From: an uncultured bacterium
GTDB lineage: Bacteria > Cyanobacteriota > Vampirovibrionia > Gastranaerophilales > Gastranaerophilaceae
Direction of reading: 5' to 3'
Assembly: GCA_902763805.1 (NCBI GenBank)
Contig: CACWTN010000002.1
Coordinates: 1 to 64,000 of the forward strand
DNA: 64,000 bases
Positions 1-64,000 of this stretch are shown piece after piece. The translations under genes and the position numbers were made by a program. How positions within the stretch are numbered: the stretch's first letter is position 1; each line of letters begins with the position of its first letter. Below the pieces are notes generated by a model that worked only from the letters and a program-made list of their open reading frames with translations, had not been told where the DNA came from and ran no database searches.

Positions 1-2
1 AA

Positions 3-200
3 GAAATTAAATCTGTTTATAATGCCTGTAAAATGAAAGGTTTAAAACCTCGCAGAATAAAAAACACGATGGCATTATTAAACCAACTTATAAAATATTA
101 TCAAAATCTTGGAATTATTGAAAAAACTTGCAATTTTCAAGTAAAAAGACTTACAGATAAAAACAAATTTAATATTAACAGAATAATTTTTGAGGTATAA
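3..200 (+). CDS. C-terminal part of an unrecognised protein, cut by the window edge
   Basis: An open frame runs from the window edge to a TAA at 198-200, giving about 65 residues that are rich in Lys, Asn and Ile (it ends in FNINRIIFEV). The start lies outside the window. The stop is 2 nt before the ATG of the next gene, so the two are probably co-transcribed. No family is recognised. Given its neighbour it may belong to a phage-like or mobile module, which is inference only. Confidence 0.55.
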   Translation, partial: EIKSVYNACKMKGLKPRRIKNTMALLNQLIKYYQNLGIIEKTCNFQVKRLTDKNKFNINRIIFEV

Positions 201-202
201 AA

Positions 203-637
203 ATGACAAAATTCAACCAACTGACACAAGCTGAACATATGTATATTTATGACAAGAAATCTCTGGCGGAGATTGTAATGGAAATTGGACTTTCCCGCAG
301 AACTTTATTCTATTGGAAAAAGGAATATGAATGGGATAAAAAGAGGTTTGAAGTCGAGCATGCAAAATACCGCTTTAGTGAGGAATTGCTTGATTTTGCA
401 AGAAAAATAATGAATAAAATTTCTGCGGACATCGACAACAATCAGAAAACTCCACCACCGGAAATTTATTCATTGATAAATATTCTCAAAAATATTCCGC
501 TTGTAAAACAATATACCGATTCTTTGCAACAGGAACAAACTCCAAAACCAACCGGTTGCTTAACCCCAGATTTTGTTCAAATGATTGAACGAGAAATTCT
601 TGGAATAAACCATTTCCCAATTAATGATAAAATTTAA
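203..637 (+). CDS. Mu gp27/DUF1804-like helix-turn-helix protein (small-terminase type)
   Basis: This is a 144-residue protein. Residues about 18-45 form a helix-turn-helix (SLAEIVMEIGLSRRTLFYWK) followed by a WDKKR basic stretch, then an alpha-helical region. The order of HTH, W-K basic segment, helices and a C-terminal 'IERE' helix resembles the Mu-like phage gp27/DUF1804 family, which acts as the terminase small subunit in DNA packaging. GAGG precedes the ATG by about 8 nt. No large terminase, portal or other phage gene follows. Instead the gene ends 3 nt before a broken LuxR fragment, so this looks like the edge of a prophage remnant. The alternative is a free-standing transposon- or phage-derived regulator. 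Family assignment is by eye. Confidence 0.5.
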   Translation: MTKFNQLTQAEHMYIYDKKSLAEIVMEIGLSRRTLFYWKKEYEWDKKRFEVEHAKYRFSEELLDFARKIMNKISADIDNNQKTPPPEIYSLINILKNIPLVKQYTDSLQQEQTPKPTGCLTPDFVQMIEREILGINHFPINDKI

Positions 638-640
638 GCT

Positions 641-814
641 TTATTCTATTATAAATTGTTTTAATGCGTTATACACAGCTTCTGTACGATTTTTTGCTTT
701 CAATTTGTACATAATAGAAGAAATATGCGCTTTAACTGTATGTGTACTAATATACAATTTTTTCGCAATTCTTTTATTTGTATATCCTCTGCAAACTAAT
801 CTTAATACTTCTAT
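641..814 (-). pseudogene. N-terminally deleted LuxR/GerE-type HTH fragment
   Basis: Read on the minus strand, 814 to 641 encodes 57 residues that are the DNA-binding half of a LuxR/GerE response regulator. They include EVLRLVCRGYTNKRIAKKL, then STHTVKAHISSIMYKL and NRTEAV, with the conserved T-V-K-x-H-(x)-I pattern of the recognition helix. An in-frame TAA lies directly upstream at 815-817, so the receiver or sensor half and any start codon are gone. The fragment begins inside the T-tract of the terminator for the skp/adhesin transcript. It was evidently truncated by a rearrangement there, perhaps the same event that brought in the phage-like gene at 203-637. Confidence 0.75.
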
Positions 815-853
815 TTAAAAATAATGAGGACCCTGTATTTTAACAGAGCCCTC
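815..853 (-). terminator. Rho-independent terminator of the adhesin-skp transcript
   Basis: On the minus strand the arms 853-844 (GAGGGCTCTG) and 835-826 (CAGGGTCCTC) pair over 10 bp if two G-U pairs are allowed. The loop is 8 nt, and ATTATTTTT follows (825-817). The G-U pairs only work on the minus strand, which gives the direction. It lies just after the skp-like stop. Confidence 0.75.
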
Positions 854-877
854 TTATCTTTAATAATTTAATTTTTC

Positions 878-1315
878 CTATTTTACAACTTTTTGTACAT
901 CAGCTGTTATATCATCACCACCAAAGACTACAACACCTTTTGAAATAACCATGTTATACCCCTTAGCTTTTGCTGTTGTTGAAATAGTTTCTGTTATGCT
1001 CTTATCAACAGCCTGTAATCTTGCTGCGTAATCTTTTGCGATTGCTTCTTTCTTCTTTGCAAACTCTGCATTATACTTCTTTAAAAGTTTTTCTTTGCCT
1101 TCTTTTGTTTGTTGTTTTTCAACATCTGTCTGAGCTGTCTTCAACCATTTTTCTAAATCTTGCATTTTTGCCTGTTGTTCTTTCTTCAATGCCTGAACTT
1201 GTGCAGATTTTGAAACAACTGCTTGTACATCTACAACTGCAATTCTCTGTTCAGCCATTGCTATACCTGAACCTAAAATTAATGCCATTAATGTTAGTGA
1301 TAATACTTTTTTCAT
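878..1315 (-). CDS. OmpH/Skp-like periplasmic chaperone
   Basis: This 145-residue protein has a signal peptide (MKKVLSLTLMALILGSGIAMA, cut after AMA). It is followed by 'RIAVVDVQAVV', the characteristic first strand of the OmpH/Skp family, a Lys/Gln/Glu-rich coiled-coil middle (residues about 38-105), and a C-terminal strand segment (YNMVISKGVVVFGG). Skp-family proteins are periplasmic holdases that carry outer-membrane proteins to the BAM machinery. The gene starts 18 nt after the stop of the giant adhesin, with GGAG in the gap, and a terminator follows it. The pair is therefore likely one transcript. The context suggests help in export of the adhesin or its transporter, which is inference. 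Confidence 0.85.
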   Translation of the reverse strand: MKKVLSLTLMALILGSGIAMAEQRIAVVDVQAVVSKSAQVQALKKEQQAKMQDLEKWLKTAQTDVEKQQTKEGKEKLLKKYNAEFAKKKEAIAKDYAARLQAVDKSITETISTTAKAKGYNMVISKGVVVFGGDDITADVQKVVK

Positions 1316-1333
1316 TTTTCTCTCCTTTTTTGT

Positions 1334-4300
1334 TTACTTTTTACTTATTTTCATAGTATTTTGTTTTTGCATATATCTGTATAGAATTTTGTTTGCAACA
1401 TCAGGAGTTATATCAACAAATTCTACACCGGCTCTTTCACCTGTTATGCTGACAACTTTTGATTTTAGAGTTACATCCAAATCATCAAATGCTATTCTTA
1501 CTTTTGTTTCATCGCCAATCTTTAGACCGTCAATATTCTTTATTGAAGCTCCTGTTGTAGATAAATCATAAATTTTTACATTTGATATCAGCTCTGCATC
1601 TTTAGTTGTATCAAATCTCATAGATGTACGTTTTAATTCTTCCTGATAATTTTGTTTTTCATATGCTTTGTACCTGTCAACATTCTCATTCAGGTTTTTG
1701 CTGTCCTTTCTGCTGCGGTTTACAAAGTTTCCTTCACTTTGATAATCATTAGCAAGCTTGTCAAAATCATTGCCGACAATTGGTGCAGTTGTTTTCATAT
1801 CTATAGAACTATCTAACCCCAAAGAGAACGAACCTGTTTTGGCTGTAAACAATTGAGTGTCTGCATCTCTTAGTCTGCGTCTGTAATTATTATCAACAGT
1901 TATCTTTTTATTAACATTAGAAAATTCTGCATAGTCTTTTATGTAACCGTCTTTTACACTCAAATCCGTACTTTTAGTATCAATGTATGCATCATCTGCG
2001 TAAATTGCATTAAATACCGCACCTCTATTTGTAGAGCTATTGTTATTGATAGATATAACAGCGTTCTTAGCTCTGTAATCATGGTCAACAATTTGGTTAT
2101 CAGGATTGGCAAACATTGGCTCTTGAGTAACAGGTGTCTGAATATTGTAATTAGTTCTTGTTGCGGAATTTGTATTGCCATCGATAAACTCTTTGCTTAC
2201 ACCTTTTACATCAAGAACAATAGCCTTGCCTTCGCCATATGCATTTATACCTTGAGCTTTATATATTGTGTCACCAACAAGTCCCAGTTGTGTATCAGCA
2301 TATGTTTTATTTGTTTGCTTAAATCCGTTAGGATTTTTCTTTGTAGTTACTGAAGAATCTTTTGCGTTAGCGGAGTTTACATAAATATTATCTGCCATTA
2401 AGCTAACATCTGCAATTTGTCTTCCGTTTGAGTCAAATTCGCCTTGTCCTTTATTTCTGCCTTGTACATAAGCAGTATAAATCTTAAGTGTTGAATTAGC
2501 ATCACTTCCGCCAAGTGCATCAAGAACTTCAATCTCAATAGATTGAGGAACGGCTGCATTTGTTCCGTTACCTATGTTATCATGAGGATATAAAATGTCG
2601 TCAAAGCCAATTGCATTTCCGCCAATATTATATATTGTAAGTTCTTTGCCTGTTTCAAGAATATGTAAGTCTCCGCCTGAAGTAATATAGTTAATTATTG
2701 AATTTGTAGCATTTGTCAAATCTATATCACCACGTTTTGATATTATTGAATCTATGTGTAAAGGATTATTTGAATTTGTTTTCAAATCAACATATACATT
2801 ATTTTCACCCTCTATACTTACTTTTGCTCCGTTATTAGTTAATGTATCCTGATTTATAACCATTTTCTTATCTGCAGAGCCTATTGTATTGCTTGATATC
2901 AATGATACGTTTTGACCGTTAATAGGAGAACCGTTTTCAGAAGCATTCAATATAGAATATCCTGTAAAATATTCTTCATCATTCTTTGGTGTAGGTCTTA
3001 AATCCGGTGTATTCCAATCAGCTGCGGTTAAAATTACATCACCATCAGATGTTACCTCTTTAAGATTAAGGTCTGTGTAATAACCTCTTAAATTTATTAA
3101 ACGTTTATCGGTCTTAATATTATTTTTAGCTGTTGCAATGATTGTTCCTATTACTCCTACATTCAAAGAATCAGTATAATCTCTTGTAGTTGCATCTATA
3201 CCGATTTTTGCGTTCGGATTAGAGTTTACACCTATATCACCGTCAATCACGTTTAATACTAAGTTACCGCTAGTTACAAAATTCGGAATATATATTTTTT
3301 CCCATTTATCATAATCTGCAAAATTGACACTATAATGTTTGTCTAAAACTTTATCTGACATTCCGTTTATTACATTACCATTGTTTTGCGAAACAATAAT
3401 ATCATCCATATATGTCATTATTTCATCATATATAGTAATATCACCATTTTTATTTGTAATGTTTATGTTGCCGCTTTCGTTTGTTATGTATGAATTAAAA
3501 TTAATTCCTCCGTTAGAATCAATGTTAATTGCACCTGCACTATTAGAAAGATTTATAGGTTTATGCTGACGGTTTGAATAATCAGCTTCACCTGCCATAT
3601 AAAAATCACCATGACTTACAGGATTGAAAATCTTTGAAATATTAACAACTTTGTTTGTATCATTTTTAATTGTAATAGGGTTGCCGCCGCTCTTTGTTAT
3701 AATATTTGATGCAACAGAGCCGCTTTGGATATCCATATCAACTGTACCATTCGTATAGTCTATACCAAATACATAAATTTGACCGTCTTTATAGATTGCT
3801 TTAATATTATTGCCGTTTGCATCACCTAAATAAGGTGTAGCGCCAAGATTAATCATATTAGTTTCACCTGTAGTAGGATCAAGAACCAAGTTTTTCGGCT
3901 TTAACATTTCATCTGTTATTACAAGTTTTCTTTCCCTATAACCTGCTTGAATAGTACCGCCTTCTTCCATATCAGCTTCTTTTCCGGTTATACGAATGTT
4001 CTTTCCGGCAAACATGCTATCATTTTTTTTGAAGGTAAATTTATTATCAGGCATGATTTGAATATTGCCGCGTGTCGATACTAAATGTTTGCTTCCTGCT
4101 TCTATATCAGATAATGCAATAATATCTCCGCTATCATTAAATATATCCAATTTACCGCTTGTTAATATCGGTCTTTGCATTGTAATATCTGATGTTTGAA
4201 GATTATGAGGAATATCAAGAGTACCTGCAAAAGGATTTAAAACATCATAATAATTTGTGATTTTTACATCACCATTTCCGCCAATTCCAATGCTCCTGTA

Positions 4301-7300
4301 GTGAACACCGTCATTTGTACCAATTACTTTGTTATCATCATTCATGTAATCAGAATAGCCTTTTCCGTTAATTATTAAACCGTTATGAGTACCATCGCCA
4401 AACATAACAGAGTTTACAATTACACTTCTTGTAGAATAGTTGTCAACAGTAAGTGCAGGGCTATCAACTTTAAATTCACCACTGCCGGTAATATCATTTA
4501 CATCGCTAATATTTCCGTTGATATAAATACCTGATGCTTCTGTTGCTATGTCAGCTAATTCTACAAAATATGGTATATCCCCAATTGTATCAATCTTTGA
4601 GAATACTATTGCCAGTAAATTTTCTGCTTGAGTTTTTGAATTTTTTACTAATAAATTCTTTTCGCTTTCATCATTTGCTTTATCATTTTTCATAATTGCT
4701 AACTGATCTGCAAATAATGTTTTTATTGTACTCAGAGCTTCGGCTTCCGTCATCTCTTTTGTTCCTGTTGCTGAAGTTGCGTCAGGAACTGTAAATGAAG
4801 GAACAAGAATATATTTATCGTTATACACATTATACTTACCTTTTTCGGTTTCAGTCAGCCTTTTAGCTACAATATCTGCATTATCCGATAATATTTTTAT
4901 TTGTTGTTCAGTTAAATTTTTATAAACATTTGTAGTATCACCGTCTTTTTTACTATCTATAAACTTGGCAATATTCATAATATCAGATTCTTTAACTGAC
5001 GGTTCAATTCCGTCTGTATAGAATTTATCATTAGCTTTCTCTATTTCATTTCTCATTTCTTTAACATAAGCAATATATTCTGTAGTGATTGTTTCATAAT
5101 CAACACTTCCGGCATTATTATCGCTCAATGCTTTTTTAACAAGAGCTTTATAATCCTCATTACCTGCTTTTTCAAATTCTTCTAAAGACAACTGTGTATA
5201 TTTAGGATTATTTAACTCATTTTCCATAGCTTCTATATTTTCTATTGCTTTATCAATCATATCAATTGCTTCTTCTTTTTTCGCAATAGTTTTATCAAGT
5301 TCTTCTATTTGTTTATTAATTTCGCTAATTCTTGCCTGTAAAATTTTGATTGTGTTATTCTTTATATCACTGCTATCGCCGGTAACATCTTCCGAAAGAA
5401 TATAATCATCCTTACCAAATCCTTGCAGAGTTGTAAAGTCAATTTTACCGTCAGAAGTAATTTTCATGTATCTGTTACTACCTTCTCCGGCTTTCATTTC
5501 ACCGTCAAGAACCAATTTATGGCTAGGTCCGCCTGAGATTTTGTTCCAATGACCTCTGACGGTAATAGGAATACCAAATAAACCGTAGCTTGTTGATCTG
5601 AATGAAATCTCAGAGTTTAGAGTTTCTTTTCCTGAACCATAGTTTATATCAATATCCTTTTTAGAAGCTATTAAAGCATTTTTTGCGACATTAATAAGAT
5701 TTTTATAAGTTCTTGTTAACGAACCATCCTGATCTGAAGTTGCAACAGCTGCGTCAGCTTCGGTACGAGCGTATTGGTTTAAATCATTGTTTGAATAATC
5801 CATAAAGTTTATATCAACAACACTTCCTGCATTAATTTTACCTTTGTTTTCAAGTTTATTGTTGACATTTAATGTTAAATATGATTTTGCAACAGGCTTT
5901 CCTGCAAAGTTTTTTGCATCTGCATAAGAACGTGTGTGCAATGTGTTATTTGAATCAAAATCAAATACGGTAGAGCGTTTTGCTGAAACTGATGATGTTT
6001 CATCTATTGCTACTCTGTTTGTATTGTTAGTAATCAATTTATTAGTAGATTTTGGTACTGCAACAAATCCTGCGCCGGAAGAATCAATTTTTTGCATAAA
6101 GTTAGCATCAGTGTTAACAGTTAAATTAACATTCTCGTCTGCGTTAACTTCTGCACCGTTCTTAAATTCAATTTCACTTGTTTGATTAATATTATTAGTT
6201 AATTTAGTATCATTGCCTGCGACAAATCCGTAAGATGCACCTCTGTAATCAACCCAATCATTTTCTCTTGCGTTTTTAACTTTAGAAATGGCTTTCATTA
6301 TAAGATTTTTAGCTGATATTTTTGAGTTATCAACTGTTATAGCAGTACCTGAACCGTAAGTATGATTTACATCATTTGATACGATTGCGATAACACCGCC
6401 GTTTGTCATTGATGCAGTGTCTTTAACAATATTTGTATTATTTACTGAAATATCAATGTCATTATCAAGATTAATGTCAGAGTTCTTAATATTCAAGCTT
6501 GTTTTACTGTCCAATTCTCCGCCTACACTTGCTGTACTAATAGAAAGAGCACCTCCTGAAACAGATGATGAAACTGTATCTTGTGTATTTTCTGAATTAT
6601 GAGAAATAGTAAGTTTATTAGCATAATCTTTTGACGGAGTATAATTGTCTAAGTTTATTACAGATTCTCCGTTTACCTTATTATCTACTCTGATACTTGT
6701 TACTGAAATACCTCCTCCTGCGGAAGAAGAATAATCTATTGTTGAAAGTCTGTTAGTATTAGTTGTAATATCAACCGTATCCGCATTTAATTCTCCGCCG
6801 ATATTCAAAGTTGTATTGGATTTAACATCAGCAGTCATACCAAGACCGCTGCCGGAGGCAATACCATAAGAAGCGGATTCTAATGAATGTGAACTTTCAA
6901 CATTACTGTCAACTTCAATATCAACAGCTTTTGCAATAGTATTAACACCTGCTACATCAACTCCAACATTACCTATAACATCAGTCGTTAATGACGAAAC
7001 TCCAATTGTTATTGCCGATGTGGATAGACTGCTAAGTTCGGCACTTGCTTGTTCATTAATTTTTGCAAGCATTTTCAGAGAATCAGCATTGTGATTGTCT
7101 GACTTCATTATTGCATTTGATATAACATTATTTGTAGCTTTTGGTTTTATTACTGAAAAGTCAAAAAGACTAAAGCTTTTATTTTCTATATACGCTTTTG
7201 CTTCTGCTGTTGCTGAGTCTATTGATTCAGTTTCAATTAAATCAGCTAAGTTGTCCATATCTACTTTAGATGCTTTTGCACCTGACAAGATGATTGTTTT

Positions 7301-10300
7301 ACCGCTGTTATTAATAGTCAAACCTTTTTTATCATCTTGAGTTTTTATACTGTCTATTCCGGCTTGCATAGTAGCATTCATATTCGCACCTGAACTGGTA
7401 GTTCCTATACCCAATCCTGTTGCAGATGTAGTATTGGTGCTTGTAGATGCAACCAGCTTATCCGAAGATGCAACTAAATTTAATCCTTTAACATTTATAT
7501 CACCGTTAACATCTTTTATAATTGCTCTGGTTATAGATGTTTCATCAGCTTTGCTATTTATAACGGCAATCTTTGCAGCTGCGACAACATCTGTTTGCAA
7601 AGATGTTGCGACATCAGCATTTCCTGTTGCGTGAAGATTCAAATAATCCGCTGTTATATTTGTATCCCCTGTAACTATTGCATTTGTAACATTTTTATCA
7701 ATAACTTTTGATATAGAAACGTTAACATCTATACCTCCTACAGTTACTGCTTCACTTGAAATATCTGCTTTATTGGAAGATTTTGCATTAATATTTACAT
7801 TTTTAGCATTAACATCAGCATTTGTAATTTTTGCATTGGTTAAAGCTTTGTTATCATAAATACCTACTGCACCACCTATTGATGCTGCACCAGCAGAGTA
7901 TTGCTTATTTGTCATTTTTACATTATTGACAGATTCGGCATTAATATTAATATTTCCATCTGCTTTAACATTTCCACCTGTAATTTCCGCATCTGTACTA
8001 TTAGAAAAATCAACCAGTTTGACACCGACACCTGCTGCAAGACCGCCTAAGGTAACACTGGTATTCTCAAAAGATAAAGTATCTGTTAATTTACCGTCTT
8101 TATCCACACCTTTTATAACAGTTTTAGAATTAAGAGTAATGTCTTCTGTTGTTTCTAAATTACCATTAACTCTTGCTATAGCACCTGTTTTATCTTTTGT
8201 AGATGTTGTTGCATTAAACTTGCCATCACCTTTTGGATTCGTATCATTTTTGTCATCCGATGTAGCTTTATTATATTGCTCCTGTACCTTACTTAATGCA
8301 TTGTTGATAGAACTATCGTTTCTGTCTTTATCGTCAATAGCTTCTCTTTTACCTAATTGAATAACGGAAATATCACCGGCAATTGCAATACCACCACCGG
8401 CAAAACCTGAAATTGTATTTTTAAGAGCATAAACTATATTTGAAGCCAAGTTAGCTTGTTTTGCTTTTACTTTATTATCAGCATCTGTTAATATTTCTGC
8501 ACTTACTATTTCATTGTAATTGCTTACATTAATATTTGCACCTCCGGCACCTAAACCCATTGCAGCAAAACCCATATCAGAAGTTGCAACAATCCTGTCA
8601 TTTGCAGTTACGTTTATTTCATTATCAATATTTATGTCTTTTGCGTTTCCGTTTTCATCTTTGTAATTAGCTAAAACATAGGCTCTTGTTTCGGATTCTA
8701 TTTGATTAGCAATAGCATCAACTAAAAGAGTTCCGCCTACCGCTGCTGCTGAAACACCATAGTTATTTCCTTCAAATAATTTATCTCCATGTGCTTCAAC
8801 AATCAAGTTTGCTGCTTTTTGAATATCAGTTTTTTCTACGTATGATAATGTTGTATTTTCATACATATTATAAATTAGGTTTGTAGAAGATGCACCGCCA
8901 AGACCTGCTAAACCAACACTACCTGTAAGGTTATGTATACGATCTTGGAAGATGTTACCGTTTTTGTCTTTATTTGCAGTTAATGTAATATTACCGGCAT
9001 TTGTAATAACGGTATCTTCAATATATGACTTAACTGTTGAATCAATTGAATTAAGAATAATATTTACACTTAATGCTCCGCCAATTCCTGTAATTGATGC
9101 TGACATCAATGCATTTTCGCTATCAACAACAGATGATGAGGATATATTTATATTATTGTTTGTATTTATATTCATCTCTTTTAAACTTGCATCTACGGTA
9201 TTTTCATAATCATTTCTGATTAAGAAACCATTCATGCTTCCGCCGATAGCTGCACCTGCAACACCTGCTATCGCAGAGAAATTGTCGACGTAATCATTAG
9301 CATTAATATATATATCGCCGTCATTTACATTAGAATTGATTACCTGAGCGATGGTTGTTCCTGTATATGTATTTATAAGAGGGATAAAGTTTCCTGCGAA
9401 ACCTGTACCTGCAACAGAAGCACCAATTAATATATTATTTATTTCAATAGCATGTTCTGCGTTAACATTTGTTCCCCCGTGAATTTCAGAACCGTTTTTA
9501 ACGTAAGCATATACTTTATCGTTAATTTTATTTACATCGACACTTGCACCAACAGCAGCGCCAACGCCTGCTCCTTGTCCTGATATTACAACTTGATTTA
9601 CATCCATAACGGATTTTGAATCAACATTAACTCCGCCTTTTGTAACTTTTGTATTATTTACTTCTGCTGTTATTGTATCTTCAAGAACATTTATTATACC
9701 TGAAACATTAATTGCAACATTACCTGCACCTGCAACAGCTGCCATAGCATCAAAATTTGTAAAATCTTGTTTTGCTTGAACATTTAAACCTTTTTCTGCA
9801 GAAATAGTTGAGTTTTTAACTTCAGAGGTAATATGTCCTTCCATATCATTTGATATAACAGATGCGTTTACTGCAACAGTACCTGATGCTCCGACACTGA
9901 ATACTCCGACTTTTGGAGCAAGATTCTTTATGTCATTTTCTGTTATACCGTCAGATTTTGTATTTGTAGTTCCATCAGACTCAGTTTTTCCAGACTTTTT
10001 ATATGCAGAAGTATCTTTGAACCAGCTTCTAAATGGGTTTACACTTGTTTTTTCTTGTCTGTTAAAGCCTCTATCTGCAATAACATCAACTTTGCCTTGT
10101 TCACTTGTTACGTCTGAATTATATACTCCTGATTTTGCGGTAGAATCAACAAAATTTAATAATCCTGTTGCACCGATTGCAGCCGTTCCTGCACCGCCTA
10201 TATTAACGAGAAGTGCTGAAAATTCGTCATCAGCTTGAGATTTTACGATTACATCATTATCAGCTTTAATTGTCGCACCGCTCTTGCCTTCCGTGCCTAT

Positions 10301-13300
10301 TTGAGCATAAGTTTCTGATTTTTGTTTATTGACATATACAACGGCACCAATTGCGGCAGTTCCTGCAGCATTAGCATTAACAACCAAACCTTTTAAATCA
10401 TTGTCACTGCTTGCATTAACATTAAGTGAACCTGTTTCTATATTTACACCGTCATCAATTTTTGCGGTTATAGTATCATTTATAACATTAGCCACTGCAC
10501 TTCCGTTTACAGATGCAGTTCCTGATGCACCACCGCCTACTGATATAAGAGTAGCTTTTTTGATAGAATCAGCTGCAACTGCTGTATTATTTTCTATATC
10601 TAATTTAGAACCGCTTAATATTTTTGAATTAACATTAGAGTTTCCTGCAAGTACAAATACGTTAGCACCTACTGATGCACTTCCGCCGTATGAAAGTCTG
10701 CCTATAATAGCATTTGTTGCTGTGTAATCTTTTGCCAGAACATTTAAATTGCCGGCATTGATATTGGAATTTTGAATATAAGAATTAACTTCATTATCTA
10801 CAACTTTAACTACAATAGCACCGGATACAGCAGCTTGGAAACTTGCACTTAAATCATAGAACATATTCCAATTTGCAAATGAGTCTTCTTTATCCTCATC
10901 AGTTGCAGATCTTTCTTTGTAATTGTTGTTAGAATCTTGTGCTGTATATTCTTTTGCATAATCAAGACTTGCAGAATCATAATTGCCGTCTTTGTCCTTA
11001 GTTGCACCAAATGCATTAACACTTGTTGCAATAACATTAACATCGCCTGCTGAGTTTACTGTTGTATCTTTGATTTCAGCAGTAACAGTTTTATCTAAAA
11101 CATCAACATTTACATTTCCGTTTATAGCAGAACCGCCATTAGAAAGTCCAAGCGTTCCACCTCTTGTTATTATACTTGTTACATCAGAAGCATTGACAAG
11201 AACACTTCCGCTCTTTTCTACTTCACCAAATAATTGAGCTTTTATTGTGTCAACAAATACATTAGCATTAATATTTGCAGCAACCGTAGAACCTCCGTTT
11301 GAAAGTGCCACACCAACCGGAGTTAGAGTTAGTTCCTCAGATGCTTTAGCATTTACGGTAACATCTCCGTCTGTATTTATTTTAGAACCTTTTTTCAGCT
11401 CAGCAGTAACGTGATTGTTGTAAACATTAGCTATTAAGTTTGCTCCAATAGCATTTCCGTCCATTGAACCGCCTGCAGCAACTGTTATTCCGCCAAGAGT
11501 GTTATCATAGATAGAATTTATGCCAACATTTCCTGTTGAATTTAATACTGAATTATTAACAGCTTGTGCAACAATGTCTGATATAAATACGTTAGCTATT
11601 CCGTTTACGTTTACCGTTGTTCCGCCGCTTGTTTGAATGCCTAAGTTTACTGCTAGGAATTTTAAATCTTCAATTTCTTTTGCTTTGATATCTATTGAAT
11701 TTGATTTTTCTACCTTCAGATTATCAGCTTCTGCAGTAATTGTAGGCTTATCTACATTAACTATTGCACCGATACCAACACCAACTCCTGATTGAGAAGT
11801 TGAGAAATTCAATCCGCCTGCTAAACTTTGATTTGCTACATTTTCAGTCGCAGTAATAGAAACATCACCATCTGAAACTATTGTAGAATTTTTGCCTCTT
11901 GCAGTTACTTTATTTGTGTTTACTTCGGTATTAACGGCACCGTCAAAGTTGTAGCTTGATTTAGAGCCTGTTGCAAGAGCCGCAGCTATTGCAATAGTAT
12001 TATAATCCTGTGTTAAATCAGCATTTATCTTGACATCACCTGCATTTAATATATTACTGTTTATTACTTCGGCAACAATATCTTTTGAACTATAGTTAAC
12101 TGTTGCAGCAATACCTGCACCTATACCTGTTGAACCTTGACCGCCTTTAGAATAAGCAACACCGCCTGTTACGTTCCAAATTTTAGAGTTATCTTTTGCT
12201 TCTACTGTTACATTTGGATTTTTTGCATCATTTTCTTTTTTAACTGTTGAGTTATTTATTTTTGAAGATACAGTATTCTTTAGCGTATTCCATCCAAAAG
12301 AACCGCCTACTCCAATTTTTAAGTTATCTTCATTATTAGTTGCAGCACCAATACCTACTGTTACATCATATAATCCTATAACGGTATTTGATAATACATT
12401 TAATCCTTCAGCGTCAGAAGATGTAAAGTTAATTATTGAATTTTCTACTAAAGATTTTGCTGCAGAGTAGTTGCGATATATGTTTACACCTGCACCAACA
12501 GCAACATTTCCTGCTTTTGCAAAACCGCCGTTTACATCAACAACAAATGCATCGTAGCTTGATGAAACTTCTGCTTTTTTACCAACATTAATTGTTGAGT
12601 TCGTGATTTTAGCTGTCGCTTTTGTTTCATCTTTTGTTATATCAACTGAACCTGCGGCAGCTAAAGAGAAGTTAGATGAAGCTGTTTTTGTATCTGCTTT
12701 TTTATTGTCATCACCTTCAAGCTTTTTGTTGTCATTATCTGTTAATGTATCTGCATTACTTTTTTTGTTTTTAGCATCATCCGTAATAGCACCTTTGTTG
12801 CTGGTTCCCTTATCCGGATCGCCGCCTTCTTCAATCTTTGGTGCAGCTTCTTTTCCGTCTTTATCGACAGTTTTATCTGTTGTTTTAATTGTTTCACTAT
12901 TTTTCTTTACTGAGGATTGTGCCTGTTCCGAAGCATCATTTTCTGCAAACAGGTCATTAAGATTCATAACGTCTTCTTCATCATCCCCTGCTTCATCAAG
13001 CATATCCATCCAGTTTCCGATATTTTTGGATTTCTTTTTGTCATTGTCATTATTATTATTGTTGTTATCATCTGAAGAGGATTCATTCTCTTTTGGTTTG
13101 TCATTGTCACTGCTTGGCTTTTCTTGTTCTTTTTCTTCGTTACTTTTCTTGCCTTCTTCTTTTGCCTCTTTCATGTCATATCCGCCGGCACTTGCAGCAG
13201 CGAGCAAGACATCAATCTTTTTAGATGCAGTGTCAGCATTTACGTTAACTTCATCTGCAGTAATTGTTGAATTATCAATATACGCTTCTATTTCTTGTTT

Positions 13301-16300
13301 TAGAGTTGCTACATTTACTGATGCACCAACAGATGCACCTGAAGAGGATGATTGTTCACCTTCTCCTGAACCTTTTTGGGTTGCGTTTACACCAAGAATG
13401 TTAACTATGATAGTCTTATTATCAAACTTTCTCGGGTCTTTTACGTTCAACTCATGAGTATCTTCATCAAACTCAAAAGGATCATCCTCGCCTTTTTCTT
13501 TCATGGCGATAGTTCCTTTTCCTGCATTAACATTAACACTATTGGCATTAATATCATCAGTATTTATTATATAAGCAGCAGTTTTACCGCCAACATTTTG
13601 AACATTAACACTTCCTTCAATAACAAATGTTCCGGCTTTACCGCCTGTCACAAGAGCATTAACATAAGCTTCTTCTTGACCTGCGTTTACATTAATATCG
13701 CCTGATTCAACTTTGACTTTAGCGTTATCAATTTTTGCAGTTGCATTACTTTCTAATTTACTAACTAAAACAGAACCACCCAAACCGAATTTGGAAGCTT
13801 CGTCTTTATCAGGATCGTTGCCGCCTATTTTTTCTGAAATAAGTTTATTAATTTCCTCTATCAAGAAATCAACCTTACCTGCTGCATTATAGTTTACAAT
13901 AGAGTTTGCTGCATTAATGTTAACATTACCATCATTTCCTGTTACATTAATAACCGCACCGTTAACAACTTCTGCAACAGTATCATTTTTAAGAGTATTA
14001 ACAAGTATAGAACCAGCTATTGCAGCAGTTTCAGCAGAACCTTGAGCTTTTGCAAAGTTATTAAACAAACCTTCCATGCTTAATTCGTTATTACCTGCAA
14101 ACTCTCTTGGTTTTTTTAGAGCAGAACCTACATTTTTTAAAGTATCAGGATTCAATAATTTTTTAAGTTCTGTATGTAAAAATTCTGCATCCCAATTTGC
14201 AACACCATCACCCTGATCAAAACCGACACCTAAGAAAAGTTCCGTTTTATTGCCGTCTGTACCTTCAACCTCTTGTCCGATTTTAAGTTCAAACGGATTC
14301 ATTGGCATTTGAGTTGTTGCATTAACTTTTACTTCATCTTTTGCAGTAATTTTTGAATTATTAGTAATTTTTGCGTTACTTGTATTATGCTGGTCATCAA
14401 CTATAACAGCAGCACCTGCTCCGATTTTATTACTTGCTCCTGCATTTGCGATTGCCTGGTTTACGGTTAAATCAACAAGATTAGACGAAACATCAACAGT
14501 AGTCGAGTTAATCGTTGAATTATCTATTGTTGCAACAGATGTACTAATCTCATCATTCCATATTCCTGAACCTGAGAATTGAGTTTGCAATTTATCTGCT
14601 ACGTTGCTTACTTTATCCCCAAGTTTTGTAAATAATTTGTCATTCAACCAACCGTACGCTTTTGAAAGAATTCCTTTTTCATTATCTGTAATATCAGCCT
14701 TTGTATCAGTATTTGTCTGATCTTTTGCTTTAACTTCACTTTCTACGGAATTACTAATGTTATTTATATTTTGAGAGACAAATCGTGCGTTGCCGAATGT
14801 AGTTGTAACTTCTGTTTCATTGCCGTCATCATCTTTTTTCGTTTCTGTTACGGCATCTTTTTCTTTTAATGTAATTTTAGAATTATTTTTTACATCAATT
14901 TTTGTATTAGACCTAAAATGATTAATAAGCATAGCAGCGGCTATACCGGTATGTTCTGAGTTTTTACCGACATTAGAAACATTTTTGAGCGATACATCTG
15001 ATTCGTTATGTCCTATAGCTCTCACATTCAAGTTTGTTGATTCAATTGTAGAGTTATCAATAGTTACATTTGTATCATTTTTAACAGTATTGTTCAGAAG
15101 TACAAGATTGTAGGCAGATACTTTATTTTTATCTTCTGAAGAATTGCCGCTGTTTGAACCATTCTCAGAGCTTGAGTCACTGCTGTCATTTGTGTTATCT
15201 CCATCTCCTGAGCCGGAACCGCTATTTGAATCCCCACTACCGGAATCAGAACCGCTATTTGATTCTCCGCTGCCGGATTCGGAATTGTTATTGGTGTTAT
15301 TGTTATCATTGTTTTTATTATCAGAATTATATATTCCTCCGGATTGAGAATAACCTTGTTCTTCATTATTGTTTGTATTTCCGGAGCCTTTCCCTGAGTC
15401 TGAGTTATTGTCGGAATCGTTACCGCTTTCTGGACCTGAGTTTGGTTTTTCACCGGTATTACTGCCTCCTCCTGAGTCTGATGCGTTTCCACTATCACTT
15501 TTCTTTTCTGTAAATAATGACAAGAATTTTGTTCCGTCATATTTTAGTTTTTCAGTCAAGTTAGATAGTGCGTTAATATTCACTTCACCGTCATCGGCTG
15601 AAGTCGAGATTTTAGAATCCTTTATGTTAACTTTTGATTCAGTAGATGCACCTAAACCATACATAAACGCAGAACTTGAATCCATAGTGGCAGTACTTAT
15701 ATCAAAATTTGCTTCTGCATTTGATGTTATATCAACTGAATCAACCGCCATAATATCAGTATTTGTGATATTTATGCTTGATACTGCTTTTGCACCGTCA
15801 AAGAAATCATAAGTATCATCACTAAAGTAGCTTTTGATTGCTTTCCAAACTTGCCATTCATAAGCAGGTGTCCCTTCCGGAAGCTCATCTTCATTAATCT
15901 TCATCATGATTGCCATTACGATATCTGCTCCAAACGCACCAATCCATTTTTCGTAGATTGTGTCTAAAAGTTGAAGACTTGTTTCTGTAGAACTCTTTGC
16001 GTTTGCTTCAATAGTAATCGCATCTGCAATTAATTTTGAATTAGTAATTGTTACTGTCGCTTTTGCAGCCGGTGCTACATCTTTAAAACTCTTATGAATT
16101 AAATTGCTTGTTGTTTTATCTTGTGTTGTATCATCTTTTTTGCCGTCAGGATTGTTATTTTGAGCTGCTTTTAACGCATCATTGTATGCTTTTATTGTAT
16201 CATCTGATACTTCTTTTTCAGAAGAGTCATTAGCCTCAATACTAATTTCTCCTGCAGCCAGAGTAGTGTTATCTATTTTCACTTCGGAAGAATTTTCTGA

Positions 16301-17335
16301 AAGTGATGATTTTTCATAGGTTTTATCTATTGAATATGTTGTTGTGGTTTTATCCTTGTCTTTGTCAGAAGTACTATCAGGGTTAGGTGTTGTTGTTTTA
16401 ACTGTTTTAAGCCCTGTTATAGTGTTTATAATAGTCTTAGTTGTTGTTTTGTTGTTTGTCGAACCATTATCTGAATTTGTTGTTGTAGAATCAGTATTAT
16501 TTCCGGTATTATTGTTTGATTCAATTTTTTCTATTGCCGTTGTTAAGATTTCTTCATTAACTTTATTTGTTACAAGAGCAATTTTACCGTCTTTTAATTC
16601 GATATTATCAGCATTTGTCGTGTCATTAGATACTAAAGAATTAAATAATGCTTCCGCAGCACTATCTGCAGTTATTTCTTTATCATACCCCTGAACACCT
16701 GCAAAAACAGCAGGTTTTGCATTTGCAGATTTTGTCGCATCTTCAGGATTAACATTGGTTAAAATTCTTCTGCCATAAGCATTAACATCATCTCTGGCAA
16801 ATATTTTACCGTTAATGATTATATCGCCGGAAGAATTTGTTATTAAACTTTTGTAATTATCATTTTTTAAATTAAAATCAAGCTGGTCTATATTATCCCC
16901 GTAAGTTTTTTTGAATAAATTATAAGCATTTTGAGAAGGCGCCATTAAGGTTAGTGAACCGACGTTCAAAATGCCTGATGCACCAATAACTATACCGTTA
17001 GGAGAAACAAAAATGGCATGTCCGTTATAAAAGTTGTTATCCTTCATTGTGTTCACAATACCGTTTATGATAACTCTGTTATCAACAAGGTTAACAAACT
17101 TCGAATACCCTTCTTTATAAATAAGATTGGCTATATCGCCTTTCGACAGGTTAAAGTTCTGATATTCTCTAAAACCTGTACTTCCAGCAACTTTTGCAGC
17201 TTCAATGTTATAAACATTTCCGGTTGGATTAACACCCGATATCTCAGATGCTATAACACAAGAAGGTAAACCAAATAAGAGCATACCTGTACTAATCAGG
17301 GCGGCTGTCAGCCTTTTAAACAAGTTTTTTGCCAT
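1334..17335 (-). CDS. Giant two-partner-secretion filamentous adhesin with C-terminal PilZ domain
   Basis: This is a 5333-residue exported protein. It has a long signal peptide (residues 1 to about 29), then a TPS/haemagglutinin activity domain (about 30-180) with the NG-G/SPNGIVIGASG-type strands that direct recognition by a TpsB transporter. Next come thousands of residues of degenerate roughly 50-residue beta-helix repeats of the form GAxxxVNxxxxxxxAxIxNSxI. Low-complexity linkers lie at about 270-330 (Thr/Asn/Ser), 608-735 (Gly/Ser/Asn/Asp) and 1382-1548 (Lys/Asp/Asn). A predicted coiled coil lies at about 3988-4045. The last 100 residues read as a PilZ domain: R5236-x3-R5240, then D5257-x-S-x-x-G5262, then a beta-barrel ending in RYMQKQ. 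The LktA-type leukotoxin/filamentous adhesins are the nearest known style. It is divergent from its TpsB at 17612, and skp follows it. AGGA precedes the ATG. Confidence 0.9.
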   Translation of the reverse strand: MAKNLFKRLTAALISTGMLLFGLPSCVIASEISGVNPTGNVYNIEAAKVAGSTGFREYQNFNLSKGDIANLIYKEGYSKFVNLVDNRVIINGIVNTMKDNNFYNGHAIFVSPNGIVIGASGILNVGSLTLMAPSQNAYNLFKKTYGDNIDQLDFNLKNDNYKSLITNSSGDIIINGKIFARDDVNAYGRRILTNVNPEDATKSANAKPAVFAGVQGYDKEITADSAAEALFNSLVSNDTTNADNIELKDGKIALVTNKVNEEILTTAIEKIESNNNTGNNTDSTTTNSDNGSTNNKTTTKTIINTITGLKTVKTTTPNPDSTSDKDKDKTTTTYSIDKTYEKSSLSENSSEVKIDNTTLAAGEISIEANDSSEKEVSDDTIKAYNDALKAAQNNNPDGKKDDTTQDKTTSNLIHKSFKDVAPAAKATVTITNSKLIADAITIEANAKSSTETSLQLLDTIYEKWIGAFGADIVMAIMMKINEDELPEGTPAYEWQVWKAIKSYFSDDTYDFFDGAKAVSSINITNTDIMAVDSVDITSNAEANFDISTATMDSSSAFMYGLGASTESKVNIKDSKISTSADDGEVNINALSNLTEKLKYDGTKFLSLFTEKKSDSGNASDSGGGSNTGEKPNSGPESGNDSDNNSDSGKGSGNTNNNEEQGYSQSGGIYNSDNKNNDNNNTNNNSESGSGESNSGSDSGSGDSNSGSGSGDGDNTNDSSDSSSENGSNSGNSSEDKNKVSAYNLVLLNNTVKNDTNVTIDNSTIESTNLNVRAIGHNESDVSLKNVSNVGKNSEHTGIAAAMLINHFRSNTKIDVKNNSKITLKEKDAVTETKKDDDGNETEVTTTFGNARFVSQNINNISNSVESEVKAKDQTNTDTKADITDNEKGILSKAYGWLNDKLFTKLGDKVSNVADKLQTQFSGSGIWNDEISTSVATIDNSTINSTTVDVSSNLVDLTVNQAIANAGASNKIGAGAAVIVDDQHNTSNAKITNNSKITAKDEVKVNATTQMPMNPFELKIGQEVEGTDGNKTELFLGVGFDQGDGVANWDAEFLHTELKKLLNPDTLKNVGSALKKPREFAGNNELSMEGLFNNFAKAQGSAETAAIAGSILVNTLKNDTVAEVVNGAVINVTGNDGNVNINAANSIVNYNAAGKVDFLIEEINKLISEKIGGNDPDKDEASKFGLGGSVLVSKLESNATAKIDNAKVKVESGDINVNAGQEEAYVNALVTGGKAGTFVIEGSVNVQNVGGKTAAYIINTDDINANSVNVNAGKGTIAMKEKGEDDPFEFDEDTHELNVKDPRKFDNKTIIVNILGVNATQKGSGEGEQSSSSGASVGASVNVATLKQEIEAYIDNSTITADEVNVNADTASKKIDVLLAAASAGGYDMKEAKEEGKKSNEEKEQEKPSSDNDKPKENESSSDDNNNNNNDNDKKKSKNIGNWMDMLDEAGDDEEDVMNLNDLFAENDASEQAQSSVKKNSETIKTTDKTVDKDGKEAAPKIEEGGDPDKGTSNKGAITDDAKNKKSNADTLTDNDNKKLEGDDNKKADTKTASSNFSLAAAGSVDITKDETKATAKITNSTINVGKKAEVSSSYDAFVVDVNGGFAKAGNVAVGAGVNIYRNYSAAKSLVENSIINFTSSDAEGLNVLSNTVIGLYDVTVGIGAATNNEDNLKIGVGGSFGWNTLKNTVSSKINNSTVKKENDAKNPNVTVEAKDNSKIWNVTGGVAYSKGGQGSTGIGAGIAATVNYSSKDIVAEVINSNILNAGDVKINADLTQDYNTIAIAAALATGSKSSYNFDGAVNTEVNTNKVTARGKNSTIVSDGDVSITATENVANQSLAGGLNFSTSQSGVGVGIGAIVNVDKPTITAEADNLKVEKSNSIDIKAKEIEDLKFLAVNLGIQTSGGTTVNVNGIANVFISDIVAQAVNNSVLNSTGNVGINSIYDNTLGGITVAAGGSMDGNAIGANLIANVYNNHVTAELKKGSKINTDGDVTVNAKASEELTLTPVGVALSNGGSTVAANINANVFVDTIKAQLFGEVEKSGSVLVNASDVTSIITRGGTLGLSNGGSAINGNVNVDVLDKTVTAEIKDTTVNSAGDVNVIATSVNAFGATKDKDGNYDSASLDYAKEYTAQDSNNNYKERSATDEDKEDSFANWNMFYDLSASFQAAVSGAIVVKVVDNEVNSYIQNSNINAGNLNVLAKDYTATNAIIGRLSYGGSASVGANVFVLAGNSNVNSKILSGSKLDIENNTAVAADSIKKATLISVGGGASGTASVNGSAVANVINDTITAKIDDGVNIETGSLNVNASSDNDLKGLVVNANAAGTAAIGAVVYVNKQKSETYAQIGTEGKSGATIKADNDVIVKSQADDEFSALLVNIGGAGTAAIGATGLLNFVDSTAKSGVYNSDVTSEQGKVDVIADRGFNRQEKTSVNPFRSWFKDTSAYKKSGKTESDGTTNTKSDGITENDIKNLAPKVGVFSVGASGTVAVNASVISNDMEGHITSEVKNSTISAEKGLNVQAKQDFTNFDAMAAVAGAGNVAINVSGIINVLEDTITAEVNNTKVTKGGVNVDSKSVMDVNQVVISGQGAGVGAAVGASVDVNKINDKVYAYVKNGSEIHGGTNVNAEHAIEINNILIGASVAGTGFAGNFIPLINTYTGTTIAQVINSNVNDGDIYINANDYVDNFSAIAGVAGAAIGGSMNGFLIRNDYENTVDASLKEMNINTNNNINISSSSVVDSENALMSASITGIGGALSVNIILNSIDSTVKSYIEDTVITNAGNITLTANKDKNGNIFQDRIHNLTGSVGLAGLGGASSTNLIYNMYENTTLSYVEKTDIQKAANLIVEAHGDKLFEGNNYGVSAAAVGGTLLVDAIANQIESETRAYVLANYKDENGNAKDINIDNEINVTANDRIVATSDMGFAAMGLGAGGANINVSNYNEIVSAEILTDADNKVKAKQANLASNIVYALKNTISGFAGGGIAIAGDISVIQLGKREAIDDKDRNDSSINNALSKVQEQYNKATSDDKNDTNPKGDGKFNATTSTKDKTGAIARVNGNLETTEDITLNSKTVIKGVDKDGKLTDTLSFENTSVTLGGLAAGVGVKLVDFSNSTDAEITGGNVKADGNININAESVNNVKMTNKQYSAGAASIGGAVGIYDNKALTNAKITNADVNAKNVNINAKSSNKADISSEAVTVGGIDVNVSISKVIDKNVTNAIVTGDTNITADYLNLHATGNADVATSLQTDVVAAAKIAVINSKADETSITRAIIKDVNGDINVKGLNLVASSDKLVASTSTNTTSATGLGIGTTSSGANMNATMQAGIDSIKTQDDKKGLTINNSGKTIILSGAKASKVDMDNLADLIETESIDSATAEAKAYIENKSFSLFDFSVIKPKATNNVISNAIMKSDNHNADSLKMLAKINEQASAELSSLSTSAITIGVSSLTTDVIGNVGVDVAGVNTIAKAVDIEVDSNVESSHSLESASYGIASGSGLGMTADVKSNTTLNIGGELNADTVDITTNTNRLSTIDYSSSAGGGISVTSIRVDNKVNGESVINLDNYTPSKDYANKLTISHNSENTQDTVSSSVSGGALSISTASVGGELDSKTSLNIKNSDINLDNDIDISVNNTNIVKDTASMTNGGVIAIVSNDVNHTYGSGTAITVDNSKISAKNLIMKAISKVKNARENDWVDYRGASYGFVAGNDTKLTNNINQTSEIEFKNGAEVNADENVNLTVNTDANFMQKIDSSGAGFVAVPKSTNKLITNNTNRVAIDETSSVSAKRSTVFDFDSNNTLHTRSYADAKNFAGKPVAKSYLTLNVNNKLENKGKINAGSVVDINFMDYSNNDLNQYARTEADAAVATSDQDGSLTRTYKNLINVAKNALIASKKDIDINYGSGKETLNSEISFRSTSYGLFGIPITVRGHWNKISGGPSHKLVLDGEMKAGEGSNRYMKITSDGKIDFTTLQGFGKDDYILSEDVTGDSSDIKNNTIKILQARISEINKQIEELDKTIAKKEEAIDMIDKAIENIEAMENELNNPKYTQLSLEEFEKAGNEDYKALVKKALSDNNAGSVDYETITTEYIAYVKEMRNEIEKANDKFYTDGIEPSVKESDIMNIAKFIDSKKDGDTTNVYKNLTEQQIKILSDNADIVAKRLTETEKGKYNVYNDKYILVPSFTVPDATSATGTKEMTEAEALSTIKTLFADQLAIMKNDKANDESEKNLLVKNSKTQAENLLAIVFSKIDTIGDIPYFVELADIATEASGIYINGNISDVNDITGSGEFKVDSPALTVDNYSTRSVIVNSVMFGDGTHNGLIINGKGYSDYMNDDNKVIGTNDGVHYRSIGIGGNGDVKITNYYDVLNPFAGTLDIPHNLQTSDITMQRPILTSGKLDIFNDSGDIIALSDIEAGSKHLVSTRGNIQIMPDNKFTFKKNDSMFAGKNIRITGKEADMEEGGTIQAGYRERKLVITDEMLKPKNLVLDPTTGETNMINLGATPYLGDANGNNIKAIYKDGQIYVFGIDYTNGTVDMDIQSGSVASNIITKSGGNPITIKNDTNKVVNISKIFNPVSHGDFYMAGEADYSNRQHKPINLSNSAGAINIDSNGGINFNSYITNESGNINITNKNGDITIYDEIMTYMDDIIVSQNNGNVINGMSDKVLDKHYSVNFADYDKWEKIYIPNFVTSGNLVLNVIDGDIGVNSNPNAKIGIDATTRDYTDSLNVGVIGTIIATAKNNIKTDKRLINLRGYYTDLNLKEVTSDGDVILTAADWNTPDLRPTPKNDEEYFTGYSILNASENGSPINGQNVSLISSNTIGSADKKMVINQDTLTNNGAKVSIEGENNVYVDLKTNSNNPLHIDSIISKRGDIDLTNATNSIINYITSGGDLHILETGKELTIYNIGGNAIGFDDILYPHDNIGNGTNAAVPQSIEIEVLDALGGSDANSTLKIYTAYVQGRNKGQGEFDSNGRQIADVSLMADNIYVNSANAKDSSVTTKKNPNGFKQTNKTYADTQLGLVGDTIYKAQGINAYGEGKAIVLDVKGVSKEFIDGNTNSATRTNYNIQTPVTQEPMFANPDNQIVDHDYRAKNAVISINNNSSTNRGAVFNAIYADDAYIDTKSTDLSVKDGYIKDYAEFSNVNKKITVDNNYRRRLRDADTQLFTAKTGSFSLGLDSSIDMKTTAPIVGNDFDKLANDYQSEGNFVNRSRKDSKNLNENVDRYKAYEKQNYQEELKRTSMRFDTTKDAELISNVKIYDLSTTGASIKNIDGLKIGDETKVRIAFDDLDVTLKSKVVSITGERAGVEFVDITPDVANKILYRYMQKQNTMKISKK

Positions 17336-17611
17336 TCTTTTATTCCTATGTATTCAATAATTATGCTATATTTTAACTAATATTATTATTCTAACAATTA
17401 ATCATTTACATCGCAGTAAATTTGCAAAAAAATTTAACAAAAATTTACACATTTGTCATAATGCTAAAAATCTGTCATAGAGAGGGTCCCCCCACCCTAA
17501 AAAATTCATAATTTTGAGTAAACTTTTTTGTAAAAAATCATCATTTTTTTGTAAAAAATTTGTTGAAAATCTAAAAAATTTCATGATATTATTTTTTTAA
17601 ATAGAGGAAAA
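17336..17611. promoter_or_regulatory. Divergent promoter region between adhesin and transporter genes
   Basis: This is a 276-bp AT-rich gap. Toward the transporter there is a good sigma-70-type promoter, TTGAAA at 17563-17568 and TATTAT at 17587-17592 (18-bp spacer), followed by AGAGG before the ATG. A direct repeat TTTTTTGTAAAAAAT occurs twice at about 17524 and 17544, just upstream of the -35. A small C-rich hairpin, AGGGT-CCCCCC-ACCCT, lies at about 17483-17498. Toward the adhesin, AGGA precedes the ATG, but I see no convincing -35/-10 pair. The direct repeat could be a regulator site for the pair. Confidence 0.6.
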
Positions 17612-19864
17612 ATGAAAAAGAGTTTTATATTAATATGTCTTGTTGCAGCCCAGCTGTCTGTATCTGCCGCTCCGGAGGGTGCTCCGATTATTCCGCAAGC
17701 CGGAACTGTCAATAATCAGAGTTTAGAGATGCTTAGACAGCATCAGTTAGAAAGACAAATTCAGGAAGATTATCAGAGATTTGAGGAACGGAAAGAAAGC
17801 GGCGAAGCTGATAAAGACGAAGAAGTAAAAAAACAAGAAGGTTTTATTGAAAAAGCTAAGCCGGAAGAGTATGCTACAAAAGGTGTGTATGTAGATAATT
17901 TTGAAGTTTCACCTTCATATATAATGACGGTAGAAGAAGTAGAAGAAATTTTAGCTCCCTATAAGGGTAAGAATTTAACATTTGTACAACTAAAAGAAAT
18001 TGTTGCAAAGTTTAATACTTGGTATGCAAGAAATGGCTGTGTTACATGCAGAGCATTTTTACCGGCTCAAACATTAGAAAACGGTGTTGTAAAAATTAAA
18101 CTTGTTGAAGGGCGAGTTGGTGATGTAAGCGTTTCTGAAAATAAGTGGACAAGGTCAAAATATATTGAAGAAAGACTTGATTTAAGAAAAGGTAATGTTT
18201 TTAATATTCAAGATTTAGAGCGCTCAATGGTTATATTTAACAGATATAATAACGGTGTTCAACTGACAGGTTCTTTGAGTGCCGGTCAAGCTGAGATGGG
18301 AACCACAGATGTTCAAATTAAAGCTCACGAAAAATTTCCTTTTCATATAACCGCAATGATGGATAACGCAGGAAGACAGTCTATCGGTGAATACCGCGGT
18401 GGTCTTATGCTTCGGCATGACAGCTTAACGAAACATCGTGACCCACTGACATTAGGTTTTTATGCCAACAAACATGCAATAACACCATTTGCTGATTATA
18501 ATTACCCCGTAAATAGAAAAGACGGCAGAATCGGTTTTAGTTTTTCATCTTCTAACTCAGAAATCGGACATGGCGCATACAGAATTTTTAACATTAAAAG
18601 CCGTTCACAAAACTACTCGTTGTATTATACTCAACCAATATTCAGAAAACCATGGACTGAGTTAACGAGTACAACGTCTATTGCTTATAAACATTCTGCA
18701 ACAAGTTTTGACGGACATGATATTTTTGAAGACAAAGTTACAACTGCAACAACAGGTTTGACATACAGATATGATACAAAAAAAGGGATTTGGTATGTTA
18801 ATCAAAATGTCGGATACTCATTTCCAATTTTTGATAAAAATTCAAATTACCTGAAAGTAGATGGTGGAGTATTAAGGTTACATGACTTTGGACATGGTTT
18901 TGTAGGAACTGTTCGAGGCAATTATCAGTTTATTCCCAAAGATGATGTGCCTTATATCGACCAAATGATAGCCGGTGGCGCAACAACAGTCAGAGGGTAT
19001 TCAGAAGGTCTTTTAGTAGGAAGAAACGGATATATACTTAGTGCTGAACTTATGTTCCCGCTTGGACCAAGGGTTATTTATACAAAGAAACACCCAAACA
19101 CTCCAACTCCTTTTATCGGAAATTATGTTAAAGGCTTTGTATTTGCTGACCACGCAGGAATATTCCCATATAAAGGAAGCGGATCCGGACATCAAAGCTA
19201 CGACGGAAGTGACTTCTTAGCAAGTATAGGTTTCGGTACAAAAATCAACCTGCCCGGAGAACTAAACCTGAGAATGGCATGGGGGTTCCCGCTTATGAGC
19301 AACAGATACGAAACAAGCAGTTGGGGAAGATTTCATATAGACTTATCCTTATCTCCTGATTTCGATACGATAGTCGCATTAAGACAGCCAAAAGGGGTAA
19401 GTGGAGAAACCAATGAAAGTGCAGAAAATGAACCTGCTACTAAAACCGAGGTTAGTTACGGCCAAAAATTCGTAAGAGCTGAAATTGATACAACCAAGAC
19501 AAAAAAAGAAATAAGAGAAGAAAAGAAAGCTCAGAAGCAGAAAGCAAAAGAAGCTAAGTTGAAGGCTAAAGAAGAACAAGAAAGAGTTAAAAAAGAACAA
19601 AAAGAAGAAGAGGAAATTGATGAATTAATATACGGAAAGCAAAAATCATCAAAATTTGAATTATTAAAGCTAAAAACAAAGAACTTTTTCTCAAAAAAAG
19701 AACTTGATAAAACAAAAAATAAACAAGAAAAAATAAATAAAAAAACAGATAAATCAACTGTTGAACAAATACCTTCAAAGATTGAATTATTTAAAAATAA
19801 GTCAAAATCTTTTTTCGCAAAAATGAAGTTTAATAAAGCAAAAAAAGAACAAGAAACAATGTAA
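17612..19864 (+). CDS. TpsB/FhaC-ShlB-type outer-membrane transporter with Lys-rich C-terminal tail
   Basis: This is a 750-residue protein. It has a signal peptide (residues 1 to about 20), a charged linker, a POTRA_2 domain (about 90-175; 'YVDNFEVSP' to 'VKIKLVEGRVGDV'), then a beta-barrel of about 400 residues. The hallmark VRGY motif of barrel loop L6 is at 460-463 (GGATTVRGYSEG). TpsB proteins thread the partner adhesin across the outer membrane after POTRA recognition of its TPS domain. The expected last strand ends near residue 590 (HIDLSLSPDF). Beyond it is about 155 residues of Lys/Glu-rich sequence with a near-repeat, SKFELLKLKTKNFFSKK and SKIELFKNKSKSFFAKM. This is not normal for the family, whose barrel strand is usually terminal. 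It is divergent from the 5333-residue adhesin at 1334-17335, its presumed substrate. Confidence 0.92.
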   Translation: MKKSFILICLVAAQLSVSAAPEGAPIIPQAGTVNNQSLEMLRQHQLERQIQEDYQRFEERKESGEADKDEEVKKQEGFIEKAKPEEYATKGVYVDNFEVSPSYIMTVEEVEEILAPYKGKNLTFVQLKEIVAKFNTWYARNGCVTCRAFLPAQTLENGVVKIKLVEGRVGDVSVSENKWTRSKYIEERLDLRKGNVFNIQDLERSMVIFNRYNNGVQLTGSLSAGQAEMGTTDVQIKAHEKFPFHITAMMDNAGRQSIGEYRGGLMLRHDSLTKHRDPLTLGFYANKHAITPFADYNYPVNRKDGRIGFSFSSSNSEIGHGAYRIFNIKSRSQNYSLYYTQPIFRKPWTELTSTTSIAYKHSATSFDGHDIFEDKVTTATTGLTYRYDTKKGIWYVNQNVGYSFPIFDKNSNYLKVDGGVLRLHDFGHGFVGTVRGNYQFIPKDDVPYIDQMIAGGATTVRGYSEGLLVGRNGYILSAELMFPLGPRVIYTKKHPNTPTPFIGNYVKGFVFADHAGIFPYKGSGSGHQSYDGSDFLASIGFGTKINLPGELNLRMAWGFPLMSNRYETSSWGRFHIDLSLSPDFDTIVALRQPKGVSGETNESAENEPATKTEVSYGQKFVRAEIDTTKTKKEIREEKKAQKQKAKEAKLKAKEEQERVKKEQKEEEEIDELIYGKQKSSKFELLKLKTKNFFSKKELDKTKNKQEKINKKTDKSTVEQIPSKIELFKNKSKSFFAKMKFNKAKKEQETM

Positions 19865-19876
19865 AAATCGAGAAAT

Positions 19877-19954
19877 ATGAAAAAGAGTTTAATTTTATTT
19901 AGTTGTATATGTACGTTTAGTTTTAGTAGTGCCTTAGCTTATGGAGAAAGATAA
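19877..19954 (+). pseudogene. Orphan signal-peptide remnant
   Basis: Twelve nt after the transporter stop an ATG opens a 25-codon frame, MKKSLILFSCICTFSFSSA-LAYGER, which is a complete lipid-free signal peptide with an ALA cleavage site and then a stop. The first codons resemble the start of the transporter gene. The mature protein is missing. The frame ends where the oppositely oriented FtsI fragment ends, so both look cut by one rearrangement at about 19955. An intact micro-ORF is less likely. Confidence 0.6.
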
Positions 19955-20404
19955 TTTACCCCCTCCGATATTTTCTATACCGATTGAGTTTTGGGAGAGA
20001 TAACTGTAAAACCCAATGATATGCGAAGCAATATTGCCTTGTGGGTAAAATCTTCTGTTTATAGTACCAATACTGATTTCACGCAATTTTAGCTTGTTGA
20101 TTTTTTCAACAGAGTGCCTGTCAACATCTTTTTTGAGAGTAATAATATTTATTTTTTTTGATTTAAGTTTTTCTAAAAGTTCATCTGTCGCAAGCTTCAT
20201 TCCGTTTCTGTCGAGAATATTGCCTCTTAATGTTGGAGAATCTGTACTCCTGATTGCAATACCCTTAGCCTTATATCCGCTAAGATCAAGAACTTGCACA
20301 CCAAATAACCACCCTGTGAGCAAAATAAATGCCAAAGTCATCAAACCCTGCAAAATTGCTATTCTTTTGTTAACTTTTTCTTCTAAATCTTTTCTCATTT
20401 TCAC
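19934..20404 (-). pseudogene. N-terminal fragment of FtsI/PBP2-type transpeptidase
   Basis: The frame starts GTG-AAA-ATG after GAGG. It encodes a cytoplasmic tail, one TM helix (about residues 16-38, LQGLMTLAFILLTGWLFGVQ), and the first part of a class B penicillin-binding-protein dimerisation domain: RGNILDRNGMKLA, then RRFYPQGNIASHIIGFYS and GIEN. Intact FtsI is about 550-600 residues with SxxK, SxN and KTG motifs. Here only about 145 residues remain, and the last 11 (IGGGKLSFSIS) are read through unrelated DNA. The transpeptidase domain is absent, so it cannot act as a cell-wall enzyme. The break at about 19955-19965 coincides with the truncated signal-peptide ORF on the other strand. Confidence 0.8.
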
Positions 20405-20473
20405 TAATCCTCTATTTTAAATATAAATGGGCAGTGTGTCAGAAACGGACATTTAAAATTCTGATTGCGATAT

Positions 20474-20707
20474 TTATAGCTTTTTAATATACCAGTTACT
20501 ATTTCCAAAGTGGTTGAAATTCCAAAGGAGTTCGAAATAAAAATTAAACTCCAAAGAATTGTCGTCTTTGAAGTTCCAAGAGTATTTATTTAATTGTGTT
20601 TTGTGGTAACTTTCAAACGCTTCTTGAATTTCTTTTGCAAACTTTTTTCGGAATTCAGAATACGGAATATCTAATGTCTCTTTGGTTAATTTATTTTTCA
20701 AAATCAT
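20474..20707 (-). CDS. Small hypothetical protein
   Basis: This frame gives about 77 residues. GAGGG lies about 7 nt upstream of the ATG at 20707, so I prefer this start to the TTG six bases earlier. It overlaps the 3' end of the gene at 20691-20891 by 17 nt, so the two are translationally linked. The sequence is Lys/Phe/Asn-rich and soluble, with a C-terminal aromatic stretch (FYFELLWNFNHFGNSNWY). No family is recognised. It lies at the downstream end of the minus-strand accessory island. Confidence 0.5.
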   Translation of the reverse strand: MILKNKLTKETLDIPYSEFRKKFAKEIQEAFESYHKTQLNKYSWNFKDDNSLEFNFYFELLWNFNHFGNSNWYIKKL

Positions 20708-20891
20708 CTTCAAACCCTCTTATATTATCGAGTTCAATGTTGTATCTTTTGCCTGTTTTATCAACACAAGTTGCAAAATCTACTGTTTTATCAGCATATT
20801 TGTTCTCCCATAAACAAATCAATAAGCCGATTTCTTGCGTTTTTAAGTTTAAAATCTTTGTTCCATAGAGCATATAATCTTTTTCAACCAT
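20691..20891 (-). CDS. Small hypothetical protein
   Basis: This is a 66-residue protein with a good AGGAA site before the ATG. It is predicted to be a small beta-rich domain (YGTKILNLKTQEIGLLICLW, then FATCVDKTGKRYNIELDNI). It overlaps and probably drives the next minus-strand ORF. No family is recognised. Small proteins like this are common cargo of integrated elements. Confidence 0.5.
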   Translation of the reverse strand: MVEKDYMLYGTKILNLKTQEIGLLICLWENKYADKTVDFATCVDKTGKRYNIELDNIRGFEDDFEK

Positions 20892-21030
20892 AATGTGTTC
20901 CTTTCGCTATGAACATTAATCGATTACGTATGAGAAAATCTCAAGTGTAATACCTGTTTTTTGTATCATTTAGACATATTTATGTTGTAAATACCTTTTG
21001 AACTGTTCTTAAACGACACTTAAACACACC

Positions 21031-21252
21031 TTAAAAATCAATATCTTTTTCGTGGTCAATAAAAAATGCATTCAATAAATCTGCTTCGCGATGCAAATAT
21101 TTTACAATCGGTGCTAAATTGTAACACTCTTCTTTATCCGTCTGTGTTTCACAAAAATAATCTACAACAACCGCTATATTGTAAACTTCCTCCGCCCATT
21201 TGCTTAATTGTTTAAATTCTTTTGGAGTAATATTCAATCCGACTTTTTCCAT
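21031..21252 (-). CDS. Small acidic helical hypothetical protein
   Basis: This is a 73-residue protein, all-helical and acidic. It starts at an ATG with GGAG 9 nt upstream. It contains an ITPKEFKQLSKWAEEVYNIAV helix and a C-terminal HREADLLNAFF helix. The gap to the next ORF downstream is 139 bp with no clear signal. No family is recognised. It may be an accessory-island cargo gene. Confidence 0.5.
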   Translation of the reverse strand: MEKVGLNITPKEFKQLSKWAEEVYNIAVVVDYFCETQTDKEECYNLAPIVKYLHREADLLNAFFIDHEKDIDF

Positions 21253-21344
21253 ACTAAAATCTCCTTTACACGGACAACATTAGCGTGAAATAAGAATTAA
21301 AGCAGGAAAATTTTACAAAACAACACAAATCTGATTTTCAGAAG

Positions 21345-22322
21345 CTATTTTGCTACTTGCCAATGACCATTTTTATTAGCACCAATTCTTTTTATTAATC
21401 CACCATCTTGAAGTTTTTTCATATTGGCAGTTATGCTTTTCTTCGTAATTCCAATAATGTCAGCAAGTTCTTCTTGCGTTATATAAGGATTTGATTTAAT
21501 TGCATCAATAATTTTTTGCTGATTTATAGTAACCTTTATAGTAACCTTTTTGGTAACCTTTTTTTCTGTTAAAATTATTTCTTCTATTGTATTTAAAATC
21601 AGTGAAAGCATAAATTCAATGAATTTTGTGCTGTTTGCTTCACTATCGCTTGTTCCTAAAACTTTATAATATTCTTTTTGATTTTCTTTGATCAAAGTTT
21701 CTACAGGAAGCCAAGCAAAAACTTCTTTCCAATTCTTCAGAATTACAGTTTGCCACAAACGCCCCATTCTGCCATTTCCGTCTTGGAACGGGTGTATAAA
21801 TTCAAATTCGTAATGAAATACACAACTTTTTATAAGAGGATGTGCATCACTTGTTTTCAACCATTCAAATAAATCTCCCATAAGTTCCGGAACTCTGTCC
21901 GCCTGAGGTGCCATATGAACAACTTTTTCCCCGTCAAATATTCCGACTCCATCGGTTCTATATTTGCCATTTCTTTCAACTAAATCCTGCATCATAAGTT
22001 TATGAGCTTTTAGTAAATCTTTTTCTTTGTATGGATTAAGTGATAAGAGCAAATCATAGGCTTGAATTGAGTTTTTTACTTCTTGTATTTCATTAGGATT
22101 TCCTAAAACTCGTTTCCCTTCAATGATTGCTGTAATTTGTTTTAGGCTTAAACTGTTATTTTCAATAGCAAGAGAAGAATGTATCGTTTTAATTCGATTT
22201 TCTTTCCGCAATTGAACATGATACGGACTATCCTGAAGAGAATTAATTTCTCCAATTTTTTCTGAAATATTGGAAATAAGGTCAATTATTTTTGATGTAA
22301 TTTCAAATGGCGGTGTGTACAT
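21345..22322 (-). CDS. Fic-domain AMPylase-type protein with C-terminal winged HTH
   Basis: This is a 325-residue protein. The Fic motif HPFQDGNGRMGR starts at H177, the catalytic His, so the active site is intact. An N-terminal inhibitory-helix motif, S50-L-A-I-E54-N, is present and makes it a self-inhibited (class II) Fic protein. The N-terminal DUF4172/Fic_N-like helices precede it. The C-terminus (about 265-325) is a winged helix-turn-helix (ITQEELADIIGITKKSI). Fic proteins transfer AMP or another nucleotide monophosphate to target hydroxyls. The linker KKVTKKVTIKVTI comes from short DNA repeats of GTAACC(TTT) at 21529-21563. AGGAAG precedes the ATG. It lies directly downstream of the STAND NTPase in the same orientation but has an 88-bp gap, so its own promoter is likely. 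Confidence 0.88.
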   Translation of the reverse strand: MYTPPFEITSKIIDLISNISEKIGEINSLQDSPYHVQLRKENRIKTIHSSLAIENNSLSLKQITAIIEGKRVLGNPNEIQEVKNSIQAYDLLLSLNPYKEKDLLKAHKLMMQDLVERNGKYRTDGVGIFDGEKVVHMAPQADRVPELMGDLFEWLKTSDAHPLIKSCVFHYEFEFIHPFQDGNGRMGRLWQTVILKNWKEVFAWLPVETLIKENQKEYYKVLGTSDSEANSTKFIEFMLSLILNTIEEIILTEKKVTKKVTIKVTINQQKIIDAIKSNPYITQEELADIIGITKKSITANMKKLQDGGLIKRIGANKNGHWQVAK

Positions 22323-22410
22323 TTTAAACTTCCTAGTTATAGATACCGTATAGCATCTTTATTTTAGCATGAAGTCACTACTTTTGTTATAGTAAATGGA
22401 TTTCATTAAA

Positions 22411-25400
22411 TTAATTATAAAGACTTTCCAAATAGTCTCGAATTCTTTCTTGTCGAGCATATTCTTTTTTACTACTAATTAAGTCATTAATGTAACATCT
22501 GTGTTGAAGATACTTTGAACCTTTTAATATAGATTTTATACTTTCCAATGATTTAATCCTCTGTTCAATTATAGGAACAAAGCTTCCGTTCCAAGATGAG
22601 TATGAAGCTGGTTCTAAAGAGATTGCTTTAAATATATTTATATCACTATTTAATTTTAGTAAATCTTGAATGTATTTAATTTTTAAATTTTCATATCGAT
22701 ATACAATAATATCAAAAATAACTTGAAGTTTTTCTTTATTATATGCATTTTTTTGAATAAAATCAAAAATGTATTTTTGTTGGTTTTTAATTATTAAATC
22801 ACCATTTTCACTTGGTTTTGGGAATATTTTCGCCGATAAAAATTCTAAATAATATGCTCGTTTTTTTAATATCATATTATCAATGGCAATATCAATTAAT
22901 TCAGCATAATTTTTAGTTTTCCAGATATATTCAAAAAGCCCATGATATGATACATTTTCATATTTATCTTCACCTAGCTTTTCTGTAATTTTAGTCCAAA
23001 AATTTACATCCCTATTGAAAATTTCAACAAATAAGCACCCTGAATGTTCTCCATTTATTTTCAAAGACATTAAATACAAATCTTCTAGAATTTCTATATT
23101 TTTATCAAAAATATTAACTAATTTTTTAGCATCTTCTTCAAAAAAGTATGTTTTTAGATAATCTGATACTATGTGTTTATTGTTGTGCATTTTTGTACAA
23201 ATCATTTGAGATATTGTTCTGACAATACTTGAATCATAATTACTATATTTTTCAAGAGAAAATACTGAGATGATTTTTGGATTATCACATCTTAAAGCCT
23301 CCTCCATATATTTGGTCATTTGATTACATACATTTTCATCTATATCAGCTTCAGGATATTCTTCATAAAAGGCTTTTAGCCACAAATACTTTTCATCAAT
23401 TCTACATTTAGTTATTAGATTTTTTGTTTTTATTGTACCAACAAATTTAAATAAATTCCTGATAATTTTGTTTGGATAATAAATTGTTTGTATTTTCTTT
23501 TTAAAATATAAATTTATTACATACAAATATATTTTCGGCTCTTTTTCAAGGAGCTCCAATACGTCCATCAATCCGCTATAAATATGCTCCGAGGTACAAA
23601 AAGAACTCTTTTCGTATTTTTTGAATACGTTGATAAAATTAACCCAATCTTGTTCTTTGAAGCGATTTATTTGTTTAAATAATCTATTCCTTCTTTTTTC
23701 TTCAGATTTTTTCCAATGTTCTTTCAGCTTATCTCTTGTAGATAAATTAATTAAAAGCATACATTCTGCATTTTCTTTATATCTCAGCAATTCTTTATTG
23801 GGTTTTACACTTAGATAATCATATATTTTTGTAAGGTTATATAATATTACTGCTAATTTGAAATCAATTATTTTTTTTCTTGATACAAAAAGTTTTGAAA
23901 AGCAGTCCATATCAAATTGAATAAACTTTGTTCGGTACTTATTATTTGCCCCAAATAGATGATAATTATATATGAATTCTTCAACATAGGGTTTGTATAA
24001 TTTCATTTGATAAAGTTTATGTAAAATCTTCCACATATATTTTCTTAATTTATAAGCATTTTTTGTTGGTGCCACATATATTTGCTGCATTATAAAACTG
24101 CGATTGTCTAGACCATTTTTTGTTATATGATCTTCAATTTTAAAATAACTTTTAAATAACGATATTAACAAAAGAGTTTCATTTGTTTTTTTACCATATT
24201 CTGATAATTGCCAAATCTTATCAATGATAAAATACTCATTTTTATAATCATCACAATATGAATCTTCGTCATAACTATACATTTCTGATAATGCTATATA
24301 AATATCGTGAATGTACTCTGCATTTTTATTAAAAATATCTATTAAGAGTTCAATAGCATCTTCACAGTATTCTGTTCTTTTGAATTGTGATAAAATTTCT
24401 ATCTCAAAAGATGTTATATTTTTATTGTTAGAAGCTTCATAAATATCATAATCTTTTATGTTATATGGTAATGATTCTATACTATTAATTCTATTTTGTA
24501 TATATAACAATGTTCTATCTATATTTAATTTTGAAAAATGTTTGACAAAATAATACTCTTCATCTGAATTACAATTCTGCCAAGTTTTATTTATCTCTGT
24601 TTTTATATAATTTAAATTTTCTTCATCGAAAAATATTCTTAAGATTATATTTAGGGCATTAACAATTTGCGTAGAATATTTTGGGAATGTCAATGATAAT
24701 AAATTTTCTAATGATATATATTTTTGTTCAATCAGAACATAATATATTACAAAATCTTTAAGATTTTGGTCGCTTATTTTTAATATTTCATCTTCATATT
24801 TATCAATAATTTCTAATGAATATAAGTAGTCACACACTTTTGTAAAGGAGCTTGCATTAATGTTAAAACAATTTAATAATATTTGCACAATTTCATTTAA
24901 TTTATAATTTGTAGTTCCTAAAAATCCTATAATGAACAGAATACAGTATGTATCTATTTGTGAATCTAAACCACTCAAAATATCGCCATAATATGATTTA
25001 AAAAGATCTTTTGTATTCATTATGGCATTATAGCCCTTATTTATCGCTTTTTGTGCTGCCATAACAGCTAAGCGTATATTCCCTTGGGATATTTTACAAA
25101 TTTGTTCGATATATTTTGGATTGTTGATATTATAATTTTTTTGTAAAAATTGTTTTATTTGTTCATTAGAAAAATTTTCTATTTTAATTATTGAAGGTTC
25201 TGTATATTTAAAAATGGTACTTAAGATTTTTTCTTTAGCATAGTCACGAACAGTTGCTACTATCTTGATATTAGTTTCTTGTTTTTTTGCCTGAATAAAA
25301 CTTAATATGTATTCAATTTCTCTTATTTCATTTATATCATCTAGAAATAAAATGTAATTTCCTGGTTCATTAAAATATATATTTAAGTCAGATTGAATAA

Positions 25401-26124
25401 AAGCTCCGTTTGACTTAACACAATATTTTTTATATTCATTTTCATCAAATAATTTGCACGTTTCCAGTACTAATTTTGTTTTTCCAACTCCTGGAGCTCC
25501 AATTACAACTGTCACATCAGTTTTTAAAATAGATCCTTTAAGTTCTATTAATTCTTTTTCTCTAAACATAAATGCTGTATCTAGTGGTGATGACATAGAT
25601 TTTTTATTATATATCTCTATAAAATCATCTATTGAAAATATTTGATGACTATCTAAAGGCGTACCTAATTCTTCAAAACAAATAGAAGGGTAATGTTCTA
25701 ATAAATCATGAGACATTGTTCCTAAATCTATTATTTCTAATGAAATTCCTTCAGTTATGTTTTTCAATGATTCTTGTTGTTCAGGAGTTATATTTGTAGA
25801 TGAATATACACAAATAATTTTTTCTATTTTATCTTTTTTCAAATTTAATTTCTTCGGATTTAGCGTTGATTTAATATCTTGTTCTAACTTCCTATAGGTA
25901 TTATTTTTAACAGAACCATACATGATTAAAATATATTTACCATCAGGTGTCTTTACATAGGTGTCAGGAATTCCTATTGTTGTTTTATTTGTTCCATCTT
26001 CTGAACCAAGAGGACAGATATTAGAAAATTTATATTTTTTATATAGATATCTGTCGCAGAGCTTTTGGAACTCCCCGCCACTTAATTCCTTTATTTTTTG
26101 TTGAATAGTGTTAATTTTACTCAT
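22411..26124 (-). CDS. Large STAND-like NTPase with degenerate nuclease-like N-terminus (putative antiviral sensor)
   Basis: This is a 1237-residue protein. The N-terminus (about 1-150) resembles the PD-(D/E)xK restriction-type domain fused to nSTAND NTPases: GGEFQKLCDRYLY, G-T-N-K then P53-D54. However, the strand that normally carries the catalytic Glu reads ILIMYGSVK, so the acidic residue seems lost. The P-loop GAPGVGKT is at 209-216, Walker B YILFLDDINE at 257-266, and an ATVRDY sensor-like motif is near 294. The last 900 residues are alpha-helical repeats without a recognised motif, as expected for a target-sensing region. It follows a small membrane protein by 18 nt. Large STAND NTPases of this build (Avs/nSTAND3 type) commonly sense phage proteins; that role here is inference. 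Confidence 0.75.
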   Translation of the reverse strand: MSKINTIQQKIKELSGGEFQKLCDRYLYKKYKFSNICPLGSEDGTNKTTIGIPDTYVKTPDGKYILIMYGSVKNNTYRKLEQDIKSTLNPKKLNLKKDKIEKIICVYSSTNITPEQQESLKNITEGISLEIIDLGTMSHDLLEHYPSICFEELGTPLDSHQIFSIDDFIEIYNKKSMSSPLDTAFMFREKELIELKGSILKTDVTVVIGAPGVGKTKLVLETCKLFDENEYKKYCVKSNGAFIQSDLNIYFNEPGNYILFLDDINEIREIEYILSFIQAKKQETNIKIVATVRDYAKEKILSTIFKYTEPSIIKIENFSNEQIKQFLQKNYNINNPKYIEQICKISQGNIRLAVMAAQKAINKGYNAIMNTKDLFKSYYGDILSGLDSQIDTYCILFIIGFLGTTNYKLNEIVQILLNCFNINASSFTKVCDYLYSLEIIDKYEDEILKISDQNLKDFVIYYVLIEQKYISLENLLSLTFPKYSTQIVNALNIILRIFFDEENLNYIKTEINKTWQNCNSDEEYYFVKHFSKLNIDRTLLYIQNRINSIESLPYNIKDYDIYEASNNKNITSFEIEILSQFKRTEYCEDAIELLIDIFNKNAEYIHDIYIALSEMYSYDEDSYCDDYKNEYFIIDKIWQLSEYGKKTNETLLLISLFKSYFKIEDHITKNGLDNRSFIMQQIYVAPTKNAYKLRKYMWKILHKLYQMKLYKPYVEEFIYNYHLFGANNKYRTKFIQFDMDCFSKLFVSRKKIIDFKLAVILYNLTKIYDYLSVKPNKELLRYKENAECMLLINLSTRDKLKEHWKKSEEKRRNRLFKQINRFKEQDWVNFINVFKKYEKSSFCTSEHIYSGLMDVLELLEKEPKIYLYVINLYFKKKIQTIYYPNKIIRNLFKFVGTIKTKNLITKCRIDEKYLWLKAFYEEYPEADIDENVCNQMTKYMEEALRCDNPKIISVFSLEKYSNYDSSIVRTISQMICTKMHNNKHIVSDYLKTYFFEEDAKKLVNIFDKNIEILEDLYLMSLKINGEHSGCLFVEIFNRDVNFWTKITEKLGEDKYENVSYHGLFEYIWKTKNYAELIDIAIDNMILKKRAYYLEFLSAKIFPKPSENGDLIIKNQQKYIFDFIQKNAYNKEKLQVIFDIIVYRYENLKIKYIQDLLKLNSDINIFKAISLEPASYSSWNGSFVPIIEQRIKSLESIKSILKGSKYLQHRCYINDLISSKKEYARQERIRDYLESLYN

Positions 26125-26142
26125 AAATATTGTTCATTTGTT

Positions 26143-26610
26143 TTAATAGTTTAATAGTAAAAATAATTGAACAAAAGTAATAATCCCTGCTGTTACTCCA
26201 AATATAGCGGAAGCTATAAAGAAATATTTGCTCTTTTCTATAAACCAAGTCCAAGTATTATATACTGATTCATTATTCTTTTCGATTAATTCACTATGTT
26301 TTTTAATATTACCTTTTTTGTATTCATCATAATTAGCAAATTGTTTCTCTGCAATTTTGTTATATCTAAAAGTTTTAATAATTTCAAAAATTACAAAAAT
26401 AAAGACGGATAAACCAAAAAATATTAGAATCCATATGAGGGCTTTTTCGTCAATATCATTATGTGTATAACATAATATTGCTAACATCGATATATAACCT
26501 AAAGAACAAACAGTAGAATTATATCGTTCATTTTCTTGCAATAACCGCCTTTGTAACTCAATGGTTTTCAAATTACATTCATTAATTTTTTCAATCTTTA
26601 TATCTTCCAT
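26143..26610 (-). CDS. Three-TM membrane protein linked to the STAND NTPase
   Basis: This is a 155-residue protein. It has hydrophobic helices at about 33-51, 58-82 and 127-153, and charged segments between them rich in Lys, Glu and Asn. The topology resembles small SLATT-like effector or sensor membrane proteins of bacterial defence islands, though no diagnostic motif is visible. It ends 18 nt before the STAND NTPase gene and is its likely operon partner. It could be a pore-forming effector or a membrane anchor, but this rests on position alone. Confidence 0.65.
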   Translation of the reverse strand: MEDIKIEKINECNLKTIELQRRLLQENERYNSTVCSLGYISMLAILCYTHNDIDEKALIWILIFFGLSVFIFVIFEIIKTFRYNKIAEKQFANYDEYKKGNIKKHSELIEKNNESVYNTWTWFIEKSKYFFIASAIFGVTAGIITFVQLFLLLNY

Positions 26611-26795
26611 TTTATTACTAAATTATCCCCAAAATAAATAACAGCATGATAATTATATTATATTATGTATCTTCAGCAGTGAGCTTTTTATTAATTATTT
26701 TTTTATTTTTTATAATACAAATTTCAATTTTCAATATTAAGAAAATGATAAACACAAGAATTTTATAAAATTCACAAAATTTATAACCTAATGTA

Positions 26796-27791
26796 TTATA
26801 TAAAAAATTTCCAAATATCCTGGTTAAGTTTCGATAATGGACGTTTATTTATATTTTCAGATGTTGTATAATTTCCGGTTATTATACAATCTATAAAGTC
26901 ATCTGTATAAAATATACCATTTTCATCTAGAAATTGTCTTATTGAATTTATATATTCTAGAGAATAGCATTTTTTCTTAATTAAAAGTTCCCGTACAACA
27001 TCTTTATGGTACTGGTAGCGATCTGTAAGTTTGAAAAGATTTAGGTGGGTTTCCGCTTCTGTGGAATTAGCATCTATTGCAATTGAAAAAGCACTTTCCT
27101 GCTTGTATAAATTTTTAATATCCGAAACTTCTAATCTAAAATTTATCATACTGGCAAGACTCTTTGTGTATGGGTGAACAGGCAAGTAATCCTTATTACC
27201 TTTGAGTGATGAATTACATGACGGACAAGAAGGAATCAAATTATAAAATGATAAAGCAAGATAAGGATATATGGATTTCGGATAGTAGTGATCATAATGT
27301 GGTTTTATAGAATATTTCGGTTTGTCATCTTCATCATAGTTTATTGCTGCATAAGTATAGTTTATATTGCAATAAGGACAAGCTTTTATACCAAGAGCTT
27401 CTATTATTTTGTATGAATATTTTTTGTTTTTAATAAAATTATTGTACAATTTTTCAAAGTTTTTAGATATTGTCCTTGCAATTGAAGAATCTCCGGATAA
27501 GCCAGCTTCTGTTATAGTTTTTGCTTGAAGCTTTGCAATAGTAGTTTCTAAATTTTTAGTAATATACTGCAAATTATCATTGTGTTCTTTCATTTTTTTA
27601 ACATCAGCTTTAAGAATTTTGTCAATATTATTTTTCATATAGTTAATGTTAGCCGACAGTTTTTCTGACGGATTATTGTTTTTTACATTCTCCAAAAACT
27701 CTGATATTTTATTATCTATTTTTTCAATACTAATATATTCTAAAAAAATAGCATAAGCTTTATCTATATTTTCTTTTTGAATTTTATGCAT
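26796..27791 (-). CDS. PtuB-like HNH endonuclease (Septu-type)
   Basis: This is a 331-residue protein. It has a helical N-terminus, then an HNH nuclease core with zinc-binding cysteines: C138-P-Y-C141, D167-H168-Y-Y-P-K-S, N184, and C189-P-S-C192-N. This matches the PtuB / retron-associated HNH family. The start overlaps the end of the ATPase gene by 8 nt, so translation is coupled. In Septu systems an ATPase (PtuA) and an HNH nuclease (PtuB) form a complex that degrades phage DNA. No reverse transcriptase is nearby, so it is not a complete retron. A 16-bp perfect palindrome (26758-26773) lies just downstream of the stop. Confidence 0.85.
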   Translation of the reverse strand: MHKIQKENIDKAYAIFLEYISIEKIDNKISEFLENVKNNNPSEKLSANINYMKNNIDKILKADVKKMKEHNDNLQYITKNLETTIAKLQAKTITEAGLSGDSSIARTISKNFEKLYNNFIKNKKYSYKIIEALGIKACPYCNINYTYAAINYDEDDKPKYSIKPHYDHYYPKSIYPYLALSFYNLIPSCPSCNSSLKGNKDYLPVHPYTKSLASMINFRLEVSDIKNLYKQESAFSIAIDANSTEAETHLNLFKLTDRYQYHKDVVRELLIKKKCYSLEYINSIRQFLDENGIFYTDDFIDCIITGNYTTSENINKRPLSKLNQDIWKFFI

Positions 27792-29733
27792 TTAAGTTCC
27801 TTTTATATTGTGCCTCAAGCATTTTTCTTATTAATTCTTCACCAATAATATTTATAGTACAATGAGCTTTTTCTAGATCTTGTTTTAAAGATTTGGAATT
27901 ATTGATAATATTAATGGCTTCTTGGATTTTTATCTCTGCAAATTTACTTATATTATTGTCAATGAAAAAAGAATCATATAATAGTTTATGTATATTAGAT
28001 GCAAATGTTTGATTAAATTTATCACAGCATACAGTTCTATTGTTTTCTTTTTTTAGCAAAATGACATTGGTTCTGGGCATGTCTGAAAGAATGAAAGGAG
28101 AGTGTGTTGTTAAGATAAGATTACAAAAGGTATCAGAGTTTTTAAATATTTCTGTAATATAATAAACCATATTTCTTTGCCATTCCGGATGCCAACTTAA
28201 GTCCATTTCATCAAATATAAATGTTTGTACAGGCTGCTTTGTATTCTCAAATTTATTATATTCTATTATTTGCATGAGAGTTCCAAAAAACATCAACATA
28301 CGCTGTTCTCCGGTACTGAGCTGCTTGAAAGTAAACGTATCCTTTTTGCTTTCTTTATAAAAATTTATATTAAATATTTTTACTAGTAATGATTCCATTC
28401 CATATAGCATTCTTTCCTGTTTACTTAATTTTGAATATTCCATTGAATATTTATTAGTTTTTAACAAAAAATCTTTTTTTACTCTAATAATGGCTTCTTT
28501 GTTATCATCAATTATTTCTAGGCAATTTTCTATTAAAGATTTAATTCCTTTAATATTGTTTTCATAATCAATAACTAAATCTATAAATTGGATTATGCTG
28601 CTAGCTTGATAATTTTTGAAAGTCCATATTGGTGGCGAAATTATGATTTTATATTGTTTAGTAATAACTTCTTTAAGAGAATTATAAAATTTCAATCGTG
28701 AAGAGACATTCCAGTAGTCTATATAATGTTTTTCATACTCGTCTTGTGCATCAACAACAGATGTTAAAAAATCTTCAAGATAAAAGTTGTTTTCTTTTTT
28801 AGTTTTTGCATATTCTTCTGTATTAAGTAAATTTAAAACTTTAAGTAGTACCATTTCAAAACATAATATGGGAAGGTGATTATGAATAAATAGTTCAAGA
28901 CGTTTTTCCAGAAAAATTTCATCTAATTTGTTACACATAAATCTTCTGGTTGTGTAATTTAGTCTGCGTATTAAATTATTAGGATGTGTTAATTTAAGAT
29001 AAGTTTTATATTTAATTAAATCATCATTCATGTGATAAATTGCATCATTTATATTGTATTCTAATCCCATGTATTCAAATTTAAAAAATGGAAAGTTTTT
29101 AAACAGTTCAAAATCATTATTACTTAACAGTTTTTTTATGGCATCAATAGTATCATTTGTATTAAATCTGTCAAAATAAAAATAATTATTTAATTTAAAT
29201 TGCAACCTATTTTTTTGTTCAATATTATCCACAATATATTGCTTATTCTCGCTAAGTCTTAGAAATGTCTGAAATTTAGCTATTTGAGAGTTTTGTTTTC
29301 TAATTCTTTTATCTTTTATCATAGTACATTCAACGTATTTTTTATCAATTTTTAATTCTGTATCAATAATTCCATTTATATATGCAAAAAAATTATTATT
29401 ATAACGAAAGACAAGGCAATATTTCTTGGGCACATCTTTTATATTGCCATATGATTTTTCAGATGTTTTGACATTAGGATTGTGTGCTTGTATGATAGAA
29501 TATATTGTATCAACAAAATTGCTTTTGCCACTACCATTTTTCCCTACAACTGCAATAATATTAATATTTTCACCAAATATATGATTGTAATCCTTGTTTG
29601 TTTTTAAATCTATTTTTAAAATATTTTCTTTTGTTAATACCGGTTTTGCAGCTATTATAAATTTTGGATTTAGCGATGAATCAAAATTTTCAAAGGCTTT
29701 TAACTTATCAACCCACAAATAAACTAATTCCAT
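27784..29733 (-). CDS. PtuA-like AAA/ABC-type ATPase (Septu-type)
   Basis: This protein has about 649 residues from the ATG at 29733. That start sits 8 nt after a strong AGGAGG; a GTG 9 nt earlier is too close to that site. It has a P-loop GKNGSGKS near residue 65, an ABC-signature-like LSTGEQRML at about 482, Walker B FIFDEMDLSWHPEW at about 517, and an H-loop LTTHSPFILSDM. This is the SMC/RecF/OLD-like fold of PtuA. A large helical insertion separates the two ATPase halves. It is translationally coupled to the HNH nuclease. Retron-linked PtuA is the main alternative, but no reverse transcriptase gene is present. Confidence 0.85.
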   Translation of the reverse strand: MELVYLWVDKLKAFENFDSSLNPKFIIAAKPVLTKENILKIDLKTNKDYNHIFGENINIIAVVGKNGSGKSNFVDTIYSIIQAHNPNVKTSEKSYGNIKDVPKKYCLVFRYNNNFFAYINGIIDTELKIDKKYVECTMIKDKRIRKQNSQIAKFQTFLRLSENKQYIVDNIEQKNRLQFKLNNYFYFDRFNTNDTIDAIKKLLSNNDFELFKNFPFFKFEYMGLEYNINDAIYHMNDDLIKYKTYLKLTHPNNLIRRLNYTTRRFMCNKLDEIFLEKRLELFIHNHLPILCFEMVLLKVLNLLNTEEYAKTKKENNFYLEDFLTSVVDAQDEYEKHYIDYWNVSSRLKFYNSLKEVITKQYKIIISPPIWTFKNYQASSIIQFIDLVIDYENNIKGIKSLIENCLEIIDDNKEAIIRVKKDFLLKTNKYSMEYSKLSKQERMLYGMESLLVKIFNINFYKESKKDTFTFKQLSTGEQRMLMFFGTLMQIIEYNKFENTKQPVQTFIFDEMDLSWHPEWQRNMVYYITEIFKNSDTFCNLILTTHSPFILSDMPRTNVILLKKENNRTVCCDKFNQTFASNIHKLLYDSFFIDNNISKFAEIKIQEAINIINNSKSLKQDLEKAHCTINIIGEELIRKMLEAQYKRNLNA

Positions 29734-29804
29734 TACACACACCTCCTAAACTAATGTATCATAAAATAAACTGTGTGTATAATGAAATTTATATTTTGTT
29801 TATT

Positions 29805-29830
29805 GACATAATGTACTATACAAATATGTC
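29805..29830. promoter_or_regulatory. Inverted repeat upstream of the Septu-like operon
   Basis: GACATA (29805-29810) and TATGTC (29825-29830) are perfect inverted half-sites 14 bp apart, about 75 bp upstream of the ATPase ATG. The spacing suits a dimeric regulator. Whether it is an operator is unproven. Confidence 0.3.
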
Positions 29831-29833
29831 TCC

Positions 29834-29879
29834 ATCTCATAGTTAATTACATCTTGTTCTGTATGTTAAATTACACCAA
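29834..29879 (+). repeat. 46-bp dispersed repeat, copy 1
   Basis: This matches 38492-38537 in the same orientation at 42 of 46 positions. The shared core is CTTGTTCTGTATGTTAAATT. Both copies lie in gene-free spacers a few hundred bp upstream of a GC-rich element. No coding sense or mobile-element gene is linked. Confidence 0.75.
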
Positions 29880-30022
29880 TTTTCCCGACAGTTACGGGGT
29901 TTTTGAAAAAGAGAGAATTTGATTATAGGTTTTCAGGACAGTTTGGATGCGTTTATATCGGCTATGATGTCGTGTTATTGGGAGTTTAAGGCAGATTTAT
30001 AGTGTAGAGATTAATAGGACTA

Positions 30023-30153
30023 TTTTTGCACTTTTGTCCGTGTTTTTGCAATCTTTTGCACTGATACTTTTCTTTTTAACATGTTTTATGACTTAAAGTG
30101 CCAATATATTTGAATATTTACCATGTGCAAGATTGCGCAACATAGTGCAAAAA
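30023..30153. repeat. Nested imperfect inverted repeats of TTTTTGCAC
   Basis: The outer arms are TTTTTGCAC (30023-30031) and GTGCAAAAA (30145-30153). The inner arms are GCAATCTTTTGCAC (30048-30061) and GTGCAAGATTGC (30125-30136), with a 2-nt bulge and a loop of about 63 nt. The arrangement could fold as RNA or be a paired binding site. No gene overlaps it. Confidence 0.5.
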
Positions 30154-30200
30154 AAATTATCTTACATTTTGATATGTGTCGAAATGTCTCTGAGATTAAG

Positions 30201-30328
30201 ATGCGTGAGCCGGTGTGAAGTGCCGGTGTCGGCTTGCCCGCCCCGCAGATGGCGGGGACAGGGGGCAAGACGAGCAGGGCACGAAACACTACGATGCCGC
30301 CGTTTCAAATCTGTGATTTGTCAGGCGG
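30201..30328 (-). repeat. GC-rich structured intergenic element, copy 1
   Basis: This is a sharply GC-rich island in AT-rich DNA. Read on the minus strand it starts with CCGCC...GGCGG closing an inner CAAATC/GATTTG stem that contains TTTGAAAC (30309-30302). It then has a nested hairpin (CTTGCCC 30233-30239 with GGGCAAG 30263-30269; CCCCGC/GCGGGG inside), and ends in CTCACGCAT (30209-30201). The element at 38729-38867 has the same TTTGAAAC and CTCACGCAT ends in the opposite orientation. It is either a mobile palindromic repeat or a structured RNA. Confidence 0.6.
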
Positions 30329-30377
30329 AAAAAAGATAAAAGACTTGATTTGGTTCATTAATCGGGCAAAAGATTTT

Positions 30378-30409
30378 CTAACAATACACTAACAATCTTT
30401 ATGTATAAT
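30378..30409 (+). promoter_or_regulatory. Pho-box-like direct repeat and -10 of the regulator gene
   Basis: CTAACAA (30378-30384), a 4-nt spacer, CTAACAA (30389-30395), then 8 nt, then TATAAT (30404-30409). The 7+4+7 layout replacing a -35 is the classic PhoB/PhoP promoter plan, and the half-site resembles the TTAACA of Gram-positive PhoP. The -10 ends 6 nt before the ATG at 30416. Confidence 0.75.
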
Positions 30410-30415
30410 AAAAAT

Positions 30416-31102
30416 ATGGATATATTTGGTGCGAAGATTTTAATAGTTGAAGATGAACCTCAGATTAACAGACTTGTTGAATTAGTACTTTTATCTGATG
30501 GGTTTTATAATGTGAAAAAAAACTTTGATGGAGCTGAAGCTCTTGAACTAATTAAATCTGATAAGCCTGACTTGGTTTTGCTAGATGTAATGTTACCTTC
30601 GATTGACGGTTTTTCTTTATGCAAAAAAATTAAAGAAGATGAATACTTAAAAAACATTCAAGTTATTATGCTTACTGCAAAGAAAATGGAAGAAGATGTT
30701 TTAGAGGGATTTGAAAGCGGTGCAATAGATTATATTTCAAAGCCTTTCAGCAACAAAATTCTGCTTGCAAGAGTAAAAGCACATTTGAAAAATATTAACT
30801 TTTCTTCGCACTCTTATCAAAATGTTAAAATTGATGATGTTAAAAAAGTTGTAACGATTGATGATAATGAAATTGAACTTACAAGGTTTGAATATAAGAT
30901 TTTAAAAATATTTATCTCTAATATAGGAACTGTTTTTTCTCGCTCACAGCTACTTTCTTATTTAAGAGGAGATGACGGATTTGATATCTCAGAAAGGGCA
31001 ATTGATGTTCAAATATTAAATTTAAGGAGAAAATTAGGTGAAGTTGGTTCAAACATTGAAACCATAAGAGGTGTCGGATACAAATTAAAGGAGCCGAGTT
31101 AA
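30416..31102 (+). CDS. PhoB/OmpR-family response regulator
   Basis: This protein has 228 residues from the ATG at 30416. I choose this start because the -10 hexamer occupies 30404-30409, so the ATG at 30401 lies within the promoter. The receiver domain has D57 (LLDVMLP) as phospho-acceptor, an acidic DE pair (VEDE), T-A and K (SKPF). The C-terminal winged helix of the OmpR type (about 125-225) ends RAIDVQILNLRRKL and IRGVGYKL. It is directly followed, with no gap, by its histidine kinase. The Pho-box-like repeat in its own promoter indicates autoregulation, and the Na/Pi cotransporter gene 6 kb downstream fits a phosphate-starvation role. PhoB is inferred from context; the sequence alone says OmpR family. 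Confidence 0.85.
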   Translation: MDIFGAKILIVEDEPQINRLVELVLLSDGFYNVKKNFDGAEALELIKSDKPDLVLLDVMLPSIDGFSLCKKIKEDEYLKNIQVIMLTAKKMEEDVLEGFESGAIDYISKPFSNKILLARVKAHLKNINFSSHSYQNVKIDDVKKVVTIDDNEIELTRFEYKILKIFISNIGTVFSRSQLLSYLRGDDGFDISERAIDVQILNLRRKLGEVGSNIETIRGVGYKLKEPS

Positions 31103-32404
31103 ATGAAAAAACGTGATTTATTTTGGCTAAAAAGAGTTTTAATAATACTATTTGTAGGTCTTATTTTTGTTTGGATATCTTTGCACAACATTACTCAATT
31201 CAACCAATCGTATATTCAAGAAGAAAAACATGAAATGGAAGTTTTCAAAAAGCAAATAGAATGGGTTGCAACTCCTCTTTTAAGAAAATCCGATATTAAA
31301 ACATTAGAAAAATATGCTCTTGATTTTTGGGATGATAAAGAATTTGCTTTCAAAATATTTGATAGTAATAAGAATTTGCTGGTTTCTTCCGATAATGAAA
31401 TAAGTACAGAGCAATATTTACAAAAACAGTATGAAATTAATATTGACGGAAAACCTTACTATATTGAAGTAGATTTATCTCAAGAGTCCGTAATGAATGC
31501 AATTGTTAAGGCTCAAAATAAAATTATGATTTTGTTCGGGTTAGGCATTCTTTGTCTGATTTTAGGTCTGATTCAAATATTTTATTCAGTAAGAAAATCT
31601 TTTAATACCCTAGAAGATAGTGTTATTCAGATTGCAAGAGGGGATTTTGATGTAAGTATTGAACTCCCGAAAAACGGACTGTTAAATGAACTTTCTCTTG
31701 CAATAATGAGAATGACTAACAGGCTTAAAAATCAAATTACAAGACTAACACAGCTTGAAGAATATCGAAAAGATTTTGTTTCAAACATGTCGCATGAAAT
31801 TAAAACTCCAATTACTGCAATAAATTCTGCTGTTGAATTAATAGAGGGAAATGGTGAAACAACCGATATACAAAAAGAGTGTTTTGATATAATAAAGTCT
31901 CAAACGTATTCTATTAATAGGCTAGTTGGTGATATTTTGACTCTTTCTGAAATTGATCTGGAAAAGACAAATGAACACAAAAATTTTAAAGTATTTAATT
32001 TAAATAGTGCCATTAATCAAGCTATATCTGTTCAACCAAAAGCAATTGTTTTCAGTAATAGCGAAAACATAGACGTTATAGGAAATGAAGAACTTGTAAT
32101 AACAATGATTTCAAATCTTTTATCGAATGCTATAAAGTATTCAGGCTCTGACAAAATAGAGGTTAATTTAACTAATGATAAGAATATAATAATTGAAGTT
32201 AAAGATTACGGGGTGGGAATTCCTGCAGAGCATTTGCCTAGAATTTTTGAAAGATTTTATCGGGTTGATAAAACCAGAAGCCGTCAAAGCGGCGGAACAG
32301 GTTTAGGGCTTGCGATAGTAAAACACATTGCAGAACTTCACAATTGGAAAATTGAAGTTGAAAGCAAAGTCGGAGTTGGTACAAGTTTTAGAATTATTAT
32401 TTAA
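31103..32404 (+). CDS. PhoR-like sensor histidine kinase
   Basis: This is a 433-residue protein. TM1 is at about 8-27, with an extracytoplasmic region of about 105 residues and TM2 at about 134-158. These are followed by HAMP, a HisKA domain with phospho-His231 in SHEIKTP, and an HATPase_c domain with the N box (SNLLSNAIKYS), G1 (DYGVGIP), F box (FERFYRVD) and G2 (GGTGLGLAIV). All kinase motifs are intact. The ATG follows the regulator's stop directly (TAA-ATG). It is co-transcribed with the response regulator from the Pho-box-like promoter. The short periplasmic domain has no recognised sensor fold, as in PhoR-type kinases that take their signal from the Pst/PhoU complex. Confidence 0.88.
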   Translation: MKKRDLFWLKRVLIILFVGLIFVWISLHNITQFNQSYIQEEKHEMEVFKKQIEWVATPLLRKSDIKTLEKYALDFWDDKEFAFKIFDSNKNLLVSSDNEISTEQYLQKQYEINIDGKPYYIEVDLSQESVMNAIVKAQNKIMILFGLGILCLILGLIQIFYSVRKSFNTLEDSVIQIARGDFDVSIELPKNGLLNELSLAIMRMTNRLKNQITRLTQLEEYRKDFVSNMSHEIKTPITAINSAVELIEGNGETTDIQKECFDIIKSQTYSINRLVGDILTLSEIDLEKTNEHKNFKVFNLNSAINQAISVQPKAIVFSNSENIDVIGNEELVITMISNLLSNAIKYSGSDKIEVNLTNDKNIIIEVKDYGVGIPAEHLPRIFERFYRVDKTRSRQSGGTGLGLAIVKHIAELHNWKIEVESKVGVGTSFRIII

Positions 32405-32405
32405 G

Positions 32406-32437
32406 CTAACAAATAACTAACATTATTTTTTTATAAT
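32406..32437 (+). promoter_or_regulatory. Pho-box-like promoter of the GH13 gene
   Basis: CTAACAA (32406-32412), 4 nt, CTAACAT (32417-32423), 8 nt, TATAAT (32432-32437). The geometry is identical to that in front of the response-regulator gene. The expected start site is about 15 nt before the ATG at 32459. Confidence 0.75.
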
Positions 32438-32458
32438 TATCCTGATTGGAAAATAATT

Positions 32459-34585
32459 ATGAAAAAATTATATATAATACTAGCAGTAATTTTATTGCTA
32501 TTTTGGGGAAATATAAATACTTTTGCTGAAGATTTAACCTCTGAAACTAATCAGGAAGTTGTTCAGGAAGAAAACGAGTTTTTTGTTGATTCTAAAATAC
32601 AAAAGGAAATAAAAACTTCAATACAAAATGTTTATGGGAAAGAAAGCGTCGAAGAAGTTTACAATAATTTGATAGAACACGCAAAAACAGCGATAAAAAA
32701 TCGTCCTCAAAAATTAAAAGAACAAGATATTAAAAGGACTTCGGACTGGTTCAAGGATGAAATAATCTACATGTTTTATGTGGATCAGTTCGGGGTAATT
32801 CAAAAAGATAAAAATAGCACATTTGAAGATACGACTCTAATGCTTAATTATCTTCAAGAGCTTGGTGTAACGACTCTTTACCTGCTTCCTTTTGTTGACA
32901 GTCCGATGGAGGATTCAGGGTTTGATGTTAAAAACCCGCAAGATGTAAGACGCGAGCTTGGCGGGATGGCGCAATTTGAAAACTTTATAAAATCTGCTAA
33001 AGAAAAAGGTTTTAAAATAAAAGCCGATTTGGTTTTAAATCATTTATCAGATAAGCATGAATGGTTTAAAAACTTGCAAAGAGGGGATTTAGAGTATTTA
33101 AACTATTTTATTTGGAGTAATAAAAAACCTGAATATAAAAAATACGTTGATGAAAAATTAGGAACGGTTGTTGAATACCAAGAGGATGATGGAACTATAT
33201 CAAAACGAAGATTGATTTTCCCGGAAAACACAGAAGATAATTGGCGAGAAGTAGGGGTAAATATAACAAATGAAGATGGAAAAAGCGAAACAAAAACATA
33301 TTATTTATACCATACCTTTTACCCCTTTCAGCTTGATATAAATTGGGAAAACCCTGAAATTTTATACTATACCCTTGATACAATAAGCACTTGGGCTAAT
33401 TTAGGAGTTGATATTTTCAGAATGGATGCAATTCCTTATTTATCGAAAGAAAAAGGCACAAATGCGGAAAATCAACCTAAAACTCACGCAATCGTAAATA
33501 TTTTGAGTAATTATATCCAACTGACAGCACCATCATCTGTTATACAGGTTGAAGCGTGTCAAGAACCAAAAGACATTGCTCCATATTTTGGGAAAAATCA
33601 TACCGTAAATATAAAAATTAATAACAGCGAAAAAGAACTGTATAGAACTTCGGAAGCTCAAATTGCTTACAATTTCCCATATATGAACGCTATTTGGGCA
33701 ACATTAATATCAGAAGATAAAAAATATTTTACTGATATTTATAAGAAAATGCCATCTGTTCCAAAAAATACAGCGTGGGGAGTTTTCTTAAGAGTACATG
33801 ACGAACTCACTTTAGAAATGGTAAATCCTGAAGTAAGAGAGCTTATTTTTCAGGATTTAGAGCCAAAGGGTGCCGAATTTAGAAAAGGATTTGGAGTATC
33901 CGGAAGACTAGCTAATTTTTTAGACAAAAATCCAAACAGAATAGAAATGGCTTTTTCTATCTTATTTTCAATTCCCGGAATTCCGATAATATACTATGGT
34001 GATGAAATCGGAATAGAAAACGATTACCAAAATGCTGAGAAACAAGCTAAAAAAAGAAGGGATAAATCTATGGGGGAAAAATCGGCTTTTGCAAAACTTC
34101 TTTCAGCCTTTGATTCTCGTGATATAAACAGAGGTTCTGTTCCGCAAAAACTTTTTTATGGCTCTCAATATGGGTGGTATGCATTTAACTCAAAAGTCTA
34201 TAACAAAGTTAAACACTTAATAAGTCTTAGAAAATCACTTCCTGTTATGTCCGATGGCAGTTTTGAAATATTAAAAACAACATCAAAAGAAAACTTTAGC
34301 TACATTAGAAAGAATAAAACACAAGAGATTCTTGTCATAAACAACCTTTCAAAAGACAAAATTGTAGCGGAAATTACTCTTCCTACCACAACAATTCTAA
34401 AAAATAATCGAAAAATTACAAGACTTAAAAACCTGATAAACGGGGATAATATCAGAGTGAATGTTTCACTTCAAAATAATACAATGCACCTAAGGGTAGC
34501 ACCATATCAAGTTCTTTGGCTTGATTTATCAGGGGTAAACAAAGGGGACGAAGCACTTGAAGAAAACGGAGCAAGTGATGGATAA
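32459..34585 (+). CDS. Secreted GH13 enzyme, trehalose-synthase/maltose-glucosyltransferase-like
   Basis: This is a 708-residue protein. A signal peptide (residues 1 to about 23) is followed by a helical spacer of about 60 residues, then a complete GH13 (beta/alpha)8 domain. The catalytic triad is visible: nucleophile D323 (DIFRMDAIPYL), acid/base E365 (IQVEACQ) and D448 (FLRVHDEL). The phrases ADLVLNHLSDKHEWF, HDELTLEM and the YYGDEIG end-strand match trehalose synthase (TreS, GH13_16), which interconverts maltose and trehalose. The C-terminal 110 residues form a beta domain. TreS is normally cytoplasmic, so export is odd. The enzyme may instead act on outside alpha-glucans. It is the first gene of an operon with an acyltransferase and is under the Pho-box-like promoter. 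Confidence 0.85.
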   Translation: MKKLYIILAVILLLFWGNINTFAEDLTSETNQEVVQEENEFFVDSKIQKEIKTSIQNVYGKESVEEVYNNLIEHAKTAIKNRPQKLKEQDIKRTSDWFKDEIIYMFYVDQFGVIQKDKNSTFEDTTLMLNYLQELGVTTLYLLPFVDSPMEDSGFDVKNPQDVRRELGGMAQFENFIKSAKEKGFKIKADLVLNHLSDKHEWFKNLQRGDLEYLNYFIWSNKKPEYKKYVDEKLGTVVEYQEDDGTISKRRLIFPENTEDNWREVGVNITNEDGKSETKTYYLYHTFYPFQLDINWENPEILYYTLDTISTWANLGVDIFRMDAIPYLSKEKGTNAENQPKTHAIVNILSNYIQLTAPSSVIQVEACQEPKDIAPYFGKNHTVNIKINNSEKELYRTSEAQIAYNFPYMNAIWATLISEDKKYFTDIYKKMPSVPKNTAWGVFLRVHDELTLEMVNPEVRELIFQDLEPKGAEFRKGFGVSGRLANFLDKNPNRIEMAFSILFSIPGIPIIYYGDEIGIENDYQNAEKQAKKRRDKSMGEKSAFAKLLSAFDSRDINRGSVPQKLFYGSQYGWYAFNSKVYNKVKHLISLRKSLPVMSDGSFEILKTTSKENFSYIRKNKTQEILVINNLSKDKIVAEITLPTTTILKNNRKITRLKNLINGDNIRVNVSLQNNTMHLRVAPYQVLWLDLSGVNKGDEALEENGASDG

Positions 34586-35675
34586 TAAGAAAAAAACATT
34601 TCTTAATTATATAAACGTATTCAGAGGTCTTGCGATTCTTTTAATTATTGCAGGACACACTATGCAATTTGGAGAAAGTTCAACTCTTATTCATAAAATC
34701 TGCTGTGAAATTATCTGTGGCGGAACGACTCTTTTTATATTTATTTCCGGTTTTTTATTTCAGCATCTTTCATCAAAATTTGAATACAAAACTTATCTAA
34801 CTAAAAAATGGACAAATGTTGTAATGCCGTATTTTTTGACTTCAATTATCGGCATTCTGTTTTGTTTTATTTACCCCCAAACTTACGGAAACTCTTTTTA
34901 TGGCTTAAATCCTATACTGCAAATACCAATGTTTCTTACTACAGGAAGAATTCATAATACACCTGCTTGGTTTATTCCGATGATAATTTTGTTCTTTTTC
35001 TGTTCGTGGTTTTTATTAAAATTGGAGCAAAAAGGCTGGTTGTACAAATTATTACCGCTGATGTTTATAATTACTCTTGTTTGCCCTAGAGTAGACGTAG
35101 ACTATAATTCAATAATGAATTTATCTTATACAAAAAAATATTTAGCGTGTTTAGGATACGTTTTTAACGGATTTATTCATTTTTTTTCTTTGTATGTTTT
35201 TGGAATGTTTTGTTCTAAACATAAAGAGGTTATTGACAATTTTTACAACAAAAGACTACTGCTTTGGATTTTAATGATTATTCTTGCAGGTGTAAATGTA
35301 TATTTATCATATAAGGGGATTTATTCAAGTTTTACAATCTCTAAAACAATCCTTACAATGCTTATTTTAGGGTACCTAAAAAACTATGATAATTGGATTA
35401 TGGTAAAACCATTATTAAATAAAACTTTGGACATTATAGCAAAATACAGCTTCGGACTGTTTTTTGTTCATTGGTACTGGTTTTTTGTTTATAATCAAAT
35501 TTTTAACCTAGAAAAAGTTATTCCTCTAAATGATAATTATATTGCAGTTTTTGGATTTGTTATTATAAGATTTTTAGCAGTAACAATTCTTTCTATGCTT
35601 TCTCTTTATTTGGGTAAAAAGATAATTATATTAATAAACAAAAGTGCAAATACAAGAATGTTTTTGGGAGTGTAA
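34578..35675 (+). CDS. Acyltransferase 3 family membrane protein
   Basis: This protein has about 365 residues from the ATG at 34578, preceded by GGAG. A start 21 nt earlier would lie deeper in the upstream gene. It has about ten TM helices. The conserved N-terminal motif FRGLAILLIIAGHTM carries the family's essential Arg and His, and FIFISGFLF follows. These enzymes move acetyl, succinyl or other acyl groups across the membrane onto sugars or lipids. The 8-nt overlap with the GH13 gene shows translational coupling. A joint role in modifying a glycan under phosphate limitation is inference. Confidence 0.85.
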   Translation: MDNKKKTFLNYINVFRGLAILLIIAGHTMQFGESSTLIHKICCEIICGGTTLFIFISGFLFQHLSSKFEYKTYLTKKWTNVVMPYFLTSIIGILFCFIYPQTYGNSFYGLNPILQIPMFLTTGRIHNTPAWFIPMIILFFFCSWFLLKLEQKGWLYKLLPLMFIITLVCPRVDVDYNSIMNLSYTKKYLACLGYVFNGFIHFFSLYVFGMFCSKHKEVIDNFYNKRLLLWILMIILAGVNVYLSYKGIYSSFTISKTILTMLILGYLKNYDNWIMVKPLLNKTLDIIAKYSFGLFFVHWYWFFVYNQIFNLEKVIPLNDNYIAVFGFVIIRFLAVTILSMLSLYLGKKIIILINKSANTRMFLGV

Positions 35676-35730
35676 AAATATTCTTATTCACGCTTACCCC
35701 TCCACGTTTATCCCTTTTCATTTACCCTCC

Positions 35731-35762
35731 CTAACAATATACTAACAATTCTAATTTATACT
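35731..35762 (+). promoter_or_regulatory. Third Pho-box-like promoter
   Basis: CTAACAA (35731-35737), 4 nt, CTAACAA (35742-35748), 8 nt, TATACT (35757-35762). The spacing is the same as at 30378 and 32406. It would drive the small membrane protein and, by read-through, the Na/Pi cotransporter. Confidence 0.75.
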
Positions 35763-35846
35763 TAGAATAAAAGGGTAGAAAAAATTAGCAATTAATAGAA
35801 TGAAATATAAATGCTCACCCCTAAAATATAGAAAAAGGATATGTAA

Positions 35847-36458
35847 ATGCTAGCAAAAATAACCCCAATTAACTTTAAATCTAAAGAAACGACTAAGCCA
35901 AGCATTAAGTCAATAATCGGTGCTGTCGGAGGAACAGCAATACCTTTAGCAATAATAATGAAACAAAGAAAAATTAAAAATCCGCTTAAAATGGAATATG
36001 GCTTGCAAGATATGTTAGTACTTTCAGCAGCTTCTGTTGGGGGAGGAGTTGCAGCAGGGATGATTGGAGAAGATAAACAAACAAGAAAAAGTCAATTAAA
36101 AGAAGGTGTTTTTCAATTTTTAAATGCGTCAATTCCCACTTGGATAATAGGTGGAGTGCTTAAACTACCTGAGTCCAGTCATAAGTTTAATAATGCACCA
36201 ACAAAAATATTTTCTGTTATTGGCGGGCTTGTTGTAGGTATGTTTGGTGCAGCACATGTTTCAAATCTTATTTTTGACCCTAAAGACAAAGAACCTGATA
36301 GAAAATTGACCTTTAAAGACTGTATTGTAAACGCTGATGATGTTTTAGGAGCTTTGGTATTAGCAAAATTTCCGCTTATAGAGAAATTACATTTGGATAA
36401 ATTATTACCTGCAATATATGCATATTGTGGGATAAGAGCAGGGAATGCGAAGGGGTAG
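35847..36458 (+). CDS. Small membrane protein with N-terminal INFKS motif
   Basis: This is a 203-residue protein with AAAGGA 9 nt before the ATG. It has glycine-rich hydrophobic segments at about 23-38, 55-72, 93-106 and 121-138, and no recognised family. Its N-terminus, ITPINFKSKE, resembles the xFKG motif of two other unassigned proteins in the window (45706-46308 and 61714-63660). It is driven by the third Pho-box-like promoter and lies 80 nt upstream of the Na/Pi cotransporter, so it is a candidate phosphate-starvation membrane protein. Its function is unknown. Confidence 0.7.
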   Translation: MLAKITPINFKSKETTKPSIKSIIGAVGGTAIPLAIIMKQRKIKNPLKMEYGLQDMLVLSAASVGGGVAAGMIGEDKQTRKSQLKEGVFQFLNASIPTWIIGGVLKLPESSHKFNNAPTKIFSVIGGLVVGMFGAAHVSNLIFDPKDKEPDRKLTFKDCIVNADDVLGALVLAKFPLIEKLHLDKLLPAIYAYCGIRAGNAKG

Positions 36459-36469
36459 ATGACAGAATT

Positions 36470-36505
36470 CCCTCGCCCCTTGAGGGAGAGGGTTAGGGTG
36501 AGGGG
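36470..36505. repeat. CCCTC-type intergenic palindromic repeat
   Basis: The sequence starts CCCTCGCCCCTTGAGGGAGA and ends GGTTAGGGTGAGGGG. It is a C-rich/G-rich imperfect palindrome of the sort scattered between genes in many genomes. It sits between the small membrane protein and the cotransporter and contrasts with the AT-rich surroundings. It may attenuate transcription between the two genes. Confidence 0.55.
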
Positions 36506-36538
36506 TAAAGTTTTAATAACAAAACAAAGAAAGGAAGT

Positions 36539-38308
36539 ATGATGGATATTTTTTCAATATTTACGCTAATAGGAGGACTTGCATTTTTCCTTTTTGGAAT
36601 TTCTTTGATGTCCTCAGGATTAGAAAAAATTGCAGGGGGCAAATTAGAACAACTTTTAAAGAAAATGACCTCTAATCCCATTAAAAGTTTTGCACTCGGT
36701 GCGTTTATAACAGCTGTTATCCAATCATCTTCTGCTGTTACCGTCATGTTAGTCGGACTTGTTAATTCCGGAATTATGAACTTATCCCAAACTGTAACTG
36801 TTATAATGGGGGCTAATGTGGGAACAACAATTACCGCTTGGCTTTTGAGCTTAACAGCTATTCAAGAAAGTGCAGGCTGGTTCTTCAAGCTCTTAAAACC
36901 TGAATCTTTTTCACCCATTCTTGCGTTTGTTGGAATTTGTATGATTATGATATCAAAGAAAAACAGTAGAAAAAATGCAGGTTCTGTTTTAATGGGATTT
37001 GCGATTTTAATGTACGGTATGGAACTTATGTCAGGCGCAATGGCACCATTAGCAGACGTTCCGCAATTTAAAAATATGATGACTGCTTTTTCTAATCCGA
37101 TTTTAGGTTTAATAGCCGGTATCGTTATTACAATGATTATTCAAAGTTCATCGGCTTCAGTTGGTATTTTACAAGCATTATCCTTAAGCGGAAGTGTAAC
37201 TTGGGGAGCTGCAATACCTATTATTTTAGGACAAAACATTGGAACATGCATTTCAGCAATTTTAGCAAGTATAGGGGTAAACACTAATGCAAAAAGAGTT
37301 GCGGGAGTACATATTATATTTAATATTTTAGGTGTTGGTATTTATTTACCGTTCTTATTGTTTATTCAAACTTTTTTTAATCTAAAATTCTTCAATACTA
37401 ATATTAATCCGTTTGGAATAGCAGTCTTTCACACGATATTTAATATTTCAATAGCTTTTATTTTACTTCCTTTTGCTAAAATTATTGAAAGACTTGCGGT
37501 TAAATATATTCCTGAAAGTCAAGTAAAAACAGATAAAATAGTTTTTCTTGACGAAAGACTACTGTTAAATCCATCATTTGCTATATCAGAAGCTTTTAGA
37601 AAGACTCTAAATATGGCAAAACTTGTTGAACATAACCTCAAATATTCAACAAAAATGTTAAAGAATTTTCACCAAAAAAAAGCTGAACAAATTAGAGAAA
37701 ATGAGGTACAAATTGATACTTATGAAGATAAACTTGATTCTTTCCTCTTAAAACTTTCAGGGAAAGAACTTGCAGATGAAGATAATGAAAAAATATCACA
37801 AATGCTCCTTACTATCGGGGATTATGAAAGAATTGGCGACCACGCTTCTAATATTCTTAAAATTGCAGAAAAGTTAAATGATATGGACAAAAATTTATCT
37901 GAGGAAGCAATTATTGAGTTAAAAACAATAGTTAACGCTGTTTTAGAAATATATTTAATTGCACTAAATTCTTATGCAGAAAATGATTTACAGCTTGCTT
38001 ATAAAGTTGAGCCATTAGAAGCCGTAATTAAAAAAGGAGTTCGCAGAGCAAAAAACAATCATATCCAAAGACTTAAGGAAGGGAAATGTACTCCGGAAGT
38101 CAGTTTTTTATTCTCGGATTTATTGAATGAATTAAGACGTACAGCTGCTCACGCAGAAAATATTGCAATGAGTGTAATTCAGCTCTACGACAGAAGTTTT
38201 GATAAACACGAATATAACCATAGAAATAAGGAAGATGATTTAGAATTCAATATGCGATATCAGGATTATAAATCAAGATACCGAATTTCTAAGAAAAATA
38301 TTATCTAG
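36539..38308 (+). CDS. Na/Pi cotransporter family protein with PhoU-like C-terminal domain
   Basis: This is a 589-residue protein. It has two inverted PNaS repeats, each with the QSSS signature (AVIQSSSAVTVML at about 60-72 and MIIQSSSASVGIL at about 200-212), paired with GANVGTTITAWL and GQNIGTCISAIL, across about nine TM helices. From about 340 to 565 the protein is a cytoplasmic PhoU-like helical bundle (LLTIGDYERIGDHASNI). The family imports phosphate with sodium, and the PhoU part is thought to gate or sense. AAGGAAG precedes the ATG. It is the strongest reason for reading the nearby two-component system as PhoB/PhoR. A terminator follows at 38405. Confidence 0.9.
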   Translation: MMDIFSIFTLIGGLAFFLFGISLMSSGLEKIAGGKLEQLLKKMTSNPIKSFALGAFITAVIQSSSAVTVMLVGLVNSGIMNLSQTVTVIMGANVGTTITAWLLSLTAIQESAGWFFKLLKPESFSPILAFVGICMIMISKKNSRKNAGSVLMGFAILMYGMELMSGAMAPLADVPQFKNMMTAFSNPILGLIAGIVITMIIQSSSASVGILQALSLSGSVTWGAAIPIILGQNIGTCISAILASIGVNTNAKRVAGVHIIFNILGVGIYLPFLLFIQTFFNLKFFNTNINPFGIAVFHTIFNISIAFILLPFAKIIERLAVKYIPESQVKTDKIVFLDERLLLNPSFAISEAFRKTLNMAKLVEHNLKYSTKMLKNFHQKKAEQIRENEVQIDTYEDKLDSFLLKLSGKELADEDNEKISQMLLTIGDYERIGDHASNILKIAEKLNDMDKNLSEEAIIELKTIVNAVLEIYLIALNSYAENDLQLAYKVEPLEAVIKKGVRRAKNNHIQRLKEGKCTPEVSFLFSDLLNELRRTAAHAENIAMSVIQLYDRSFDKHEYNHRNKEDDLEFNMRYQDYKSRYRISKKNII

Positions 38309-38404
38309 TGTCAAACAATATTCAAGGGTAAATATTTTACCATCAGAACTAAATTGTAACACTCTTATTTACAAATCTTTTCACAGATTCATTAATGGAT
38401 AGCC

Positions 38405-38434
38405 AGCTTCAGATTCAGAAACAGAAGCTTTTTT
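38405..38434 (+). terminator. Rho-independent terminator of the cotransporter transcript
   Basis: AGCTTC (38405-38410) pairs with GAAGCT (38424-38429), and six Ts follow (38429-38434). It lies about 100 nt after the cotransporter stop. Confidence 0.6.
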
Positions 38435-38491
38435 CAAAACATTTTTCTCTACATTCTTTTATAACAGATAGCAAAAAAATAATTCATCTCT

Positions 38492-38537
38492 ATCTCATAG
38501 TTAATTTAATCTTGTTCTGTATGTTAAATTACATCAG
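38492..38537 (+). repeat. 46-bp dispersed repeat, copy 2
   Basis: This is the second copy of the element at 29834-29879 (42 of 46 identical, same orientation, 8.66 kb apart). It lies about 190 bp upstream of the second GC-rich element. Confidence 0.75.
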
Positions 38538-38728
38538 AGACTTTTTGTCAAAAGGCTCTTTCTGGCATTTTGATGGTCCACAAAAATAGTTCAAATATAA
38601 TAACAGTAAGTGATTAATATGCTTCAAATCATATCTAACCATTAATTCTATTAAATTTCAGGCTTAGATGTAAATTTCTCTTAACAAATTATAGGTAAAA
38701 TCTCAAAATGTGTACAATATAAAATATA

Positions 38729-38867
38729 TTCGCTTTGAAACAGCGAATTTTCGGCAGGGCGACGGCTCTGCCTAGCCCGTAAGGTGGAGGTCGGTGGACT
38801 CTCACGCATTGACTGTCGTCAATGGGTTCTCCCCTCCATTGGCTTACGTAATATTTCAAATGGAGGG
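38729..38867 (+). repeat. GC-rich structured intergenic element, copy 2
   Basis: It opens with the hairpin TTCGCT-TTGAAAC-AGCGAA (38729-38747), then GGCAG/CTGCC (38753-38772), and reaches CTCACGCAT at 38801-38809. Further perfect hairpins follow: CATTGAC-TGTC-GTCAATG (about 38807-38824) and CCCTCCATT (38832-38840) with AATGGAGGG (38859-38867). The ends TTTGAAAC and CTCACGCAT are shared with the element at 30201-30328, in reverse orientation. There is no T-tract, so it is not a terminator. Confidence 0.6.
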
Positions 38868-38909
38868 TAATCAACATACATAGTTAGTGTAAAAATCGCC
38901 AATATAGCT

Positions 38910-39422
38910 TCATTCTTCGGATTTCAGCGCCATTATAAGGGCGATAAACCAGCCAACAACTGTTACACCAAGCAACAAGTTGCAAATATACAGTAAAAGC
39001 ATATTTTCCCTGTTATTTTCGATTGCAAGGATAGTAGGCAGGAAATATATATACAGAAAAATCTCCGATACGAGAAACGCAGCAAGGTAATAAACAAGCA
39101 TTCCCACTGTTTCGACTTCTTTGCCTGAATTTCCGGCAACAGTTAATGCGTAGCCTAATGCCAGCGATGTTAATAAAATTCCGATATGGTACGGAATTCC
39201 GTTTATATTATGTATGAAAGGTTTGTCTGTGTTCTCAGGAATCTTGAAAATTGCTCCGCAATGCTGGCAGAAATAATCTTCTTCATTTACGGGAGCTTTG
39301 CACCTTGTACAGAACAATTCCGGGGTATCCGGCAAATCAAGTTCTTTTTTACAGAATTTACATTTTTTTGCATCTGCTTTGATTTCGTTTCCGCAAAATC
39401 TGCAAATTTTAGTTTCGCTCAT
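38910..39422 (-). CDS. Zinc-ribbon protein with C-terminal superinfection-immunity-like TM domain
   Basis: This is a 170-residue protein. Two N-terminal zinc ribbons (C-R-F-C...C-K-F-C and C-T-R-C...C-Q-H-C, residues about 7-55) are followed by about four TM helices. The last part, YFLPTILAI...LLYICNLLLGVTVVGWFIALI, matches the Imm_superinfect domain first known from phage T4 Imm, which blocks DNA entry of a second phage. In bacteria the domain is common in small membrane proteins of unknown role. GAGGAAAC precedes the ATG. It lies 57 nt downstream of uvrC. Confidence 0.75.
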   Translation of the reverse strand: MSETKICRFCGNEIKADAKKCKFCKKELDLPDTPELFCTRCKAPVNEEDYFCQHCGAIFKIPENTDKPFIHNINGIPYHIGILLTSLALGYALTVAGNSGKEVETVGMLVYYLAAFLVSEIFLYIYFLPTILAIENNRENMLLLYICNLLLGVTVVGWFIALIMALKSEE

Positions 39423-39479
39423 AATGTTTCCTCTATATTATTTTACAAAAAAAATGATATATTTATAATATTTACATAC

Positions 39480-41165
39480 TTATTCTGATGAACTATCCCT
39501 GAGCGCATTTCTGCCTCTGAGTTCTCTGTGAAATGTAATCGCAAACCTGTGTGCTTCATCTCTTATGCGCTGAATTAAATACAGAGCGTTTGAGTTACGT
39601 GGCAAAAGTATTGATTTGGATTTATTTGGAAGGAACACTTCTTCTTCCCTTTTTGCAAGTGAAACAAAGTCTATTCCGTCTTTGCCTGTTTTTACACCCA
39701 AATCATTAACTATCTGCATTACACTTGAAAGCTGTCCTTTACCACCGTCAATAATAATTAAATCGGGCTTTTCCCATTTCGGCTCCCCAAGACGCTTTAA
39801 TCTTCTTGTCAGAACCTCTTTCATTGATAAAAAGTCATCAGGCTTACCCTCTGTCATTCTGATTTTAAATTTTCGGTAAGCGGTTTTTTTCGGAAGCCCG
39901 TTCTGGAACACAACCATTGATGCAACCGTATTTGTTCCCTGAATATGAGATATATCATAGCACTCAATTCTGTTTGGGAAGTTTGTAAGTTTTAATTTTT
40001 CCGCAAGATATGAACCTACTTCGTTAAAATCATCTCTGATTTCTGCCATTTTTTTTAGTCTTGCGTTTTCCAGAGTATTTATTGCATTTTTCTTTGCCAA
40101 TTCGTACAATTCACCATACTTTCCCCTGCCGTTACCGTAATTGATGGTAATTTTTTTACCTGAGAGGATTTTTAACCAGTCCTGATAAAGTTCTTTTTGC
40201 CCGACTTCTTCAAGATCCTTAGATACAATTTTATCTGGGAATTCAAGTTTCAGGGTTGAATAATAATCTCTGAAAAATGTTTCAAAATATTCTGTTTTAT
40301 CTGCGTTATCAACAAAATATGTAAAATCTTTTTTATCAATAAGCCTTCCTTCTCTTACCATCATTATAACGATAACGAGAATTCCGTCTTCATACTGAAC
40401 TGCAATAATATCTTCATTGAGTTTTGTATTTTCATACACGACTTTCTGACGTTCCAGAGTTTTGAGCAAATCGTTATAACTGTCGCGCATTTTTGCAGCT
40501 TTTTCAAATTGTTCTGCTTCCGAATACTTAATCATCTGAGCCTGAATTTCCTTAAGCAGCTCTGTCTGCTTGCCGCACAAAAACAGTTCAACCTGTTTTA
40601 TAAGTTTCTGGTATTCTTCAGGTGTAACCTTTCCCTGACAAGGTGCAAGACATTTGCCTATATGATAATAAAGACAGGGACGGTTGGAAAACTTCGGAGT
40701 TTTACATTGTTTCAGCGGAAATAATTTTTTTAGAAAGTCAAGTGTTGCATACATTGCTCCCACATCTGTATACGGACCGTAAAATCTGCCTTTATCGGGA
40801 TTAAGATTTTTCTTTCTGACCACTTGTATCCGCGGAAAATCCTCATCCGTAATTAAAAAATACGGATACTTTTTGTCATCTTTTAAAAGAATATTGTATC
40901 GGGGTTTGTGCTTTTTTATCAAATGTGATTCCAAAATAAGAGCTTCAACTTCAGAATCAGTGATTATATATTCCATTCTCTCAATCTGAGAAACCATTAC
41001 AGTAACCTTAACGCTGTCATGCTGTTTGTGGAAATAACTATACACTCTGCGTTTAAGATTTTTTGCCTTGCCAACATAGATAATTTCGTTATCTTTATTG
41101 TAATAAATATAGCACCCGGGTTGAGCCGGAACTAATTTGATTGTCTCCAAAAGCTCTTTATTCAT
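39480..41165 (-). CDS. uvrC: UvrC excinuclease subunit lacking the C-terminal HhH domain
   Basis: This is a 561-residue protein. It has a GIY-YIG nuclease domain (about 14-95; PGCYIYY...IYVGKA.NL..R), a cysteine cluster (C-x6-C...C-x3-C near 150-172), a UVR motif (about 200-235), and an RNase H-like second nuclease domain (about 370-545; CYDISHIQG, LIIIDGGKGQL, RDEAHRFAI). UvrC makes both cuts in nucleotide excision repair. The protein stops at HRELRGRNALRDSSSE, exactly where the paired helix-hairpin-helix domain of about 50 residues normally begins. The downstream DNA does not encode it in any frame. The gene has its own TATAAT 6 nt upstream of the ATG. Confidence 0.95.
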   Translation of the reverse strand: MNKELLETIKLVPAQPGCYIYYNKDNEIIYVGKAKNLKRRVYSYFHKQHDSVKVTVMVSQIERMEYIITDSEVEALILESHLIKKHKPRYNILLKDDKKYPYFLITDEDFPRIQVVRKKNLNPDKGRFYGPYTDVGAMYATLDFLKKLFPLKQCKTPKFSNRPCLYYHIGKCLAPCQGKVTPEEYQKLIKQVELFLCGKQTELLKEIQAQMIKYSEAEQFEKAAKMRDSYNDLLKTLERQKVVYENTKLNEDIIAVQYEDGILVIVIMMVREGRLIDKKDFTYFVDNADKTEYFETFFRDYYSTLKLEFPDKIVSKDLEEVGQKELYQDWLKILSGKKITINYGNGRGKYGELYELAKKNAINTLENARLKKMAEIRDDFNEVGSYLAEKLKLTNFPNRIECYDISHIQGTNTVASMVVFQNGLPKKTAYRKFKIRMTEGKPDDFLSMKEVLTRRLKRLGEPKWEKPDLIIIDGGKGQLSSVMQIVNDLGVKTGKDGIDFVSLAKREEEVFLPNKSKSILLPRNSNALYLIQRIRDEAHRFAITFHRELRGRNALRDSSSE

Positions 41166-41171
41166 AATGAC

Positions 41172-41200
41172 ATTATACCAACTGATGCCGGTTTAAACAA
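41172..41200 (-). promoter_or_regulatory. uvrC promoter, apparently leaderless
   Basis: On the minus strand TTGTTT (41200-41195), a 17-bp spacer, then TATAAT (41177-41172), with 6 nt to the uvrC ATG. The -35 overlaps the stop of the upstream mutase gene. No ribosome-binding site fits in the gap. Confidence 0.55.
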
Positions 41201-42560
41201 CGAATTCTTCTTTAAGATACTCAAGTTTTTCTTCGCTGTTTGCTTCAAAATATATTCTTAAAAGAGGCTCTGTGCCGCTTGGACGTACAAGAATTTTTGT
41301 TTTATGGCCAAGCATCATTTTTACGCCGTCTTTCGTATCAAAAGAAGTTATATTATATTTTCCTATCGTTTTAAAGGTCTGAACTTTTTCCAGAATAGGT
41401 TTAATTTCTGCAGTACTGTCAAGTTTCAAATCTATTCTGTCAGTATAAAACTTTGTTTCAGCAAGCTCATATACTTCTTTCTGTAGTTCAACCAGAGTTT
41501 TTCCGCTGTCAGCCATAGCTTCAAGAACAAGGAGGTTTGCAATAAGCCCGTCTTTTTCTGGGATATGACCCTGAATACTCAGTCCGCCGGATTCTTCACC
41601 GCCTATAATGACTTCATTGTTTCTCATAGCTTCGCCTACGTACTTAAATCCTACCGGGGTTTCAATAACATCAACACCCAATTTCTGCGCAACAGCATCT
41701 ATAAGAAGGCTTGAGCCGACTGTTTTTACGACAGAACCTTTGTAACCTTTTTTAAGAAGGTATTTTAAAAGAATTGCTATAACTTCGTTAGGTGAAACAT
41801 ATTCACCCTTTTCGTTTATTACACCAAATCTGTCTGCATCACCGTCATTAGCCACACCAACTGAGTTCGGAGTGTTTTTAACTTTAGTTATTAAATCCTT
41901 TAAAAATCTTGGTTTCGGGTCGGGCATACCTCCGCCGAATTCAAAATCGTGATAAAGATGAAGGCTCTGGAAATTAATTCCTTTTTTCTTTAAAAGTTCA
42001 TCAAAATATCCTATTGAAGCAGAGTATAAACCATCATAAATTATATGTGTTTTAAGAGTTTTAATCTTGTCAAAATCAATAAGGTTATCAAGATGCTCAT
42101 AATATTTAGGTCCGAAATCTATCTTGTGAAAAGCTCCGTTTTCACCGCTCGGGAATCCCTTATCAAGATTATCCAGTATAGCATCGGTAATCTCAGCGGT
42201 TGCAGGACCTGCATAGTCGGGTATAAATTTTATCCCGAGATACTCAGGCGGATTATGAGAAGCCGTAAACATTATCGCACAGGCGTTCATCAGCTTTGCA
42301 TTATAAGCAAGAACTGGAGTCGGGACGACACGGGATGAAAAATAAACCTGAAAACCTTTTACTTTAAGCACATTTGCGCAAAAACCGGCATACTCATCAG
42401 CAGATTTTCTCGGGTCATATCCGACTAATATCGGTTTGTCATACCCAAAAGTCTCCGCTATATATTTGCCTATAGCCATTGTTACTCTTTCAACATTCTC
42501 GCCGTTAAATTCTTCTCCTACGACCGCTCTCCAGCCGTCTGTTCCAAACTCTATATTCAC
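41193..42560 (-). CDS. Phosphoglucomutase/phosphomannomutase family protein
   Basis: This is a 455-residue protein of the alpha-D-phosphohexomutase superfamily with all four signature loops. The N-terminus is FGTDGWR; the phospho-serine loop is TASHNP (S101); the metal loop is D239-G-D-A-D-R; the sugar-specificity loop is GGEESGG; and the phosphate-binding loop is RPSGTEP. The enzyme moves a phosphate between C1 and C6 of hexoses for cell-wall and glycogen precursors. The start is GTG with GGAG upstream. It lies 27 nt upstream of uvrC. Substrate (glucose, mannose or glucosamine) is not decided by sequence inspection, but the GEESGG loop favours glucose/mannose over glucosamine. Confidence 0.92.
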   Translation of the reverse strand: MNIEFGTDGWRAVVGEEFNGENVERVTMAIGKYIAETFGYDKPILVGYDPRKSADEYAGFCANVLKVKGFQVYFSSRVVPTPVLAYNAKLMNACAIMFTASHNPPEYLGIKFIPDYAGPATAEITDAILDNLDKGFPSGENGAFHKIDFGPKYYEHLDNLIDFDKIKTLKTHIIYDGLYSASIGYFDELLKKKGINFQSLHLYHDFEFGGGMPDPKPRFLKDLITKVKNTPNSVGVANDGDADRFGVINEKGEYVSPNEVIAILLKYLLKKGYKGSVVKTVGSSLLIDAVAQKLGVDVIETPVGFKYVGEAMRNNEVIIGGEESGGLSIQGHIPEKDGLIANLLVLEAMADSGKTLVELQKEVYELAETKFYTDRIDLKLDSTAEIKPILEKVQTFKTIGKYNITSFDTKDGVKMMLGHKTKILVRPSGTEPLLRIYFEANSEEKLEYLKEEFVV

Positions 42561-42582
42561 AAACTTTCTCCTTACTGCAAAA

Positions 42583-42613
42583 TAGGTGGGAATGCTTTCG
42601 CTTTACCCACCTA
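42583..42613 (-). terminator. Rho-independent terminator after the exported-protein gene
   Basis: TAGGTGGG and CCCACCTA (42583-42590, 42606-42613) pair perfectly, with a GAAA-capped inner stem. On the minus strand ATTTTGC follows. It separates the gene at 42644-43021 from the mutase. Confidence 0.7.
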
Positions 42614-42643
42614 TATTAAAATCTCTAAAAGGGTAAAATTAAA

Positions 42644-43021
42644 CTATTTTTTTGCCCCTACCGTTCTCCACTTAATATTCATGTAATCAAGTGCAAACGT
42701 TCCTGTTCCGTCAGCATTTTCTGTGAACTGGATAGGCAATCTGCCTTCTCTTTCACAAACTTTTAATGTCCAGATTTCTTCCCAGGTATTATCCTTTTTC
42801 GGTTTGGAAACTTCTGTATTAGTAATTGCAACCGTGAAGCAATCTTTTGTTGCTATTCTTAAACCGTAAGCACCAACAGAGAAAATTGTATCCTGTTGTA
42901 ACTGCGGAGAAGCAATTGTTTTTCCCGGAAGCGGAACCTCTCCGATAAAATTATAGTATGCAAAAGCGCTTGTTGTTGTAAATAATGCAGCTGCCATTAA
43001 AAATGCTTTTAGCTTGGACAT
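42644..43021 (-). CDS. Exported protein of unknown function
   Basis: This is a 125-residue protein. It has a signal peptide (MSKLKAFLMAAALFTTTSAFA) and a mature beta-rich domain of about 100 residues with two cysteines (KDCFTV, KVCERE), possibly disulfide-bonded. AGGAGA precedes the ATG and a terminator follows, so it is a single-gene transcript. No family is recognised. It is expected in the periplasm or outside. Confidence 0.65.
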   Translation of the reverse strand: MSKLKAFLMAAALFTTTSAFAYYNFIGEVPLPGKTIASPQLQQDTIFSVGAYGLRIATKDCFTVAITNTEVSKPKKDNTWEEIWTLKVCEREGRLPIQFTENADGTGTFALDYMNIKWRTVGAKK

Positions 43022-43159
43022 GTAAATCTCCTTTCATATTCCTAATCAAGTCTGATGAGTTAATAATAACATAAAACCTTTTTTTTTGCACTATGTTTAT
43101 ATTTTCAAGTTCTTATTTCGTAACAAAATACATTTACTTCTTACTTTTACCCCCGCCGG

Positions 43160-43188
43160 TTGATTTAAGTCGCCGAATATATTATTAT
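43160..43188 (+). promoter_or_regulatory. Promoter of the phosphoesterase operon
   Basis: TTGATT (43160-43165), 17 bp, TATTAT (43183-43188), then 12 nt to the ATG at 43201. There is no Shine-Dalgarno site, so the leader would be only about 6 nt. Confidence 0.6.
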
Positions 43189-43200
43189 TGTTAATGAATT

Positions 43201-44190
43201 ATGGCAAAAAAAAGTTACAAAAAGAAACAGGAAGAAACATTTTTTACAAAACTGGTAAACTGCGTCTTAACACTTCTGCTTGCGTATCTTATTGGTTCGC
43301 AGGTCTGCCCTGCGGCAAATAATAACCTGAGAATAGCCCAGGTCAGCGACGCTCACTTTTCTTCATACGAAGACAATACTTCCTACAAAATGTTAAAAAA
43401 TTCTTCGCAGCTGCTTGACGATACAATTATGCAGATTAACACATCAGGTGCATACGATTTTGTTATATTTACGGGAGATTTGGTCAATACTCCAAAAATT
43501 TCAGAACTGGAGTTGTTTATTAAACACGCAAATAATTTGGTTTATCCGTGGTACGCAATAGATGGAAATCATGATATAGGAGTAGACGGTCCGCTTACAA
43601 AAAATAAGTTTATGTCCGTATTAGCCGAGCATAATGACAAGATGAAACATAAAAGTATTTATTATGCTTTTACTCCCAAAAAAGGTTACCGTGTAATATG
43701 CCTTGATTCAATAATTGATAATAAAATAACCACTAACGGAAGGATATCTGATTTACAGCTCGAATGGCTTCAGAAAGAGCTTAACACATACAAAAAAGAA
43801 ACAATTATCCTTTGCACTCATGTTCCTGTTGCAGAGCCATATTCAAGTTCTAATCACAGACTGGAAAATGAATATGAATTAAAACGGATATTAAAGTCGC
43901 ATAAAAATCCTGTAATTGTATTACAGGGACATTATCATGCAGCAAAGCTTATACAGAACGATAATTTGCTTATAATAGCCTGTCCGTCGCTTGTTTCCTA
44001 TCCGAATGCATTCAGGGTAATTAATGTTAACATGGGAAAAAGCAAGGTCAAAGTAGACGTATTCCTAAAGGAAACGAACTTAAAAGAGGTGCAGACACAT
44101 GCCAGGGTCAGATTAATGGGCACTCAGTTATTATACGGAGAAGAATCTGACAGAAACAACAGTTTTGAAATGAGAAGGGAAGATAAATAA
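43201..44190 (+). CDS. Membrane-anchored calcineurin-like metallophosphoesterase
   Basis: This is a 329-residue protein. A basic start and one TM helix (about 17-38) are followed by a metallophosphoesterase domain with the metal ligands in order: QVSDAHF, FTGDLVN, DGNHDI, LCTHVP and QGHYHAA. It is expected outside the cytoplasmic membrane. The substrate is unknown; such enzymes cleave phospho-monoesters or diesters, including cyclic nucleotides. Its stop overlaps the next ATG by 1 nt, so it is coupled to an MBL-fold hydrolase. Confidence 0.85.
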   Translation: MAKKSYKKKQEETFFTKLVNCVLTLLLAYLIGSQVCPAANNNLRIAQVSDAHFSSYEDNTSYKMLKNSSQLLDDTIMQINTSGAYDFVIFTGDLVNTPKISELELFIKHANNLVYPWYAIDGNHDIGVDGPLTKNKFMSVLAEHNDKMKHKSIYYAFTPKKGYRVICLDSIIDNKITTNGRISDLQLEWLQKELNTYKKETIILCTHVPVAEPYSSSNHRLENEYELKRILKSHKNPVIVLQGHYHAAKLIQNDNLLIIACPSLVSYPNAFRVINVNMGKSKVKVDVFLKETNLKEVQTHARVRLMGTQLLYGEESDRNNSFEMRREDK

Positions 44191-45122
44191 TGGACGAATT
44201 CAAAATTAAATTTCGCGGTGTAAGAGGAAGCTATCCCGTTGCCGATAAAAATTTCTTAAAATATGGCGGAAATACTTCCTGCGTGGAAATTCGTGTCGGC
44301 GGACACCTTATTATCTTAGATGCCGGAACGGGGCTTATAAGTCTTGGTAATGAACTCATGCAAAAATACATAGAATCAGGTACGACAATAACAGACCGAA
44401 CTCCTGTAAAATGTACAATTTTATTAAGCCATATTCACCTTGATCACATTCAGGGATTTCCGTTTTTCAGACCCTGCCATCTTGCTTCGACAAGAATGAG
44501 TTTATTGGGCGGAGTAAACTATAATGAAACCCTTGAACAGGAACTGGCAAAACTTTTATTTACCAAATCTTTTCCTCTGGATTTGGGTGATATTGCCGCT
44601 GATTTAAAAATTAAAGACATGAACGAAACAAGTTATATTATTTTTAAAAAAGGCGAACTTCCGGAGGTAATCAGAGTTAACGATTTGAAAGACGGTGACT
44701 ACACTGATGACGACGTTGTAATAACCTGTTATAAATCTTATGCTCATCCGCAAAACGGTGTTTTTGTGTACAAAATTACATACAAAGGCAAAACTCTTGT
44801 TTATGCAACTGACAAAGAAAGTTATCCCGGCGGAGATAAAAAACTTGTTAAGTTTGCAAAAGGCTGCGATTTAATAATTCACGATGCACAATACTCAACA
44901 GAGGATTATCTGAGCATATATGTACCAAAGCAGGGTTTTGGACACTCAACATTTGAGATGGCGCTTGATTGTAAGCAGCAGGTCGGTGCAAAAAAACTTG
45001 TATTTTTCCACTATGACCCCTGCTATACTGATGAAAAGCTTGATGCTCTTGCTGAAGAATATGCCGCTGACGATGCAATATTTGCAAAAGAAGGTCTGGA
45101 AATAGACTTGCTTGCAGAATGA
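44190..45122 (+). CDS. MBL-fold metallo-hydrolase (RNase Z/phosphodiesterase-like)
   Basis: This is a 310-residue protein. It has the beta-lactamase-fold core with GVRGSYPV, GGNTSC, LDAGTG and the metal motif SHIHLDHIQG (HxHxDH), then DAQY and FGHST further on. The build is that of cyclic-nucleotide phosphodiesterase/RNase Z-like enzymes often found next to signalling proteins. It has no signal peptide and is cytoplasmic. GGGAAG lies upstream, and translation is coupled to the phosphoesterase (1-nt overlap). Together they may process related phosphodiesters, which is inference. Confidence 0.85.
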   Translation: MDEFKIKFRGVRGSYPVADKNFLKYGGNTSCVEIRVGGHLIILDAGTGLISLGNELMQKYIESGTTITDRTPVKCTILLSHIHLDHIQGFPFFRPCHLASTRMSLLGGVNYNETLEQELAKLLFTKSFPLDLGDIAADLKIKDMNETSYIIFKKGELPEVIRVNDLKDGDYTDDDVVITCYKSYAHPQNGVFVYKITYKGKTLVYATDKESYPGGDKKLVKFAKGCDLIIHDAQYSTEDYLSIYVPKQGFGHSTFEMALDCKQQVGAKKLVFFHYDPCYTDEKLDALAEEYAADDAIFAKEGLEIDLLAE

Positions 45123-45152
45123 CATTTAGTAAAGAATAATTAAATATTTTGT

Positions 45153-45704
45153 ATGAAAAAATTTTTATGTCTATTTTTGTTAATAACAACTTTAATGTGC
45201 TGCGGATACAGGAAACCGTATAAGTATGTAATAGATGCCGAAAAAGACGCTTTCTATCACAATAATGTCGGTTTGAATTACCTGCAGGACAGAGTTTACT
45301 ATGCTGCTATACAAGAGTTTAAGATTGCGGTGCAGCTAAGTCCTAATACTCAGGCGACTGCTGTTTTTAAAGAAAATCTTGGTGAAACATACATGTTTAT
45401 AGGATATCCCGATATGGCAAGAGTGTGTTTTGAAGATGCGGTTAAATTGTACGGACTTAATCTGAAATATTATATTAATCTTGCCGAATGTTACAACCAA
45501 TTAAATATTTTGCAATCCAAAATTGAAGAATATAAGGCTTCAGACAGCATTTACGATAAAATAATTCTGGGTCTTTTATATATTAAAACGGGAGAAACAA
45601 AAAGAGGAATTCTGACTCTTGATGAAGTCTGCATGACAGAACCTGATTTGCTTATAACTCCGGCGATACGCGAGTATCTGAAACAAATTACTAAAGACTT
45701 GTAA
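45153..45704 (+). CDS. TPR-repeat (lipo)protein
   Basis: This is a 183-residue protein. A short signal sequence ends TTLMC-C, a plausible but imperfect lipobox. The rest is about four tetratricopeptide repeats (NNVGLNYLQDRVYYAAIQEF, then LGETYMFIGYPDMARVCF and YYINLAECYNQL). It lies 30 nt after the MBL gene and is probably the last gene of that operon. Small envelope TPR lipoproteins usually act as scaffolds. Confidence 0.7.
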   Translation: MKKFLCLFLLITTLMCCGYRKPYKYVIDAEKDAFYHNNVGLNYLQDRVYYAAIQEFKIAVQLSPNTQATAVFKENLGETYMFIGYPDMARVCFEDAVKLYGLNLKYYINLAECYNQLNILQSKIEEYKASDSIYDKIILGLLYIKTGETKRGILTLDEVCMTEPDLLITPAIREYLKQITKDL

Positions 45705-45705
45705 T

Positions 45706-46308
45706 TTATTTAAAAAATGTATTCATAGTTCTTGCTATTTTTTTGTTAAAAATTTCTGCAAGGGGCTGAAACTTTGTTAATTTTAAACAACCTGAAGACG
45801 TAAGTTCAAATGCTTCTTGATCCGAAAATACACGATATGATGCTCTTTTTCTTATATTTTTTAGATTAGTAAATATTGCTTGTATAACTCTTTTTATATC
45901 CGTATCTTCATTTTCAAACTTGTCATTAGCCATTCGCCTTGTCAAACTTGCAAGAAGCGTATATGCTTTTAAATGAGCGGTTTCAATACGTTTATAAGTA
46001 GCTTTCGAAAGGAATTTCGGAACAAATTCTTCCTCAACGATTTTTAAATGTTCACCCCAGCACATACCTTTACCAGAAAAATAAATAGATTCAGCATATG
46101 TATCGTCAACATGAATAAAAGTTAATATATCATCATTAGGGAGGTTATCGGGACATCCCTGCAATTTTCTTATTTCCCTAAGTTTGGTTAAATCTTTTTC
46201 GCCGTTATCATCCAGCTTCATTGCAATATAATTTATAAGCTTGTCACCAAGCTGCACATTACGCGCTGATATTACATTTGTATACCCTTTAAAACCTATA
46301 TTATTCAT
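45706..46308 (-). CDS. Hypothetical protein with N-terminal FKG motif
   Basis: This protein has about 200 residues from the ATG at 46308. This start is preferred because TATAAT (46321-46316) lies 7 nt upstream, whereas a start 21 nt further up would fall on the promoter. The N-terminus is MNNIGFKGYTN. The protein is soluble, mixed alpha/beta, with a GKGMCWGEHLKIVEEEF segment. No family is recognised. It is convergent with the TPR gene (1-nt gap). Confidence 0.6.
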   Translation of the reverse strand: MNNIGFKGYTNVISARNVQLGDKLINYIAMKLDDNGEKDLTKLREIRKLQGCPDNLPNDDILTFIHVDDTYAESIYFSGKGMCWGEHLKIVEEEFVPKFLSKATYKRIETAHLKAYTLLASLTRRMANDKFENEDTDIKRVIQAIFTNLKNIRKRASYRVFSDQEAFELTSSGCLKLTKFQPLAEIFNKKIARTMNTFFK

Positions 46309-46341
46309 AATACCAATTATAAAAATCAAACAAACTTTTTT

Positions 46342-46370
46342 TTGCTATTAAAAAAAAATTATTCTATAAT
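46342..46370 (+). promoter_or_regulatory. Promoter of the Memo-AMMECR1 gene, apparently leaderless
   Basis: TTGCTA (46342-46347), 17 bp, TATAAT (46365-46370), then exactly 6 nt to the ATG at 46377. No ribosome-binding site is possible. Confidence 0.65.
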
Positions 46371-46376
46371 AGCGTT

Positions 46377-47774
46377 ATGAATAAAGAACCTTTGTATGCA
46401 GGAAGCTTCTATCCTTCAGATGCTGAAGAACTGAATATGCTTCTTGATTCTTTCAAAGAACCTAATAAAGTTAAATATAAGTCAAAAGCAATAATCGTTC
46501 CTCATGCAGCATATATGTACTCAGGTCATGCTGCAATGGCGGCATATCAATGTCTTGAGCCAAGTGAAAATATTTTTATAATTGCTCCTTCTCACAACGA
46601 AGTGTTTACAAACATAGCAATGCCTGAATATACGTTCTTTGACACTCCTCTTGGAAGCATTGAGGTTAATAACAGACTTATAAAAGAGATTGCATCAAAA
46701 TATCCGTGTGTTGTATCAAATGTTCCGTTTGAAAAAGAATACGATATAGAAATTCAGCTTCCGTTTCTGCAGAACATATTTTTACCCAAAAACCAAAATG
46801 CTTTGGATTTTGTAAAGAACCTGAAAAAACTCGGGCGTAAAATACGTATAATTCCAATTTTAGTGGGAAGGTGCGATTACCATTTGATTTCTGATATTAT
46901 TACTGAATACTGGGAAAATTCCTCATTTATAATATCTTCTGATTTGAGCCACTTTTATGCCCAGGATATGTGCAGGCAGATAGACAATTATACTGCTGCC
47001 ATTATTGAAACGGGTAAGCTTGATTGTTTTCAGAAAGAACAGGCATGCGGACTTATCGGAATAAAGGGGCTTATTGAATTTGCAAACAATAATGAAGCTT
47101 CTCTAATCAGAGCGGAGATGTACAACTCAGGTGATATAGACTCTGAAACAGACAGAGTTGTCGGCTACGGCTCCTGGTTTTTATATCCCGATACAAAAAA
47201 TGATTATATTGAAAAATATTACAAAGACTACCTCTTTAGTGTTGTTCGTGAAAGTATATTACATGCTATTAACGAGGAAGAATATACTCCAAAAAATATT
47301 CCTGCCGTAATGCTGGAATACGGTGCTTCTTTTGTAACAATAAAAATTAACGGACAACTCAGGGGATGTGTAGGTTCAATATATCCGACCAAACCTCTGT
47401 TTCTTGATTTGGTTGATAATGCAAAAAATGCGGGTTTTCTTGATTCAAGGTTTATTCCGCTTACAATAGAAGAACTTGAGAACATTGAAATATCAGTTTC
47501 GCTGCTTTCATCATTAGAGCGCATCAAATTTAAAGATGAAAAAGATTTATTATCAAAAATTCATCCGTATGGAATTATCATATCTGAAGGAGAAAAACGA
47601 GCAGTTTACCTTCCGATAGTATGGGAACAGCTTCCTGACAAAGAAATTTTCCTTAACTCTCTGAAAGAAAAAGCAGGTTTACCGCCGGAATATTTTTCTA
47701 GAACTTTCGAAGCGTATAAATTTACAACAGTGGATTTGGAAGAAGATGTAACCGGCAATAAAAAACCGCTTTAA
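46377..47774 (+). CDS. Memo-AMMECR1 fusion protein (AmmeMemoRadiSam system)
   Basis: This is a 465-residue protein. Residues about 1-275 form a Memo/LigB-like domain (YAGSFYPSD, VPHAAYMYSGH, IIAPSHNE, SSDLSHF). Residues about 285-455 form an AMMECR1 domain (GQLRGCVGS, the family's invariant LRGC motif). The two are often fused or adjacent with a radical-SAM protein, and redox control of radical chemistry has been proposed for them. The radical-SAM partner is not in the window. All Memo histidines that could bind metal (H45, H82, H190 region) are present. Confidence 0.9.
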   Translation: MNKEPLYAGSFYPSDAEELNMLLDSFKEPNKVKYKSKAIIVPHAAYMYSGHAAMAAYQCLEPSENIFIIAPSHNEVFTNIAMPEYTFFDTPLGSIEVNNRLIKEIASKYPCVVSNVPFEKEYDIEIQLPFLQNIFLPKNQNALDFVKNLKKLGRKIRIIPILVGRCDYHLISDIITEYWENSSFIISSDLSHFYAQDMCRQIDNYTAAIIETGKLDCFQKEQACGLIGIKGLIEFANNNEASLIRAEMYNSGDIDSETDRVVGYGSWFLYPDTKNDYIEKYYKDYLFSVVRESILHAINEEEYTPKNIPAVMLEYGASFVTIKINGQLRGCVGSIYPTKPLFLDLVDNAKNAGFLDSRFIPLTIEELENIEISVSLLSSLERIKFKDEKDLLSKIHPYGIIISEGEKRAVYLPIVWEQLPDKEIFLNSLKEKAGLPPEYFSRTFEAYKFTTVDLEEDVTGNKKPL

Positions 47775-47780
47775 AAGCGG
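47766..47780 (+). terminator. Possible weak terminator hairpin at the Memo-AMMECR1 stop
   Basis: CCGCTTTAAAAGCGG forms a compact hairpin overlapping the stop codon. No T-tract follows directly, so termination is uncertain. Confidence 0.3.
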
Positions 47781-47810
47781 CTAAAATGGGAAAATTCATA
47801 TTTTTTAAAC

Positions 47811-48992
47811 TTAACTGAATATACCGAATGTTCTTTCGATGTTATCATTTTTGACTTTTTTCAAAGAATCCATCTCTTTTGTCAGTGCGGTTCTTTCGCT
47901 TTCAAGGACCTGTAAGTCTTTATCAAACTGTGCGTCTTTCTTTTTAACTTTATCAAGCTTGTGCTGATATTTAGCTTCCGCTTTTTTTATATCTATTTCA
48001 CTCAGAGCTGTATCAAGGTAATTTTCGTTAATAGAAGTTGCAACACTCGTTTCACACCAACCTTTTTCAGGATTTTGCGAATCATACATATTTAAAACCA
48101 CCGTTCCTGAGTTAACCATGTTGCTAAAACACTCGTTATCCGAAATGTCAAAACCGTCATAGTCGCTTACCGGCATGCAGCCTCCGGCTTTTTCAATGCC
48201 TTCAAACAGACGTACATAGTACTCAAATCTGCGGTTCATGTTTTCGTTAAAATCTGTCGGGAAACCGCTTTTATACCGTTTATCTTCAAGAGAAGTTTTT
48301 CTGTCTCTTGTTTTGTCCAGACACATAATATCATATATTTCAGCCCTGGTTTTGCTGCTGCTGTAAAGCAGATTTCTGAAATTGTACAAGGTATCTTTTT
48401 GTTTCTCTATATCATCCGATTTTAAAGCTTCCTTATAAGCATTGTAAGCAGTTATTAAAACTGAATCCTTCGGAAGATTTTCAAAAGCAATTTCTTCTGC
48501 ATCGGTCATCAGCATAAACCGTCTGCCATCGGCAGCTTCGTCACCGTCACCGGCATTAAAACCAATGTTGTTTCCCCAATTATCACTCCAGCTGAAATCT
48601 GAATATTCTCCGTCTTCATCAAAACCAAGCATTGCCCAGGCAAAAGAATACTTGTCGTTTGAATAGTTGTTATAATTTACAAAAACATCCTGTTCTACCA
48701 GCATTTTCCCTGATACGGAGTCCGTAAGAGCATACTGACACCGTCTGTTTCCCGATTCATCAAAAGTACACACATTCAAAAATGTAGCATCGGCATATTT
48801 AGTTGTGCTTCCGTTAGAGTAAGCCACTTTTATTTTTTTTGCATCCAAAGCATCGCAGTATTCTTCATATGCTGCGTCTTCTAAAGTTGCGAGTTCGACC
48901 TTTTGGTTCATTATATTTTGAGCACTGCTCTCAATGTCATGCACCCTGGCCGTAATACTCAGTAATCTTGCCTGTGATGCTGAAAGTCCCAT
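47811..48992 (-). CDS. Unrecognised protein with helical ends and a globular cysteine-containing centre
   Basis: This is a 393-residue protein with AGGA about 19 nt upstream (weak). Residues 1 to about 50 form an amphipathic helix (MGLSASQARLLSITARVHD). The centre (50-320) is acidic and aromatic, with cysteines. The last 60 residues form a coiled coil (VKKKDAQFDKDLQVLESE) ending NIERTFGIFS. Paired N- and C-terminal helices without a signal peptide resemble the layout of axial or type III-exported filament proteins, and a flagellin-like gene lies 3.3 kb away. That link is speculative. No family is recognised. Confidence 0.6.
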   Translation of the reverse strand: MGLSASQARLLSITARVHDIESSAQNIMNQKVELATLEDAAYEEYCDALDAKKIKVAYSNGSTTKYADATFLNVCTFDESGNRRCQYALTDSVSGKMLVEQDVFVNYNNYSNDKYSFAWAMLGFDEDGEYSDFSWSDNWGNNIGFNAGDGDEAADGRRFMLMTDAEEIAFENLPKDSVLITAYNAYKEALKSDDIEKQKDTLYNFRNLLYSSSKTRAEIYDIMCLDKTRDRKTSLEDKRYKSGFPTDFNENMNRRFEYYVRLFEGIEKAGGCMPVSDYDGFDISDNECFSNMVNSGTVVLNMYDSQNPEKGWCETSVATSINENYLDTALSEIDIKKAEAKYQHKLDKVKKKDAQFDKDLQVLESERTALTKEMDSLKKVKNDNIERTFGIFS

Positions 48993-49250
48993 TGTTTTAC
49001 ACCGGTTATCCTTTCCTGTGTTGGAATTTTCCCTTGTTAATAGCGTTTACGGCATTTTGGGGTAAAAACTTTAGAATTTAATAGCATTATATATAAAATT
49101 GTTACAAAAATTTACAAAAAATTGAATGTAAAGGTTTGTAACAAAATTCACTTAACCTGAAATTACAAAAATTTTATATACTTTATATATATGTAAGATG
49201 TAAAAACAAAATTTTAATTCCCTAATCCCTTCTTAATCAATATTTCCCTG

Positions 49251-49277
49251 CTTCTCATTAAAGAGAAGTTTTTTTTT
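49251..49277 (+). terminator. Orphan Rho-independent terminator
   Basis: CTTCTC (49251-49256), loop ATTAAA, GAGAAG (49263-49268), then nine Ts (49269-49277). Orientation is plus. The nearest plus-strand gene upstream ends at 47774, beyond an opposing gene. Confidence 0.7.
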
Positions 49278-49374
49278 GCACTTTTTATAATTTTTGGAGA
49301 ACCGATGTAAACGTAATGTTTTTCAGAACAAAGTTACTCAAAAATTTCTGTATGTATATATTTGCCCCTTATGG

Positions 49375-49380
49375 TAAAAT
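49375..49380 (+). promoter_or_regulatory. Extended -10 of rsgA, apparently leaderless
   Basis: TAAAAT preceded by TGG (an extended -10), with exactly 6 nt to the ATG at 49387. The -35 is poor, as expected for an extended -10. Confidence 0.5.
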
Positions 49381-49386
49381 CAAAGT

Positions 49387-50385
49387 ATGGCAAAAGGACA
49401 AATCTATAAAATACATTCGGATTTTTATTACGTTAACTCAGAGGGACAGGAATTTGAGTGTAAACTGCGTGAAGTCCTGAAAAAAACAAAGCAGCAGGTT
49501 TTTGTCGGGGATTTTGTTGAGTTTGAAAACGGCGCTATTACAAAGATTTTACCCAGAAGGAATTACATTCCGCGCCCTTCGGTAGCAAATGTAGACAGAG
49601 TTATTATAATATCCTCGGTAAAAGAACCTGATTTGGATTTTATCCAGCTTAACAGGTATATTTCCTTTGCCCGTTATTACGGAATAGAAGCCGTTCTTTG
49701 TTTTAATAAAAATGATTTGTCATCTGATGACAGAATTATAGAAAAAGTTTTTTCGGTTTATGAACCGCTGGGATACGATATAATTTTCACCTCTGCACTT
49801 GAAAATCTCGGAACAGAAGACTTTAAAGAAATTTTGAAGGGAAAAACTTCTGTTGTATGCGGTTCGTCAGGGGTAGGAAAATCCAGTCTGATAAATGCAG
49901 TATCAGGATTAAATCTCAGGACAAAAGAGGTTAGTGAGAAAACTCAGAGAGGTACGCATACAACTCGTCACTGTGAAATTATTAATCTTGATAAAGACAC
50001 AAAAATAATTGATACACCGGGATTCAGCAATCTGAAATTTGATTTTATCCTTCCGCACGATGTTGATAAATTTTTCCCTGAAATCAACAGATACAGAGCA
50101 AATTGCAGGTTTCAGGACTGTCTTCATATTAATGAAACGGGTTGTGCAGTAAAAGAAAATCTTGATAAAATTGATGATACAAGGTATCAGAGTTATCTTG
50201 CCCAGGTTGAAGAAGCAAAAGAATACAAAGAAAAAATTAAATATCAGGGAACTAAAACAGAAACTACGCACAAGAAACGGAATGACAATATTGCGGTAAA
50301 AATAAGTTCGCGCAAACGTCAAAGTGCAAGAAACACACAAAAGCAGAATTTATATAAGGATATAGAAGATGAAAGATTTGATTAA
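49387..50385 (+). CDS. rsgA: Ribosome small-subunit-dependent GTPase RsgA
   Basis: This is a 332-residue protein. It has an OB-fold N-terminus (about 1-65), then a circularly permuted GTPase with G4 NKND (107-110), G5 TSAL (about 135), G1 GSSGVGKS (159-166), G2 GTHTTRH (189-195) and G3 DTPG (209-212). The zinc knuckle follows (C240, C245, H247, C253). RsgA checks late 30S subunit maturation. The C-terminal tail of about 50 residues is Lys/Arg-rich and longer than usual. The stop overlaps the prenyl synthase start by 17 nt. There is no ribosome-binding site, and the -10 is 6 nt upstream. Confidence 0.95.
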   Translation: MAKGQIYKIHSDFYYVNSEGQEFECKLREVLKKTKQQVFVGDFVEFENGAITKILPRRNYIPRPSVANVDRVIIISSVKEPDLDFIQLNRYISFARYYGIEAVLCFNKNDLSSDDRIIEKVFSVYEPLGYDIIFTSALENLGTEDFKEILKGKTSVVCGSSGVGKSSLINAVSGLNLRTKEVSEKTQRGTHTTRHCEIINLDKDTKIIDTPGFSNLKFDFILPHDVDKFFPEINRYRANCRFQDCLHINETGCAVKENLDKIDDTRYQSYLAQVEEAKEYKEKIKYQGTKTETTHKKRNDNIAVKISSRKRQSARNTQKQNLYKDIEDERFD

Positions 50386-51235
50386 TCTGATAGATAAAAA
50401 ACTGGATGAATACATGCAGATAGCGTACCCGGAGGATATTTTTAAGGCTATGAAGTACACACTAATGCTTCCGGGAAAACGTTTAAGACCGGTTATGTGT
50501 ATAGAAACAGCAAGAGTTTTGGGATGTGATATTGAAAAAGTTTTGCCGTCTGCCTGTGCTCTTGAAATGCTTCACGTACAGAGCTTAATACATGATGACC
50601 TTCCATGTATGGATAATGATGATTTCCGCAGGGGTAAACCGTCTAATCACAAGGTTTTTGGTGAGGCAAATGCCGTTCTTGCAGGTGATGCTCTTTTAAC
50701 ATTTGCTCCGCAGTTAATTATAGAAAAATCAAAAGATTTAACTTCTGAACAAATTGTCAGAATTTTACACGAATATACAAAATTTGCAGGTGCATACGGA
50801 CTTATAGCAGGTCAGGTTGTTGATATAGAATCGGAGGGAGGTAAGCTTGTAAAATCTCCCGAAGAAACTCTCGATTTTATACACCTGAATAAAACGGCTG
50901 TTTTATTCAGACTGGCTGTAAGAATAGGCGCAATTTGTGCAAACGCTTCCGATGCTCAAATCAAAGAGTTTGATGATTTTGCAACTAAATTCGGACTTGC
51001 TTTCCAAATATATGATGACATTATGGATGAAATATCATCATTTGAAGAACTCGGTAAATCTATCGGTAAGGATAAAGCCTCAGGAAAGCTTACTTATGTA
51101 TCTTTATACGGAATGGAAGTTGCAAAAAATAAATTTAACAAACTAATTCAGGAATGTTATGGTATAATAGACAAGTACAACTCAGCGATATTAAACGAAA
51201 TTTTAAATAAGCTGCAAAAACGTATATCAAAATAA
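50369..51235 (+). CDS. Short-chain (E)-prenyl diphosphate synthase, GGPP synthase-like
   Basis: This is a 288-residue protein. The first Asp-rich motif, DDLPCMD (76-82), is followed by NDDFRRGKPSNHKVFGE. The second is YDDIMDE (about 212-218). PGKRLRP binds pyrophosphate. It condenses IPP with allylic diphosphates. The residue five before the motif is Gln71 rather than the Tyr typical of FPP synthases. With the plant/cyanobacterial CrtE-like context this suggests GGPP rather than FPP, though the gene may serve both. AAGGA lies upstream, and it overlaps rsgA by 17 nt. Confidence 0.9.
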   Translation: MKDLINLIDKKLDEYMQIAYPEDIFKAMKYTLMLPGKRLRPVMCIETARVLGCDIEKVLPSACALEMLHVQSLIHDDLPCMDNDDFRRGKPSNHKVFGEANAVLAGDALLTFAPQLIIEKSKDLTSEQIVRILHEYTKFAGAYGLIAGQVVDIESEGGKLVKSPEETLDFIHLNKTAVLFRLAVRIGAICANASDAQIKEFDDFATKFGLAFQIYDDIMDEISSFEELGKSIGKDKASGKLTYVSLYGMEVAKNKFNKLIQECYGIIDKYNSAILNEILNKLQKRISK

Positions 51236-51247
51236 GGGGAGTTGCAA

Positions 51248-51721
51248 ATGGATTTAACCCATATGTTTAATACAGGTTATGAAGTAATATTTACTGCTTT
51301 TGCAGGCATACTAACAGCACAGTTTATAAAGTGTTTAGTTTTTTTAATCATAAAACGCAAACTTGATGTTCGCTTGTTTACGACAACAGGAGGAATGCCA
51401 AGTTCACATTCTGCAGGCGTTATGGGACTTTCGACTGCGGTCGGATTAATAAAAGGATTTAGCTCTATTGAGTTTGCAATTGCAATAGGGTACGCATGTA
51501 TTGTAATGTATGATGCCGCAGGAGTAAGACGTGCGGCAGGAAAACAGGCGGCCTGCTTAAACAGAATTATTATGGATGTTTATAAACAAGATTTGGTTGA
51601 AGCAGGAGGGAAATTAAAAGAATTGCTGGGACATACTCCAATGCAGGTGCTTGTCGGTGCTGCATACGGTGTTTTCTTTGCATTTTTCGTTCATTTCTGC
51701 CTTCCGAATTATATCGGATAG
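51248..51721 (+). CDS. Divergent PAP2 (DUF212) family membrane protein
   Basis: This protein has about 157 residues. GGGGA sits 7 nt before the ATG at 51248, which decides the start over a TTG six bases earlier. It contains TTTGGMPSSHSAGVMGL and YDAAGVRRAAGKQA, the invariant motifs of the divergent PAP2 family, and about three TM helices. These proteins resemble lipid-phosphate phosphatases, so a role on prenyl or lipid diphosphates fits its place 12 nt after the prenyl synthase. Activity is not shown for the family as a whole. Confidence 0.88.
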   Translation: MDLTHMFNTGYEVIFTAFAGILTAQFIKCLVFLIIKRKLDVRLFTTTGGMPSSHSAGVMGLSTAVGLIKGFSSIEFAIAIGYACIVMYDAAGVRRAAGKQAACLNRIIMDVYKQDLVEAGGKLKELLGHTPMQVLVGAAYGVFFAFFVHFCLPNYIG

Positions 51722-51727
51722 CCCCCC

Positions 51728-51756
51728 TTTACAATTAGCTTTGTTGTATTTATAAT
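51728..51756 (+). promoter_or_regulatory. Promoter of rpsT
   Basis: TTTACA (51728-51733), 17 bp, TATAAT (51751-51756). An 80-nt leader follows before the rpsT ATG, with AAAGGAAG as ribosome-binding site. The leader is long enough for S20 autoregulation, but no structure is obvious. Confidence 0.75.
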
Positions 51757-51843
51757 TTAGTTACTCACTATCCTCAAGTGAATCGGTGCGATTTGGAGAG
51801 TCATTAACTTCATATCAAACTACAACGAAAGGAAGAAATACAA

Positions 51844-52110
51844 ATGGCAAATATTAAGTCAGCTAAGAAAAGAGTTCTCATTGCAGAAGCAAACAGACAA
51901 AGAAACGTAGCAATTAAATCTGAAATCAAGACTGCTGTTAAGGCTGCATTAGCATTAGCAGAAAGCGATGACAAAGATGCATTAAATGCTTCTATTTCAC
52001 ATGTTTACAAACTTTGTGACAAAGCTGTTTCTAAGGGTGTTTTACACAAAAACACTGCTGCAAGAAAGAAATCAAGACTTGTTCTTGCAATCAAAAAGTT
52101 AGCAAAATAA
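51844..52110 (+). CDS. rpsT: 30S ribosomal protein S20
   Basis: This is an 88-residue, Lys/Ala-rich all-helical protein. It begins MANIKSAKKRVLIAEANRQRN and ends HKNTAARKKSRL, the family signature. It binds 16S rRNA in the small subunit body. It has a good promoter and ribosome-binding site upstream and a strong terminator downstream, making it a single-gene transcript. Confidence 0.97.
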   Translation: MANIKSAKKRVLIAEANRQRNVAIKSEIKTAVKAALALAESDDKDALNASISHVYKLCDKAVSKGVLHKNTAARKKSRLVLAIKKLAK

Positions 52111-52130
52111 TAAGGCTAAAACAAATTAAA

Positions 52131-52164
52131 AAGCGGCTATTTCAATGGAAATAGCCGCTTTTTT
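52131..52164 (+). terminator. Rho-independent terminator of rpsT
   Basis: A perfect 13-bp stem (52131-52143 with 52148-52160) and loop AATG are followed by a T-run. It is the strongest terminator in the window. Confidence 0.95.
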
Positions 52165-52264
52165 GCACAAAAAAATTCAGGTGTTAGTAAATTCGTAAAA
52201 TGTGGAATATAGAACATGATAGTATGGATTTTCCCTTCCCCAAACGGATTTATGTGTGTAGTAA

Positions 52265-53092
52265 TTGATTAGCCTGAGAACAAATTTAACCAGTTTAATG
52301 ATAATGCGCAACCTTTCTGCAGCTGAGAAAGGTTTAAATACTGCTATTGAGCAAATGACAACCGGGAAAAAATTAATTCGTGCAAAGGACAATGCTGCCA
52401 ATTATTCAATAATGAAGAATATGGAAACAAAGCTCAGTGCGTGGAATATTGCATCAGATAATATATCCATAGGTCATGATATGCTTGAAACAGCGGACAG
52501 CAATGCCTCTTTAATTGGGAATCATTTGCAGAGAATAAGGGATTTATGCGAACAGGCAGCAAACGGTACATACGGAGAGGCTTCAATAAAGGCGATTAAG
52601 TCAGAAATTACGGCAAGAAGTGATGAGATTAACCGTATTAAAGAAAATGCAGAGTTTAACGATATAAAACTTTTCGGTGAATATGACAATGAAGGGCATC
52701 TCATCAGGAAAAAAATTAATTTGCAGGTCGGAATTAACGGAGATGAAAGTTCAAGAATTGCGGTCGATATGACGATGGATTTGAGCGGAATATCAGATAT
52801 AAGCGAATGGGATGTTACTGATGCAGGTTGTCTTGACAGAATAGATGAAATGCTTAATGCGGTATCGGATTATCAGGTCGAAATTGGTGTTTCTCAAAAC
52901 AGGCTTGAATGTGCGCTGGAATTGGCAGCGGTTAATACAGAACATCTGAGCGCTTCTATTTCAACAATAAGAGATGCTGATATAGCAAAAGCTTCCAGCG
53001 ATTTTATAAAGTACGAAATTCTCAGACAAGCCTGCGTAACACTTTTGTCGACTGCAAATCAGATGCCGTCAATTGCGCTTCAGCTCCTCTAA
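52265..53092 (+). CDS. Small flagellin-like protein with cysteines
   Basis: This is a 275-residue protein. The N-terminal D0/D1 helices (SLRTNLTSLMIMRNL, GKKLIRAKDNAANYSI) and C-terminal D1/D0 helices (ISTIRDADIAKASSDF, ANQMPSIALQLL) match flagellin. The variable D2/D3 domains are missing. The start must be TTG at 52265, because a stop lies immediately upstream in frame and flagellin needs SLRTN. There is no ribosome-binding site. Four cysteines are present, whereas flagellar axial proteins are nearly always cysteine-free. No other flagellar gene is in the window. It may be a filament component or a derived flagellin-domain protein with another role. Confidence 0.82.
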   Translation: MISLRTNLTSLMIMRNLSAAEKGLNTAIEQMTTGKKLIRAKDNAANYSIMKNMETKLSAWNIASDNISIGHDMLETADSNASLIGNHLQRIRDLCEQAANGTYGEASIKAIKSEITARSDEINRIKENAEFNDIKLFGEYDNEGHLIRKKINLQVGINGDESSRIAVDMTMDLSGISDISEWDVTDAGCLDRIDEMLNAVSDYQVEIGVSQNRLECALELAAVNTEHLSASISTIRDADIAKASSDFIKYEILRQACVTLLSTANQMPSIALQLL

Positions 53093-53637
53093 ATTTTAAC
53101 TGCCCCCCAGGCTCTTATAAAACCTTTTTCATACCTTATAAGATAATATCCGCCTTCTTTTATGTATTCAATTTCCGCCTCCATGTGCTCATATTCCTGC
53201 GGCGGAGTTGCACCTGATACTGCATACTTTTTATTAATAACTTCTTTTATTTTTTCCTGGCGTTTTTTCTTTGCACGTTCCTGTTTTTCACGTTTTGTCA
53301 GTTCTTTTTTGGGGGCATATAATTTATGGACTTCACGCTCATTTTCGGCAATTTTAAATACAGGTATAATAGCTCTAAGCTCCTTTGATTCGATTAGATA
53401 TAAAAATTCCCTGTCATCGGAAAGGGCAAGCTGATAATATCCAGGAGATATAAAATTACCGTTATGATCCGGAATATAATCCGATATCAGCAAAGTCGGC
53501 TGTTCATCGGTTGGTATTGAGTATCTGTAGATTGATTTCTGATGCACAGTGATTCCCGATGGTATTACGGGATAAGGTGCCGCAGGAGCCAGGTAGTCAA
53601 TATCTCTCAGTGCAGGTGTTACAATACCGTCTATCAT
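53089..53637 (-). CDS. Hypothetical protein downstream of rnpA
   Basis: This is a 182-residue protein. The N-terminal half is beta-rich and proline-rich (PAAPYPVIPSGITVHQ). The middle is a Lys/Arg/Glu coiled stretch (about 113-135, KRQEKIKEV), followed by a short beta end. No family is recognised. It overlaps rnpA by 4 nt (ATGA), so it is co-translated with RNase P protein. It is convergent with the flagellin-like gene (4-nt overlap). Confidence 0.65.
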   Translation of the reverse strand: MIDGIVTPALRDIDYLAPAAPYPVIPSGITVHQKSIYRYSIPTDEQPTLLISDYIPDHNGNFISPGYYQLALSDDREFLYLIESKELRAIIPVFKIAENEREVHKLYAPKKELTKREKQERAKKKRQEKIKEVINKKYAVSGATPPQEYEHMEAEIEYIKEGGYYLIRYEKGFIRAWGAVKI

Positions 53638-53978
53638 AATTTATAAACCAATTTTCTCATTGCATTATCAACTTCTTTAAAATTCATATTTAATAATTTT
53701 GAAGAAGCCACAAAAATTAAAGATATATACTTATCAGAAACAGCCCCTTCTTTAATCAGAAGCCTGTAACTTTCTCTCATCAGCCTTTTTATTCTGTTTC
53801 TTTTTACGGCTCTTTTGTGTATTTTTTTACTGACTACAAAACCTGTTTTTGAAGGAGCATCATTGCTTTTTTCTTTGCCGATAAAAACAGTAATACCGTC
53901 TTTATGCAAAGTTTTTCCCGTTCTGTATGTTGCGGCAAATGCCGAACGTTTTTTCAGTCTGTAATTTTTCGGTAACAT
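53634..53978 (-). CDS. rnpA: Ribonuclease P protein component
   Basis: This is a 114-residue protein. It has the N-terminal LPKNYRLKKRSAFAATYRTGK, the central RNR motif (VKRNRIKRLMRESYR, about 57-71) and strands FIGKEK and FVVSKKIHKRA. It binds precursor tRNA with the RNase P RNA. In most bacteria rpmH lies directly upstream. Here there is none, and the next upstream gene is divergent. The promoter -10 is 6 nt before the ATG. Confidence 0.95.
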   Translation of the reverse strand: MLPKNYRLKKRSAFAATYRTGKTLHKDGITVFIGKEKSNDAPSKTGFVVSKKIHKRAVKRNRIKRLMRESYRLLIKEGAVSDKYISLIFVASSKLLNMNFKEVDNAMRKLVYKL

Positions 53979-53984
53979 AAGATA

Positions 53985-54014
53985 ATCATACTATAACAAC
54001 ATAAAAGATGTAAA
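53985..54014 (-). promoter_or_regulatory. rnpA promoter, apparently leaderless
   Basis: On the minus strand TTTACA (54014-54009), 18 bp, TATGAT (53990-53985), then exactly 6 nt to the rnpA ATG. No ribosome-binding site is possible. Confidence 0.6.
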
Positions 54015-54103
54015 CAAATGTAACAATTTCCTTATAGAAAAGCTAAAAACTCTAAAGTTTTACCGAAAAATGCCGATACCTGAATTATAAGGAGAATTAG
54101 TTA

Positions 54104-54697
54104 ATGCCAGAAGATAATGAAAAAATGCAAAATTCAGCAAATTCAACCCCTGCAGATAATCAGGCTTCACAGTCGCAGAACGGTGGAGGAAAAGTTATTG
54201 ATGAAGCAAATTATAAAATCAGAGGACCAAAAGAATACGGTCCTACAGCAATCGGCAGAGGCGGAGATCCCCTGTTCAGAAGAATTCGTGCAACAAAAGA
54301 ACAATTATTAGAGCTGGTTGAGGAAACCGGGGTAGTGCAGGACTGGGTTGAAAGAGAAAAATGCAATAATGCGGCATTATCCTGCCTTGAAGGTGAAGAT
54401 TTAAAAGAGGCTTATTATAATATAAAAGACGGCTTTGGGGAGTACGGAAAGGTTATTTTAATGGGTTTCAAGACTGCAAGCGGCGTGGAAATACCCCGTT
54501 TGAAGGTTTATGATCAAAACGGAGAAGTTATTGAAGTTTTAACAGGACCAATGGCTATGGATGAAATCAGAACAAGAGCTCTTGCATACAAAAATTCGGT
54601 TAATTCGTATGAAGAAATCAGTGTTGCTGATGAACCGCAGCAGGAAGTCGGTGTTATTGAAGATTACTCAGGTAATCCAGAGGACTATCTTACTTAG
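54104..54697 (+). CDS. Hypothetical acidic protein
   Basis: This is a 197-residue protein with AAGGAG 9 nt before the ATG. The first 30 residues are disordered (Ser/Asn/Gln). A folded core follows, with RGPKEYGPTAIGRGGDPLFRR and an alpha/beta C-terminal part (LKVYDQNGEVIEVLTGPMAM). No signal peptide is visible and no family is recognised. It is convergent with the AAA/TPR gene (8-nt overlap). Confidence 0.65.
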   Translation: MPEDNEKMQNSANSTPADNQASQSQNGGGKVIDEANYKIRGPKEYGPTAIGRGGDPLFRRIRATKEQLLELVEETGVVQDWVEREKCNNAALSCLEGEDLKEAYYNIKDGFGEYGKVILMGFKTASGVEIPRLKVYDQNGEVIEVLTGPMAMDEIRTRALAYKNSVNSYEEISVADEPQQEVGVIEDYSGNPEDYLT

Positions 54698-57653
54698 CAC
54701 CTTTTTTCAACACAATACCGTTTAGCTTACAGAAGGATGTCAGGACAGATAAATCTTCCTTAATTTTCCGCATTAAATGCGGCTGATTTTGGACAACCTG
54801 TACATTCTTTGCTAACTGGTACATTTTTAATGCCTGTTTGATATAACCCGCTCTGAGAGAAGATTTTGGAAGTGCAAGCTCCTGATAATATTTTGCATAC
54901 AAGAGATAATTGTAAACCAAAATATCCTGCAAATCGAACTGTCTTGCGACAAAAATAGATTTTTCAATATAAACTTTGGCAGATTCAAAATCTTGTTTTG
55001 CAATATAAATTTCGCCTATGAGCTTATTAAATTTGGCTATAAAATAATAGTTGTTAATATTTGACCCTTGCGCTATATCCAAAGCTTTTGTTGCGATATC
55101 AAGAGCAAATTGGGTGCCCTTTGTTACAAGTTTTATCTCTGCTATAAGGTACCAGGATAACAAAACTCCGGTTGCAATTTTTTCTTTTGCGAAATAGGCA
55201 ACCTGTTCATCCAAAATTTCCAATGCCCGTTTTGTTTCATTTTTATCTCTGAGAATTTTTGCAAGTATTGTTTTTAATATATTTTTTGTAAAGTTGTCAT
55301 TTGTGTTATTTGCATAAGCAACGACATTGAACAACTCTGTCATCAGATTGTCATAATCTTTTTTAATAAATTTATTGAGTATATCCGTAAAATTCCATCT
55401 TGATATTATAAATGAATCCATATCATCTAAAGAGTATTCCTTGATAATATCGTCAAGAATTTTTTGAGAAACCTGTAAATCACCTTTAATTGTATTTGCA
55501 AGAGCAAGTGCCAGGTGTACCCTGCACAATACAGTAGGCTCCGTAATCTTGTTTTTGTCAATGATATCAAAAATAAGCTTAATAATATCAAACATTCTGC
55601 TGTCGCCCTGGAACGTAAGAGCTTCTGCCAAATCAAAATACAGATTAAGCCATATATCATAAAGTTCTGTAATCGTAATTGTTTGCAGGTTTTTACCTTT
55701 GGCGAGATATTTTTGTAGAACCGGCATAATCTCATTATCAACTATATTTACAGCCTGACCGTAATTTCCCAGTCTTACAAGCGGACGGATTTTTCTGGAC
55801 TTGACTAATGCCTGTTCAATTTCCATATCTTCCGGGATTTTTGCCAGCACGCTTTCTATACATTCAATAGTTCCCCAATAATTACCCTTTTTCATTGATG
55901 CTGATGCAAGATACCCAAGTATATCGATATGGGCATAATCGTCATTTTCATCAAGCATCATAACCGCTTTCTGAAGATAATCAAATGCTGCGTCATAATC
56001 TATAGGTTCAAGCAGTTTCCCTACTCTTGTATATATGTTTTTCTTTATTTTTTGGTAATAAGGACTTGCTTTATGTTCTATTAGTTTAAGCGCCTGCTTC
56101 TGAGATATTATATACAAACCTATATCACCAATGTATGATGCCTGCTTCATAAGCATTGTCCAGATTTCAAAGGACTGGTCGTTGTTATTGAGTTTTTGGA
56201 CAATATAACCTAAAAGCGCCAGCGAAGACTGCTTATATATACTGATAATTTCATAAAGAATGTTTACGATTTCTTCAAATATATCATCATTTTTTATAAC
56301 GGATATTACTGCTTTCCAGACATTTTCGCTTTTGAATTCAAAAGACAGGTTGTTTATTTGGTTAATATATCCTTTGCTTATTAATGTTTCTATTATTCGT
56401 TCAAATTCCTGTCCTGAATTATTGTCAAAAGTTTCCAGCATAGCAGGATAGAATTTTGAACCAAGAACAGCCATGGCTGACAGCACCCTGTATGCTGCCA
56501 AATCTTCATTTCTCAGGATACTTAAACGTGCCTCTACCATATCCTCCAATGTGTTATATTGAATGTGCTTCAGTCCGTTATTTTTTATATCCCGATACAA
56601 CATTACAGCCTGTTCAACAACAGCAGGATTTCCTGATGAAACCTTTGCTGCCAGCTTCATAAAATCTTTTCCGACACTTACGTCACGGTACTGTGTAATA
56701 AGTGCTTCTACCTGGCTTTCCGTAAAGTTTGTTATTGTAATGTCTTTATAATTTTCAAGCTCCAGCAACGGAGATGAAACTCTGCCCATGCCGGGTTTTG
56801 CTTCTTTTGATATGATTATAAATTTGCATCTTTGTATTATGTATTCATCTTTTAGCAGTTCTTTCAAAAAGTCATAAGACATTCCATCCAAATATTCAAC
56901 ATTATCTACGACAAAAATAGTTTTAACTTTTTCTATAATTGTCATAATAACTTTTTTCAGCATTATAAAAGTTTTTGCTTTGTTTTGATAAATATTTTCG
57001 TATTTATCAATGTTCTCAGGATAAAGCAAATTTAAAAGGTTAACAATTTCAGCATTCGACAAAGTCGGAAAGTCCTGCCTGAAAAATCTTATTGAATTCT
57101 TTTTCAGCTGGAGAGTGTCAGGACAAAAATTGTTTATATTGAAAAAGTTCAGAAGCAAATCCTGAAAGTATCCAAAAGGCGATAATTGCGTAATCTGCGT
57201 ACAAGTACCTATAAGCCATACGAGCTTTGCATTTTTAAGTTCATTTACAGTATAGCGAAGGATTAGATTTTTTCCGCAGCCGCTTTCTCCGTTCAGGGTA
57301 ATAACGGATATATCAGGGTCTTTAATTGAATCCGATAAGCATAATTTTGCTTTTTGCTGAGAAAATGTTTCTGCCTGATATTCTACACTTAAAGTTTTTT
57401 TTGTCTTTTTGGGTACCGAACCTGAGTGAACAAACTCAACTCCGCATTTCCTGCAAAATTGTGCATCAGGTAAATTTGCGCTGCCGCACTCAGTACAGAT
57501 TTTCAGTAATGCTGTGTGACACTGCTGGCATTCAGTTGCTCTTATCGGATTTATTGTACCGCAGGTTTTACATACTGTCGCTACTCTGGTACCGCATTTT
57601 TCGCATTTCAGAGATTGAGCAGATATTTCATTTTTACATTTGGGACACTGCAT
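54690..57653 (-). CDS. Zinc-ribbon AAA ATPase with TPR-like C-terminal half
   Basis: This protein has about 987 residues from the ATG at 57653. Starting at the first zinc-ribbon residue (MQCPKC) is more natural than the GTG 12 nt earlier. Three CxxC...CxxC zinc ribbons occupy about 1-72. An AAA_16-like NTPase has P-loop GESGCGKN near 122 (the Thr/Ser after Lys is replaced by Asn, as in some relatives) and Walker B TIFVVDNVEYLD near 240. The C-terminal 500 residues are TPR-like helical repeats. The build resembles signalling ATPases of the adenylate-cyclase/SARP type without the catalytic domain. It is the last gene of a three-gene operon. Confidence 0.75.
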   Translation of the reverse strand: MQCPKCKNEISAQSLKCEKCGTRVATVCKTCGTINPIRATECQQCHTALLKICTECGSANLPDAQFCRKCGVEFVHSGSVPKKTKKTLSVEYQAETFSQQKAKLCLSDSIKDPDISVITLNGESGCGKNLILRYTVNELKNAKLVWLIGTCTQITQLSPFGYFQDLLLNFFNINNFCPDTLQLKKNSIRFFRQDFPTLSNAEIVNLLNLLYPENIDKYENIYQNKAKTFIMLKKVIMTIIEKVKTIFVVDNVEYLDGMSYDFLKELLKDEYIIQRCKFIIISKEAKPGMGRVSSPLLELENYKDITITNFTESQVEALITQYRDVSVGKDFMKLAAKVSSGNPAVVEQAVMLYRDIKNNGLKHIQYNTLEDMVEARLSILRNEDLAAYRVLSAMAVLGSKFYPAMLETFDNNSGQEFERIIETLISKGYINQINNLSFEFKSENVWKAVISVIKNDDIFEEIVNILYEIISIYKQSSLALLGYIVQKLNNNDQSFEIWTMLMKQASYIGDIGLYIISQKQALKLIEHKASPYYQKIKKNIYTRVGKLLEPIDYDAAFDYLQKAVMMLDENDDYAHIDILGYLASASMKKGNYWGTIECIESVLAKIPEDMEIEQALVKSRKIRPLVRLGNYGQAVNIVDNEIMPVLQKYLAKGKNLQTITITELYDIWLNLYFDLAEALTFQGDSRMFDIIKLIFDIIDKNKITEPTVLCRVHLALALANTIKGDLQVSQKILDDIIKEYSLDDMDSFIISRWNFTDILNKFIKKDYDNLMTELFNVVAYANNTNDNFTKNILKTILAKILRDKNETKRALEILDEQVAYFAKEKIATGVLLSWYLIAEIKLVTKGTQFALDIATKALDIAQGSNINNYYFIAKFNKLIGEIYIAKQDFESAKVYIEKSIFVARQFDLQDILVYNYLLYAKYYQELALPKSSLRAGYIKQALKMYQLAKNVQVVQNQPHLMRKIKEDLSVLTSFCKLNGIVLKKGAK

Positions 57654-57665
57654 TAAGCCTGACAC

Positions 57666-59210
57666 CTATATCAATTCAACTATTTCATCTAATGCGGTTA
57701 CAACCGCCTGTTTTTCCAATTGTAACTCTTCAGCAATATTTGCAATCGGTAAATTCTGTTTATATCTTAATTCAAAAATCTTCAAAATGTTCAATTCGGG
57801 ATTCTTTTTATTTAAATCCGCTAATTTTCTTTCAATTTCATTGATATTAGCCGCATCTTCCGTATTTTCGGGTGTGTAGCTAAATAATGAATAGTCTACC
57901 GGCTTAAAGGAACGATCTTCTTCTTTTTCTTGCGGTTCCCCAGGTTCAGGTGCCGCAACCAGTTCTATAGAAGAATCATCCCCTTCCAAACTAAAATCGG
58001 TGTCTTCAAACTGACTGCTTAATTGTATATCAGGAGTTTCCGTAAACTCCGTTAATTCCGATGTATCACCTTCCAAACTTATAGTATCGGGATCTATATC
58101 TGAAAAATCTGTAGAAATATTAAAATCGGTATTTAAAGAAGGTTCATCATTATCAATACTCAAAACGGGCTCTGCGAACGTATCCGTATTATCAAGCGTT
58201 AATTCCGCATCACTCATAACAGGTTTAGCTTCTGTATTTGATTCTAACTCAACAGGCTCTGATACAGCCGGAGTTTCGTCAACAGAAAGCTCATCACTTT
58301 CAAAGCTATCGCTGTATGTCAAAACAGGTTCCTCTGTTTGAAGTTCTAAACTGTTATCAAATACTGTCTCGGTTGATTCTGCTTCCGATAACGGTTCAGC
58401 TTCATCTTCTTCAGAAATAACTGTTAAATCTTCGATTTCTTCTGTGTCAGCTTCATCATTATCTTCTGCCATAGAAAAATCTTCTTTTTCATTATCCTCC
58501 TGAACAAAAGACTCAAACGTATCGTGTTCACTCTCGTTTTCATCTGATAAAGTAAACACGTTATCGTCCTGTTCCTCTGAAACTACCTCTGAGAAATCGG
58601 AATCATCGTTTTCATCATCTTCAATAATCTGAAGTGCTTCAACAGGTTCGTCATCAGATACTTCAACTTCAAGATTATCTAAATTGTCATCTTCCGATAT
58701 TTCCAAAGTATTATCAGCCGGCAATTCTTCAGTAATAGAAGCTGTATCTATGGAGTTTATCATTTTGTCCACAAATTCAACATTTGCTTTGACTTCTGTA
58801 TCATCAGACAAAGTAATCTCAGGTACATCATCAGCCAAATAAACACTCTGCTCCTCAGCCGCGGGTTCAGTATATTCGGGAGAGGGATCTTCTAATACTA
58901 AAGCTTGAGGTTCCGAAGCTGCTTCTTGTGGTTGTTCTTTTTTGATTATTTCAGCCGCTGATACGGCAGGTTTTATTTTTTGTCCGCCGTTAAAATTCAT
59001 ACGGCGCGGAACCGTTATAATAGACACCGAAACCAGTTTCTGCAGATATGAAGTAACAACGTCCTCATCTTTTACGGAATTGATAACGGATTTGGCATGC
59101 TTAAAAACATCATCAATTATATCATCCAGAATGGGTTCGTATCCATTAAACTTTCTGTGAGTTCTTATAAGATTTTCTATTATTTCATAGTATTTGTTAT
59201 CTTTTTCCAT
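57666..59210 (-). CDS. Highly acidic protein with C-terminal HTH-like domain
   Basis: This protein has about 514 residues from the ATG at 59210 (GAGAG 6 nt upstream; a GTG start 6 nt earlier is less likely). It has an N-terminal helical domain (about 1-75), then about 370 residues dominated by Glu, Asp, Ser and Thr that are certainly disordered. The last 75 residues include LRYKQNLPIANIAEEL and KQAVVTAL, a helix-turn-helix like sigma region 4. It may be a regulator or adaptor. It lies between the DUF1822-like and AAA/TPR genes of one operon. The family is unknown. Confidence 0.65.
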   Translation of the reverse strand: MEKDNKYYEIIENLIRTHRKFNGYEPILDDIIDDVFKHAKSVINSVKDEDVVTSYLQKLVSVSIITVPRRMNFNGGQKIKPAVSAAEIIKKEQPQEAASEPQALVLEDPSPEYTEPAAEEQSVYLADDVPEITLSDDTEVKANVEFVDKMINSIDTASITEELPADNTLEISEDDNLDNLEVEVSDDEPVEALQIIEDDENDDSDFSEVVSEEQDDNVFTLSDENESEHDTFESFVQEDNEKEDFSMAEDNDEADTEEIEDLTVISEEDEAEPLSEAESTETVFDNSLELQTEEPVLTYSDSFESDELSVDETPAVSEPVELESNTEAKPVMSDAELTLDNTDTFAEPVLSIDNDEPSLNTDFNISTDFSDIDPDTISLEGDTSELTEFTETPDIQLSSQFEDTDFSLEGDDSSIELVAAPEPGEPQEKEEDRSFKPVDYSLFSYTPENTEDAANINEIERKLADLNKKNPELNILKIFELRYKQNLPIANIAEELQLEKQAVVTALDEIVELI

Positions 59211-59228
59211 CAGCACTCTCTTTTATTT

Positions 59229-60854
59229 TTACAAATGTATAACTAAAATAGGATTACCCTGAAGCCTTCCAAATGATTCTGTATTTGAGCTTAAATTGTA
59301 GTTAAGCGCGTTTTTAATAGTATCGGCAATAACATTATCAACAGATTTTTCACCGCTGGAATTCGTTATTCCGACAAATTCAAACTTACCGGCGTTAGAA
59401 TTAAATTTAAGTTCTACTGTAATTCTGTTAGATATCGGAGGTTTTGTAAGCAGCAGTAATTCAGATTTTAAATTCAGCTGAATAACTTTACCAAGTTTTA
59501 CCAAATATCTTTTTGCAGAAGTATTTGATGCATAACCCGCAGGAACTTCCCAGTCTACCTTAAGATTTGAAACCAGAACGGAAGCATCTAAGTGTTGTTC
59601 TATTGCAGGTATTGCAACAGAAGCAGCTTCTTCCGTGTGTGAACTTGATGAACTTGTCGTAGTTACCGTTTCAATTGGCATAGCGTCTTCTTTTGGTTTT
59701 TCTTCAGGTTGAGGTACAAAATCTTCCGTATCGGCAGAGGTTGTTAATTCATTTGAATATTCGCTGTTTTCTGACTGCAGGACATATCTTGAATATCCCA
59801 GATAGCAGAAAGAAAGTAACAACGCTATAAGCAAAATTATTCTGGAAACCGGTGTTGATTTTTTCTTTGCAACCGGAATTCCTTCCTGTTCTCCTGTAAA
59901 CAAAGAATCTATTTGTTCTTCGCTTGTACCGGGCTGCTGCTGTGCACTTTCGTTTTTGTTTACTTCATCTATTAAATCAAGATCGTTTGGCGTAACCTCT
60001 GTGGAATACTCTAACGCATTGAGCAGTTCTTTTTCCTCAGTTTCTTCATTCTCGGTAAAAATGTTATCGGACTCATTTTGAACAGTATCTTCCGATTCAG
60101 AAACCATCTTTATCTCAACATCATCTCCGTATGCAGCTTCTGCAGCTAATGAAGGTTCTGCAAACGATTCCGATTCGGGTACGGTATTGTTTTCCACATT
60201 TGCCGTAGAAACGAATTTAAACAATGATTTTGCTTTGAATGCTTTGATAAGTGTAGTTCTGGCGTTTTCTGAAGATACAAGGATTTGCATTAATTCAATT
60301 ATTTTACTTTCTTCAATAGAACCGTCAACGAAACTGTAAAGCATTTCACTTGAACCGTCAAAAGTATCATATACGGTATTTAGATAAGGCTCAATATCAT
60401 ACAGAGAATTAAGACATTCTTCATCAACGTAATAATAATCATCTTTCAGATTATTTTTATCGACATATTCAGGACGAATAAAGCCTGAAATCGTGTAGCT
60501 TGTCAAATCCTGCTCAAGCTTAATAAACATATAGGCAACAGGTGTCATTCCCAAATCGTAATGAACCTTCGGAACACTTAATTCATCTTCTGAAAAATAT
60601 ATTCTGACATCTATATATGCACCGTTCAGATATAGATCCGAAATGTCAAGATTTTCAACAATATTTGGAATATTATGTAATCCTGATGTAATATTCGGCG
60701 AATATCCGTTCATTACGAAGTATCTTGCGGCAAGCTTTACAGCAAGTACATTTGCAACAGCTCTGCTGCGCACATTATTATCCGATATAGAATTGCATAT
60801 TCTGTGAGCAAGTTCTATATCATCTTCATATATATTTAAAACATTACTATCCAC
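59229..60854 (-). CDS. DUF1822-like protein with TonB-like C-terminal domain
   Basis: This protein has about 541 residues from the GTG at 60854 (GGGAGA 6 nt upstream; a GTG 6 nt further up touches that site). The N-terminal region (about 1-150; ARYFVMNGYS, then YIDVRIYFSEDEL) matches DUF1822, a family almost restricted to cyanobacteria. An acidic linker follows. One TM helix (about 340-360, RIILLIALLLSFCYLGYSR) and a C-terminal domain with TonB-like strands (YLVKLGKVIQLNLKSELLL) complete it. The last domain would sit outside the cytoplasmic membrane. First gene of the operon. Confidence 0.72.
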   Translation of the reverse strand: MDSNVLNIYEDDIELAHRICNSISDNNVRSRAVANVLAVKLAARYFVMNGYSPNITSGLHNIPNIVENLDISDLYLNGAYIDVRIYFSEDELSVPKVHYDLGMTPVAYMFIKLEQDLTSYTISGFIRPEYVDKNNLKDDYYYVDEECLNSLYDIEPYLNTVYDTFDGSSEMLYSFVDGSIEESKIIELMQILVSSENARTTLIKAFKAKSLFKFVSTANVENNTVPESESFAEPSLAAEAAYGDDVEIKMVSESEDTVQNESDNIFTENEETEEKELLNALEYSTEVTPNDLDLIDEVNKNESAQQQPGTSEEQIDSLFTGEQEGIPVAKKKSTPVSRIILLIALLLSFCYLGYSRYVLQSENSEYSNELTTSADTEDFVPQPEEKPKEDAMPIETVTTTSSSSSHTEEAASVAIPAIEQHLDASVLVSNLKVDWEVPAGYASNTSAKRYLVKLGKVIQLNLKSELLLLTKPPISNRITVELKFNSNAGKFEFVGITNSSGEKSVDNVIADTIKNALNYNLSSNTESFGRLQGNPILVIHL

Positions 60855-61035
60855 TAACACTCTCCCATGCTCGTACTTATCATATCACATCAGACAAAAA
60901 AAATCCATATTTGGCATGCCCGTAACATTATCTTGACAAACCATTTACAATAATTAAATCATATAGTGGATATTTATTCTACGGCTTAAAGTTTTTATCG
61001 TTTCATTCCGACAAAGATAATGAAAGGACGAAATC

Positions 61036-61704
61036 ATGTTTTCATCAATGTTACAAAATTTACTGGCAACATCAGGACAGGCAAATGCTATGCAGAGAGC
61101 CGTTCAGATGAACAGTTACGTTAATAAATACAGCGACCAGTGGGTTCCTGCCGGGCAAACCGCTGTTCAGAGTTCTTCGGGAATAAACCAGCCTGCGGTA
61201 CAATCTTTTGATAAAGTTTTGCGCCAGACAGCTGACGTTAAGTTCGGAAATTTGCTTACAAAACCCGTAACAAAAGTCAATGCGTCACTTTATACGAAGC
61301 AGGCTAAATATACGGATAAATTAACCCCGAGACAAAAAATTCAGGATATTGTATCAAGAATGTCAAAAAAACACGGTGTTGATGAAAAATTGGTAAACGC
61401 TTTAATAAAACAGGAATCAGGATTTAATCCCAATGCAAAATCTAAAGTTGGTGCAATGGGACTTATGCAGTTAATGCCTGCAACGGCAAAAGGTTTGGGT
61501 GTAACTAACCCTATGGACCCTGAACAGAACGTGGAAGGCGGAGTTAAATATTTAAAATCAATGCTTAATAAATATAACGGAAATATTATTCTTGCTCTTG
61601 CTGCATACAACGCAGGTCCGGGAGCGGTTGACAGATATGACGGAGTGCCGCCGTACAAGGAAACCCAGAACTACGTTAAATCAATTCTTTCCAATTATTT
61701 ATAA
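61036..61704 (+). CDS. Lytic transglycosylase (SLT domain)
   Basis: This is a 222-residue protein. The C-terminal SLT domain (about 105-222) contains the catalytic E127 in LIKQESGF, then [13 protein letters not shown], and [13 protein letters not shown]. It cleaves the glycan strand of murein, forming anhydro-muramic ends. The N-terminal 100 residues are Gln/Ser-rich with no clear signal peptide, so the export route is not obvious. AAAGGA precedes the ATG. A TTGACA at 60933 may be part of its promoter. Confidence 0.92.
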
Positions 61705-61713
61705 AAAGAATAA

Positions 61714-63660
61714 TTAAACTTTTTGCTGTTCCTGAAGCGCACGTTCTTTATCTTCTTTAGCGTGAATTCTTCGTGTATTTCTGTATGTAAGTCTTGGAAT
61801 AAACCAGCCTAAAATGTACGGAGAAATAAACAGGGTTGTTAATAAGCCCGGCAGAGAATTCAAACCTCTTGCGGCAGCGGTTATTTTACTGTTACTGCCT
61901 TTAGAAGCATATTTCATAAGTTTTGATATAAGCTTGTTAACGGATTCTTTATCTGCCTTTTTACCTAATTTTTCAGCCTGTTGTTCAATGTTTTCCATAA
62001 AGGCAATAATTGCTTTGTTACCTTTTTCTTTGCCCATTTGTTTTATAGATTCAAGGGTTTGGGTTTTTTCATTAAATACTTTACCTGCTCCATCCGCTTT
62101 TGATAATATTTTCTGCAGGTTACCGCCATTCTTGTCTATGTACTTACAGAAGTTAACCATTTTCTCTTTTGTATTAACGTTATCATATAATGCTGTAATC
62201 TCAGCATTAGAAAGTACGTGAGCTTTGCTGTACGGATTAAATAAATCCAGTACGGTTTTAAATCCGTCTTTTGTTCTGTCTTTGTGCATCAGAACAAAAC
62301 CTGAATTTTTCTCATAAGAAGTAACAAGAGCTCTTGTCATCATCGGAACCGCAAATACAACTGACAGAGAGGAGAATACATCTCTTATAATAATTTCCCA
62401 AAGCTCTGTTAAATCTTTTTTGCCGGTTTTTTCATCAACCTGAGCACGGCTGTACGCTCTCATACAACGAGGAGTAATCAAGCCGAACAATGACAGACCT
62501 GCCATAAGTGTGTTTGTGAAATTATGTCCGTTGTATTCAAGCTCTGAAGATACAAAACCTTTATTATTCTTATCAAGAAGTTTTCCTAACTTCTTGATAA
62601 TACCAGAATCCTTACCCTTGAAGGATATGTTTTCCGATTTTGCTTCCGAATTTTCTTTCTTTCTTGCTCCGGGTGCAGTATTACTTCTCAGATAAAGTTT
62701 AGGTAATACAGAAAGCACGCCGAGCGTAGCCGCAATCATTCCGACATTGATTAAAACTCTTTTACCTAAAGTACTGTGTTTCAGACTTTCAGCAACGGCA
62801 CTGTCTAATTTGTCAAGATTTTTATTAAATTTAATTGCATCATCTGTGTATTTTATCAGACCTTCGAACGCTTTTTTTGTATCAAAAGTTTTTATATCTT
62901 TTTCGCCGTACACACCAAATTTAATCTTTTGAAGCATATCCAGATTTGAATGACGGGTGTATGCAAGGTCGTTAATGTGAGAATTTATGTTATCCAGACA
63001 TTCAGCTCTGTACCGGCTTTTTCCCATAAATTTCTTAAGCTTTGCATCTTTCGGAATATTCTCATAATTTTCCAGCTGCTTCATTATGTATTTTACAGAA
63101 GCTTCCGTTTCCTCTTTTGCTTGTTCTCCCAGTGTTTGTTTAAGGATGTTTTCAATATTATTTTTATAAAATTCTGTTCTGAATTTTGATGAGTTTTTCA
63201 GAAGTTCTTTATTAAAACTTTCAGAGGATAACATTTCTTTCAGGCTGTTACCATATCTTTTAATCAGCTCTGAATTTACACCAATAGATTGTCCCATTGT
63301 TTTTGAAGCAAGATAGAGAGATAAAGGCGCAACCGCCATCATGCACGGACCTGTCAGACCTTCTCTGCCGAGAACTTCAAATCCTTCCTGAATGTTATAA
63401 TCACCGGTGACCTCTTTATCACGTAAAAAGCCTGCACAGGTTCTCGGAACTGTCATTCCAAGAAAGTCCTGAATTAGAAACAGCGCAAGAAAACCGCCGT
63501 TTTCTATTTTATTCATCAGCCAGCCTGATTTGTTCAGAAAACTGTCCACACCGCCTCTGAATGCCGGTGACGCATCGGCTTCTTTCTGCCTGTTTGCATT
63601 AACACCGGAATTCATATTTGGCAATATTATATTTTGAGTGTTATTAATTTCCAAAACCAA
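61714..63660 (-). CDS. Large membrane-associated hypothetical protein with FRG/FKG motifs
   Basis: This is a 648-residue protein (TTG start, AAGG upstream). Hydrophobic segments lie at about 55-75, 305-325, 395-415, 435-455 and 615-635. The first half (FLIQDFLGMTVPRTCAGFLRD) and second half (LMAGLSLFGLITPRCMRAYSR) look like a diverged duplication. SPAFRGG near 31 and ENISFKGKDSG near 357 resemble the FKG motif of other window proteins. No family is recognised. It is convergent with the lytic transglycosylase. Confidence 0.65.
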   Translation of the reverse strand: MVLEINNTQNIILPNMNSGVNANRQKEADASPAFRGGVDSFLNKSGWLMNKIENGGFLALFLIQDFLGMTVPRTCAGFLRDKEVTGDYNIQEGFEVLGREGLTGPCMMAVAPLSLYLASKTMGQSIGVNSELIKRYGNSLKEMLSSESFNKELLKNSSKFRTEFYKNNIENILKQTLGEQAKEETEASVKYIMKQLENYENIPKDAKLKKFMGKSRYRAECLDNINSHINDLAYTRHSNLDMLQKIKFGVYGEKDIKTFDTKKAFEGLIKYTDDAIKFNKNLDKLDSAVAESLKHSTLGKRVLINVGMIAATLGVLSVLPKLYLRSNTAPGARKKENSEAKSENISFKGKDSGIIKKLGKLLDKNNKGFVSSELEYNGHNFTNTLMAGLSLFGLITPRCMRAYSRAQVDEKTGKKDLTELWEIIIRDVFSSLSVVFAVPMMTRALVTSYEKNSGFVLMHKDRTKDGFKTVLDLFNPYSKAHVLSNAEITALYDNVNTKEKMVNFCKYIDKNGGNLQKILSKADGAGKVFNEKTQTLESIKQMGKEKGNKAIIAFMENIEQQAEKLGKKADKESVNKLISKLMKYASKGSNSKITAAARGLNSLPGLLTTLFISPYILGWFIPRLTYRNTRRIHAKEDKERALQEQQKV

Positions 63661-63808
63661 TAGACCTTTCGAAATACATCCTATATATTAGATAAAGTAA
63701 TCAGGGGCATAAAATTTGACCTAAAACACATGACGTATTAACAAAATTTTACAATAACGTTTTTTACACTTAATCAGAAATACTTTTATTATTTACTCTT
63801 GCCCGTGA

Positions 63809-63814
63809 TATAAT
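63809..63814 (+). promoter_or_regulatory. -10 element of ychF
   Basis: TATAAT with TTATTA 17 bp upstream (weak). A leader of about 24 nt carries AGCGAGGGA before the ATG at 63845. Confidence 0.5.
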
Positions 63815-63844
63815 TGAAGAAAGACAGAAAAGCGAGGGAAAAAC

Positions 63845-64000
63845 ATGTTAAGAGCCGGAATTGTAGGACTTCCGAATGTCGGAAAATCAACTTTATTTAA
63901 TGCACTGACTGCAACAAAAAATGCACAGAGCGCAAATTATCCGTTTTGTACAATAGAACCAAACGTAGGTGTTGTAACTGTGCCGGATGAAAGATTAAAA
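63845..64000 (+). CDS. ychF: YchF/OLA1-family ATPase, 5' part
   Basis: The first 52 codons are in the window. They read [20 protein letters not shown], then [14 protein letters not shown], diagnostic of YchF, a conserved ribosome-associated Obg-family ATPase. The G1 motif is intact. The gene continues past the window. Confidence 0.95.

Follow-up and report, generated by a model that had tools for sequence, protein, structure and literature searches.

The window analysed here, a stretch of 64,000 nucleotides from an uncultured member of the Gastranaerophilales, contains three promoters of nearly identical design in close proximity, one of them preceding a two-component system. The initial annotation took them to define a Pho-type regulon. 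This raises the question of whether the three promoters form a single circuit and, if so, whether this circuit serves phosphate acquisition or some other function.

Three promoters of one design in the host genome

Re-reading of the sequence confirmed the element CTAACAA-N4-CTAACA(A/T) at 30378, 32406 and 35731, always 8 nt 5' of a -10 hexamer (Table 1). In 100 Mb simulated from a first-order Markov model with the composition of the window, exact boxes arise 0.14 times per Mb when both strands are counted, which predicts about 0.009 boxes for the window; three are seen inside 5.4 kb. A box followed by a -10 at the 8-nt spacing did not arise in the simulation at all. Scanning the whole genome (1.96 Mb), the check that had been proposed for the motif, revealed no random scatter: there are three exact boxes, all at 30378-35731, and no copy of a reversed control pattern. 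Relaxing the search to one mismatch yields 8 real matches elsewhere in the genome against 10 for the control, which is background, and a search with two mismatches shows no enrichment within the window, so that the exact box and a full promoter model are alone informative.

This promoter model spans 38 positions, uses sequence only, and was trained on 39 sites from the host and related genomes. The three host sites score 27.2-29.3 bits and the next best genomic site 14.5 bits (E 0.11); as the three belong to the training set, their high scores are partly built in, and it is the gap to the other genomic sites that is informative. The scan gave no fourth strong site in the host genome, where weaker matches (E 0.1 to 10) are the same as background. 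As far as its sequence tells, the circuit in the host organism has three promoters, all inside 5.4 kb.

Table 1. Promoter elements and genes of the three-promoter locus (window coordinates).
Feature	Position	Strand	Basis or remark
Box 1, CTAACAA-TACA-CTAACAA	30378..30395	+	5' of regulator; 27.2 bits, E 1.1e-5
-10 of promoter 1, TATAAT	30404..30409	+	6 nt 5' of start codon, likely leaderless
OmpR/PhoB-family response regulator, Response_reg + Trans_reg_C	30416..31102	+	Pfam; NCBIfam
Sensor histidine kinase, HisKA + HATPase_c, two membrane helices	31103..32404	+	Pfam, NCBIfam, structure model
Box 2, CTAACAA-ATAA-CTAACAT	32406..32423	+	5' of GH13; model match
-10 of promoter 2, TATAAT	32432..32437	+	Sequence print-out
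Trehalose-synthase-like GH13	32459..34585	+	Pfam Alpha-amylase; PDB 5x7u
Acyltransferase family 3 membrane protein, OafA type	34578..35675	+	Pfam Acyl_transf_3, E 7e-25
Box 3, CTAACAA-TATA-CTAACAA	35731..35748	+	5' of membrane protein + Na/Pi pair; model match
-10 of promoter 3, TATACT	35757..35762	+	Sequence print-out
Small multi-helix membrane protein	35847..36458	+	Recurs in regulon
Na/Pi cotransporter fused to PhoU domain	36539..38308	+	Pfam Na_Pi_cotrans + PhoU; NCBIfam TIGR00704 above cut-off

The genes behind the promoters are also those first described: an OmpR/PhoB-family regulator with a histidine kinase, a GH13 protein with an acyltransferase, and a small membrane protein with a Na/Pi cotransporter carrying a PhoU domain. 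The longest open reading frame of the regulator starts at 30401, 5' of the -10 and overlapping it, so the ATG at 30416 is likely the true start; because this codon lies only 6 nt past the -10, the message is probably leaderless, and most boxed orthologs of the regulator have the same layout of box, -10 and start. The best NCBIfam match of the regulator is PhoB, at 198.7 bits and under the PhoB cut-off of 296.2, while the PmrA model gives 113.4 bits for a cut-off of 330, and the protein is an equivalog of neither. The kinase core is nearest to PnpS and PhoR (NCBIfam), both models aligning to residues ~210-433 only; a Pfam search found HisKA and HATPase_c and no PAS domain, and the structure model shows a periplasmic alpha/beta sensor region besides two membrane helices. 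We found no work in the literature on such a regulator in Gastranaerophilales.

Behind promoter 2, the GH13 protein has trehalose synthase 5x7u as its best PDB match (E 4e-82), falls under the cut-off of the TreS N-terminal model, and begins with a hydrophobic segment that, judged by eye, resembles a signal peptide; the start of the acyltransferase gene overlaps its end. Behind promoter 3, the small membrane protein has no match in Pfam or NCBIfam. It is predicted to be all-helical, a fold search gave poor helical matches, none of them confident, and about 50 columns are invariant across 6 orthologs. The host genome has no free-standing PhoU; the domain occurs there only in fusion with Na/Pi transporters, of which there are two, and one of these is box-driven.

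Conservation of the box and its targets in relatives

Scanning genome contigs recovered about 26 close orthologs of the regulator; many carry the label Candidatus Gastranaerophilales, and most derive from gut metagenomes, of ruminants or other animals. Across 11 boxed orthologs, aligned with the row of the window left out, mean majority identity is 0.89 over the 17-nt box and only 0.47 over the 40 nt that precede it; since these 11 were picked for having a box, the contrast speaks for a sharply bounded element and not for the frequency of the box. Roughly one in two regulator orthologs, mainly the more distant, has no clear box at its own promoter, and some of the distant ones carry it between the kinase and a target or before a divergent target instead.

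The exact box occurs 22 times over 77 relatives, with ~31 occurrences of the reversed control and hence no excess, which makes the bare 12-mer a weak marker across species and calls for the 38-nt model. Of 383 genomes of the order searched in this way, 43 contain strong sites (E up to 0.002); they span 16 genera and all belong to one family. We annotated 40 stretches around strong sites in relatives. Three quarters of the sites scoring at least 19 (42 of 56) lie within 6 kb of the regulator/kinase pair; for the other 14, the retrieved stretch has no regulator that near. When sites were chosen by the box only, ignoring the -10, the same spacing to the best TATAAT-like hexamer was found in 21 of 35 sites; these come from relatives' contigs outside the training set, and so test the fixed geometry independently. 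Such recovery of the -10 gap by selection on the box alone indicates that the promoter plan is real and conserved within the family. Moreover, of 32 sites on non-training contigs, 27 lie 5' of the target families listed below, to which 20% of all genes in those loci belong. What can be read directly from the genomes are the promoters with their constant geometry, their conservation and their target families, and linkage designates the regulator as the likely box-binding protein.

The boxed families in relatives comprise ArnT-like proteins, ArnC-like GT2 and GT9 glycosyltransferases, a phosphoesterase, the GH13/acyltransferase pair, the membrane protein, Na/Pi-PhoU and the regulator itself. GH13 is also preceded by a box in L022, L025, L032, L033, L036, L221 and L243, and the box before the membrane protein and Na/Pi pair recurs before orthologs in L012, L016, L026, L031, L033, L050, L219, L223 and L235. 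Boxed PMT-family proteins have ArnT (5ezm, E 9e-29) as their sole PDB match and lipid IV(A) Ara4N transferase (ArnT) as their sole NCBIfam match, boxed GT2 proteins have Und-P-Ara4FN transferase (ArnC) in their top two NCBIfam matches, and boxed GT9 proteins are nearest to LPS heptosyltransferases (NCBIfam). The boxed metallophosphoesterase, present in several genera, is secreted-looking, and one boxed LPG-synthase-TM flippase-like protein was found among the relatives. In the relatives' clusters a YdjC-family (NaxD-like) deacetylase lies downstream of the ArnC-like GT2, and small flippase-like genes of GtrA or EamA type also belong to these clusters. A GT2, a YdjC protein and an ArnT-like protein form the layout expected for the addition of an amino sugar to lipid A, and this layout matches the FlmF2-NaxD-FlmK pathway of Francisella.

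These lipid A modification enzymes (ArnT, NaxD and ArnC type) are boxed in relatives and not in the host genome, where the ArnT-like gene is located elsewhere (C6:51389-53021) and has no CTAACA box. We considered the motif TTCACA-N5-CTCACA before the host ArnT-like/WaaA-like operon as a possible sister box; its only other copy lies inside the coding sequence of lpxA, and we therefore claim no second regulon.

Phosphate or envelope

The proposal of a Pho-type regulon holds in part. A PhoB-type plan, a two-component system that appears to regulate itself and one phosphate-related target are present, but the evidence does not bear out a conventional Pho regulon: the box marks three promoters only, PhoU exists in the host only fused to Na/Pi transporters (one of the two being boxed), the targets in relatives mainly concern the envelope, and PstB is over cut-off in none of the 287 sampled genomes of the family, host included. 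PstB is present in control genomes and, within the order and class, in some other families, whose retrieved Pst operons have no box. The second Na/Pi-PhoU gene of the host has no visible box upstream.

As to the PhoB/PhoP promoter plan, the direct repeat of 11-bp pitch near the -10 is there, but the PmrA box, 5' of pmrC and naxD, likewise consists of direct repeats of 6 bp separated by 5 bp (PMC10927774; PMC9431647), and the geometry is consequently not Pho-specific. The half-site CTAACA does look lineage-specific, as had been suggested, though it resembles other TAAC-containing boxes such as that of SphR.

Comparison with characterized systems gives a mixed picture. The locus shares with PhoB/PhoR of E. 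coli and PhoP/PhoR of B. subtilis a 7+4+7 direct repeat near the -10, a PhoB-like regulator, a PhoR/PnpS-like kinase core and one Na/Pi-PhoU target, but it lacks pst, free phoU and a kinase PAS domain, shows no high-affinity phosphate genes, is limited to three promoters, and has CTAACA in place of the E. coli half-site CTGTCAT. SphS/SphR of Cyanobacteria, the sister lineage, also employs direct repeats of 11-bp pitch with a TAAC core; SphR boxes, however, read CTTAACCT and usually stand three in tandem 5' of pst and phoA (PMC1906773). Likeness to PmrAB (BasRS of Gammaproteobacteria; naxD in Acinetobacter) extends to an OmpR-family regulator, autoregulation, the 6-bp repeat with its 5-bp gap, and a short list of targets that modify lipid A (ArnT and NaxD types), here in relatives. 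The differences are the half-site (YTTAAK or TTTAAG for PmrA), the PhoB/PnpS-like sequences of the host regulator and kinase, and host targets that include GH13, the acyltransferase and Na/Pi-PhoU.

Because the targets across the family are mainly envelope-modifying (ArnT-like, ArnC-like GT2, GT9, acyltransferase, GH13, phosphoesterase), a role similar to that of PmrAB appears most likely. We regard it as probable, though far from certain, that a dedicated, autoregulated PhoB-type pair directs PmrAB-like envelope remodelling with Na/Pi-PhoU as an accessory, and the pair looks PhoB/PhoR-like by descent and PmrAB-like by output. Melainabacteria have been inferred to possess genes for LPS and lipid A (PMC3787301). 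Counting against the envelope reading, the boxed genes of the host are not the ArnT set, the secreted-looking phosphoesterase and Na/Pi-PhoU would also fit phosphate scavenging, and the regulator is nearer to PhoB than to PmrA.

A possible reading that we find doubtful is a reduced Pho system, in which the pair would sense phosphate limitation in a family devoid of Pst and free PhoU, Na/Pi-PhoU would replace both, the secreted phosphoesterase would free phosphate, and surface sugars would stand in for phosphate-bearing envelope parts. Consistent with it are the best NCBIfam matches of the pair (PhoB and PnpS/PhoR), the boxed phosphoesterase genes of several genera, the case of L220, where Na/Pi-PhoU is boxed directly and independently of the membrane protein, and the control by E. 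coli PhoB/R of the LPS modification genes waaH and eptC (PMC6358824). However, the kinase is without the PAS domain expected of PhoR, both proteins fall under equivalog cut-offs, the second Na/Pi-PhoU gene is unboxed, and the phosphoesterase is nearest to cyclic-nucleotide phosphodiesterase models, not to alkaline phosphatases. Moreover, no phosphate role is known for most boxed genes, and a phosphate transporter is missing from many of the regulons.

Since E. coli PhoB/R controls waaH and eptC, Pho control and LPS modification are not mutually exclusive. The two might be joined in one circuit, where, in a large family without Pst, a rewired PhoB-like pair would work with a Na/Pi-PhoU protein that takes up phosphate as well as gating the kinase, and the phosphorylated regulator would also direct, through the lineage-specific CTAACA box, the capping of lipid A phosphates with sugars; we consider this rather improbable.

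It is very unlikely that the locus is a purely local cassette in which GH13 and the acyltransferase process an extracellular glycan whose products the kinase senses: the trehalose-synthase-like GH13 does appear to carry a signal peptide and stands behind a box in several relatives, but many relatives have the box and the regulator with no GH13 nearby and glycosyltransferases in its place. Finally, the idea that AT-rich promoters without a common regulator resemble each other by chance could draw on the AT-rich genome and the unenriched two-mismatch pattern, but is hardly credible given that all three genomic copies of so rare a box fall at one locus and that boxes are kept across genera, which already contradicts it.

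A putative envelope circuit and its meaning

Under the envelope-remodelling reading, the three sites would be activator-dependent promoters controlled by one dedicated two-component system. The kinase would pick up a periplasmic cue and phosphorylate its partner, the PhoB-type regulator, which would then sit head-to-tail on CTAACA-N5-CTAACA, over a weak -35 region, and bring sigma-70 polymerase to the -10 located 8 nt downstream. The regulator would thereby boost its own operon and a very small number of neighbouring targets, the outputs in the host being the GH13/acyltransferase pair and the membrane protein/Na/Pi-PhoU pair. The result would be remodelling of surface glycans and lipid A on envelope stress, as with PmrAB; here, activation as the direction of control, envelope stress as the cue and the substrates of the enzymes are what we infer.

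These results provide a concrete and testable cis-regulatory code, which couples a defined box to a candidate regulator and a short list of targets, for a large and little-studied gut lineage that stands beside the Cyanobacteria. They may tie an uncharacterised family of membrane proteins to envelope remodelling, and they suggest a route by which these bacteria change their outer surface in animal guts, a PhoB-like regulator having apparently been put to a PmrAB-like job.

Kinase and membrane protein of the circuit

The periplasmic sensor region of the circuit's histidine kinase is about 25 residues shorter than in most orthologs, and the same gap is shared by the kinase of one relative (locus L028). 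A multi-helix membrane protein family was found repeatedly under the box (the CTAACAA-N4-CTAACA(A/T) repeat), whether the Na/Pi cotransporter-PhoU fusion was present or absent; neither family (Pfam, NCBIfam) nor fold searches matched the window's member.

Coordinates of features in the window, elsewhere in the source genome and in relatives
Feature	Location	Strand	Remark
1237-aa protein	window 22411-26124	-	
Defence-like gene pair	window 26796-29742	-	overlapping
Sensor kinase	window 31103-32404	+	
Membrane protein	window 35847-36458	+	
Second Na/Pi-PhoU fusion	L181 (source genome, contig C5) 3783-5564		no visible box
ArnT-like gene	L258 (source genome, C6:44000-60000) 7378-9021	-	operon with WaaA/KdtA-like gene
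Extra partial LpxA-like genes	L031 8102-8554; L033 11211-11645; L218 4004-4456		close to circuit

Defence-like gene pair and its neighbour

A pair of genes that overlap each other hit PDC-M62B/PDC-M62A, a candidate system of defence against phages (E-values 1.7e-61 and 3.6e-52). They also resemble PtuB/PtuA of Septu, though less strongly. The adjoining 1237-aa protein gave no more than a marginal PADLOC result (mad8, E 3.6e-4) and zero matches in a Pfam search.

ArnT-like and LpxA-like genes

The promoter of the ArnT-like gene carries TTCACA-N5-CTCACA ahead of a TATACA-like element, and this sequence has only one further copy in the source genome, within lpxA. Some of the partial LpxA-like genes in relatives have a box upstream on the same strand; these genes are possibly decayed duplicates.
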